Shown here piece by piece: positions 1-39,477 of a stretch of DNA of 39,477 nucleotides (the first letter of the stretch is position 1; each line of letters begins with the position of its first letter). The notes beneath the pieces were generated by a model that saw only the letters and a list, made by a program, of their open reading frames with translations, ran no database searches and was not told the DNA's origin. Position numbers and translations under genes: made by a program. Source of the stretch: Sphingobacteriales bacterium (GTDB taxonomy: Bacteria; Bacteroidota; Bacteroidia; Sphingobacteriales; Sphingobacteriaceae); assembly GCA_015654985.1 (NCBI GenBank), contig JAATFW010000057.1:1-39477 (forward strand). The letters run 5' to 3'.

Positions 1-2319
1 ACCCACAGACGACGGGTCGTCAACCAGCGTAAGGTTGGTTACTTTGATATGCTGGTAAGTGGCATTAAATCCCAGCGTCCACCTGAAATTCTTTTGGGTA
101 ACAGCTACCGCATTCAGGGCAAATTCAAAACCGTTGCTTTCTATATTGCCCACATTGGTCGTGGCATTCTGATCAAAGTTCGATCCGGCGGCAACCGGCA
201 CATTAGCCAGCAGGTCTCTCGTTTTCCTTGTATAGTAATCAAAAGAGCCCGAAAGGCGGTTCTGGAAAAATCCGAAGTCAATGCCGTAGTTGAAGGCATC
301 TGTGGTCTCCCATTTCAGATCGTTCACGTAAACTGAAGGCCTAAGTACGTCATACCAGGTATCGCCGAACATATACTGCGCATACTGGTTCCCCCGCGCA
401 TAGACCGGCAGATAGGAATAGTTGCCGATGCCTTCCTGCTGGGCGGTCACCCCGTAACTGATCCTCGGCTTCAGATCGCTGATGATGCGGTTTCCTTTCA
501 GGAAGTTTTCCTCAGTCATTCTCCAGGCCAGTGCCAGCGAAGGAAATGTTCCCCAGCGGTTGTTGGGGTTAAATCTCGAAGTACCATCACGCCGTACGGC
601 TGCTGTAAGCAGGTACCGCGAAGCATAGGTATAATTTACCCTGCCGTAAAATGAAATTAAGGTATGCCGCTGATCGACCGCAGCAGAGGATGACTGTTCC
701 GCACCCGCAACATTATAGCTTATATATGCAGGGTTTACAGATTTCCAGTACTGGTAATCGTATCCTGCAGTTACATCAAGGGTACTGTTTATAGATTTCA
801 GGTCGTTTGTATAGTTAAGATAACCGGTAAACAGGCGGTTGCGAAGCTCCTGTGAATATGCATCGACAGTTCCGCCTACTGTATATGCACCGGCAGCCTC
901 CGCGGGAATGTAGTTGGAACCCTCTCCTTTCGAATAATCGTATCCCAGGGTTACATGCGCCTTTAATCCTGTAAGTACAGGAACTTTATACTCGGCATCG
1001 ATATTGCCGATACTGCGGGAAATCCTGCTTTTGTGGATTTCCTGTTTCAGTAAGCCTACCGGGTTCCGGTTGGCCCCTGTTGCGGGATTCCCGTTTTCAA
1101 TACTTTCGTAATAACCGCCGAAGGCAGTGTCGATCCCCGAATAGACCGGCTGCGTAGGGTTAAAGGCCGTGGCCGACCATACAGCATCTCCATTTGCAAA
1201 ATGGTTATTATTTACCGATCCTTTCAGGTTGATATTTAATTTTAAACTTCCTTTGAGAAAAGACGGTGAAGCTGCTATGGCGCCGGTGGTGCGGTCTGTT
1301 TTGTCTGTGAGAAGGGTTCCGTTCTGACGAAAATATCCTACAGATGCCCTGAAGGGAAGAGAGGGTTTAATACTGCCTGAAAGACTGAAATTATTGTCGG
1401 TACCGAACGCATCGTTAAATACCTCGTCTTCCCAGTTGGTCGAAACATCGCCCAGCAGGGCCTTCTGGGCATCCGTTCCCTCTTCATTGATCAGGTCTCT
1501 GAACTGACCGGGAGAAAGCACTTTACTCAGCCCCAGACTGTGCTGCAGCGACACCACGGAAGAAAAATTTGCCTTCAGCCTGCCTCCGCCCTTCTTTGTA
1601 GTAATGATAATCACACCATTGGAAGCCCGTGAACCGTAAATAGCCGTAGAAGATGCGTCTTTCAGTACGGTCATACTTTCAATGTCGTTCGGGTTGATCA
1701 GACTCAGAAAATTGCTGCTGTTTCCGCTGATGCCGCCGTTTTCCAGCGGCACCCCGTCAAGTACGATCAGCGGGTCGTTGCTTGCACTCAGAGAAGCTCC
1801 TCCACGGATGCGGATCGTACTCCCGGAGGTGGCCGAGCCGCTGTTCGACATGATCTGCACCCCGGCGACCTTTCCGTTGATCAGTTGTTCGGGTGAGCTG
1901 ACCAGCCCGCCATTAAAGTCTTTCGTCCCGACGGTAGTGATGGAACCGGTCAGGTCCTTTTTGGCGGTAGTTCCATAGCCCACTACCACTACTTCGCTCA
2001 GGTCGGTTGCTGCGCGGCCCAGCTTAAAGTCGACCACTTCATCCTTTTTTAGCTCAATGCTCTTCCGGATATCGCTGTACCCAACAAACCTGACGGTAAT
2101 GAATATGGTGCCCAGCGGCACTCCGGTCAGCCTGTAATTTCCTTTTTCATCAGAAGAAGCGGACCTTCCGCCGGTTACCGCAATGGATGCGCCTGGCAAA
2201 GATTCGCCGTTTTCATCTGAGATGTGGCCTCTGATGGTTGCTGTCTGACCGAACACCAGCGTGACGATACAAACAAACAGGATCATCATAGTAAATTTTA
2301 ATGCATACGCTCGTTTCAT
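1..2319 (-). CDS. SusC/RagA-family TonB-dependent outer-membrane receptor (partial, C-terminus outside window)
   Basis: This is the beginning of a SusC-like receptor, an outer-membrane beta-barrel that imports oligosaccharides or other large nutrients with a SusD partner and TonB energy. The frame is open from the ATG at 2319 to the window edge (773 residues), so the C-terminal part of the barrel is missing. Seen in the sequence: a signal peptide (about residues 1-25, ending VFGQ), a carboxypeptidase-regulatory-like domain starting at TIRGHISDE (about 28-105), the VVVGYG linker near 111-116, and then the plug domain with the DASSTAIYGSRASNGVIIITTKKG signature in pieces (VLKDASSTAIYGSRASNG). 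There is no STN domain before the CpdA-like domain, unlike the second receptor in this window. It diverges from the HTCS gene at 2484, the usual arrangement for HTCS-controlled polysaccharide loci, so a susD and enzyme genes are expected beyond the left edge. The substrate cannot be read from the sequence. Confidence 0.95.
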   Translation of the reverse strand, partial: MKRAYALKFTMMILFVCIVTLVFGQTATIRGHISDENGESLPGASIAVTGGRSASSDEKGNYRLTGVPLGTIFITVRFVGYSDIRKSIELKKDEVVDFKLGRAATDLSEVVVVGYGTTAKKDLTGSITTVGTKDFNGGLVSSPEQLINGKVAGVQIMSNSGSATSGSTIRIRGGASLSASNDPLIVLDGVPLENGGISGNSSNFLSLINPNDIESMTVLKDASSTAIYGSRASNGVIIITTKKGGGRLKANFSSVVSLQHSLGLSKVLSPGQFRDLINEEGTDAQKALLGDVSTNWEDEVFNDAFGTDNNFSLSGSIKPSLPFRASVGYFRQNGTLLTDKTDRTTGAIAASPSFLKGSLKLNINLKGSVNNNHFANGDAVWSATAFNPTQPVYSGIDTAFGGYYESIENGNPATGANRNPVGLLKQEIHKSRISRSIGNIDAEYKVPVLTGLKAHVTLGYDYSKGEGSNYIPAEAAGAYTVGGTVDAYSQELRNRLFTGYLNYTNDLKSINSTLDVTAGYDYQYWKSVNPAYISYNVAGAEQSSSAAVDQRHTLISFYGRVNYTYASRYLLTAAVRRDGTSRFNPNNRWGTFPSLALAWRMTEENFLKGNRIISDLKPRISYGVTAQQEGIGNYSYLPVYARGNQYAQYMFGDTWYDVLRPSVYVNDLKWETTDAFNYGIDFGFFQNRLSGSFDYYTRKTRDLLANVPVAAGSNFDQNATTNVGNIESNGFEFALNAVAVTQKNFRWTLGFNATYQHIKVTNLTLVDDPSSVG

Positions 2320-2483
2320 TTAGTATGGTTTAATTGATGTAGTACTGGTTTATAACCGGCTCATAATTATTTAAGACAATAATAAGAAGACAAGGGCCAT
2401 TTCAATTTGTTCAAATCGTCATTTATCTGTTTCATTTTGTCTTTTTCCTCAGAAAAAGTTTTATTATTGGGTTCTCAACCGAT
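2320..2483. promoter_or_regulatory. Divergent control region between susC and HTCS genes
   Basis: This 164-bp AT-rich spacer must hold both promoters. Visible elements are an inverted repeat ATTTG-tt-CAAAT at 2405-2416 and a short hairpin CTTTTTC-ctca-GAAAAAG at 2441-2458 followed by TTTTATTATT. The hairpin lies just before the HTCS start and could be a weak leader or terminator-like structure. No perfect TAnnTTTG box was found, so promoter positions are not assigned. HTCS binding here is an inference from gene order. Confidence 0.35.
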
Positions 2484-5400
2484 ATGAAGCTCTCAGCAGA
2501 AAACGTATTTACCGGAAGCAGGCCCTGGATGGTATTCCTGCTGACTGCATTTTTCTTCTTTTTTACCGGTTCCGGCGGATATTCTCAAACCCAGCAGATC
2601 AGCTTCAGCCTGATCAGCTATGACGACGGCTTATCAAACAGCACCATCGAAAGTATCACCCAGGACAGCCGGGGGTTTATATGGATCGGTACCCGCGACG
2701 GGCTGAACAAATACGACGGCTACCGGATGACGGTTTTCAGAAACAGGAAGAACGACACCAGCTCCATCAGCGATAGTTACATCAAATACATTTACGAGGA
2801 CAGCCGGAAGGAGCTCTGGATCGGCACCACCAACGGGCTGAACCGTTTTGATCAGGAGAGCCAGCGCTTCCTCTCGTATTTTCACCGCCCAGGTAACCCG
2901 CAGACAATTTCGGGCAACTACATTACCTGCATTATGGAAGACAGGAAGCACCAATTGTGGGTAAGTACTGCAGATGGAGGATTGAATATCCTGGACCGGA
3001 AAACGGGTACAGCAAGGCATTTTACCAGCACTTCCTCGCCGAACAGTCTGAGCAACAATAGTGTAAATTATGTTTTTGAGGACAGCAAGGGGACGATCTG
3101 GGCTGCTACTGCCGGGGGGCTGAACCGTTACCACCCTGAAAGCGGTACCTTCACCCGCTATTTTACCACCGGTTACACCGCCTTTAAGCAAATAAAGGAA
3201 GATGCCTCCGGCCAACTGTGGATAGCAACAGAAGGCAGCGGCATTCTGGTCTTTAACCCGCAAAAAGGCACAACCAGAAACTTCAGGCACAGCGATACAG
3301 CAAAAGGAAGCCTCGGAAACGACCTGGTGCTCTGCCTGCTTACCGCACGTAACGGGCAGATCTGGGCAGGAACCATTAACGGCGGATTAAACCTGTTTAA
3401 CCCGGAAACGGACACCTTTACCAGGTACAGCACCGAGCCGGGTTATATCTCCGGACTCTCGCAGAGAACGATCTCCGCGCTTTTTGAAGATAGACAGGGA
3501 AATCTCTGGATCGGTACCCACCGCGGGGGAGTTAACCTTTATACCCCTGCGGCGAAAAAGTTCAGCGTTTACCGGCAGGAGACCCGGCCGGGCAGCCTCA
3601 GCTATAACGATGTAAAATGCTTTGCGGAAGATCATTCCGGCAGGATCTGGATTGGCACCGATGGCGGCGGCCTTAACCTCTTCAACCGGAAAGATCAGAC
3701 CTTTACGGCATACCGGCATAAAAGTACCGACCCGCACAGTCCCGGATCGGATGCCGTGCTCGATATCACTGAAGACAGCAAAAACCGACTCTGGATAGCA
3801 ACCTGGGGCGGCGGCCTTAACCGCATGGACGTTGCCACGGGTACCTTTACCCGCTTCAGGAACAACCCTTCAGACCCCGCGTCGATCACTTCCGACTTCG
3901 TGCAGAATGTATTCGAAGACAGCAGGGGAATCCTCTGGGTGGGTACCTATTTCGGGGGGCTCAACCGCTTCGATGCTGCAACGGGCAAATTTCAGCGGGT
4001 AACTGCCTCCCCGGATGGAAAATCGGCACTCACAGGCAGCAACATCATTGCCCTGAATGAAGACAGCGACGGCAACCTCTGGATCGGCACCGACGACGGA
4101 GGGCTCAACTGCCTGAACAGAAGAACCGGCAGGTTCGAACACTATTTCGATAAGCTGAACAAAAAACCGGATCTCAGGATCGTGTTTCGCGACCATAAAG
4201 GAAGATTGTGGGTGGGGCACGAGGGCCTGTATCTCTTTGATCCCCTGCGGAAAATATTCAGGCTTTTCACTTCCCGGGCCGGACTGGACAGGGTCTTTAT
4301 AAAGGGAATAGAAGAGGATAGCCGCGGAAACCTCTGGATCTCTGCCTCCGCCGGAATTGTCAGGCTGAACCCTGAAAGTCTCCAGGTGCGCAGCTACAAT
4401 ACCCGGGATGGCTTGCAGGCAATGGAATTTGAAGCAGGCGCCAGCCTTAAAACACGCAGCGGGCAGATCTTCTTTGGCGGCGTGAATGGGTTCAACGCCT
4501 TCTATCCTGAAAGTATGAAAAATAATCCATGGGTCCCTCCTGTTTATATTACCGGATTCCAGATCTTCAACAGGGATATCCGGGTGGGCGACGGGAACGC
4601 CATCCTCCAAAAAGATATCACATATACCAGGGAAATACGGCTCAACTACCGGCAGTCGAGCATTTCCTTCACCTTTGCCGCCCTGAATTACCTTGCATCA
4701 GCCAATAACAGGTATGCATATATGCTCAGCGGCTTCGACAGGGACTGGAATTATACCGGCGGCCGTATGGCGACCTACACGAACCTCGACCCCGGAACCT
4801 ACACCTTCAGGGTGATGGCATCCAACAACGATGGGGTATGGAATAAAAAAGGAGCTTCGGTAACTATCATCATCAGTCCGCCCTGGTGGCAAACCTGGTG
4901 GTTCAGGACGCTGCTTGCGGCAGTGGCGCTGGGCTCTGCCTATGCCCTTCATATCTATCGTAAAAACCGGCATATCCACCGGTTGAACGAAGAAAAAAAG
5001 GAAGAGATCCACCAGATGCAGCTCCAGTTCTTCACCAACATCTCGCATGAATTCAGGACACCGCTTACCCTGATCTCGGGCCCTGTTGAAAACCTGATGA
5101 ACACAGAAAAAAGACCGGAAGTATTGCATGCCTATGGGCAGGTGCTGCGTAATTCGCGAAGGCTGATGAATCTCGTCAACGAACTGATGGACTTCAGAAA
5201 GGTGGAATCAGGAATCCTGCAACTGAAAGCCGTCCCTGGTAACATCAACGTTTTTCTCGACGAGATCACCTCGGAATTCGACAACTGGGCCGCACAGAAA
5301 AAAGTGCTGTTTACGGTTGAGAATATCCCACAGCCCTGTCAGCATGTGTATTTCGACCGGCAGATCCTTGAAAAGATCCTGCTTAACCTCATTAACAATT

Positions 5401-6635
5401 CGTTCAAATACACTCCCGATGGCGGCAGTATCCGGGTAAAGCTTTTTTTCTCAAAAGACGAATTCCATCCCGCATTTTCCAATGAGCTGAAAGTAACCGG
5501 TCCTTACCAGGCAAAAGAATACCTGTATATTCTTGTTTCCGACAGCGGCATAGGAATCTCTTCCGAATCGATCGGGCACCTGTTCCAGCGCTATTACCGC
5601 ATCACGTCATCCCACCTCGGCTCGGGTATCGGCCTGGCGTTCGTAAAAACCCTCGTCATGCTGCATAAAGGACATATTTTCGTTTACAGCGAACGAAATA
5701 AAGGCACCGAATTTCTCCTCGCCCTGCCGTTCAGGGCAGAAGATTATACCGAAGGAGAGCGCTGGACAGACAACAACGGCAACCTGCGGCTCGAGAGCAT
5801 ACATTCGGAATGGGATACTACTCCCCCTGTTCCAGAACAGCCACTCAAAAACCCGAAAGCCCTCCGGGGTAACGGCAAAAGGATCCTGATAGTGGAAGAC
5901 AATGCTGAACTTCGTCATTTCCTGAAAGAAAGCCTTGAAGGGTATTACCGGATCGCCGAAGCCTCCAACGGAGCCGAAGGCCTGCAGCAGGCTGCCGCCC
6001 ATATTCCCGATCTGATTATCAGCGATGTAGTAATGCCCGGGATGGACGGCATTGAATTCTGCCGCGAGGCAAAGAAAGATGAGCGGCTTAAGTCCGTTCC
6101 CTTTATTTTACTAACCGCAAAGGACGCGCTGGAGGCGCGTATTGAAGGCATTGGTTCCGGCGCCGACTTCTATTTCTCAAAACCCGTCAGCATCAATCTG
6201 CTGCACCTTACTATCCGGAATATTTTTGAACACGAAAACCAACTCAGGGAGCAGTATATCCGCGACTACCACTCCGAAATAAAAGCCGCAACAGATTCGG
6301 ATAAAGACAGGCAGTTCATTGATCAGCTTGTGGCCTTAATAGAATCCCAGATTATTAATCCCGACCTCGACGTCGAATACCTCTGCAGTCAGCTCAACAT
6401 GAGCCGCACCAAACTTTACGAAACGGTACGCCGCATCAGCGGCCAGTCCATCGTCGAATTCGTTCGTACCATTCGCCTCAACAAAGCTGTACAAATGCTT
6501 ATACACGAAGATTTGTCACTTTCAGAAGTCATGTTCCGCGTCGGCATACAAACCCAGTCATACTTCACGAAAGCCTTTAAAAAAGAATTTGGCAAAACTC
6601 CCACTCAATTCCTGAAGGAACTGAAAAAAGTTTAG
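2484..6635 (+). CDS. Hybrid two-component system sensor/regulator (HTCS) with double beta-propeller
   Basis: One-protein two-component regulator of the type that controls polysaccharide utilisation loci. It senses a ligand, often an oligosaccharide, in the periplasm and activates transcription in the cytoplasm. Domains in order: a signal/anchor segment (residues about 15-35); 13-14 propeller blades with the LWIGT-x-GGLN pattern, enough for two seven-bladed propellers (about 40-720); a Y_Y_Y domain (about 740-800); a membrane helix at the WWQTWWF motif (about 800-825); HisKA with phospho-acceptor His855 in NISHEFRTPL; HATPase_c with the N-box LLNLINNSFKY near 972 and G-boxes DSGIGI and GSGIGLAF; a receiver with Glu1138/Asp1139 and phospho-acceptor Asp1181 in ISDVVMPGMDG; and an AraC-type helix-turn-helix (about 1295-1383). 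All catalytic residues are present. A second possible start is Met16 at 2529. It diverges from the receptor gene at 2319, its likely target. Several long reverse-strand open frames inside it are composition shadows. Confidence 0.96.
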   Translation: MKLSAENVFTGSRPWMVFLLTAFFFFFTGSGGYSQTQQISFSLISYDDGLSNSTIESITQDSRGFIWIGTRDGLNKYDGYRMTVFRNRKNDTSSISDSYIKYIYEDSRKELWIGTTNGLNRFDQESQRFLSYFHRPGNPQTISGNYITCIMEDRKHQLWVSTADGGLNILDRKTGTARHFTSTSSPNSLSNNSVNYVFEDSKGTIWAATAGGLNRYHPESGTFTRYFTTGYTAFKQIKEDASGQLWIATEGSGILVFNPQKGTTRNFRHSDTAKGSLGNDLVLCLLTARNGQIWAGTINGGLNLFNPETDTFTRYSTEPGYISGLSQRTISALFEDRQGNLWIGTHRGGVNLYTPAAKKFSVYRQETRPGSLSYNDVKCFAEDHSGRIWIGTDGGGLNLFNRKDQTFTAYRHKSTDPHSPGSDAVLDITEDSKNRLWIATWGGGLNRMDVATGTFTRFRNNPSDPASITSDFVQNVFEDSRGILWVGTYFGGLNRFDAATGKFQRVTASPDGKSALTGSNIIALNEDSDGNLWIGTDDGGLNCLNRRTGRFEHYFDKLNKKPDLRIVFRDHKGRLWVGHEGLYLFDPLRKIFRLFTSRAGLDRVFIKGIEEDSRGNLWISASAGIVRLNPESLQVRSYNTRDGLQAMEFEAGASLKTRSGQIFFGGVNGFNAFYPESMKNNPWVPPVYITGFQIFNRDIRVGDGNAILQKDITYTREIRLNYRQSSISFTFAALNYLASANNRYAYMLSGFDRDWNYTGGRMATYTNLDPGTYTFRVMASNNDGVWNKKGASVTIIISPPWWQTWWFRTLLAAVALGSAYALHIYRKNRHIHRLNEEKKEEIHQMQLQFFTNISHEFRTPLTLISGPVENLMNTEKRPEVLHAYGQVLRNSRRLMNLVNELMDFRKVESGILQLKAVPGNINVFLDEITSEFDNWAAQKKVLFTVENIPQPCQHVYFDRQILEKILLNLINNSFKYTPDGGSIRVKLFFSKDEFHPAFSNELKVTGPYQAKEYLYILVSDSGIGISSESIGHLFQRYYRITSSHLGSGIGLAFVKTLVMLHKGHIFVYSERNKGTEFLLALPFRAEDYTEGERWTDNNGNLRLESIHSEWDTTPPVPEQPLKNPKALRGNGKRILIVEDNAELRHFLKESLEGYYRIAEASNGAEGLQQAAAHIPDLIISDVVMPGMDGIEFCREAKKDERLKSVPFILLTAKDALEARIEGIGSGADFYFSKPVSINLLHLTIRNIFEHENQLREQYIRDYHSEIKAATDSDKDRQFIDQLVALIESQIINPDLDVEYLCSQLNMSRTKLYETVRRISGQSIVEFVRTIRLNKAVQMLIHEDLSLSEVMFRVGIQTQSYFTKAFKKEFGKTPTQFLKELKKV

Positions 6636-6689
6636 ATCACTGCATGGGGCATTGATTAAACTGGCTTAAGGATGAAAACCTCAATATGA

Positions 6690-6860
6690 GAAAAATCATA
6701 CAAAAAATTTACAGGGAGTATTTTCTGCAGCAAGCTGAAACAGGACCGGTATGTTCCTTCCGTCACACTGGTACCGCGCTATAGCGGCACCTCCTATACG
6801 CTCAATCCCGCCGGGGCAGAAATGATGTATTTCCCAATTTTTACGGTGGGGAAGAAATGA
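6690..6860 (+). pseudogene. Possible gene remnant (C-terminal fragment, no start codon)
   Basis: Between the HTCS and the DinB-like gene lies an open stretch of 56 codons ending in TGA with no usable ATG. Its translation has protein-like composition, including the piece YSGTSYTLNPAGAEMMYFP. A competing frame begins with ATG at 6686 and reads MRKIIQKIYREYF before breaking down near 6800. The mixture of two plausible partial frames suggests a decayed gene with a frameshift. I do not recognise the parent family, and it could be chance coding potential. The remaining bases of the 6636-6915 spacer show nothing else. Confidence 0.25.
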
Positions 6861-6915
6861 AGCAGGCGATCATTGAATGATCACCTGCCTACATTATATA
6901 AACGCCGCTTTGGCT

Positions 6916-7374
6916 CTATTTCACCATTCGTCTAAGAGACATAGCATACCCAAAATGTATCCCATCGTGCACTGCCGCCCACCTGATTGCATCATCAATT
7001 GTTAAAAGCTCAATTCCTGAATGCAGAGTACATGGATTATAATCATCAAGCAGGCCGCTGTAAAAATCATCTTCTGTCTTGTCAATTACAGTAATAAGAT
7101 AACCGGCCAGTTTTTCGAATTCTTCCGGATTCACTGGTGCCTCAGGTCTCGTTCCTCTCCGGTATTTGCTGATGTATGTTTCTTCGACCAGAGGAGTTTT
7201 ATTACCAAATTCATAGCAAAGGATCTGCTGGCTGACAATAATGTGCCCAAAATTCCAGATGACGTTATTATTAAAGCCATCAGGTACTTTGTTGATTTGT
7301 TCAGTTGAAAGCGCTGAAATTAACTTAAGAAAATTCAACCTGTTCTTTCTGATATTGTTAAAGGTTCGTTCCAT
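6916..7374 (-). CDS. DinB-family (DinB/YfiT-like) four-helix protein
   Basis: A 152-residue protein of the DinB/YfiT superfamily: four-helix bundles that often bind a metal through three histidines, some acting as thiol-dependent transferases and many without a known substrate. Seen here: an N-terminal helix (MERTFNNIRKNRLNFLKLI), His44 in the NVIWNFGHIIVSQQ helix, and the C-terminal pair His136 and His140 in AAVHDGIHFGYAMSLRR. These three histidines fit the family's metal triad. The length is usual for the family. It stands alone on the minus strand with its start codon facing the kinase gene at 7467, about 90 bp away. It is probably cytoplasmic, as no signal peptide is visible. The exact reaction cannot be assigned. 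Confidence 0.85.
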   Translation of the reverse strand: MERTFNNIRKNRLNFLKLISALSTEQINKVPDGFNNNVIWNFGHIIVSQQILCYEFGNKTPLVEETYISKYRRGTRPEAPVNPEEFEKLAGYLITVIDKTEDDFYSGLLDDYNPCTLHSGIELLTIDDAIRWAAVHDGIHFGYAMSLRRMVK

Positions 7375-7466
7375 CCGCTAATATAGAATAAATTTTCAGA
7401 CGTGGTTTGCCGAAAAGATTGACTTCTCTATTGTTTTTCAGAAAAAATCGTTATTTTTCATTCCTC

Positions 7467-10400
7467 ATGAAGTTCGACAAAAATAAGGGGCTAAAAGTCG
7501 TCTTTTTTCTCATTTTATTTGCATCTGCAGCCTGCCGTAATAAGCAACAGGAGCATGAATTGCCATTAGAGAATAGCGAAAGGAAGGAACTAACAACCAA
7601 ACCACTCAATTTTGAAAAAAAACAGGCAGTAAAATGGACAACCAAACCATTTCCCGGTTTGAACAGCTTTCCCCTAAAGCAGTTCAGCTTAAAAAACATT
7701 CCTTCAAAACCATTCACTACAGGTGGTGAAGTATACGCAGGGAAGCCATCCGGAGAAGAACCCATTCGTCTGGATTACCGGGATACGTCTTCCGACCTCA
7801 AAAGTATACCGGCAAAACCGCTTAGTTTTAAAGTCACTCTCCTTCCTGCACCGAACAGAATTAAAGCGATGCCTCCAAAAGGAACTCAGGGTAGCTTCAG
7901 GGGAATACTAAGTTACGGACAGGATGAAGGTCTTGTCGGATCAATTATTATATTCAGCCGCTGTGACCGGTACGGGCTTTTATGGATTGGTACCGAAAAG
8001 GGACTGTGCGTATATGATGGCGAGAATTTCGAAGTTTTCAACCTTGGCCCCGGAATGGAGAATATGATCACTAATCTCCTTGAAGATAAAAACGGAGCTA
8101 TGTGGATAGGTAATTACCAGGGAAAAGTTTTCCTGTTAGACAGAAGAAGCCGCGTATTGAAACAAGCCGAAGATCCGGATCCATCCCCCGCTATTATTTT
8201 GGGTATGGTGGAGGATGATGAAGGCAAGATCTGGATCACTTCGTCAAATGGTAAATTGTCTATAATTGATCCTTCTGATAATACTATTCGGATTTTAAAT
8301 AAAAAAGGAGAGCTGAACAACGATGTCACGAGCAGGATAACCAGGGACAGGTATAATCGTGTCTGGGTGAATAATAGCGGAAGGGCTAGTGTCTGGGATT
8401 TAAAAAATCACACAATACGCCATATAGATAAAATTCGCGGGAATGAAACCATCCTGTCGGCCCTGGAAGATAATACAGGAACGATGTGGATATCGACTTC
8501 CAAAGCAACTCTTTACAAAATTAGTCGCGACGGGCATTTTGCCATTCCTTCGGGCGTCCACTTTAAATATCCTGTATATACTCTTGCCAAAGATAAAAAA
8601 GGGAATATCTGGGCAGGATGCGATAGCGGCCGGATATATGTCTACAACCCTTCCAGGCAAACGGTTGAATTTATGCGTATTGATGTTCCTACCAGGGTAT
8701 TTGACTTCACCGAAGACAGGCAGGGACAAGTATGGATTTCACTTGCGGGTACTGGCGGAGGGTATCTTATAAAGAGAAATGAAGGGAAGGCCGGAAATTT
8801 TGGCCGCATGCAGGGGATGACCGATAATAATGTATGGGGATTGCTGGAAGATAAAAAAGGAAATATCTGGATGGGAACCTATAACGGCATCGACATTTAT
8901 GACCCTGCCCACGAACAGATCAGGCACCTCGGCACGGAACAGGGATTGAAACAGCTACGGCAGGTCCGCTTATTACAGGTGAACGATGAAGTGTGGACCG
9001 GAAGTGACAGTGTAATCAATATCATTAATACCGATAAAGGAACCATCAGAACATTAGGCCGGTCTGCCGGGTTAGACATGCGATTCCTGTCGTATTTGCA
9101 AAAAGATTCACACGGAAGAATATGGGCGGCATCGTTTGATGGCCGGTTAAGGATCATTGATCTCCATTCGAATACCGTCAGCTTTTTTGACAACCCCAAC
9201 CCTGACAGTGCTGTTTCCTTTATAAAAGAAGATTCTTCAGGATTTATTTGGATCGGCATCCGTGATTATGGAATATATGTTTTAGACCCGGATCTGAAAC
9301 ATATGCGTCAGGCTACGGTAGCCGGGGGACTGGCAAGCGGAAATGTGACAGATTGGGTTGAAGACGATTCGAAAAATATCTGGCTGTCCACAGAAAATGG
9401 GATCCAGCGGATAAATGCAGGATTGAAAACTTCTGTTATCCTCGGAACAGATGAAGGCTTACCTAAAAAGGAGTCTTATTCAATAGCCAGAAGAGGCAAA
9501 TTAATTTATGCAGGAACCTCGGATGGACTGGCCGTTATTGGTCCCGTCCCTCCTGCCGGGAAAAAGTCTCTGTGGCCTGTAAGGGTTTATAAAAAGTCGC
9601 AGGGACTTGCTTACCTCGACTTCAACCAGGGGACGATGATGTTCACCAGAAAAGGGAAATTATATGCTGGGGTTGAGCAGACACTGCTGGTAATGGAAGA
9701 ACCAGGCATTGATACTGTGGTGCCTTCTCCCTTTATTACCGGAATTGATATTCTTGGAGAAAGCGCCTCTTTCCTTCCCCGTGACTTGCCTGAGGACGCA
9801 AAGACTCAGGATACTCTCCGGAAAGCAGACACCGGATCCGTTCACACACCGAAAGATAAAATGGCATCGCGTTCTGATGCACTGAGAAAACGCCATATTG
9901 TTTGGAAAGATGTGCAGGGACCTTTCAATATGCCGGAAGGCCTGGTACTTCCTTATAATCAGAATTACCTGACTTTCCACTTTACGGGTTCACAACTAAG
10001 CAATCCCGACAACGTACGTTATCGCTATATTCTCGAAGGGGTAGATAAGGTGTGGAGCCAGGTTTCTGATCAAAATGTTTCCGACAACTATCGTGATCTG
10101 CCGCCCGGAAAGTATGTATTTAAGGTGGCTGCCAAAGGTTTTAATAATCTGTGGAGTGCCCCTTATTCTTTACATTTTTCTATCAGCCCTCCATGGTGGA
10201 AAACATGGTGGGCGTTTGGGTTCTATCTGCTGTTGCTTGCCGGGGCAATAAGGGCCTTCATCATTTATCGCTCCCGCCAGCTTCAGGCGGAAAACAGGTT
10301 ACTTGAAGAGAAGGTTGCCCAACGTACCGAAGAACTCAATATGTCGCTGAAAAATTTGCAGGCAACACAATCACAACTCATTACCGCAGAAAAAATGGCT

Positions 10401-11183
10401 TCGCTGGGAGAGCTTACTGCGGGTGTTGCACATGAAATTCAAAATCCGCTGAATTTTGTCAATAATTTCGCTGAAGTAAGTATCGAACTTGCTTCGGAGC
10501 TAAAGGAGGAAATAGAAAAGTTATCCTCTGAAGCTGTTAAAGATAATCTTCTGGATCTTACAGATGATCTTATCCAGAACCAACAGAAGATCAATTACCA
10601 TGGGAAACGGGCTGATTCTATTGTAAAAAGCATGCTTCAGCATTCGAGAGCCAGCTCGGATAAAAAGGAACTGGTCGATATTAATGCACTTGCTGATGAA
10701 TATTTACGTTTAGCTTATCACGGAATGAGGGCAAAGGATAAAAGCTTTAATGCTGAACTGGTGACTCATTTTGATGAAAGCCTGCCTTTAGTTAGTATAG
10801 TTCCCCAGGAGATAGGCCGCGTACTGCTTAATCTGCTTACTAATGCTTTTTATGCCACTCTTCAAAAGAAGAAAACTGCCGACGAAAAGTATAAGCCGGA
10901 GGTGAGTATCAGCACTTTATTAAAAGGAAGTACAGTGGAAATAACAGTAAAAGACAATGGGACAGGCATACCGGATGTGATAAAAGGCAAAATTTTACAA
11001 CCCTTTTTTACTACCAAACCTACGGGAGAAGGCACCGGGCTTGGCTTGTCGTTAAGTTATGATATTGTAGTAAAAGGGCACAACGGTTCGATCAATATTA
11101 ATAGTGCAGAAGGAGAATTTTCCGAATTTATTATAACACTTCCGGTGCATGCTCATGATAACTTCATAACCAATCAAAAATAA
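7467..11183 (+). CDS. Propeller sensor histidine kinase without receiver or DNA-binding domain
   Basis: A very large membrane sensor kinase. The ATG at 7467 is chosen because it gives a compact signal sequence (MKFDKNKGLKVVFFLILFASAAC); a start at 7407 would add 20 residues in front. The Cys may be a lipidation site, though the lipobox is weak. Next come a KP-rich segment (about residues 40-135, with TTKPF, IPSKPF and IPAKPL), about 14 propeller blades (LWIGTEKGL, IWMGTYNGI, IWIGIRDYG), a Y_Y_Y domain (about 840-905), one membrane helix at the WWKTWW motif (about 911-937), a coiled coil, HisKA with His989 in GVAHEIQNPLNF, and HATPase_c with LLTNAFYA (about 1126), DNGTGIP and GTGLGLSL. Unlike the HTCS at 2484 it ends after the ATPase domain and must signal to a separate response regulator. 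None intact lies nearby, but a likely relic lies directly downstream. The signal sensed is unknown. Confidence 0.93.
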   Translation: MKFDKNKGLKVVFFLILFASAACRNKQQEHELPLENSERKELTTKPLNFEKKQAVKWTTKPFPGLNSFPLKQFSLKNIPSKPFTTGGEVYAGKPSGEEPIRLDYRDTSSDLKSIPAKPLSFKVTLLPAPNRIKAMPPKGTQGSFRGILSYGQDEGLVGSIIIFSRCDRYGLLWIGTEKGLCVYDGENFEVFNLGPGMENMITNLLEDKNGAMWIGNYQGKVFLLDRRSRVLKQAEDPDPSPAIILGMVEDDEGKIWITSSNGKLSIIDPSDNTIRILNKKGELNNDVTSRITRDRYNRVWVNNSGRASVWDLKNHTIRHIDKIRGNETILSALEDNTGTMWISTSKATLYKISRDGHFAIPSGVHFKYPVYTLAKDKKGNIWAGCDSGRIYVYNPSRQTVEFMRIDVPTRVFDFTEDRQGQVWISLAGTGGGYLIKRNEGKAGNFGRMQGMTDNNVWGLLEDKKGNIWMGTYNGIDIYDPAHEQIRHLGTEQGLKQLRQVRLLQVNDEVWTGSDSVINIINTDKGTIRTLGRSAGLDMRFLSYLQKDSHGRIWAASFDGRLRIIDLHSNTVSFFDNPNPDSAVSFIKEDSSGFIWIGIRDYGIYVLDPDLKHMRQATVAGGLASGNVTDWVEDDSKNIWLSTENGIQRINAGLKTSVILGTDEGLPKKESYSIARRGKLIYAGTSDGLAVIGPVPPAGKKSLWPVRVYKKSQGLAYLDFNQGTMMFTRKGKLYAGVEQTLLVMEEPGIDTVVPSPFITGIDILGESASFLPRDLPEDAKTQDTLRKADTGSVHTPKDKMASRSDALRKRHIVWKDVQGPFNMPEGLVLPYNQNYLTFHFTGSQLSNPDNVRYRYILEGVDKVWSQVSDQNVSDNYRDLPPGKYVFKVAAKGFNNLWSAPYSLHFSISPPWWKTWWAFGFYLLLLAGAIRAFIIYRSRQLQAENRLLEEKVAQRTEELNMSLKNLQATQSQLITAEKMASLGELTAGVAHEIQNPLNFVNNFAEVSIELASELKEEIEKLSSEAVKDNLLDLTDDLIQNQQKINYHGKRADSIVKSMLQHSRASSDKKELVDINALADEYLRLAYHGMRAKDKSFNAELVTHFDESLPLVSIVPQEIGRVLLNLLTNAFYATLQKKKTADEKYKPEVSISTLLKGSTVEITVKDNGTGIPDVIKGKILQPFFTTKPTGEGTGLGLSLSYDIVVKGHNGSININSAEGEFSEFIITLPVHAHDNFITNQK

Positions 11184-11234
11184 ACCTGGTAAAACATATC
11201 ATCAGTACCGCCGAAAATAATTAAATTGCAGTGA

Positions 11235-11354
11235 TTGACTAAGTTTTTAGTTGTTGATAATGAAGTTGCCGGTGAAAATACAAAGCTTATGATTGCTTGT
11301 ACTGGGAGTCTTCATAGCATACTCCAATACAGGAAAGGAAATTGCTATTATTGA
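11235..11354 (+). pseudogene. Likely relic of a response-regulator gene behind the kinase
   Basis: The 175-bp spacer after the kinase contains an open stretch starting with TTG that translates as LTKFLVVDNEVAGENTKLMI before degenerating and stopping after 39 codons. The first residues closely match the usual start of a receiver domain (x-K-x-L-V-V-D-D-E-V-D), with Asn in place of the second acidic-pocket Asp. The position, about 50 bp after a kinase that lacks an output domain, is where a cognate regulator would be expected. The reading as a decayed regulator is inference from this short match plus context. The rest of the receiver, including the phospho-acceptor Asp, is absent. Confidence 0.45.
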
Positions 11355-11358
11355 TTTA

Positions 11359-11985
11359 CTAACTAAGGTATTCTCTGACTTTTAATCTGATAAAGCCTTT
11401 CACTTCTTCCCAGGTTTGCCCTTTTAAACTAACGGGGCCTTCACTTTCTTCTGCATCTTCAAAATAAGTGAGAGCAGAAGGAACAGAGATCAACAGCATT
11501 TGCTTTGGAAATTTAGCCAAGTGATAATTAATCATTTCTGATAATTCATAATGATGCATTAATTCGTAGATGTCCCAAAAATCTTTTTTCTTTCCTCTTC
11601 CTAAAATTGCATTGATCTTCATTGCGATAATATCCTCGTCACTATAAATTCTTATATCATCAATAATGGATGCAGGGGCAATTACCGGATGATCATATTT
11701 GATAATATCTACTTTAATGTCCTGTATAAAACAGAATATAGCCCAATTTGATCGGGTTTCTTCAAAAACAAAGTCGTTTAAAAATTCTTTGGTAAGTGCT
11801 TCAAGTATAACTTCACGATCAAAGCTACTATGGCCAAACAGATCAAGATCCACTGAAATACGATGCCCGTATTTTAAAGCTAAGGCGGTACCTCCCACCA
11901 GAAAGAAGTTCTGTAGTTCAGGTAAACCTTGTAATCTTTTTAGTATGGCGAAAGCCCGGGGTTCAACCGTCTTAAGGTGTAACAT
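11359..11985 (-). CDS. AbiEii/AbiGii-like nucleotidyltransferase, putative toxin
   Basis: A 208-residue protein of the AbiEii/AbiGii nucleotidyltransferase group, known as the toxin half of type IV toxin-antitoxin and abortive-infection systems. Visible family motifs: the P-loop-like FLVGGTALAL (Gly31-Gly32-Thr33), the catalytic acidic pair in HRISVDLDLF (Asp46, Asp48), a further acidic residue in KVDIIKYD (Asp93), and the C-terminal MKINAI...KKKDFWDIYEL block (Lys123, Lys134, Asp135, Asp138). It is shorter than classical AbiEii (about 300 residues), so it is a minimal form. Its start codon lies 46 bp inside the end of the upstream gene (11940-12245), in another frame. That overlap indicates translational coupling and a functional pair. 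The start is supported by the typical opening MLHLKTVEP. No phage genes surround it. Toxic activity is inferred from the family, not shown here. Confidence 0.85.
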   Translation of the reverse strand: MLHLKTVEPRAFAILKRLQGLPELQNFFLVGGTALALKYGHRISVDLDLFGHSSFDREVILEALTKEFLNDFVFEETRSNWAIFCFIQDIKVDIIKYDHPVIAPASIIDDIRIYSDEDIIAMKINAILGRGKKKDFWDIYELMHHYELSEMINYHLAKFPKQMLLISVPSALTYFEDAEESEGPVSLKGQTWEEVKGFIRLKVREYLS

Positions 11986-12245
11986 TTGAATTGGTTAACA
12001 GGTGTATCGATCACTGCACTGGCCAGATGCAGCCTTTGTTCCGGGAGGTGTCTGACATTTAACAATACAGACTTAATAAGTTCATCGCCATAGAACCTTC
12101 TGCATTGGCGGATATCTTCAACGTCTCCCCTTTCGAATACCCTTTCTATAATAAAGCCAGCTTTAACGACATAATCCAAGGCCTCAAAATTCACATCCCA
12201 AAAAATGCGTTTATTTAGCTTCGGCTTATTATTTAAAAGAGACAT
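11940..12245 (-). CDS. DUF6922-type small protein, putative partner/antitoxin of the nucleotidyltransferase
   Basis: A 101-residue protein that opens the two-gene minus-strand unit with the AbiEii-like gene. It contains the conserved block KRIFWDVNFEALDY...FIIERVFERGDVEDI (split here), followed by RRFYGDELIKSVLL, which I recognise as the DUF6922 pattern common in Bacteroidota next to nucleotidyltransferase toxins. It is not the winged-helix AbiEi antitoxin of the classical AbiE pair. No signal peptide or membrane segment is visible, so it is cytoplasmic. The 46-bp overlap with the downstream gene suggests the two are made together in fixed ratio. The antitoxin role is inferred only from position. 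The last 25 residues (from about DTPVNQFKCYTLRRL) are encoded in the overlap and nearby, and may be less conserved. Confidence 0.72.
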   Translation of the reverse strand: MSLLNNKPKLNKRIFWDVNFEALDYVVKAGFIIERVFERGDVEDIRQCRRFYGDELIKSVLLNVRHLPEQRLHLASAVIDTPVNQFKCYTLRRLNPGLSPY

Positions 12246-12329
12246 AATGCGAATATATGCTATTGTGTTTTATTAATCAATCTTCTTTTCGTTATCTGTT
12301 CAACTCAATCGTGTTTTGCTTCAATACCT

Positions 12330-12542
12330 ATGAGGCGTGCTATAGTTAAAAGAACCATTCAATGCCTGTTGTTCGCGGCAGTTCTTACCGGCTGTGCGGG
12401 TGTAGAAAAGTATAACCGCAATATTAATGATAAGGTAAGCAATAGCCTCAAGAAAAGGGCCAGCCTGTCAAACGGCTACCTGACCGTAAAGACGGAAAAC
12501 CTGGATAATTTCTTTAATTCTCTCTGCTTTCCCTGTTGCTGA
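12330..12542 (+). CDS. Small lipoprotein, probably a truncated remnant
   Basis: A 70-residue open frame with a clear lipoprotein signal: a basic start (MRRAIVKRTIQ), a hydrophobic stretch, and the lipobox LTGC with Cys22. The remainder (GVEKYNRNINDKVSNSLKKR, then YLTVKTENLDNFFNSL) resembles the beginning of longer Bacteroidota lipoproteins that carry S41-type peptidase domains, where a YWYISKENLDxxFDSL-like piece follows the KYNR motif. Here the frame stops shortly after that point in an odd tail (CFPCC). Shifting the frame by one base continues for only about nine codons (PVADEPAL) before another stop. I read it as a broken gene whose downstream part has been lost, but a genuine short lipoprotein cannot be excluded. 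It converges on the beta-helix gene ending at 12607. Confidence 0.45.
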   Translation: MRRAIVKRTIQCLLFAAVLTGCAGVEKYNRNINDKVSNSLKKRASLSNGYLTVKTENLDNFFNSLCFPCC

Positions 12543-12606
12543 CGAACCGGCACTGTAATGGATTACGAAGCCGAAAAATGCAGTTTGTAAGTCTTACAGA
12601 GGGGGG

Positions 12607-15111
12607 TTAGTCATGATAATCAGCAAAAATACTTTCCAGCATTAATCTATTACCAGCCGACGATACCGTTCCGGTATGCTGCACTCCAAAACCACCAAAT
12701 GTATTCTTTTCGATCGTTGCCGATAAGTTGACTTCATGGACCAATCCGCTGTCTTTCTGTGATTGTTGTTGTTTGCCCGTGGTTGTCACCTGCGCTGTAA
12801 GGACATTTCCTGCCGCCCTTAACCTGACTGTACACCCCGGCAAAAAGACAGATGAGTAGAGATCCCTGCTGATGGGTGTTCCGGCGCCTTTTACAAATTT
12901 AAATAACGTAAATTTTACGCCTTCTCCAAACGATGGCGTTCTTTGTATCCTTAATCCGTATCCGGTTGACGTTTTGGCGTCAAACTTAATATAGATATCT
13001 GCGTACTGACCTGTAGCGCTGCCAAACCCCTGCCCCGATGCTTTATGCGGACTTAGGTTGACCGTAACGGACATATCTCCATATGTCCCGGCCTGTGAAT
13101 AGAGAATCCTTGCCCCTCTTCCGGTTGTCATCAATCCGTACCTGTCAATTGTCCCCGCATATCCCTGTCCGTATGTCCAGCCATTTCCCTCTCCCGGCTC
13201 CCATTTAAAATCATCACTTAAATCAACAGGACGATGGGTATCAAGTGTCCAGAAGCCATCGCGGATAACAGCACTTTTTTGAACGGGTAGATTCCCGAAG
13301 TTTGTATAAATGCTTCGTTTTATAACATCGCCCGCCTCTATCTTTTTGCTTATCACCACTACCGGATCACCAACTTTACTTGACTGATGTTTAGGTTCAA
13401 CCTTTACCACCAGGTAATATCCGATATCCCCCGTTGTTAATGGATATGTTTTAAGGGGTTCATTTAACCTGGTAACAGCTACTTTTATTGAATCACTTCC
13501 ATCAGGTAAAGTTGCCCGGTACCAGGTAATATCAGAATTATCCTTCCTGGTATCAGGATCAAGGGAATAATCTACACTGATACTGCCATTTTCAGGTTTT
13601 TCTATACTTAATTGTTTAGTAAACGTAGGTGCCGGCAAAGGCCTGGCAAGTACGTCTATATAGATCAACGACTGTATGCCTCCAGGTGTTTCTGCCTTAA
13701 TATATCCTGTAAGCGTCTTTTCAGATGTATTATAGCCTGAAACGGCAACAGTTCCGTTGGGATTTGATATAATGGAAAGTAATTTTTCGTCGCTCACAGT
13801 CCATTTAACCGGTGTACCTGTTCTTACCCTAACGGGATAAACAGTATAAGATACAATCGCCGTTTCCTGTGTTTCTGCCTTAATTTGCGTCTTATCAGCC
13901 GTCAGTTTTAAACAGTACGCCATGTTTGCATAACTGCCCAATCTTGCTCTTTGTCCGGCCGGATCCCAGTCGTCATCACCCCGCAGAAGGTTATAGATGT
14001 TATATTCGCCGCCTGCTTTAAATGGTCTGAGAGATTGGAAATCCAGATCAACCGACAATGCCGGCATTGACGCGCTTATTGAGACTGGCTTTCCTCTCAG
14101 TGTGTTATTATAAACATAATGCCGTGCTTCAGGAATTGGATGATCTGTCCATTCGAGTCTGTTTACATTCCCGGTGAATACACCATCAATAACTGCAAAA
14201 ACATTATTCTTCTTGGCAAAGAATATAGTTGAATTAGCGCCTGAATCGCGCAAAACTGCATCAAATTTGCAGCCCAGGTATACCTGGATAATGTTCGACG
14301 CGCTGCCTGAAGGATGATTGGAGTAGAATTTAAAACTGCAGTTTTTAAAGACGTTCAGATCTCCAGTCCCAATGGCATCATCCGTACACTGAAAAAAGCA
14401 ATTGGAGTAATAAGCCCGATGCGGCTCATCACTCCTGGCAAAAACGTTCAGGAAACTGATAAATTTACAGTTTTCAAATAACCATTTATCCATATGCCCT
14501 TCATGTGCTTTGGTAATTACCTGCGCCTGTGTGATGGTTTTCTGCCTCCTTGTGTGATTTTTAGAAGGGTCCCCCGGATAAACCAGATCTACATTGCAAT
14601 AGTTGCCAAAAGTAATATTATATGCATGGAAGCCATCACCCACTCCCAACGTGTTCCAGTTTCCGATAGACCCGGCCATTTGTCCCCGGTCGCCCGCGAT
14701 GATGGTATGATCAGGATTATCAGACAACCCGATCAGGGTGATATTGGCCTGAGGTATTTTCAGTCCGATTAATTTATTCTCTTTATTATCTGCAGCCGGA
14801 TCATCCGTCCAGTAAACATCCGGCTCCAGATAAATAACGGTCGGTTCCTGTTCAGTTCCGTCTTTAGCAAAAGCCGCAGCTTCCTGTAATGTTTTAAATG
14901 CATACCGGCCCAGTCTTTTCTTGTCCAGTCCGGCATTTACATATAAAGCTTTTTGGCCTAACAAAATGGTTTTCCCGTGATGTTTAATCCGGGTAACTCC
15001 TGAATTGCCGCCGGGAAATGCATCTGCGGAGTTAACTTCTGCAATAAGAATCAAAGAAATAATGGTTAAAAGAATAAACAATATGTTTATTCGAAAGGAT
15101 ATTGCTCTCAT
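12607..15111 (-). CDS. Secreted multidomain protein with pectinesterase-like beta-helix, Ig-like and C-terminal jelly-roll-like regions
   Basis: An 834-residue exported protein, last gene of the sigma/FecR/SusC/SusD locus and its only enzyme-like member. Domains: signal peptide (about 1-30); a right-handed beta-helix related to pectin methylesterases (about 55-400), with YAFKTLQEAAAFA and ITLIGLSDNPDHTIIAG at the start; an Ig-like region (about 405-490, PVKWTVSDEKLLSI); a further beta-sandwich (about 495-590); and a C-terminal concanavalin-like region (about 600-834, including KFDAKTSTGYGLRIQRTP). Aligned by eye with pectinesterases, the core QAQVITK...FENCKF...YYSNCFFQ...DD...VFKNCSF matches. 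The nucleophile Asp corresponds to Asp245, the oxyanion Gln to Gln195, but the general acid Asp of YQDTL is Asn222 and no LGRPW arginine motif is seen. So it may have changed reaction or substrate, or be a binding protein. Polysaccharide as target is inferred from the locus. Confidence 0.75.
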   Translation of the reverse strand: MRAISFRINILFILLTIISLILIAEVNSADAFPGGNSGVTRIKHHGKTILLGQKALYVNAGLDKKRLGRYAFKTLQEAAAFAKDGTEQEPTVIYLEPDVYWTDDPAADNKENKLIGLKIPQANITLIGLSDNPDHTIIAGDRGQMAGSIGNWNTLGVGDGFHAYNITFGNYCNVDLVYPGDPSKNHTRRQKTITQAQVITKAHEGHMDKWLFENCKFISFLNVFARSDEPHRAYYSNCFFQCTDDAIGTGDLNVFKNCSFKFYSNHPSGSASNIIQVYLGCKFDAVLRDSGANSTIFFAKKNNVFAVIDGVFTGNVNRLEWTDHPIPEARHYVYNNTLRGKPVSISASMPALSVDLDFQSLRPFKAGGEYNIYNLLRGDDDWDPAGQRARLGSYANMAYCLKLTADKTQIKAETQETAIVSYTVYPVRVRTGTPVKWTVSDEKLLSIISNPNGTVAVSGYNTSEKTLTGYIKAETPGGIQSLIYIDVLARPLPAPTFTKQLSIEKPENGSISVDYSLDPDTRKDNSDITWYRATLPDGSDSIKVAVTRLNEPLKTYPLTTGDIGYYLVVKVEPKHQSSKVGDPVVVISKKIEAGDVIKRSIYTNFGNLPVQKSAVIRDGFWTLDTHRPVDLSDDFKWEPGEGNGWTYGQGYAGTIDRYGLMTTGRGARILYSQAGTYGDMSVTVNLSPHKASGQGFGSATGQYADIYIKFDAKTSTGYGLRIQRTPSFGEGVKFTLFKFVKGAGTPISRDLYSSVFLPGCTVRLRAAGNVLTAQVTTTGKQQQSQKDSGLVHEVNLSATIEKNTFGGFGVQHTGTVSSAGNRLMLESIFADYHD

Positions 15112-15134
15112 TTTCTTCTGTTTGGAATAACGTT

Positions 15135-15197
15135 ATCTGTATAACAGATCAAAAAAGCCTCCTCTTCATATACCGCTTATTGAACGGATATATGAAG
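15135..15197 (-). promoter_or_regulatory. Hairpins between susD and the beta-helix gene (possible attenuating terminator)
   Basis: In the 105-bp spacer two stem-loops can form in the transcript. The first is CTTCATATACCG/CGGATATATGAAG (15164-15197, 12 pairs with one bulge), followed in the minus direction by AGGAGGC and six T. The second is a small perfect repeat ATCTGT-ata-ACAGAT (15135-15149). The first looks like a leaky terminator or an mRNA-stabilising 3' hairpin that would lower expression of the last gene relative to susC/susD. This function is inferred. Confidence 0.4.
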
Positions 15198-15216
15198 TGG
15201 AAGCCCCCGGTAATTA

Positions 15217-17022
15217 TTAATATCCATAGTCGTTTACAAGGTATCCAACCTGGCTGTCGATATCACTCTGAAATATCGGCCAGAATTGCTTTTTATCGGG
15301 ATCATTCAAAAAATAATTTGTTATTCTCTTATCTGTAATAACCTGTTTCTGCCATTCTATCTGACTCCAGTTGCTGCCTGCCGGTGCAGCAGATTCTCCC
15401 GGATTAAAACCATAAAATTCCAGCGATTCGCCATCGCTCTTCAGCCTGTAATAAACAAGGTTCGGAACATTCAGATATTCATCACTCAGATCTCTCAGAT
15501 GTGCCATTTTCTGTTTGGTCAACTTTACTCTTTCGCCTAAAAGATTCCATCTGATAAGATCCTGCTTGCGCAGCATTTCTCCTCCCAGTTCAAAAGCCCG
15601 TTCGTTAACAATCGCATTAAATACAGCCTCTTTCGAAGTAAGGCCGTTAAGATAGGCGGTAACTTTAGTTGCCCAAAGGCTCTGCGGAAAAGCCCTCTGA
15701 CGAATCAGCTCAAGTTGTTTTTTAGCAGTTGCCTGGTCATTCAGTTCGTTCAGCACCTCTGCATACATCAGCACAACATCGGCATATCTCATATACATTT
15801 GTTTGAACCCATCATCTCCGCTTACTACACGAACCTTGGCCATCCATTCATAACGGTATTTACCCCAGTTCCATCCGGCTTTATCACCGTCTGTATTAAC
15901 CACCTGTTTGGCTTTTTGCCATTTATAAGGGATACAGGTAACATCGCGGCGGATATCCTGAGTATCAAAATCGTAATAGAAAGTTGGGGAAGGAACATTT
16001 ACGCCTCCTTTTTTGGTTGAGTTTACATACTTGTCTGCATCATAATGATAAATGGCGAATGACTGAAGCATACGGCCGCGGCCGGCAGCAAAAGGGATTT
16101 CAAACAGCGGTTCTTCTCCCGCGGTTACCACATCCTGGCAATTCTTCATAAAGATATCTACGAAGTTTGTTTCCAGTTTACAGGTATTACTGCCAATCAC
16201 CTCTTCCAGTTCCTTTTTTGCGATCGGGTAAAGCACACTTTTCTGAAGGTCAGGATCATTGCTAAGCCGGATAACACTGCCGCTGTGGTCATTTTCCAAA
16301 TCTGCAGGACGCTGTCCATAACCCGCTGCCATCAGGCAGAGACGGGCCCTAAAAGCTTTTACAAAAGCTTTATTGATCCGCTCAACGGTACCGGTTCTGC
16401 TGCTTCCTTTCGGCCAGGGCACATACTCTTCTATCTCGCCGAGGTCGGCAATCAGCCTTTTATAGATTACATCCCTGTCTGATTTTTTCATATATATGGT
16501 ACCGGGTTCTACCGGCTCAAAACGCGCCGGAACGTCACCCCAGCCCCTCAGCAGGTCATAATAGTAAATGGCCCGCAATGCAACTGCTTCAGCGTAAAAG
16601 TATCCCATATTATTTCCCGGCTTAGGATCACCATATTCTTTAATGCCTTTAATACACACATTGGCCACTTCAATCGCATTGTAAAAGCACGACCATGGAT
16701 TGGGATCTTTTGTTCCCGACATCTGCGCATTCGTAGCCGATGCAGAATAAGTACATAATTCTGAGCGGTCGTCAATATCTGTCGGATTAAAGATCTCAAG
16801 ATCCGTATTCATACCATAATAAGGCTGGAACCGGCCCCGCAGAGAATTCGTCTGGGCAAAATAACTGTAAATATTAAATATCATATTCTCAGTCAGCGTT
16901 TCATTAGCAAATACCACCTCTTCTGAAAAAGATGACTGGCTTGGTGCGTCCAGATATTTCTTACAGGAAGAACTTAAAAAGACCAATACCACAACGCATA
17001 TTATATGTTTAATCGTTTTCAT
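15217..17022 (-). CDS. SusD/RagB-family substrate-binding lipoprotein
   Basis: A 601-residue surface lipoprotein that forms the lid of the SusC channel and binds the nutrient before import. Seen here: a lipoprotein signal peptide with lipobox FLSSSC (Cys20), followed by KKYLDAPSQSSFSEEVVFAN, the usual SusD start. The mid-region AEAVALRAIYYYDLLRGWGDVP is the TPR-like helix pair, and the C-terminal part has MYMRYADVVLMYAEVLNEL and ELIRQRAF and then ERAFELGGEMLRKQDLIRWN, all SusD hallmarks. The length is typical. It begins 18 bp after the end of the receptor gene at 17041, so the two form one transcription unit. The substrate is unknown; the downstream beta-helix protein points to a plant- or algal-type polysaccharide, but only by context. 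Confidence 0.95.
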   Translation of the reverse strand: MKTIKHIICVVVLVFLSSSCKKYLDAPSQSSFSEEVVFANETLTENMIFNIYSYFAQTNSLRGRFQPYYGMNTDLEIFNPTDIDDRSELCTYSASATNAQMSGTKDPNPWSCFYNAIEVANVCIKGIKEYGDPKPGNNMGYFYAEAVALRAIYYYDLLRGWGDVPARFEPVEPGTIYMKKSDRDVIYKRLIADLGEIEEYVPWPKGSSRTGTVERINKAFVKAFRARLCLMAAGYGQRPADLENDHSGSVIRLSNDPDLQKSVLYPIAKKELEEVIGSNTCKLETNFVDIFMKNCQDVVTAGEEPLFEIPFAAGRGRMLQSFAIYHYDADKYVNSTKKGGVNVPSPTFYYDFDTQDIRRDVTCIPYKWQKAKQVVNTDGDKAGWNWGKYRYEWMAKVRVVSGDDGFKQMYMRYADVVLMYAEVLNELNDQATAKKQLELIRQRAFPQSLWATKVTAYLNGLTSKEAVFNAIVNERAFELGGEMLRKQDLIRWNLLGERVKLTKQKMAHLRDLSDEYLNVPNLVYYRLKSDGESLEFYGFNPGESAAPAGSNWSQIEWQKQVITDKRITNYFLNDPDKKQFWPIFQSDIDSQVGYLVNDYGY

Positions 17023-17040
17023 GTTTATAATTTCTGTCTG

Positions 17041-20000
17041 TCATAAATTTATATTCGCTCCTATTACAAACTGGCGGCTCTTGGGATAGGCAGAATAATC
17101 TACACCCGGAGTTACCCTGTTATTCCTTCTGGTATCCGCTTCAGGATCAAATCCGGTATAATTGGTCAGGCAGAAGAGATTATACCCTGTAAGATAAATC
17201 CGTATATTATTGGCGTGGATCTTTTTGACAAATAAAGCAGGCAAAGTATAGCCTATTGAAGCGGTAGCCAGCCTGAGGAATGATCCGTCTTCAACCGCCC
17301 AGCTGTGAAATACGGATTTCTTCATGTACGGCGACCATAAAGTGGTATTTTTATTCATCTCCGCTAACTGCGCCGGGTCATTGACGATTTCGCCGACAGC
17401 GGAAAGGTTGGTCCATCTTTTACCTTCCTCCATAATGGTGCTCATATTCCTGAACTGATACTTGGTTGGAGAGGTGAACTCAATTTTATCGGCATTATAG
17501 ATATCATTACCAAAACTCCAGGTAAAGTTGGTCATCAGATCAAAACCTTTTACCCTCCCTGAGATACTGAATCCGCCTGTATGGAGAGGATTAGCATCCC
17601 CGATAATCGTTTTATCTGATTCAGAGATCTTGTTGCCCGCATCACCGTCTATATTTTTCAGTTTCAGTCCGCCGGGCCTTACAGCGTCGGCACCTGTTAC
17701 TTCAGTAGCATCTGCCACCCCCTGCTTTAAGATCCATTTGGTGCCATCATAGTTATCGAAGTCTGATACTTCATAGCGGCCATCAGTTAGAAATCCATAC
17801 ATCTGCCCGATCGGCTGGCCCGGCTGAATAATGAAATCGGCGCCCACCTCGGTATTTTGCCAGTTTGTAGCCTTAGTATATCCTGAAGTAAGAGGCCCGA
17901 GATTTAAAACTTTGTTTTTGTTAAAACTTATATTAAAAGAGAAATCCAGCCCATAGTCTTTTCTTTTAACAGCCGCGTAGTTCATGGATATTTCCAGGCC
18001 TTTATTCTGAGTTTCTCCTATGTTCTGATACTGGGTATTATATCCTGACCCCATGATCGTAAATTCCATGAGCAGATCTTTTGCATTATTTTTATAAAGT
18101 TCGGCAGTACCGGTGAGACGCCTGTTAAACACTGAAAAGTCCAGTCCCAGGTCCAGAGAACGTGTCGACTCCCATTTGAGGTCGGGGTTATTTAGCGTGG
18201 TGCCGGCAGTCCACCATGAATCGGCTATGCTGAGCCAGGGCTTTGGATCTGCCACTCCAAACGTTTTAAGGGTTTGTCCGGCAGGTATATTGTTATTTCC
18301 CGAAATGCCATAGCTCAACCGCAGTTTTAATTCATCAAGCCAGTCTCTTTTTATAAACGGCTCATCAGACATTCTCCATGCAACTGCTGCCGACGGAAAA
18401 TATCCCCATTGATTGCCGGGAGTAAATTTGCTGGAACCATCTGCCCTTAGTGTTCCTGTGAATAAATATTTACCCTGGTAATCATATAAAACACGGGAGA
18501 AAAATGACATGAGCTTGTTGTCGGGGTAGTAGAACCTGTTATATTGAACCGGGTCTCCCTCTCCCAAAAAATGAAAGGCCATATCTGCGTTAAAAAAGTC
18601 AGGAAGTCCCTCTGTACGGCTGTTGATCTTATCAGAAGCAGCCAGGATCGTTTCCTGCCCGAGTAATACGGTAAGCGATTGGTTATTACTTAATAAGTGG
18701 CCAAATTTAAAATTTAAAGTATTGGTGTTCCTGAAAGTCCTGGTATATACATCAGAGGTCTGTACCAGCGGCTTCCCGCTGTTTTCGGGAAGGGTACCCG
18801 ATTTGGAATCCGTGGTAGTAACACCGTAAAAGGACTCAAGTCCGTTCCAGTATTCATCCAGTCCTACCTCAGTTCTTAATTTCAGCCATTTCGTGATACC
18901 CCATGAAGCCGATCCGTTCAGATTGTAATTGGTTCTCAGTCTTTCCTTGTAATTATCGTTCAGGGCTGTTATCGGGTCGGTTAAGCCATTGTCCAGTTCA
19001 TCAGGATCAATATCTTCGTTGATATTCTTTATATCAAAGGGCATTTGAATTACAGAATGTTTAATCCTGCCAAACGAATTGGAAGGAAGGTCATCCTGCC
19101 CTCCCGACTCTCCTGAAATACCATCCCCTTTTGCAGAGGTCCTGGCCATTCTGCCGGAAAAGTCGAAACTGATATTTTTATCTGCATCATAATTCAGTTT
19201 CAGGCTCAAATTATCCCTTTTATAGCCGGAAGTTTCCAGGATGGCTTTATCATCAATATGGTTGTATGAAAAGTTAAACCTTATTTTTTCGTTCCCCCCT
19301 GAAATACCGAGATTATGGTTAAACATAGTGCCGGTACGCCCGAATACCTTTTCCTGCCAGTCTACACCTTCTGTTCCTTTATATTTATCAAGGCCTGAAA
19401 AGTCACCAAATACGGCAGTGAACTGATCGCGTATATTTCTTAAAGAGTGAAGCTCATACTGCCACATCAGATAATCATAAGGCGATAGCACATCCATTTT
19501 GGAGGCAACATTTTTAATGCCTGCATAAGCATTATAGCTTATAGAAAGCTTTCCCTTTTTACCGCTTTTGGTGGTTACCAATACAATTCCATTTGCGCCG
19601 CGGGACCCGTAAATAGCAGTGGAAGAGGCATCTTTTAATACGTCGATCGATTCGATATCAGACGGGGGGATGTCTGCAATACTGTTTACCGGGAAACCAT
19701 CTACCAGAAACAGAGGTGAATTATCACTGGTTATAGAGCCTCCGCCGCGGACACGAATAATGACGTCGGCATCTGGATTGCCTTCCGGAATTGTAATTTT
19801 CACTCCGGCGAGACGCCCGGCCATAGCCTCTACGGGAGAAGATACTGGAACTGACGTTAAATCTTTATTTCCTATAGAACTAACAGCTCCGGTGGCGTCT
19901 CTTCGTTTTATTGTTCCATAGCCGATTGCGACCACTTCGTCCAGGGCTAACACCGCTTCCTTTAACTGTACATTAATAACAGTATTGGTCAGTACCGGAA

Positions 20001-20580
20001 CCTCCTGACTTGCAAAACCAATAAAGGTAAAAACAAGGACAGACTTTTCCCCTGCAACATTAATCCGGTAAGAGCCATCCTGACCGGTAATTGTTCCACC
20101 GGGGTCATTTTTCACCTTTACGCTTACTCCCTGCAGAGGTATTCCTTTTTCATCGGTTACTTTCCCCGAAATAGTGATCTGTTGGTCATGCTCCTGTACA
20201 AGCTCTCTTTCTGCCCTCCTTTTAATAATTACGGTTTTATTTTTTTCATTTATATAAAATGAAACAGGTTGATTCTTAAGACATTTTTCAAGCGCTTCCT
20301 TTAACATGATCTTGCTGGCGCTTAAAGAAACAGGTTTAAGGCTCTTCATTAAATCGGCAGTACAAAGAAAATCGTAACCGGTTTGAGCCCTGAGCTGATT
20401 AAAAACTACCTCTGCCGGTTGGTTCTCCACGTTAAGAGTAACCATCTGGGCATAAGATGACGCTTTTGACTGAAATAATACGACAATAAAAAAAAGAATG
20501 GTTAGTTTCATTCTGAGCCAGCAATTAGAATTAATACAGAATAGGCTCCTGCATATTAATGCACTAAAAATTTTATACAT
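17041..20580 (-). CDS. SusC/RagA-family TonB-dependent receptor with N-terminal STN domain
   Basis: A full-length 1179-residue outer-membrane receptor. Order: signal peptide (hydrophobic core after MKLTILFFIVV; either Met1 or Met24 could start); STN secretin/TonB short N-terminal domain (about 45-122, QPAEVVFNQLRAQTGYDFL and ALEKCLKNQPVSFYI); carboxypeptidase-regulatory-like domain (about 135-207, ITISGKVTDEKGIPLQGVSV); linker LDEVVAIGYGTIKRRDATG; plug (VLKDASSTAIYGSRGANG); and a 22-strand-type barrel ending in SRQFVIGANINL. The STN domain is the contact that passes the substrate signal to a FecR anti-sigma factor, and a FecR gene lies directly upstream (20718-21863) with its sigma factor (22004-22600). 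This receptor therefore probably controls its own expression when it transports substrate. It is followed by susD after 18 bp. Confidence 0.96.
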   Translation of the reverse strand: MYKIFSALICRSLFCINSNCWLRMKLTILFFIVVLFQSKASSYAQMVTLNVENQPAEVVFNQLRAQTGYDFLCTADLMKSLKPVSLSASKIMLKEALEKCLKNQPVSFYINEKNKTVIIKRRAERELVQEHDQQITISGKVTDEKGIPLQGVSVKVKNDPGGTITGQDGSYRINVAGEKSVLVFTFIGFASQEVPVLTNTVINVQLKEAVLALDEVVAIGYGTIKRRDATGAVSSIGNKDLTSVPVSSPVEAMAGRLAGVKITIPEGNPDADVIIRVRGGGSITSDNSPLFLVDGFPVNSIADIPPSDIESIDVLKDASSTAIYGSRGANGIVLVTTKSGKKGKLSISYNAYAGIKNVASKMDVLSPYDYLMWQYELHSLRNIRDQFTAVFGDFSGLDKYKGTEGVDWQEKVFGRTGTMFNHNLGISGGNEKIRFNFSYNHIDDKAILETSGYKRDNLSLKLNYDADKNISFDFSGRMARTSAKGDGISGESGGQDDLPSNSFGRIKHSVIQMPFDIKNINEDIDPDELDNGLTDPITALNDNYKERLRTNYNLNGSASWGITKWLKLRTEVGLDEYWNGLESFYGVTTTDSKSGTLPENSGKPLVQTSDVYTRTFRNTNTLNFKFGHLLSNNQSLTVLLGQETILAASDKINSRTEGLPDFFNADMAFHFLGEGDPVQYNRFYYPDNKLMSFFSRVLYDYQGKYLFTGTLRADGSSKFTPGNQWGYFPSAAVAWRMSDEPFIKRDWLDELKLRLSYGISGNNNIPAGQTLKTFGVADPKPWLSIADSWWTAGTTLNNPDLKWESTRSLDLGLDFSVFNRRLTGTAELYKNNAKDLLMEFTIMGSGYNTQYQNIGETQNKGLEISMNYAAVKRKDYGLDFSFNISFNKNKVLNLGPLTSGYTKATNWQNTEVGADFIIQPGQPIGQMYGFLTDGRYEVSDFDNYDGTKWILKQGVADATEVTGADAVRPGGLKLKNIDGDAGNKISESDKTIIGDANPLHTGGFSISGRVKGFDLMTNFTWSFGNDIYNADKIEFTSPTKYQFRNMSTIMEEGKRWTNLSAVGEIVNDPAQLAEMNKNTTLWSPYMKKSVFHSWAVEDGSFLRLATASIGYTLPALFVKKIHANNIRIYLTGYNLFCLTNYTGFDPEADTRRNNRVTPGVDYSAYPKSRQFVIGANINL

Positions 20581-20637
20581 TTGAATGTTAGGTTTAATTA
20601 TAAACGGTTGTTTCGCAGCAATTGATTTATACCTGAC

Positions 20638-20686
20638 CCGGCAATTGCCGGATACCGGGGGCGCTCCAATGCTTCCGGTATTTTTT
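20638..20686. promoter_or_regulatory. Stem-loops between fecR and the STN-type susC
   Basis: The 137-bp spacer holds a 14-nt perfect palindrome CCGGCAATTGCCGG (20638-20651) directly followed by a second stem ATACCGG...CCGGTAT (20652-20681), with a run of six T (20681-20686) on the plus strand. On the plus strand this looks like an intrinsic terminator, although no plus gene precedes it. On the minus strand, the direction of the operon, the same stems form but without a T tract. They may separate the regulatory genes from the high-level receptor transcript, or block antisense transcription. No TAnnTTTG promoter box was found for susC here. Confidence 0.4.
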
Positions 20687-20717
20687 AGGTTTAAATCGTT
20701 ATTAAATTCATAAATAA

Positions 20718-21863
20718 TTATTTCATAACGATTATCCTCCTTCCATCAACTTTAAAGTGGACATCATCTGTTTGTTCAAGATCATTCAGCAGATCTGTGA
20801 GACCTTTTGAACGGGAATAAGTACCCCAGAACCGCTTGTCTTTTACATCATCCTTAAATTCGATATCTGTATCGTACCATCTGGATATCTTATTCATAAT
20901 ACTCTCCAATCCTTCATTATCAAATTTAAAATAACCCTGCCTCCAGGCAATTGCATCATCTGTATTTACAGAAGTTACCTTAACTGAATTTGAAATATTG
21001 CTGATGGACACTGCCTGTCCCGGCTTTAACAGGATCTCGGTTTTGTTTTTTATAATCTTTACTGATCCTTCTAAAAGGGTAGTAATAACAGCCGCATCAT
21101 TGTTATACGCCATCACATTAAAATGAGTTCCCAGCACCCTGATTATCTGATCTCCTGATCTAACCAGAAATGGCTTATTCCTGTTCCCGGCAATCTCAAA
21201 GTATGCTTCTCCTGTAATGGTTACAATCCGTTCGTTTCCCGGAAAAGAGACGGGAAAGGTTATTGAAGAAGCCGAATTGAGCCATACGCTGGAACCGTCT
21301 GACAATGTTAAATGATATAAGCTGCCACAGGGTATTGTTAATGTATTATAAGTAATTTTATTTTTGCTGGCTGGTTCACCTTTGCCGTCTTGATAAATAA
21401 TATTGCCATTACCAGCCTTTACTACCCGGTTACCAGCCTGGCTGGAAAGCATTCCGTCAGCCGCATTATCCAGGGCAATGGTAGTTCCGTCTGCCAGGGT
21501 AAGCAATGCCTTCCCGCTTGCCGGAATACTTTTCTCCGTATTTTTTACCGTTTTTATTGCAGGCAGCTTACCTTTCGTTCTCTCACTGTAAAACCAAAAT
21601 GACACACTTAACACCAACAGAACAGAGGCTGCTGCCAGTAACAATCGTAACGTATGAGCAGGTTTATAAGTGGTTCTGATGATCTCTTTTTGTGTTGCTT
21701 CCCATATTTCCGCTTTTCGTCCTTCGGCATCAATTTCACTGGCTGAAAGCTTACGTCTGGTTGATTCTTCAAGGTAAAATCTTTCCAATAACAGTTTCTC
21801 TTCCGGAGTACAATCGCCTTTAAGATATCTATCTATTAATTTTTCAGACTCTGCCTTGTTCAT
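20718..21863 (-). CDS. FecR-family anti-sigma factor
   Basis: A 381-residue inner-membrane protein that holds the ECF sigma factor until the outer-membrane receptor signals. Seen here: a cytoplasmic N-terminal region with the family opening ESEKLIDRYLKGDCTPEEK (1-65), one membrane helix (about 71-92, LRLLLAAASVLLVLSVSFWF), and the periplasmic FecR domain with the classical core LSDGSSVWLNSASSITFP and GEAYFEIAGN...PFLVRSG, RVLGTHFNVMAY and LLEGSVKI. A C-terminal DUF4974 domain (about 310-381, FDNEGLESIMNKISRWYD and FWGTYSRSKGLTDLLN) contacts the receptor STN domain. It lies between the sigma gene (140 bp upstream) and the STN receptor (137 bp downstream) on the same strand, which defines the signalling trio. 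Confidence 0.96.
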   Translation of the reverse strand: MNKAESEKLIDRYLKGDCTPEEKLLLERFYLEESTRRKLSASEIDAEGRKAEIWEATQKEIIRTTYKPAHTLRLLLAAASVLLVLSVSFWFYSERTKGKLPAIKTVKNTEKSIPASGKALLTLADGTTIALDNAADGMLSSQAGNRVVKAGNGNIIYQDGKGEPASKNKITYNTLTIPCGSLYHLTLSDGSSVWLNSASSITFPVSFPGNERIVTITGEAYFEIAGNRNKPFLVRSGDQIIRVLGTHFNVMAYNNDAAVITTLLEGSVKIIKNKTEILLKPGQAVSISNISNSVKVTSVNTDDAIAWRQGYFKFDNEGLESIMNKISRWYDTDIEFKDDVKDKRFWGTYSRSKGLTDLLNDLEQTDDVHFKVDGRRIIVMK

Positions 21864-22003
21864 AATTTAGTTGTCTTCAGAATAGAGACACTTCCCGAGG
21901 GGGGGTAGTAGCAGATCAAGGTGAAATATTTTGACTTTTTATTTTTAAGTCCGCATAATAGTTCATTGTGCGCCTTTTTTTAAAGTATTCGGGCGCATTC
22001 TGT

Positions 22004-22600
22004 TTATCGTTTAAATAAAAAACAGAGAATCAGCAGTAATCCTCCGATACTGCCCAGCTTAATCCTGATGATTTTGATTGCATTGCTGATCTGTTTTTTA
22101 ACAGTATGATCAGATATATTTAGTTCAAGACCGATTTCTTTATGTGAGAGATGCTTTTTCCGGCTCAGTTCAAATATCTCACGCATCTTTGGAGGAAGAT
22201 TCTGAATTTCTGCGTCTAAAGCAACAGCGAGTTCTTTTTCATTAATCTTTTCAATAACAGAAAACTGATTTAAATCAATATATAACGCCAGTGCATCTTC
22301 AAAGGCAGTACGTGTTTTCTTCTGCCTGATCTTATTAAGAACTTTATTCCGGGTAGTTATATAGAGGTATCCGGATAAATTTGTTTGCAAATGAAGTTCT
22401 CCTGCTTTAATCTTTGTCCAGAGTGAGACAAACAGCTCCTGAACAAGATCTTTTGCTTCATCTTCGTCTTCAAGCATCTTTAATGCATGAAGAAACATCT
22501 TATCCCAGTACCTGTTAAAAACTTCAGTAAATGCCATTGAATCTCCTGACCACAGGAGGTCTGAAAGTTCAATGTCGCTTAATGAATGATATGAGTACAT
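22004..22600 (-). CDS. ECF-type RNA polymerase sigma factor
   Basis: A 198-residue sigma-70 family protein of the extracytoplasmic-function class, Bacteroidota FecI-like group. Region 2 covers about residues 20-90 (FTEVFNRYWDKMFLHALKML, EDEAKDLVQELFVSLW). Region 4 covers about 130-185 (LPPKMREIFELSRKKHLSHK and EIGLELNISDHTVKKQI, a helix-turn-helix). The C-terminus ends in a short hydrophobic tail (GGLLLILCFLFKR), which could touch the membrane or the anti-sigma factor. The gene heads the minus-strand locus sigma-fecR-susC-susD-beta-helix and should direct transcription of the receptor genes when FecR releases it. The start at 22600 keeps the full first helix (SDIELSDLLWSGD). Confidence 0.95.
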   Translation of the reverse strand: MYSYHSLSDIELSDLLWSGDSMAFTEVFNRYWDKMFLHALKMLEDEDEAKDLVQELFVSLWTKIKAGELHLQTNLSGYLYITTRNKVLNKIRQKKTRTAFEDALALYIDLNQFSVIEKINEKELAVALDAEIQNLPPKMREIFELSRKKHLSHKEIGLELNISDHTVKKQISNAIKIIRIKLGSIGGLLLILCFLFKR

Positions 22601-22633
22601 ATAATTGGTTATTGGAAACAGATCCTTTTATTT

Positions 22634-22641
22634 CAAAGATA
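22634..22641 (-). promoter_or_regulatory. Putative promoter -7 box of the sigma gene
   Basis: TATCTTTG on the minus strand matches the Bacteroidota -7 consensus TAnnTTTG and lies 34-41 bases upstream of the sigma start codon, giving a short leader. A TTTG that could serve as the -33 box lies only 11 bases further up, closer than usual, so the match is partial. Confidence 0.4.
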
Positions 22642-22885
22642 TTATATTAAAACAAATACTGACGAACAGAACCGCCATTCCCCTCTTTTATATTAACAAC
22701 TGCCTTTTTTGAGAAGTTTAAATCAATGAATATTTTATTGCCTGTTCCGGCATGCGACGCTGCAAATACCGGCGTCGTCAGAACAGATAAAATTAAATTC
22801 GCTCAAAAATCACTCCGGCTACTACAAAATGAAACTTTATCTGTTAACAGGTAAATCAGTACAAATGCTTTGATAAGTATTCAAT

Positions 22886-23419
22886 ATGGATAAACCAGAC
22901 AAAAAAAATTTCTTTGATAATTTAGCAAGTAAGATAACAGGATGGACCGGAAGTTCTTCTGCTTTTATCATAGCCCTTTTAATTGTCGTTATATGGGCAA
23001 TTTCGGGGCCTGTTTTTCATTATTCAGAAACATGGCAATTGGTAATTAACACCGGAACAACTATTATTACATTTCTGATGGTATTCATTATTCAGAAATC
23101 GCAGAATAAGGACTCTAAAGCTGTACAACTCAAATTGAATGAACTCATTGCAGCAAACCGGCATACAAGCAACAGGATGGTAGATATTGAAGATCTTACA
23201 GAGGACGAACTGAATAATCTGAGGGACTTTTATTCGCGTCTTTCAGAGCTTGCTGAGCAGGAGGATGATATCCATAAATCTCATTCTATTGACACGGCCG
23301 AAAAGCTGCAGGAAAAAAAGAGCAGAATACGCGAATCAAGGCTCAAACCACAGGCTTCAAAACAGCGCAAACTTTGCAGGAATTGTGTAGTCGATCAGTT
23401 AGTATCAAAAAGAACGTGA
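22886..23419 (+). CDS. Low-affinity iron permease family membrane protein
   Basis: A 177-residue membrane protein of the family named after yeast low-affinity iron permease (PF04120). Seen here: a short N-terminal cytoplasmic part (KKNFFDNLASKITGWTGSS), two membrane helices (about 26-45, AFIIALLIVVIWAISGPVF; and about 52-70, LVINTGTTIITFLMVFIIQK), the diagnostic QKSQNKDSKAVQLKLNELIA segment, and a hydrophilic tail with EDLTEDELNNLRDFY. In bacteria the iron-transport role is unproven, so the name is a family label. The last 30 residues, rich in Lys/Arg with two cysteines (KLCRNC), look unlike the family core. It diverges from the sigma gene across a 285-bp spacer and converges with the kinase gene, leaving 24 bp between stops. 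Confidence 0.85.
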   Translation: MDKPDKKNFFDNLASKITGWTGSSSAFIIALLIVVIWAISGPVFHYSETWQLVINTGTTIITFLMVFIIQKSQNKDSKAVQLKLNELIAANRHTSNRMVDIEDLTEDELNNLRDFYSRLSELAEQEDDIHKSHSIDTAEKLQEKKSRIRESRLKPQASKQRKLCRNCVVDQLVSKRT

Positions 23420-23443
23420 TCTTAAAGATGCTAAGCCGGCTAA

Positions 23444-24841
23444 TTACAGCGGCAGGCTAAACCAGAAAACAGATCCTTTATTTTCTTCGCTGGAGACCCC
23501 CATTCTTCCACCATGTCTCACCACGATCTGGGAGGAAATATACAAGCCCAGTCCCAGTCCCTGAAAAGACTCTTTCACATTGCCTACTCTGTAAAAACGG
23601 TCAAATATTTTATCAATCTCCTCCCTGGAAATGCCAATTCCGTTGTCTTTAACGTAAATCACAATAAAGTTATCCTCTATTTTTGTGAATACGTGAATAG
23701 AATTGGCGTCGGGAGAATATTTCATACCGTTTGAAAGAAGATTAATAAGTACCTGCCCGATCCGGTCTTTATCTCCATTAATAATTACTGCGGGGCCGGG
23801 CTCCGTTATTATCTGATGCTTTTGACCGGGGTTCTGCATGCTGTCTGTTATTTCAGAAATGAGATCGTTAAGATCGAAATGAACTTTGTTCAGATGCATA
23901 ATACCCGACTGTAGTTTAGTTACATCGAGCAGATCAAAGATCATGCTTACTACCCGGTTAATCTGCTTATCTATTTTATTTACCAGAATGGCTGAGGTTA
24001 CATTCTCCTCTTTTTTCATCCGCATTTCGAGTACCTGCGTATAAGCTTTTAAACTTGTCAGGGGGGTTTTTAATTCATGGGAGGCAACACCGATAAAATC
24101 CTCCATCTGATGATCGCGAACTACTCTTTCTGTTACATCAATGAAACTCACAACCATAGATTTAACAGAAGGTTCTTCTATCAGGTTAGTAATTGTACTT
24201 TCAACCCATATCGGATGACCGAGCTTATGTATAATTTTATGCTGAACTTTAATACTCCGGTCTGTATGAGATGCCGAATTATAAAATTTCTCTTTCACAT
24301 AAGACATCTCCTCATGAACAAGCATTGCCCAAAAATCCAGGCTTTTAAAGTCTTCTGAAGTGTAGCCGGTAATTTTCCAGACGGCAGGGTTGCTATACGT
24401 TATATGTCCATCCAGCTTTAACATCATAACCCCATCTGAACTCTTTTCAATCAGAACTTTAAAAGTTCTCTGAGTCTCGGCCACATGATTAACTACTTTC
24501 CCCAGGCTGTCACCTGTATAAGCAAGCAGAAAACATTCCAGCAAAAATATAATAAGCTGGAGAGCATCATTTTCTTTGATTGAAAAACTATAGTACGGAG
24601 GGAAAAAAAAGTAATTAATGACTATTGTGCTGAGAATACAGGCAAATACTGCAGGCCATTTTCCATAAAACCTTACAACAATAATTATAACCGCAAAATA
24701 AAGAAGAAATGGGGTTTTACTGCCCAAAGAATAAAAAAACGATAGTTTTAAACCGGTAGCTACAGCAACTAAAAAAAGAGAAATAATATACTTTATATAC
24801 CAGGGCTTGGCGGCGCTCTTTAAAAAACTATTGTTTTTCAT
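23444..24841 (-). CDS. Membrane sensor histidine kinase with DUF4118-like membrane region and PAS domain
   Basis: A sensor kinase of 465 residues from the ATG at 24841; a GTG at 24883 would add 14 residues. Domains: a four-helix membrane region resembling the KdpD-type DUF4118 module (about 15-115, with FLLYFAVIIIVVRFYGKWPAVF and FFFPPYYSF); a PAS domain (about 125-240, ISNPAVWKITGYTSEDF-like, seen as TYSNPAVWKITGYTSEDF); HisKA with phospho-acceptor His255 in GVASHELKTPLT; and HATPase_c with the N-box VLINLLSNGMKYSPD (about 364-378) and G-boxes DNGIGI and GLGLGLYIS. No receiver or output domain is fused and no response-regulator gene is adjacent, so its partner lies elsewhere. The signal is unknown; the DUF4118 region in KdpD is linked to potassium or turgor, but that should not be carried over. 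Confidence 0.93.
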   Translation of the reverse strand: MKNNSFLKSAAKPWYIKYIISLFLVAVATGLKLSFFYSLGSKTPFLLYFAVIIIVVRFYGKWPAVFACILSTIVINYFFFPPYYSFSIKENDALQLIIFLLECFLLAYTGDSLGKVVNHVAETQRTFKVLIEKSSDGVMMLKLDGHITYSNPAVWKITGYTSEDFKSLDFWAMLVHEEMSYVKEKFYNSASHTDRSIKVQHKIIHKLGHPIWVESTITNLIEEPSVKSMVVSFIDVTERVVRDHQMEDFIGVASHELKTPLTSLKAYTQVLEMRMKKEENVTSAILVNKIDKQINRVVSMIFDLLDVTKLQSGIMHLNKVHFDLNDLISEITDSMQNPGQKHQIITEPGPAVIINGDKDRIGQVLINLLSNGMKYSPDANSIHVFTKIEDNFIVIYVKDNGIGISREEIDKIFDRFYRVGNVKESFQGLGLGLYISSQIVVRHGGRMGVSSEENKGSVFWFSLPL

Positions 24842-24883
24842 CGTCAGGTTCAATACATTAGTAATCTGGTCCTCTTTCCACAC

Positions 24884-25160
24884 GCATAGAGAACTAAATT
24901 CAAAGTAAGTAAAGTTATTGTTAATTCAAATTTTTTCGAATGATATAAATACTGAAAATCAGGGTGGGGATTACGCGTTTTAATTGAAAAAAATTTACAG
25001 TCTAAACAGACAGCAAAAGTTAAGAGTTTATATAAAAGAAATTATCTGAGTTTCTCCTATAAAATAATTCAAAAATTCAAAGACCAACCCAGGCACTATT
25101 TTTATTCGTCTGTGTGCAGCTTAAAAAACTTCATGTACATTTGCAGTTTAAAAAACAAGT
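24884..25160. promoter_or_regulatory. AT-rich spacer with promoter for the acid-phosphatase gene
   Basis: A 277-bp divergent spacer. At 25136-25143 the plus strand reads TACATTTG, a perfect TAnnTTTG -7 box, 18 bases before the ATG at 25161, so the leader would be about 10 bases. A clear -33 TTTG is not present. Nothing else recognisable was seen in the spacer. Confidence 0.45.
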
Positions 25161-25958
25161 ATGAAATACTCCCGGTTTTTAGCATATACTCTTATCTGTT
25201 TAATTACAATATCCTGCTCGGTAAAAAGGCCAGTTACAAATAGCGTACTAGCTTCAGATGGGAAATTATGGGCTGCTTTATGGCAGCAGCGCGCAGCGGA
25301 GTATAAAGCATTATGTTTTCAGGCCTATAATATTGCCCGCCTCAGGCTCGATCAGGACCTGCAGACTGATATGCCTGCACGGCGCGCCATAATAACCGAT
25401 ATTGACGAAACGATCCTTGATAACAGCCCTAACGCTGTTCATCAGGCTTTGCAAGGAAGAGAATTTGAACCTGATTCATGGTATAAGTGGACAGCTAAAG
25501 CTGATTGCGATACCCTTGCCGGAGCCCTTTCATTCTTCAGATATGCTGCGTCGAAAGGCGTAACCGTTTTTTATATCACTAACAGGGATGAACAGGAGCG
25601 GGAAGCAACCCTAAAGAATCTTCGCCGTTTTGGTTTTCCTGATGCCGACAATGAGCACCTGCTGCTAAAACAAACTGTTTCGGATAAAGAGGACAGACGG
25701 TTGGAAGTGCTAAAAAGTCACAGAATCGTACTGCTCCTTGGCGATAACCTAAGCGATTTCTCAAAGTTATTTAACAAATTACCTGAAGATGAAAGGATGA
25801 AGATTACCCGGCAGCAGTCAGGAAACTTCGGCAGCAAATTCATTGTTTTACCAAACTCAACTTATGGCGACTGGGAAAATGCCATATTCCAATATAACTA
25901 TAAAATAAATCCGGCTCAAAAGGAAGAAATTATAAAGAAGAGTTTAAGAGACGAATGA
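25161..25958 (+). CDS. 5'-nucleotidase, lipoprotein e(P4) family (class C acid phosphatase, HAD fold)
   Basis: A 265-residue lipoprotein phosphatase that removes phosphate from nucleotides or other monoesters at the cell envelope. Seen here: a lipoprotein signal with the Cys19 box ITISC; then WQQRAAEYKALCFQAYNIA, typical of the family; the HAD nucleophile motif IITDIDETILDNSP with Asp80 and Asp82; motif II in VTVFYITNRDEQER; the Lys-containing stretch; and the acidic motif LLLGDNLSDFS. In Haemophilus the e(P4) protein takes part in NAD and haem uptake, and here a general phosphate- or nucleotide-scavenging role is the safer reading. It has its own promoter box and ends 39 bp before the convergent ytxH-like gene. 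Confidence 0.93.
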   Translation: MKYSRFLAYTLICLITISCSVKRPVTNSVLASDGKLWAALWQQRAAEYKALCFQAYNIARLRLDQDLQTDMPARRAIITDIDETILDNSPNAVHQALQGREFEPDSWYKWTAKADCDTLAGALSFFRYAASKGVTVFYITNRDEQEREATLKNLRRFGFPDADNEHLLLKQTVSDKEDRRLEVLKSHRIVLLLGDNLSDFSKLFNKLPEDERMKITRQQSGNFGSKFIVLPNSTYGDWENAIFQYNYKINPAQKEEIIKKSLRDE

Positions 25959-25984
25959 GAGAAGGATTATTCCCACTCTCATTC
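25953..25984. terminator. Hairpin between convergent genes
   Basis: A 9-bp perfect stem GAATGAGAG/CTCTCATTC with a loop that can pair further (GGA/TCC) starts within the last codons of the phosphatase gene and lies 12 bp before the end of the convergent ytxH-like gene. It is well placed to end transcription from both sides. There is no strong T run, so efficiency is uncertain. Confidence 0.5.
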
Positions 25985-25996
25985 ATTCCCTGTCAT

Positions 25997-26245
25997 TTAA
26001 ACACCCAGGGTCTCTTCCACATTTTCAGTAGTTCCGGCCCCCAGTCCCGACGATTTTACTGCTTTAATGCCTTTTTCAGCAAGATCACCTGCCTTCTCCT
26101 TAGATGAATCGTATAGATCATGAAGCCACTCAGCAAGCCCTTCACGGTTTTCTTCACCACTTTCAGGAGAAAATAAAAGCCCTATCACTGCACCAGCTGC
26201 AACTCCCGCAAGCAATGCTGCTATAATTTTTGATTGGTTACTCAT
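25997..26245 (-). CDS. YtxH-like small stress protein
   Basis: An 82-residue protein starting at the ATG at 26245; a frame extension upstream would need a TTG. It has one hydrophobic glycine/alanine-rich segment (about residues 6-24, IIAALLAGVAAGAVIGLLFS) followed by the PESGEENRE turn and an amphipathic helix (WLHDLYDSSKEKAGDLAEKG). This is the YtxH pattern, a family of small membrane-attached proteins often induced by general stress, with unknown biochemistry. The tail (GTTENVEETLGV) is acidic. It sits downstream of an Rrf2-type regulator on the same strand with a 180-bp spacer that contains a perfect 13-bp inverted repeat and one copy of a 39-bp intergenic element. Confidence 0.88.
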   Translation of the reverse strand: MSNQSKIIAALLAGVAAGAVIGLLFSPESGEENREGLAEWLHDLYDSSKEKAGDLAEKGIKAVKSSGLGAGTTENVEETLGV

Positions 26246-26305
26246 ATTCAACAAAGATTATTGATTTACAATTGTAAGTATAACAAAAAGAATCTTTAAG
26301 TGTTG

Positions 26306-26347
26306 AAACTAAGATAAAGTTGTTTATATGCAAGTTTATCTTAGTTT
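26306..26347. promoter_or_regulatory. Perfect 13-bp inverted repeat upstream of the ytxH-like gene
   Basis: AAACTAAGATAAA (26306-26318) and its exact complement TTTATCTTAGTTT (26335-26347) are separated by 16 bases. The element lies 61-102 bases before the YtxH-like start and 80 bases after the Rrf2 stop. It could be an AT-rich terminator for the regulator gene or an operator for the stress gene. No T run follows directly on either strand, which favours a binding site or an RNA structure. Confidence 0.5.
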
Positions 26348-26367
26348 GTATCTAAAACAATTTTATC

Positions 26368-26406
26368 GGTCTCTCATCATCCTTTGAAGAACAGTTTTAT
26401 AGATGA
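26368..26406 (+). repeat. 39-bp intergenic element, copy 1
   Basis: A 39-base sequence beginning GGTCTC, with the core CTTTGAAGAAC and ending TTTTATAGATGA. A second copy with 33 of 39 identical bases lies at 31376-31414 in the same orientation. This copy is 21 bases past the stop of the Rrf2 gene. It is too conserved to be chance between two unrelated spacers. Function unknown. Confidence 0.6.
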
Positions 26407-26427
26407 AATTTTTAAAAAGGGACTTTC

Positions 26428-26856
26428 CTACTTCAAATAATACTTATTCTCTCCAAAGGCATCTACCATTTCTAATATTGATTTCTTACTGAATTCGACC
26501 AGCAATTGGGTTCTTACAGGCTTTATCTGCTCATGCATCGGGCAGGGTTTGATATCAGAGCAGTACTTAAGGCCCATTGCACAGGCACTGAACAATTCGT
26601 TTCCGTCAATAGCCCTGATAATATCAATCAAATACACAGAAGCCGGATCTTGTATATAAAAGCCGCCATTAGGCCCTTTAACTGATGATAAAACTTTTTT
26701 CCGGGATAACGTCTGCAAGATTTTACCGGTAAAATGCATAGGCGAATCTATCGCTTCGGAAATCTCAATAATCCCGGCCTTTTCATTCCTGCTACTTTTA
26801 TAAGCTACATAAACAGCCGCTCTTATTGCATATTCGCACGATTTAGACAATAACAT
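26428..26856 (-). CDS. Rrf2-family transcriptional regulator with a three-cysteine cluster site
   Basis: A 142-residue regulator of the Rrf2 family, whose members IscR, NsrR and RsrR bind DNA through a winged helix and often sense redox state or nitric oxide with an iron-sulphur cluster. The N-terminal half has the family opening MLLSKSCEYAIRAAVYVAYK, the recognition region (FTGKILQTLSRKKVLSSVKG) and the wing GPNGGFYI. The cluster region contains Cys92, Cys99 and Cys105 (spacing C-x6-C-x5-C), one residue longer in the first gap than E. coli IscR. A cluster is therefore likely but its type is not certain. No isc or suf genes lie nearby. Likely targets include itself or the downstream ytxH-like gene. 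Confidence 0.92.
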   Translation of the reverse strand: MLLSKSCEYAIRAAVYVAYKSSRNEKAGIIEISEAIDSPMHFTGKILQTLSRKKVLSSVKGPNGGFYIQDPASVYLIDIIRAIDGNELFSACAMGLKYCSDIKPCPMHEQIKPVRTQLLVEFSKKSILEMVDAFGENKYYLK

Positions 26857-26875
26857 ATTCTTACTGATAACACTG

Positions 26876-26883
26876 CAAACCTA
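26876..26883 (-). promoter_or_regulatory. Putative -7 promoter box of the Rrf2 gene
   Basis: TAGGTTTG on the minus strand fits TAnnTTTG and lies 20-27 bases before the ATG at 26856, giving a leader of roughly 14 bases. A TTTG at 26896-26899 is closer than the usual -33 spacing. Confidence 0.45.
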
Positions 26884-26946
26884 TGATTATTATAACAAAT
26901 TCCCGCTTTTCAATTGCTTTTCCAATTGCACCAACTCCAGGGCTAT

Positions 26947-26986
26947 ATACCAAAACAGGCCCGCAATAGCAGGCCTGTTTTGGTAT
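26947..26986. terminator. Strong bidirectional hairpin terminator
   Basis: A perfect 15-bp stem ATACCAAAACAGGCC / GGCCTGTTTTGGTAT with a 10-base loop (26962-26971), carrying A4 and T4 runs within the arms. It lies 31 bp after the stop of the small histone-H1-like gene (minus strand, ending 27018) and well before the Rrf2 promoter. It is the best intrinsic terminator in the window and ends transcription of the small gene. Confidence 0.75.
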
Positions 26987-27017
26987 TCTGTCTATGGCTT
27001 AATGCCAATGGAATAAA

Positions 27018-27197
27018 TTATTTTTCTTTATTCTTAATTTCGGTTACTTCATTTCTGATATCCTGAGCCAGGGTTTTGATTTCCTGTAAAGCCTTACGTA
27101 CACGTGTTCCGGCTGCTCCACTGTTTTTGTTATAAAATTTGTCTGCATCAGTCTCTATGGAGGCTACGAGTTCTTTTAGTTTATTAAATTTTTCCAT
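27018..27197 (-). CDS. Small histone-H1-like (Hc1-like) protein
   Basis: A 59-residue protein, easy to miss because of its size. It reads MEKFNKLKELVASIETDADK followed by FYNKNSGAAGTRVRKALQEI and KTLAQDIRNEVTEIKNKEK. The KFYNK-x-S-AAGTRVRKA-QE-K-LAQ-IR core is the signature of the histone-H1-like proteins found across Bacteroidota, related to chlamydial Hc1. These bind DNA and are thought to help pack the nucleoid. It is lysine-rich and helical, with no signal peptide. A TATATTTG box lies 21-28 bases upstream and a strong hairpin terminator follows, so it is transcribed alone. This form lacks the long basic tail of Hc1. Confidence 0.87.
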   Translation of the reverse strand: MEKFNKLKELVASIETDADKFYNKNSGAAGTRVRKALQEIKTLAQDIRNEVTEIKNKEK

Positions 27198-27217
27198 AAT
27201 ATTTAAATCTTTTGTGG

Positions 27218-27225
27218 CAAATATA
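27218..27225 (-). promoter_or_regulatory. Putative -7 promoter box of the histone-H1-like gene
   Basis: TATATTTG on the minus strand matches TAnnTTTG exactly and lies 21-28 bases before the ATG at 27197. The remaining spacer up to 27356 shows nothing else recognisable. Confidence 0.5.
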
Positions 27226-27356
27226 TATTTTTAAACGAATAATTACCCACCTGCAGATAGAGAATATTGCGGCTTTTTTCCACATTTCAGGGATTTTATG
27301 CCACTTATTAACATACTGAAGCTAAATCTGAGAAAAACCAGCCCCTGACAGGGATA

Positions 27357-28784
27357 TTAACATTCGCTTAAACTGATAGGAATGTTAACGGCAAGCCCTC
27401 CTTCTGATGTTTCTTTGTACTTGGTATTCATATCTAAAGCCGTTTCCCACATAGTACAGATCACGTTGTCTAAGGATACTTTAGCCAGTTCAGGAGCACT
27501 CTGTAAAGCGAGCTGAGAAGCCGTGATCGCTTTAATGGCCCCCATAGCATTCCGTTCGATGCAGGGTATCTGAACCAAACCGCCAATAGGATCGCAAGTC
27601 ATACCTAAATGATGCTCCATTGCTATTTCTGCAGCCATCAAACATTGTGCAGCGGTACCACCCATTACTTCTGTCAGTCCTGCAGCAGCCATTGCCGAAG
27701 AAACTCCGATCTCTGCCTGGCATCCGCCCATAGCAGCAGAAATAGTAGCTCCTTTTTTAAATATGCTCCCGATTTCTCCCGCAGTTAAGAGAAACCTTAC
27801 AATATCGTCGTCTTTTCCTTCACCGATAAAGATCACATAATACAGCAATACGGCTGGTATCACTCCTGCAGAACCATTGGTTGGCGAGGTAACCACCCTA
27901 CCAAAAGCAGCATTTTCTTCATTCACTGCAAGTGCAAAACAACTGATCCAGTCTAAGATATACCCAAACTTCTTACCGCCTGTCTGTATCGCGCTTACCC
28001 ATGACTGATAATCGTTATAATTTCCCCCCGAAAGCAGCCTGTCATTAAAAGGTGCAGCCCTGCGCTGAACCTGAAGCCCCCCCGGAAGAACGCCTCCGGT
28101 ATGGCACCCACGGTAAATGCACTCTTTCATTACCTCCCATATGTTAATCAATCCGCTCTTTACCTCTTCTTCACATCTCCACAGCTTTTCATTGATCATT
28201 ACAATTTCGCTGATCTTCTTTCCTGTCTGCTGATGCCAGTTCATTAAATCAGAGGCGTAATCTATCGGATATGGCAGATGCACCTGAGCGGTTGCCAGCG
28301 GCTCTCCTCCCTCTTTCCTTACAAAACCTCCCCCTACAGAATACCATGTTTCTGATACGATCTTTCCATCATAAGTAACAGCAGTAAAGATCATCCCATT
28401 CGGATGTGCAGGAAGACATTCGTCTTTATGAAAGACGATATCGGTCAGAGGGTTAAAGCCCAATGAGACAGTGCTGTCCAGCACTATCTGTTTATCTTTT
28501 GTCACAGCGTCAATCACAGAGCCGATTATTTCGGTATCAATTGTAACCGGATCGTAACCGGCAAGTCCTAATATTACAGCTATATCCGATCCGTGCCCCT
28601 TCCCTGTTTTTGCAAGAGAACCATATAAAGAAACAGACAAACCTGAAATACATTTCAGAGACGTCCTGTCCTTAAGTCCTTTTACAAAATATTGTGCAGC
28701 TCTCCACGGCCCGAGCGTATGCGAACTGGAGGGACCTATGCCTATTTTAAAAATATCGAAAACCGAAATACGCTCCCTGTACAT
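27357..28784 (-). CDS. sdaA: L-serine ammonia-lyase (L-serine dehydratase), single chain, iron-sulphur type
   Basis: A 475-residue enzyme that converts L-serine to pyruvate and ammonia with a [4Fe-4S] cluster instead of PLP, feeding amino-acid carbon into central metabolism. The beta domain comes first ([20 protein letters not shown], about 6-25), then the alpha domain (about 190-475) with [16 protein letters not shown] and the cluster cysteines in [18 protein letters not shown] and in [19 protein letters not shown]. The C-terminal segment ends near the active site as in the family. Both domains are fused, the usual form in Bacteroidota. It is likely cytoplasmic and monocistronic; the next gene upstream on the strand is 115 bp away across a repeat-like spacer. 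Confidence 0.96.
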
Positions 28785-28813
28785 TAAATTTCAGATTAAG
28801 CTTAAATGTGATA

Positions 28814-28858
28814 AGTTGCAGATTAAAAGTTCTGAGTTGAAGGCTGTAAGTTGCATGG
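28814..28858. repeat. Degenerate GTTGAAGG/GTAAGTTGCA repeats in the sdaA-dsbD spacer
   Basis: The short spacer contains GATAAGTTGCA, AAAGTTCTGAGTTGAAGGC and TGTAAGTTGCA close together. The same words recur in the spacer at 35603-35660 and, as complements (TTCAACC), at 35970-36135 and 38480-38500. They appear to belong to one degenerate intergenic repeat family. Confidence 0.45.
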
Positions 28859-28898
28859 TTTCACGACAATTTTCCGTGTAACCCCGAACGAACTGCAG

Positions 28899-30596
28899 CT
28901 ACTCAGTGTTAACCCGTTTCTTAAATTCTGTAAGTCCGCTATTCAGAAACTGCAAATAACGCGCTGCATCATACTCAGCACCAATAGGCGGTACCAGTAA
29001 AGACCCGTTATGATCAAGCAGCACATAAAAAGGCTGCGAATTAGCATTAAATTTTGATGCCTGAAAATCGCTCCATTTATTTCCTATGGTTTTTATTTTT
29101 TTCCCACTAAACCTGGAAATAAACTGGTCCGCCTCTGCAAGATCTCTCTTATCATCAACATAAAGCTGAATCAGCACATATTGGTCACGCAGCCGTTCCA
29201 GTACGTCTTTATCCGGCCATACTGAGGTTTCCATTTTCCGGCAGTTTACACAGGTATGGCCGGTAAAATCAATCATCACCGGTTTGTTAACTTTCTTCGC
29301 ATAAGCTAAACCTTCTTCATAATCAAAGAAAGCATCAAGACCAAGCGGGGCATGAAAGAGATCTGAATATTTATGTGTGACTGAACTTTTAGCGGACGTT
29401 CCCGGTGATCCGGCAAGGCTTGCAGTATAGAGGTCAAAATCCTGTGTACTCTGAGGCGGCAGATAGGCTGAAATTGACTTTAGCGGAGCTCCCCACAATC
29501 CGGGCACCATATATACGGCGAAAGCGAACGTGATGACTGACAAAAAGATCCTCGGAATAGAAATAAAACCAAGATCAGTGTCATGAGAGAATCTTAATTT
29601 TCCAATCAGGTAGAATCCCATCATGAAAGCTATTACTATCCATAATGAAAGGAATATTTCGCGGTCAAACCAGTTCCAATGATAGGCGAGGTCTACATTC
29701 GACAGGAATTTAAGAGAAAAGGCAAGCTCCAGGAAACCTAATACTACCTTGACACTATTAAGCCAGCCACCCGACTTAGGTAAGGATTTAAGCATAGAGG
29801 GGAACATCGCAAATAAAGCAAATGGAATTGCCAGCGCCAGTGAAAAGCCAAACATTCCGATAGCGGGCCCTAACAAGGCTCCCATCGTAGCTGCCTGCAC
29901 TAAAAGAGTTCCGATAAGAGGGCCGGTACACGAAAAAGATACCAGGGCAAGAGTAGCTGCCATAAAAAAGATACCGGCAACCCCCTTATTATCCGCTTTG
30001 GCATCCAGCTTATTTGCCCATGAAGACGGAAGTGTAATTTCAAATGCTCCCAGGAAGGATGCGGCAAAGACAACCAGCAAAAGAAAAAAAGCAAAGTTAA
30101 ATATTCCGTTAGCCGACAATTCATTAAGGGAATCTGCCCCAAACATCACTGTTATCAGTAGTCCGAATACAACATAAATTACAATAATAGACAGTCCGTA
30201 CAGCAGCGCTTTACTTACCGCCTGTCTCTTATTATCAGCGCTTTTTGTAAAATAGCTTACTGTCAATGGAAGCATCGGAAAAATACAGGGCATAATTATA
30301 GCTGCTATACCCCAGGCAAAACCAGCTATAAAAATAAACCAGAGCGACTTTTTTTCCTGGTTATCGTCTACCTTAGCACTAATGACAGCTTTCGAAGCCG
30401 AGGGATCATTACTGGCCGTAACTGTATCTTTATCTGATGCTAATGCAGCAGCGGTGTCTGCCGGAACAGCTTTAATATCCGTAAATTCAATATCATCTGT
30501 AGATATTGCCCCCCCGGTGCTATCCTGCGCCTTTACATTTCCTGTAAAAAGCACGGCAAACATCATACAGGTTATAAGGTATTTTAATAATCTCAT
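28899..30596 (-). CDS. DsbD-like thiol:disulfide interchange protein, membrane plus thioredoxin domain
   Basis: A 565-residue inner-membrane electron carrier that passes reducing power from cytoplasmic thioredoxin to periplasmic thiol proteins. Seen here: a signal peptide (about 1-23), a low-complexity linker, the eight-helix CcdA/DsbD-beta region (about 85-375) with its two redox cysteines Cys104 (IMPCIFPMLPL) and Cys223 (SFSCTGPLIGTLL), and a C-terminal thioredoxin-like domain with Cys449-Val-Asn-Cys452 in DFTGHTCVNCRKME. The N-terminal DsbD-alpha domain of the enterobacterial protein is missing here and is supplied by the separate gene at 30612-31058, only 15 bp upstream. The two act as one split DsbD. 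Confidence 0.93.
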   Translation of the reverse strand: MRLLKYLITCMMFAVLFTGNVKAQDSTGGAISTDDIEFTDIKAVPADTAAALASDKDTVTASNDPSASKAVISAKVDDNQEKKSLWFIFIAGFAWGIAAIIMPCIFPMLPLTVSYFTKSADNKRQAVSKALLYGLSIIVIYVVFGLLITVMFGADSLNELSANGIFNFAFFLLLVVFAASFLGAFEITLPSSWANKLDAKADNKGVAGIFFMAATLALVSFSCTGPLIGTLLVQAATMGALLGPAIGMFGFSLALAIPFALFAMFPSMLKSLPKSGGWLNSVKVVLGFLELAFSLKFLSNVDLAYHWNWFDREIFLSLWIVIAFMMGFYLIGKLRFSHDTDLGFISIPRIFLSVITFAFAVYMVPGLWGAPLKSISAYLPPQSTQDFDLYTASLAGSPGTSAKSSVTHKYSDLFHAPLGLDAFFDYEEGLAYAKKVNKPVMIDFTGHTCVNCRKMETSVWPDKDVLERLRDQYVLIQLYVDDKRDLAEADQFISRFSGKKIKTIGNKWSDFQASKFNANSQPFYVLLDHNGSLLVPPIGAEYDAARYLQFLNSGLTEFKKRVNTE

Positions 30597-30611
30597 TTCG
30601 GTACAGGTGAA

Positions 30612-31058
30612 TTACTTTACAGGAATACTGAATTCAACTTCTTCCGGAGGAAGACATTGATGATCGTTGCATACCATATATTCGAGTTTTCCTTTTACAA
30701 TGGCATTTGCAGCTTTAAGTTTTATCTTCTGCTGAAAAACCACCGACTTTTCAAAGTAGCTTACATTCATATTAAAAGTCTTTTCAAACTTGCTTACAGG
30801 TGCCGGTTCGATAGTCTTACCTGTTAAAACATAAGCCTTCGAAGGGCTAAAAGTGAAACTGGTAGCAATAGGACCGCCATCACCTACATTCAGCGAATAA
30901 ATATGCCATCCTTCATCTATTGTTGCCTTCAGTAAGATCACAGCTTCTGTTTTATTAATACGTTTAGCTGCATATGCCCATTTTACCGGTTTTAATATTT
31001 GAGCATGAAGTGCCCCGCTTAATAATACTGTTAACGTAATTAATATGAATTTTTTCAT
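30612..31058 (-). CDS. DsbD-alpha-like periplasmic domain protein (DsbC/DsbD N-terminal family)
   Basis: A 148-residue exported protein with signal peptide MKKFILITLTVLLSGALHAQ. The mature part matches the N-terminal periplasmic domain of DsbD: WHIYSLNVGDGGPIATSFTF, then a C-terminal MVCNDHQCLPPEEVEFSIPV with redox cysteines Cys130 and Cys135. This domain receives electrons from the thioredoxin domain and hands them to periplasmic partners such as disulfide isomerases and cytochrome-c maturation factors. The gene lies immediately before the membrane part of DsbD (15-bp gap, same strand), forming a two-gene operon. A perfect hairpin at 31097-31119 sits in its leader. Confidence 0.9.
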   Translation of the reverse strand: MKKFILITLTVLLSGALHAQILKPVKWAYAAKRINKTEAVILLKATIDEGWHIYSLNVGDGGPIATSFTFSPSKAYVLTGKTIEPAPVSKFEKTFNMNVSYFEKSVVFQQKIKLKAANAIVKGKLEYMVCNDHQCLPPEEVEFSIPVK

Positions 31059-31535
31059 GTTTGGTAATTTCTTCTCTTTTTTTGGATTAATTTTCTGCTA
31101 TCCGGCATTCCCGGATAGCCTGTTTATCATTCGAATCTAAAAACAGACAAATATCCGCTTTTTACCTGTTGTTCCTAAAGGAAACGGAAACATAAATGCT
31201 TTTATTACTGTTCTCTAACAATACAATTGACAGAGATCAGGAAGGTCTCCTGATTATTAGTATGTAAATAACGGCCCTGCTTAAAAACATAATTGTGCGG
31301 CTAATATACAAACATTCTGTAATTAGTCTCTCACCCTCTTACATTGCCGGATAACCAGGATGAAAATGTTTTACAGGTCTCCCGTCTTTCTTTGAAGAAC
31401 GATTTTATAGATGAGAAAATAAAAATTTATTATGCAGGATAAATCCATTCTGATTACTTTCATACATTTATAATTGTACCCGGATGTATTCAACAGAACC
31501 GGCTTTACATACTGCTTAATCAATAAAAGAGGCTC
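31059..31535. promoter_or_regulatory. 477-bp divergent spacer with hairpins and a repeated element
   Basis: This region separates the DsbD operon (minus) from the 31536 cluster (plus). It holds a 9-bp perfect hairpin GCTATCCGG-cattc-CCGGATAGC (31097-31119) in the leader of the DsbD-alpha gene, a 7-bp hairpin ATCAGGA-aggtc-TCCTGAT (31236-31254), and copy 2 of the 39-bp element (31376-31414). No protein-coding stretch or RNA gene was recognised. Promoters cannot be placed with confidence. Confidence 0.5.
31376..31414 (+). repeat. 39-bp intergenic element, copy 2
   Basis: Same length and orientation as copy 1 at 26368-26406, with 33 of 39 identical bases. Differences cluster in the eight bases after GGTCTC and two bases before the TTTTATAGATGA end, while CTTTGAAGAAC is unchanged. 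It lies 121 bases before the start of the plus-strand cluster that contains a general-stress-type protein. Confidence 0.6.
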
Positions 31536-31928
31536 ATGGAGATTAATGAATTAAGGCCAGGGAATCTGATAAAGGTTTATCCGCGTGCGAACCAGGAGGG
31601 CCTGCTTTGTGTAAAGAATATTCAGAGTATAACGGTTATCTGCGAAATGATCAGTCCCAGAAAAGGCTATCAGTTCAGGATTAAACCGGGAGAAATGTTT
31701 CCAATAGCACTTACCGCCGAATGGTTATTAAAATCAGGCTTTCTTTATTATAATGAAGGAAATGAAGAGCGGTGGACCGATAGCAAGGCACTCATCAGCT
31801 TTTATTTAACCGGCTCCCAGGGATGGTTTGACAGCGCCGGAGCCACGCTTGTCAAATATGTCCATGAACTTCAGAACGAATACCACCGGATAACCGGAAA
31901 AGATTTACCTGTTTCAGAAGGCTTATAA
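31536..31928 (+). CDS. Conserved Bacteroidota hypothetical protein, phage-associated type
   Basis: A 130-residue protein of unknown function. It begins MEINELRPGNLIKVYP and ends with KYVHELQNEYHRITGKDLPV. I recognise this as a widespread Bacteroidota family (NELRIGN... PIPLTEEWLIKFGF ... IKYVHQLQNLYFALTGEEL) that is often found in prophages, though no other phage gene is near. The middle block PIALTAEWLLKSGFLYY fits the same family. The N-terminal part looks like a small beta-barrel; no signal peptide or membrane segment is visible. It is preceded by AGAGG close to the ATG and is followed after 16 bp by the SelW-like gene, so the two are probably co-transcribed. Confidence 0.75.
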   Translation: MEINELRPGNLIKVYPRANQEGLLCVKNIQSITVICEMISPRKGYQFRIKPGEMFPIALTAEWLLKSGFLYYNEGNEERWTDSKALISFYLTGSQGWFDSAGATLVKYVHELQNEYHRITGKDLPVSEGL

Positions 31929-31944
31929 AATCTCAGATAAAAAA

Positions 31945-32223
31945 ATGAAAACACAGATCACAATCGAATATTGCCCCAAATGCGGATGGATGCTCAGAGC
32001 CGCCTATATGGCTCAGGAATTACTAACCACTTTTACCGACGACCTGCTGGGCGTACTTCTTCAACCCAGTGAAACAAGTGGAACATACCAGATCAGAATT
32101 GATGACGTCCTCATCTTTGATCGTAAAACAGCGGGGCGTTTTCCGGAAATAAAGGAACTGAAACAGATGATAAGAGACCAGGTGAATCCGGGAAAAAGCC
32201 TGGGTCATTCTGACAGGAGTTGA
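31945..32223 (+). CDS. SelW/SelT/SelH-family (Rdx) thioredoxin-fold protein, cysteine form
   Basis: A 92-residue small redox protein. It opens with beta-strand ITIEYCPKCGWMLRAAYMAQ, giving the Cys10-Pro-Lys-Cys13 motif at the end of the first strand, the hallmark of the Rdx family. In selenoprotein W the second position can be selenocysteine, and here it is cysteine, as in most bacteria. The C-terminal part has the family pattern TYQIRIDDVLIFDRKTAGRFPEIKELKQMI. The presumed role is thiol-based redox handling, with no assigned substrate. It lies 16 bp after the hypothetical gene and about 110 bp before the PNPOx-like gene, all on the plus strand. Confidence 0.9.
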   Translation: MKTQITIEYCPKCGWMLRAAYMAQELLTTFTDDLLGVLLQPSETSGTYQIRIDDVLIFDRKTAGRFPEIKELKQMIRDQVNPGKSLGHSDRS

Positions 32224-32333
32224 ATAAGTGGCAGGTTGTAAACTCTTCTTTTTTCTTTTACCTCCAATTAAATCAACTTTCTTTAAACAAAATCTGTCTT
32301 TAAAGTATTTTTAATATAATAAGAAATCTGCTA

Positions 32334-32891
32334 ATGACAAAACTCACTGCATCAACCGTTCAGGGACAACTGGAAGAAATAGATTTTATAAAAAAAGCAA
32401 GACAGCTATCAGAAAAAATTACTGGTATAAAGATAGCAATGCTTACGACTATTGATTCCAATGGCCAATTGCATAGCAGTCCCATGTATACCTTCGATAT
32501 TGAAGATGATGGAATCATATGGATGTTCGCATCAAGAGATTCAAAAAAAGCAGGCTATATTGAAATGAATCCGAAGGTGCTGCTCAATTACAGCCAGCCC
32601 GACTCAGATCTGTACGTTACCGTAAACGGTACAGCCAGCGTATCAACTGATTCTGCAAAGACAGAACAGTTATGGAGCGACCGGTATAAAGCATGGTTTC
32701 CGGAGGGAAAATCAGACAAAAATCTTTGTCTGCTGAAAATCATACCGGATGAAGCCGAGTACTGGGATACTCCTGATTTGCTTGTATCTCAGATCGTCAC
32801 CCTGGTTAAAAACACGTTAAGTGGAAATCCTTATGTAGAAGGAGAAAACAAGAAAATTGATTTCGAAGATAAGAATACGAAGCCCGGTTAA
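32334..32891 (+). CDS. Pyridoxamine-5'-phosphate-oxidase-like general stress protein
   Basis: A 185-residue protein with the split-barrel flavin-binding fold (Pyridox_oxase_2 / general stress protein 26 type). Seen here: KITGIKIAMLTTIDSNGQLH and SSPMYTFDIEDDGIIWMFAS at the barrel start, followed by SKKAGYIEMNPKVLLNYSQP and the C-terminal WSDRYKAWFPEGKSDKNLCL. Members bind FMN or F420-like cofactors, and many are induced by stress, with unknown physiological substrates. It does not have the features of true PdxH. Its stop overlaps that of the convergent deaminase gene: the four bases TTAA at 32888-32891 provide both stop codons. A TATTTTTA stretch upstream is only a weak promoter match. Confidence 0.88.
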   Translation: MTKLTASTVQGQLEEIDFIKKARQLSEKITGIKIAMLTTIDSNGQLHSSPMYTFDIEDDGIIWMFASRDSKKAGYIEMNPKVLLNYSQPDSDLYVTVNGTASVSTDSAKTEQLWSDRYKAWFPEGKSDKNLCLLKIIPDEAEYWDTPDLLVSQIVTLVKNTLSGNPYVEGENKKIDFEDKNTKPG

Positions 32892-33343
32892 AATTTCTTA
32901 CACTCAACACCAAATCTGTTTAGAAAATCAACACCTTCGTCAAAAGGCAGGCCCTTATATCCTGCATACGAATTTTTATAAATCACTTTATTTATACCTG
33001 AAGAAAAGATCAGACGCGCACATGGAAGACAAGGCGACAGGGTAACATATAAGGTGGATCCTTCCAGATCGGCGCCGTTCTTCGCCGCATACAGAATGGC
33101 ATTTTCTTCTGCATGCAAAGCAAGCGAGCAGCTCCCTCTTGTATCTCTGGGGCAGCCTTCCTCCGGCCATTCCTCATCACAGTTATGGGTACCTGCGGGA
33201 GGCCCGTTATACCCGATAGAAATAATCCGGGTATCTTTGGTAAGAACGGCCCCGACCTGCGCCTTTACGCAATGTGAGCGCAAAGCCAGGTCGGATGCCA
33301 GATTCATAAATATACTTTCAAAGCTTGGTTTAGCAGCAGTCAT
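32888..33343 (-). CDS. dCMP deaminase-like zinc deaminase (ComEB-type)
   Basis: A 151-residue cytidine/deoxycytidylate deaminase. It probably converts dCMP to dUMP, supplying thymidylate synthesis. Zinc ligands and catalytic residues are visible: His77 and Glu79 in LALHAEENAIL, and Cys105 and Cys108 in TLSPCLPCARLIF. The preceding YNGPPAGTHNCDEE, GCPRDTRGSCSLAL block is typical of dCMP deaminases and of ComEB. The final VIYKNSYAGYKGLPFDEG completes the fold. The protein is cytoplasmic. It starts 5 bp after the upstream sugar-transporter gene on the same strand, so they may be co-transcribed even though the functions differ. Confidence 0.93.
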   Translation of the reverse strand: MTAAKPSFESIFMNLASDLALRSHCVKAQVGAVLTKDTRIISIGYNGPPAGTHNCDEEWPEEGCPRDTRGSCSLALHAEENAILYAAKNGADLEGSTLYVTLSPCLPCARLIFSSGINKVIYKNSYAGYKGLPFDEGVDFLNRFGVECKKF

Positions 33344-33348
33344 ACTGT

Positions 33349-34836
33349 CTAGTGACCTCCGGCAACAGGTTTATCAAAATCAATCCCCTGCTTTTTAAGG
33401 ATGCCGCTAACACGCCATGCATAAAATGCCAGATAAAGAAAACATACCACACCTACAAGATACGACCACTGAATACCAAGAAGGTTATCAGAAGCAAGAT
33501 ATCCCTGTAACAAGCTTATTATCCCTCCACCCATAATCATCATTACCAGATAGCTCGAACCTTCATTGGTATGCTTTCCTAGTCCGGATACAGCCAATGT
33601 AAAGATACAAGGCCATAGAGTAGAACAAAAAAGGCCTACACTGATAAAGGCATAAACACTTACCATACCCTCAGAAAGCATTCCGGTAAAAAGAGCGGCA
33701 ATTGCGATAAGCGAAAATATCAGAAGCTGCCGTGCCGGGTTCCCTTTACTTAACAGGTCGGCAATGATCAGGATCAAAATATTAAAGCCGTAAATATAAA
33801 ATGGGGTAATATCATGATTCGCAAGTTTATTGATCAGCAGAAAAACAGCAAAAGCGATATAAGGCATCACAAACCGTAAGATTTTTCTGGTTCCGTCTGA
33901 TAAGTTGAAGGCGCCTACAGAGGCAGTCCACCGGCCTATCATTAAACTTGCCCAATACAATGATACAAACGGAGCGATAAATTCAGTTGGAGTGCTGAGG
34001 TGACGCCGCATGAATTCAGGAAGGTTACTTGCTGTAGAAACCTCGACACCTACATATACGAAGATACCGACCATACCCATTACAAGCTGCGTATAGCTCA
34101 GAGCAGACTTTTTCTTTGTTTCCAGATGTTTAACCTCAACCTCAGACACATCCGTAGGTGAGCTGATCGCTACCTCTTCTTCCGTGGTGTCAATCTTATT
34201 CGGAATGGAAGAGAACAGAAAGATCACGGCTACCAGGATAAACAATGCCCCCAGAATAAGATAAGGCACCTTTACCATGCCGATACTGGGCAGATTTGCT
34301 ACTCCATTGGTACTTACCGAACCAAAAATTGCAAGGCTTACCAGAACCGGGCCAATTGTGGTTCCAAAGTTGTTAACCCCACCTGTCAGACTCAATCTTT
34401 GTGCACCGGTTTTAGGGTCGCCCATTGCAATCGCAAGCGGATTGGCAGCAGTTTGCTGCAGCGAGAACCCAAGGCCTACAATAAAAAGACCGGATATCAT
34501 CAGCAAAAACGAAGCAGTTTCGGCGGCTGGATAGAATAATAAGGTTCCCAAAGCTGAGATAACCAGGCCTACCGCAATTCCATTCCTGTATCCGATTTTA
34601 TTCAGAATATCACCGCCTGAAAATTTTGATATAGACATATAAATAATAGATCCTACTGTGTAGGCAACATAAAACGCAAAGGAAATCATTTGCGACTGCC
34701 ATTGCTCTAATTGAAGCTTTTCTTTAAAAACAGGAATCAGAATGTCGTTACTTGCAGCCACAAAGCCCCAAAAAAAGAACACAAGGACCAGCGTATATAA
34801 TGCAGATCCATAATTTTTACTTTCGCTTTTTTGCAT
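33349..34836 (-). CDS. FucP/GluP-family sugar:proton symporter (MFS)
   Basis: A 12-helix sugar transporter of the fucose/glucose-galactose permease family of the major facilitator superfamily. The ATG at 34836 (MQKSESKNYGSALYTLVLVF) is chosen; an ATG at 34863 would add nine residues. Recognisable family blocks: FFFWGFVAASNDILIPVFKE in helix 1, LFIVGLGFSLQQTAANPLAI in helix 4, RLSLTGGVNNFGTTIGPVL in helix 5, FVYVGVEVSTASNLPEFM in helix 7 and GLFCSTLWPCIFTLAVSGLG in helix 10. A charged central loop (about 220-250, TTEEEVAISSPTDVSEVEVK) separates the halves. The sugar cannot be chosen from sequence: fucose, glucose, galactose and N-acetylglucosamine are all carried by relatives. It may take up monosaccharides released by the polysaccharide loci, but it is not linked to them here. 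Confidence 0.93.
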   Translation of the reverse strand: MQKSESKNYGSALYTLVLVFFFWGFVAASNDILIPVFKEKLQLEQWQSQMISFAFYVAYTVGSIIYMSISKFSGGDILNKIGYRNGIAVGLVISALGTLLFYPAAETASFLLMISGLFIVGLGFSLQQTAANPLAIAMGDPKTGAQRLSLTGGVNNFGTTIGPVLVSLAIFGSVSTNGVANLPSIGMVKVPYLILGALFILVAVIFLFSSIPNKIDTTEEEVAISSPTDVSEVEVKHLETKKKSALSYTQLVMGMVGIFVYVGVEVSTASNLPEFMRRHLSTPTEFIAPFVSLYWASLMIGRWTASVGAFNLSDGTRKILRFVMPYIAFAVFLLINKLANHDITPFYIYGFNILILIIADLLSKGNPARQLLIFSLIAIAALFTGMLSEGMVSVYAFISVGLFCSTLWPCIFTLAVSGLGKHTNEGSSYLVMMIMGGGIISLLQGYLASDNLLGIQWSYLVGVVCFLYLAFYAWRVSGILKKQGIDFDKPVAGGH

Positions 34837-34972
34837 GTATATAATTATTGAAGCGTCTAACATAGGTATTTTTTTAAATAATCAGAAGGATCAATAAATA
34901 TTATTATAAATCATTATTTGAGGATTTTTATTCTAAAAATCGGATATTCGCAGTTCCGAACCGCAAATTTAA

Positions 34973-35602
34973 ATGCTTGAAACAATTATATCTGGTATAG
35001 GACTTGGAATAGTACTTTCTTTTGTAACGGGTCCGGTATTTTTTGCCCTGTTAAAAACCAGCATCGAAAGAGGTTTTCATGCCGGGATGTGGCTTTCGGC
35101 AGGCGTGGTAGTAAGTGATCTGATCTATGTAGGCTTAGCCCTGTATGGTTCGTCATTTATACAGTTTGAGAATCAATACCGCGTGCCAATCGGTGTTGCA
35201 GGAAGTACCATACTGGCAGGAATAGGATGCTATTACCTTTTTAAAAAAGTCAAAATTAACTATGACAACACCACATCAACCAAAAGAAATACAGGGTATT
35301 TTTTTAAGGGTTTCTTAATGTGCATTTTCAACCCGTCATTGCTGCTGTACTGGATTAGCGTTACCAGTGGTATTATCTCGGTAACAGGCGAAATCAAGGC
35401 ACGTGAGATTATTCCGTTCTTTGGGTCCATCCTTCTAACCCAATTCAGCATGGATACCTTAAAGGCCTACTACGCAAATAAACTGCGATATAAGATTAAA
35501 GAGAATACAATTACCCTGCTAAACAGAGTGGCCGGCACGCTCATCCTGATCTTTGCTCTTAAACTGATCTATAACCTGGTCTTCAATATGCCGCTGGTAT
35601 AG
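34973..35602 (+). CDS. LysE/RhtB-family amino-acid exporter
   Basis: A 209-residue membrane protein of the LysE superfamily, which exports amino acids or similar small metabolites. Seen here: MLETIISGIGLGIVLSFVTG and GPVFFALLKTSIERGFHAGM, the family's first helix pair with the GP-x-FF motif; four further hydrophobic helices including AGVVVSDLIYVGLALYG; and the FLMCIFNPSLLLYWISVTSG block, typical of the second half. The length is usual. It diverges from the sugar transporter across a 109-bp AT-rich spacer with no clear promoter box. The substrate is unknown. Confidence 0.9.
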   Translation: MLETIISGIGLGIVLSFVTGPVFFALLKTSIERGFHAGMWLSAGVVVSDLIYVGLALYGSSFIQFENQYRVPIGVAGSTILAGIGCYYLFKKVKINYDNTTSTKRNTGYFFKGFLMCIFNPSLLLYWISVTSGIISVTGEIKAREIIPFFGSILLTQFSMDTLKAYYANKLRYKIKENTITLLNRVAGTLILIFALKLIYNLVFNMPLV

Positions 35603-36140
35603 GGGTTGGGGGTTGTGAGTTGCGGGTTGTGAGTTGAAGGGGCCGGGTTGTAAGTTCTGAGGAACACCCGGGGAGAGGGGGGATGAATGTTATGGGTTAT
35701 GGGTTATAAATTATGAGTTATGGGTTTCCGGAGATTTTGCAAAAATTGACTTAAATATTCAACATATTGCGTTGCGGTACATTATGATTGCGTTGAGAAT
35801 ATGTTTTACAGCTTATTAATTATGTTGAATCTCCCGTGCGCTATGCAGTGGTTTAATTCTACCGACGCCAGAGTATTCCCGTATTTACAAATTGTAACAT
35901 ACTCATGGTTATAAGCTACACAACCACGTATTGTATATGCAGATCAGGCTTCACAAAAAAATCCATTACACTTTCAATCTTAATCTTTCAACTTTCAACC
36001 TTCAACCTTTAAACTGTACAACACATTTCCAACTCTATGATTATCAGCTATAAAAGTGTGTTGTATTTCTAAATCATTTTTTGCTAAATCGCTGGAAACC
36101 TTCAACCTTCAACCTTCAACCCTCAACCTTCAACCCACAT
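35603..36140. repeat. 538-bp non-coding spacer filled with repeats
   Basis: No gene is visible. Contents: a tandem 14-mer GGGTTGTGAGTTG(C/A) (35610-35623, 35624-35637); three TTATGGG units at 35690-35724; a nested inverted-repeat region (35757-35830) with two ATTGCGTTG copies (35766-35774, 35787-35795); TTCAACC-type runs at 35970-36007; the word AAACTGTACAACAC (36011-36024) with a 9-bp inverted repeat TACAACACA/TGTGTTGTA (36017-36025, 36057-36065); and TAAATCGCTGGAAACC (36085-36100) followed by more TTCAACC runs to 36136. The part from 36011 to about 36109 recurs at 38356-38490 on the other side of purF. Confidence 0.8.
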
Positions 36141-38042
36141 CTAGACGTACGCTCTCTGATTCTTCCCTTCCACCCAGTTCATAAAGGCGCGGTTAACTAC
36201 TTTATTACCGCCGGGGGTAGGGTAGTTTCCTGAGAAGTACCAGTCGCCCAGGTGGGCAGGGCACGCTATATGCAAATTATCGAGGGTCTGATAGATCACT
36301 TTTACCTCTGCATGAATTCCTTTGGGCGAAATGATCTGAGCAATTTTATCAGAGATTTCATCATCACTAAAGGGTTCGTAGATTGCTTTAATATAATTTT
36401 CAGCTTTCTCGTTGTCTAACTCTATGGAAGCTTTACATTTTTCATAGGTTTCCCATATGATATGTTCCCGGTCGCTTTCTTTTAATAAGGATATTGCAGC
36501 CTCAAAAGCAACAAACTCACCCATTCTCGACATATCAATGCCGTAACAATCCGGATAACGGATCTGAGGAGCAGAAGAAACAATGATGATTTTCCGGGGA
36601 TTCAGCCTGTCGAGGATCTTCAGGATACTCTGTCTTAAAGTAGTCCCCCTCACGATCGAATCATCTATTACTACCAGATTATCCTCGCCTGCTTTTACCA
36701 GGCCGTAGGTAGTATCATAAATATGCGACACCATATCCTGACGATCTGCATCCTGGGTAATAAAAGTACGGAGTTTTACATCTTTGATCGCTATTTTCTC
36801 TACTCTTGGAGCAAGACTAAGCATTTCATCGAGTTCAGCGTCAGAAATCTTATCATCCCGGTTCAGCAGGGTATCCTTCTGAAGCTGCTTAATATATTTA
36901 TGAAGACCCTCCACCATTCCATAAAAAGCCACTTCAGCAGTATTTGGAATGAAGGAAAATACGGTATTCTTAAAATCATAGCCAACTGTCTCGAGAATCT
37001 GGGGGCATAATAAACGGCCCAGATGTTTCCTTTCCCGGTAAATGGCAGCATCACTGCCCCGTGAAAAATAGATCCGTTCAAAAGAGCATGACTTCTGCTC
37101 TTCCGGCTCACGGAACTGCTCTTCAGAGATAGTGCCATTCTTCTTAATGATCAGTGCATAACCAGGCCTGATCTCTTTTACTGAACTAAACGGCACATTA
37201 AAAGCGGTCTGTATAGCCGGCCGTTCGGAAGTTACAACAGCGATCTCATCATCATAATAGTAATAAGCAGGCCTGATACCTGAAGGGTCGCGCATCACAA
37301 AAGCATCGCCATGTCCGAAAATCCCTTCTATCGTATACCCGCCGTCCCAGGTCTTTGCAGAGCGGCGAAGTATTTTGGCAACATCAATATTATCGGAAAT
37401 TAAACGGCTGATCTCGGCATTTCCAAATCCCTCGGCTTTAAAATTGTCGAAAAGGTTCTGATTTTCTGCATCCAGGAAATGTCCTATCTTCTCAAGCACG
37501 GTTACAGTATCTGCCTTTTCCTTAGGATGCTGCCCTAATTCAAATAACTGCTGAAGCAGTTCGTCAACATTGGTCATATTGAAGTTCCCGGCAATAACAA
37601 GATTTCTGCTCATCCAGTTATTCTGCCTCAGGAAAGGATGACAGTTTTCAATACTGTTTTTTCCGTGTGTACCATACCGCAGATGACCCATGAGTACCTC
37701 CCCGGTAAAGCTTATATTCTCTTTAAGCCACTCCGTATCTTCAAACAATTCCGGATTATCCTGTACACCGGCAAACTTTCTCTGTACATATTCAAAGATC
37801 TCGGAAACAGCATTAGAACCCATGGCACGATACCGGCTGATATATCTGTTGCCAGGACTAACATCCAATTTAATTGTTGCTATACCTGCACCATCCTGAC
37901 CACGGTTATGTTGTTTTTCCATCAACAGGTACAATTTGTTTAAGCCGTAAAGGGCCGTACCATATTTTTGCTGATAAAAAGAGAGGGGTTTTAAAAGACG
38001 AATGAGAGCGATGCCGCACTCATGTTTTATTGATTCACTCAT
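36141..38042 (-). CDS. purF: Amidophosphoribosyltransferase (PurF), long form
   Basis: A 633-residue enzyme for the first step of purine synthesis: glutamine plus PRPP to phosphoribosylamine. The glutaminase (Ntn hydrolase) domain begins after an eight-residue propeptide at the catalytic Cys9 (HECGIALIRL), with EKQHNRGQDGAGIATIKL and [19 protein letters not shown] as further signature pieces. The phosphoribosyltransferase domain has the PRPP loop NLVVIDDSIVRGTTLRQSI (about 455-475). At 633 residues it is roughly 130 longer than E. coli PurF; such a long form is frequent in Bacteroidota, sometimes beside a standard-length paralogue, so a second copy elsewhere is possible. A TAATTTTG promoter box lies 18-25 bases before the ATG. 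Non-coding repeat-rich spacers flank it on both sides. Confidence 0.93.
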   Translation of the reverse strand: MSESIKHECGIALIRLLKPLSFYQQKYGTALYGLNKLYLLMEKQHNRGQDGAGIATIKLDVSPGNRYISRYRAMGSNAVSEIFEYVQRKFAGVQDNPELFEDTEWLKENISFTGEVLMGHLRYGTHGKNSIENCHPFLRQNNWMSRNLVIAGNFNMTNVDELLQQLFELGQHPKEKADTVTVLEKIGHFLDAENQNLFDNFKAEGFGNAEISRLISDNIDVAKILRRSAKTWDGGYTIEGIFGHGDAFVMRDPSGIRPAYYYYDDEIAVVTSERPAIQTAFNVPFSSVKEIRPGYALIIKKNGTISEEQFREPEEQKSCSFERIYFSRGSDAAIYRERKHLGRLLCPQILETVGYDFKNTVFSFIPNTAEVAFYGMVEGLHKYIKQLQKDTLLNRDDKISDAELDEMLSLAPRVEKIAIKDVKLRTFITQDADRQDMVSHIYDTTYGLVKAGEDNLVVIDDSIVRGTTLRQSILKILDRLNPRKIIIVSSAPQIRYPDCYGIDMSRMGEFVAFEAAISLLKESDREHIIWETYEKCKASIELDNEKAENYIKAIYEPFSDDEISDKIAQIISPKGIHAEVKVIYQTLDNLHIACPAHLGDWYFSGNYPTPGGNKVVNRAFMNWVEGKNQRAYV

Positions 38043-38547
38043 GGATTATCACTGAGCAGCAAAATTAGGGTTTTTAGTCGATAGTTGAAAATGTCAAATT
38101 CGTAAATCGTACCCGGATCAGAAACCGGAGACCGGAAATCAGAGAAACCGGAAATCAGTGAAGCACGAAAATCAGTGAAGCACGAAAATTGGTGATCCTG
38201 GTGCGAAATCGAAAAACACCGTCCAACGTGCAGAAAATCCTCTTTATTATTATTATGCTGAATTTTATCCGTCAGCCTTTGTAAGACTTGTCTGTTGCCG
38301 CCTGCTGTCTGTCCCCCACCCTGCATCCAGGTATTCCCTGTCACTTTCACCCTACAAACTGTACAACACTAAGTTAAAGATCATGAGGAAACAGTACAAC
38401 TCATCCCTAACCCCATTTACTTTGACCCGCAACACAAGATGTTATATATTTAAATCAATTCCTGTTAAATCGCTGGAAACCTTCAACCTTTCACCTTTCT
38501 CCTTTCACCTTTAAGCTTTAAGCTTTTACCTTTAAGCCCCCGCAGCC
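38043..38547. repeat. 505-bp non-coding spacer with tandem and dispersed repeats
   Basis: No convincing gene; a 103-codon minus-strand frame here overlaps the tandem repeats and has no family features. Contents: a TAnnTTTG promoter box (38060-38067, minus) for purF; near-identical 16-mers ACCGGAAATCAG(A/T)GAA at 38131-38146 and 38147-38162; tandem identical 17-mers AAATCAGTGAAGCACGA at 38152-38168 and 38169-38185; and the composite element shared with the other side of purF: AAACTGTACAACAC (38356-38369) and TAAATCGCTGGAAACCTTCA, positions 38466-38490. The tail to 38536 is CTTTCACC/CTTTAAGC-type pyrimidine-rich repeats. Confidence 0.8.
38060..38067 (-). promoter_or_regulatory. Putative -7 promoter box of purF
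   Basis: TAATTTTG on the minus strand fits TAnnTTTG and lies 18-25 bases before the start codon of purF, giving a leader of about 10 bases. The nearest TTTG further upstream (38095-38098) is too far for a standard -33 box. Confidence 0.45.
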
Positions 38548-39477
38548 CTAAACCAGCAAGCCCGGAAATATCCCCCATAACAATAGCAGAAATGTTAATA
38601 CAATAATTATATACAATAAAACATTCTGTTTCTTATCTATCACAGGCTCTGTTTCAGACTGCCTGAGGAAGGCATTTAAAGGTATTTTAAAATAATAGAA
38701 TAACGAGACCACTGTAGTTACTGCTCCCGTTATAAGCATGGCAGGCAACCAGCCTGAATGGCTTGTGGAATAACCTTCAAAAACTGCCGAAAATACAAGA
38801 AATTTACCTATAAACCCGGCAAGAGGCGGGAGTCCTGTAAGCGACATCAGCACAATAACAAAACACACCATTTCTACCTTAAGGAACTTGCCAAGTCCCC
38901 TGTATTCTTTAACGGTAACGGCTCCGGTCAGATCCTCAATCCTTCCGGCAAGCATGAAAGCCGCCATATTCATCACAGCATAAATTAAAAGATAAAAAAG
39001 CATTGCCTTAATTCCATTACCGGAATTGGCAATTACGGCCATCATAATAAAACCAGTATGGCCAATAGAAGAATAAGCAAGCATCCTTTTAATATTATTC
39101 TGCCAGACAGCAATAAAATTGCCGGCGATCATAGAAAGAATAGCAACAGCCGACAAAACACTTACAAAATCAAAAACATGCTGCGGCTGAACTTCAGTCT
39201 TATATGACGTAAATGCCCACAGAAAGCGTATCAGAATTGCAAAACCCGCTATTTTAGGTCCTGTAGACAAAAATGCCGTAACCGGGACCGGGGCCCCTTC
39301 ATATACATCAGGGCTCCAGAAATGCAGGGGGACAAATGAAAGTTTGAACCCGATACCAACCAATACCAGTACAATAGCAATTCCGCTGACAGTTGCAGGC
39401 ATCTGTCCTAACCGCACCAGGAATTCAGCGTCATAAAGATTAAGTGTACCTGTAAAAGCATACAATAACGACATTCC
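38548..39477 (-). CDS. nuoN: NADH-quinone oxidoreductase subunit N (NuoN), partial, N-terminus outside window
   Basis: The C-terminal 309 or so codons of the NuoN antiporter-like membrane subunit of respiratory complex I, which helps couple quinone reduction to proton pumping. The frame is open to the right window edge; the Met at 39474 is internal. Recognisable blocks: SLLYAFTGTLNLYDAEF, LVGIGFKLSFVPLHFWSPDV and YEGAPVPVTAFLSTGPKIAG (with the conserved Lys and Glu region), NNIKRMLAYSSIGHTGFIMM, and MSLTGLPPLAGFIGKFLVFS, all in the order of the family, with membrane helices throughout. NuoN is normally the last gene of the nuo operon, so the rest of the operon should lie to the right on the minus strand. 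It ends at 38548 before the repeat-rich spacer. Confidence 0.95.
   Translation of the reverse strand, partial: GMSLLYAFTGTLNLYDAEFLVRLGQMPATVSGIAIVLVLVGIGFKLSFVPLHFWSPDVYEGAPVPVTAFLSTGPKIAGFAILIRFLWAFTSYKTEVQPQHVFDFVSVLSAVAILSMIAGNFIAVWQNNIKRMLAYSSIGHTGFIMMAVIANSGNGIKAMLFYLLIYAVMNMAAFMLAGRIEDLTGAVTVKEYRGLGKFLKVEMVCFVIVLMSLTGLPPLAGFIGKFLVFSAVFEGYSTSHSGWLPAMLITGAVTTVVSLFYYFKIPLNAFLRQSETEPVIDKKQNVLLYIIIVLTFLLLLWGIFPGLLV

Follow-up and report, generated by a model that had tools for sequence, protein, structure and literature searches.

The repeat that lies on both sides of a purF-like gene in this Sphingobacteriales genome is, with a probability of roughly 70%, a non-coding, non-autonomous and target-specific mobile element, MITE-like but devoid of terminal inverted repeats. 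Its ends are fixed, its copies are of many ages, exact empty and filled sites can be compared, and it has two distant carriers among the genomes searched. The first-pass annotation had offered three explanations: a dispersed intergenic repeat family, a small non-autonomous mobile element, or the scars of a duplication that carried purF. The first two are supported by 68 copies in the genome, by exact empty and filled sites in Chryseotalea sanaruensis and by orthologous sites of a congener that hold the target array alone; the third found no support. As far as the searches go, the family is new: no description of it was recognised in the literature searched, which was judged mostly from the opening lines of abstracts.

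The copies around purF

The window, i.e. the whole stretch of DNA that was analysed, comprises 39,477 nucleotides. Its relevant features are the following:

34973..35602, + strand, gene of a LysE-family translocator (PF01810, E 1.6e-23); arrays and copy 3 follow its stop
35605..35723, - strand, region with heptamer arrays, from the LysE-type gene stop to copy 3
35724..35814, - strand, element copy 3, diverged (covariance model R1, E 2.6e-7; 71% to consensus)
35986..36006, + strand, heptamer array of 3 units, left of copy 1
36011..36099, + strand, element copy 1 (covariance model R1, E 4.2e-16; alignment A1)
36017..36025, + strand, 5' arm of the copy 1 stem, TACAACACA (sequence)
36057..36065, + strand, 3' arm of the copy 1 stem, TGTGTTGTA (sequence)
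36100..36134, + strand, heptamer array of 5 units YYNNAAC, from copy 1 to the purF stop
36141..38042, - strand, purF-like amidophosphoribosyltransferase gene, 633 aa (NCBIfam TIGR01134, relatives)
38356..38388, + strand, extra 5' end AAACTGTACAACAC, immediately ahead of copy 2 (sequence)
38389..38480, + strand, element copy 2, decayed, of a diverged subfamily (R1, E 6.3e-6; 73% to consensus)
38478..38535, + strand, degenerate heptamer array, from copy 2 to the nuoN stop (TRF)
38548..39474, - strand, NuoN-like gene, running to the contig end (TIGR01770, Pfam PF00361)

Two words had been reported to recur in the same orientation around purF, and they do so exactly: AAACTGTACAACAC at 36011-36024 and 38356-38369, TAAATCGCTGGAAACCTTCA at 36085-36104 and 38466-38485. 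With up to two mismatches the former has 4 matches (shuffle mean 0.21; 4 reached in 0 of 100 shuffles); the latter matches twice, and in none of 100 shuffles. The 9-bp inverted repeat of copy 1 (the two arms listed above) and the related AAATCA ahead of the second block were also described correctly. The "composite repeat", however, is a single element of about 89 bp, of which the two blocks are the two ends. A second copy is indeed there, yet the covariance model places it at 38389-38480, and the 14-mer at 38356 is additional. As this exact 14-mer represents an extra 5' end, the long "variable stretch" behind it is probably a partial, truncated tandem copy; tandem copies one to two units apart also occur elsewhere in the genome, e.g., on contigs C343, C249, C115 and C339. 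A third copy, on the minus strand at 35724-35814, had been overlooked.

Copy 1 is well preserved (91% to the family consensus) and lies 41 nt beyond the purF stop. Its ends are ambiguous within A-runs, the minimal extent being 36014-36095 and the maximal one 36011-36098. Copy 2 lies 67 nt beyond the nuoN stop; the loop of its subfamily, ...CTTTGACCCGCAACA..., is common to copies on contigs C263 and C295. The CTTCAAC-type runs that flank the copies in the window are heptamer arrays.

The purF product has TIGR01134 as its best NCBIfam match (E 4.8e-38), with 131.6 bits being below the cut-off of 350; a relative at 55-92% identity is present in each of 28 genomes, split into two pieces in one. 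The partial NuoN-like protein scores 247.3 bits with TIGR01770 (E 3.1e-73), again below the cut-off (332.6), and exceeds the cut-off of PF00361. Just upstream of the purF start, at 38131-38189, a unit of 16-17 nt (AAATCAGTGAAGCACGA) is repeated in tandem about three times. The window also contains another dispersed repeat, TTTATCGGTCTCTCATC..CTTTGAAGAACAGTTTTATAGATGAAA, at 26361-26417 and 31369-31425; it occurs at 10 places in 496 kb of the same genome (reversed control 0) and at none of 14 loci of the congener G002.

A dispersed family with fixed ends

The draft assembly totals 4.73 Mb in 355 contigs and is 88% complete. The exact 14-mer is present in 18 copies genome-wide, a 15-mer from the 3' end in 20, and the reversed controls in none. 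From 26 complete copies an alignment with a consensus of 89 positions was obtained (mean column identity 86%), and the covariance model built from it finds 68 copies, all at E 6e-4 or better; the window holds three of the 68. Further, more decayed copies exist beyond these. The figure of 68 is probably a lower bound because of the incomplete draft and because 8 of the 68 are found no more than 150 nt from the end of a contig; the element may thus account for some of the contig breaks in this assembly.

The element measures about 86-89 bp and is non-coding. Its ends are fixed, ACTGTACAACA at the 5' side and AAATCAATTTTT-n-AAATCGCTGGAAA at the 3' side, while the middle varies. Identity to the consensus ranges from 54 to 98% over the 68 copies, and this wide spread implies copies of many ages. 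Terminal inverted repeats of 15-30 bp are absent from the alignments, the ends AAACTGTAC.../...CGCTGGAAAC not being complementary. The attC sites of integrons have complementary outer boxes, RYYYAAC and GTTRRRY; in view of the non-complementary ends in the alignment, this identity was dropped.

Probable insertion into heptamer arrays

Nearly all copies adjoin an array of heptamers of the type YYNNAAC (CTTCAAC, TTTCAAC, CCGCAAC, CCATAAC and others); two copies, C339:7862 and C92:7325, have none beside them. The junction reads TTTCAA(ACTG...GGAAA)CTTTCAAC, the parentheses enclosing the element, and the right array follows the terminal GGAAAC in phase. The flank analysis covered the 62 copies that have 60 nt to either side; the other 6 of the 68 have too little flank. 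Immediately to the left of the element, YY keeps the heptamer phase in 53 of the 62. The partial unit on the left agrees with a unit type of the right array at the same locus in 31 of the 41 copies that allowed the comparison, against 22.3 in shuffles (p 2.5e-4); an existing array split by the element would give this pattern. The arrays are one-sided, with a mean of 4.3 units on the right versus 0.8 on the left (p 8e-8), a strong asymmetry that random insertion into arrays does not predict and that counts against a mobile element. Among flanks with an open reading frame, 44 of 61 on the array side meet a gene stop, compared with 28 of 60 on the other side; these counts come from simple ORF calling on the 68 copies, the remaining flanks having no ORF in reach.

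Arrays also exist without the element. In a sample of 20 contigs of the same genome, chosen by number (about 200 kb), there are 8 arrays of at least 3 perfect units, none with an element beside it. The congener G002 has many arrays and zero elements; no shared motif beside them was seen by eye at 13 loci. One of its arrays (L149, 1548-1750) consists of 29 heptamers in perfect phase, mostly CTTCAAC. After its purF there are a few heptamer units and no element. At the G002 loci orthologous to the element loci C74 and C263:7102 the array stands alone, a comparison that is biased, since both loci, though picked without knowledge of the genes, were selected for having arrays. The locus matching C25 carries a terminator-like hairpin in G002 and no array, so not every array is demonstrably older; this one is either new in the genome under study or lost in G002. 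Apart from this exception, the array predates the element wherever the order could be checked.

The same ends in REP loops

The sole other carrier found, Chryseotalea sanaruensis, belongs to another family. Its genome contains the 14-mer of the 3' end, with at most one mismatch, at nine places: seven hold the whole element (80-112 bp), one has an element truncated at its 5' side, and one (L134) is a chance match. The ends of the elements are those described above, and the middle is different and variable in length. Here no heptamers are involved. The host site is the loop of a palindrome, GTTCGACATGCGCTGCGCTAACATGTCGAAC, and the target reads GCGCTAA^CATGTCGAAC. At L114 an empty site, GTTCGAGATGCGCTGCGCTAA|CATCTCGAAC, lies 2 kb from a filled one, GTTCGAGATGCGCTGCGCTAA(ACTGTACAATAG...CGCTGGAAA)CATCTCGAAC. 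The element-free palindrome is common, with 11 empty versus 3 filled sites in 400 kb (read from a list). The filled and empty sites define the junction as AA^C, with a duplication of none or one to three A; the check for target-site duplications suggested earlier thus leaves room for 0 to 3 nt, all of them A.

The palindrome is read as a REP, because empty copies flank, in opposite orientation, a gene for a REP-associated tyrosine transposase that matches the model REP_Tyr_transpos NF047646 with 123.7 bits against a cut-off of 80. This place (L224, 4500-7650; contig 8 of Chryseotalea, 64.5-67.6 kb) has the typical layout of a REP-RAYT unit, here in a genome of the Cytophagales. Most of the element-bearing REPs (L128-L136) are preceded by a variable palindrome, e.g., CCGGATTTAAATCCGG or GGGATTAAAAATCCC, whose arms change in step.

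A single target rule, AA^C within a repeat, fits both hosts. By this rule the element would enter its target in one orientation, between AA and C. In the genome under study, the target would be a unit YYNNAA^C of a pre-existing intergenic heptamer array, mostly the first unit when one counts towards the gene stop; in Chryseotalea, the loop of a RAYT-associated REP palindrome would play this part.

Distribution among bacteria

Outside these two genomes the searches came out negative. Model searches found the element in 0 of 40 relatives, five of which are of the same genus, so the proposed look for copies in relatives had no success. It was found in 0 of 394 other members of the class, few candidates being scored. 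The 3'-end 14-mer has 31 matches in its own genome and not more than 2 in any of 399 others of the order, nor in any of 389 others of Chryseotalea's order. The wide scan covered one genome per species in 84,980 species with the exact 3'-end pattern and hit Chryseotalea alone; the genome under study may be excluded from that collection. The repeat is accordingly not a pair of copies conserved nowhere: there are 68 copies, and conservation extends to one other, distant genome only. The PurF of Chryseotalea is 61% identical to the one in the window, other families of the class range from 55 to 66%, and five congeners from 84 to 92%; the common ends are thus not explained by close kinship.

Carriage by phages or plasmids was considered and dropped. 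Plasmids gave no match, viral contigs none, and phages nothing credible, the two matches covering 26-30% of the query at E 0.2 and 0.8.

Alternative explanations

A duplication or mobilisation of purF that left the two copies behind as scars was suggested by their common orientation on either side of one gene. It is hardly credible. Copies 1, 2 and 3 share pairwise identities of 66-70%, copies 1 and 2 only 66%, whereas closer matches exist on other contigs, for copy 1 on C343 (96.6%) and for copy 2 on C263 and C295 (79%). The copies beside purF are therefore not each other's duplicates, and 65 more lie outside the window. Also, the order purF-nuoN is kept without the element in the congeners G002 and G004. 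The two copies are ordinary members of the family, placed where target arrays by chance lie behind the purF and nuoN stops; they say nothing particular about purF, and they warn against reading it as duplicated. Alternatively, array and element could form one composite repeat that spreads from one heptamer array to another through recombination or gene conversion, without any transposition of the element. The contact of nearly all copies with an array, the tandem copies one to two units apart and the one-sidedness of the arrays are in line with this idea. In Chryseotalea, however, these ends occur in REP loops that have exact empty counterparts, and heptamers are missing; congener arrays are devoid of the element at orthologous places, and two copies stand without an adjoining array. 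A composite repeat is therefore rather unlikely.

An element of structured RNA at the 3' end of transcripts, i.e. a terminator or a stabiliser of mRNA 3' ends selected near stop codons, is quite improbable. The array side does tend to face gene stops, and at the purF and C25 loci a relative has a terminator-like hairpin where the genome under study has array plus element. The stop bias, however, may belong to the arrays, and the congeners lack the element. There is a short stem (ACAACA.../...TGTTGT) near the 5' end, and the region 36005-36106 folds with z -2.17 on the plus strand and -1.14 on the minus strand. Within the genome, though, RNAalifold yields no consensus structure, pair counts reveal no covariation of the stem, Rfam has no match to the element, and the terminator scan detects no terminator-like site at it. 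Of the conserved secondary structure that was to be checked, only this stem is left, with compensatory changes between the two species: the arms differ yet pair, ACAACAGC/GCTGTTGT versus ACAACACATT/AATGTGTTGT. When the two species are aligned jointly, both partners of two pairs differ (13 cells versus 6.2 in shuffles, 0 of 500), which is modest support, since two clades amount in effect to one or two events. Given the stop bias and the terminator hairpins of relatives at two loci, the mobile element might have acquired a role at transcript ends after insertion.

Candidate mobilising enzymes

A non-coding mobile element would have to be moved in trans by a separate enzyme. The best fit would be an enzyme that makes no long target duplication on insertion, namely a recombinase of the IS110/IS1111 type or a transposase of the IS200/IS605 type (Y1). 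An IS91-type enzyme was weighed against the junctions and dropped. The Y1 transposase domain PF01797 has 4 matches in Chryseotalea, one of them scoring as REP_Tyr_transpos NF047646, and 0 in the five congeners and in the genome under study, which is 88% complete; a Y1/RAYT enzyme was set aside as the mobiliser there, with about 12% of the genome estimated missing. An autonomous long form with these ends was sought via orphan 3' ends. In the same 88% the 3'-end matches examined, which include part of the places not known before, proved to be short or decayed copies; in Chryseotalea all nine 3'-end matches are short or decayed copies, apart from the chance match, and none is a parent.

With its guide RNA, an IS110/IS1111-type enzyme could direct a single set of ends to different targets in different hosts. 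One may go further and imagine a minimal substrate of a guide-RNA-directed or single-strand-directed recombinase, whose ends, aimed at REP loops in one lineage, were redirected to heptamer arrays in another, which spread between distant Bacteroidota, and whose enzyme acted in trans and was later lost. This scenario is speculative and on balance unlikely.

Relation to known systems

What emerges is an orphan mobile element that has the same ends in two bacterial families and different repeat targets, with empty and filled sites that define its junction. It is a natural case for studying how enzymes choose repeats as safe harbours.

Bacterial MITEs are described as 70-300 bp long, devoid of coding capacity, dispersed beside genes and presumably moved in trans (PMC3733652). 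The element resembles them in being short, non-coding and dispersed in 68 copies. It differs from the MITEs of that account by lacking terminal inverted repeats of 15-30 bp, a clear target duplication and a detected parent transposase (PMC3733652).

Several families of insertion sequences target REPs, most often IS110 (PMC1525189). The IS110/IS1111 enzymes use a guide RNA, and the IS1111 type inserts without extra bases (PMC11187229). Like IS621, ISPpu9 and ISPa11, the element occupies a fixed place in REP palindromes or repeats in a fixed orientation (PMC1525189, PMC11187229). A specific target and a fixed orientation are seen at AA^C, and the junctions agree with insertion without extra bases, which is compatible with this group, not diagnostic of it. 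In contrast to its members as portrayed there, the element has only about 89 bp, is non-coding, has neither guide-RNA region nor transposase, and also targets a heptamer array (PMC1525189, PMC11187229).

With the REP/RAYT systems (PMC2817692) it shares the character of a small, dispersed, intergenic palindromic element, and in Chryseotalea it resides in RAYT-associated REPs. It is, however, an insert in a REP, not a REP itself, and its own genome yielded no RAYT-type Y1 gene. REPs are defined as palindromes of 20-40 bp with a GTAG or CGTC tag, the tag according to PMC3733652; the element is much longer, has its stem inside, and carries no such tag beside the stem (PMC3733652).

The heptamer arrays, finally, recall the arrays of TAACTGA and other heptamers in MacGregor 2015 (PMC4679880), which likewise are intergenic direct repeats of 7 nt in Bacteroidetes. 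In contrast to the latter, they are built from the unit YYNNAAC, follow stops instead of lying mostly before starts, and harbour an embedded element.
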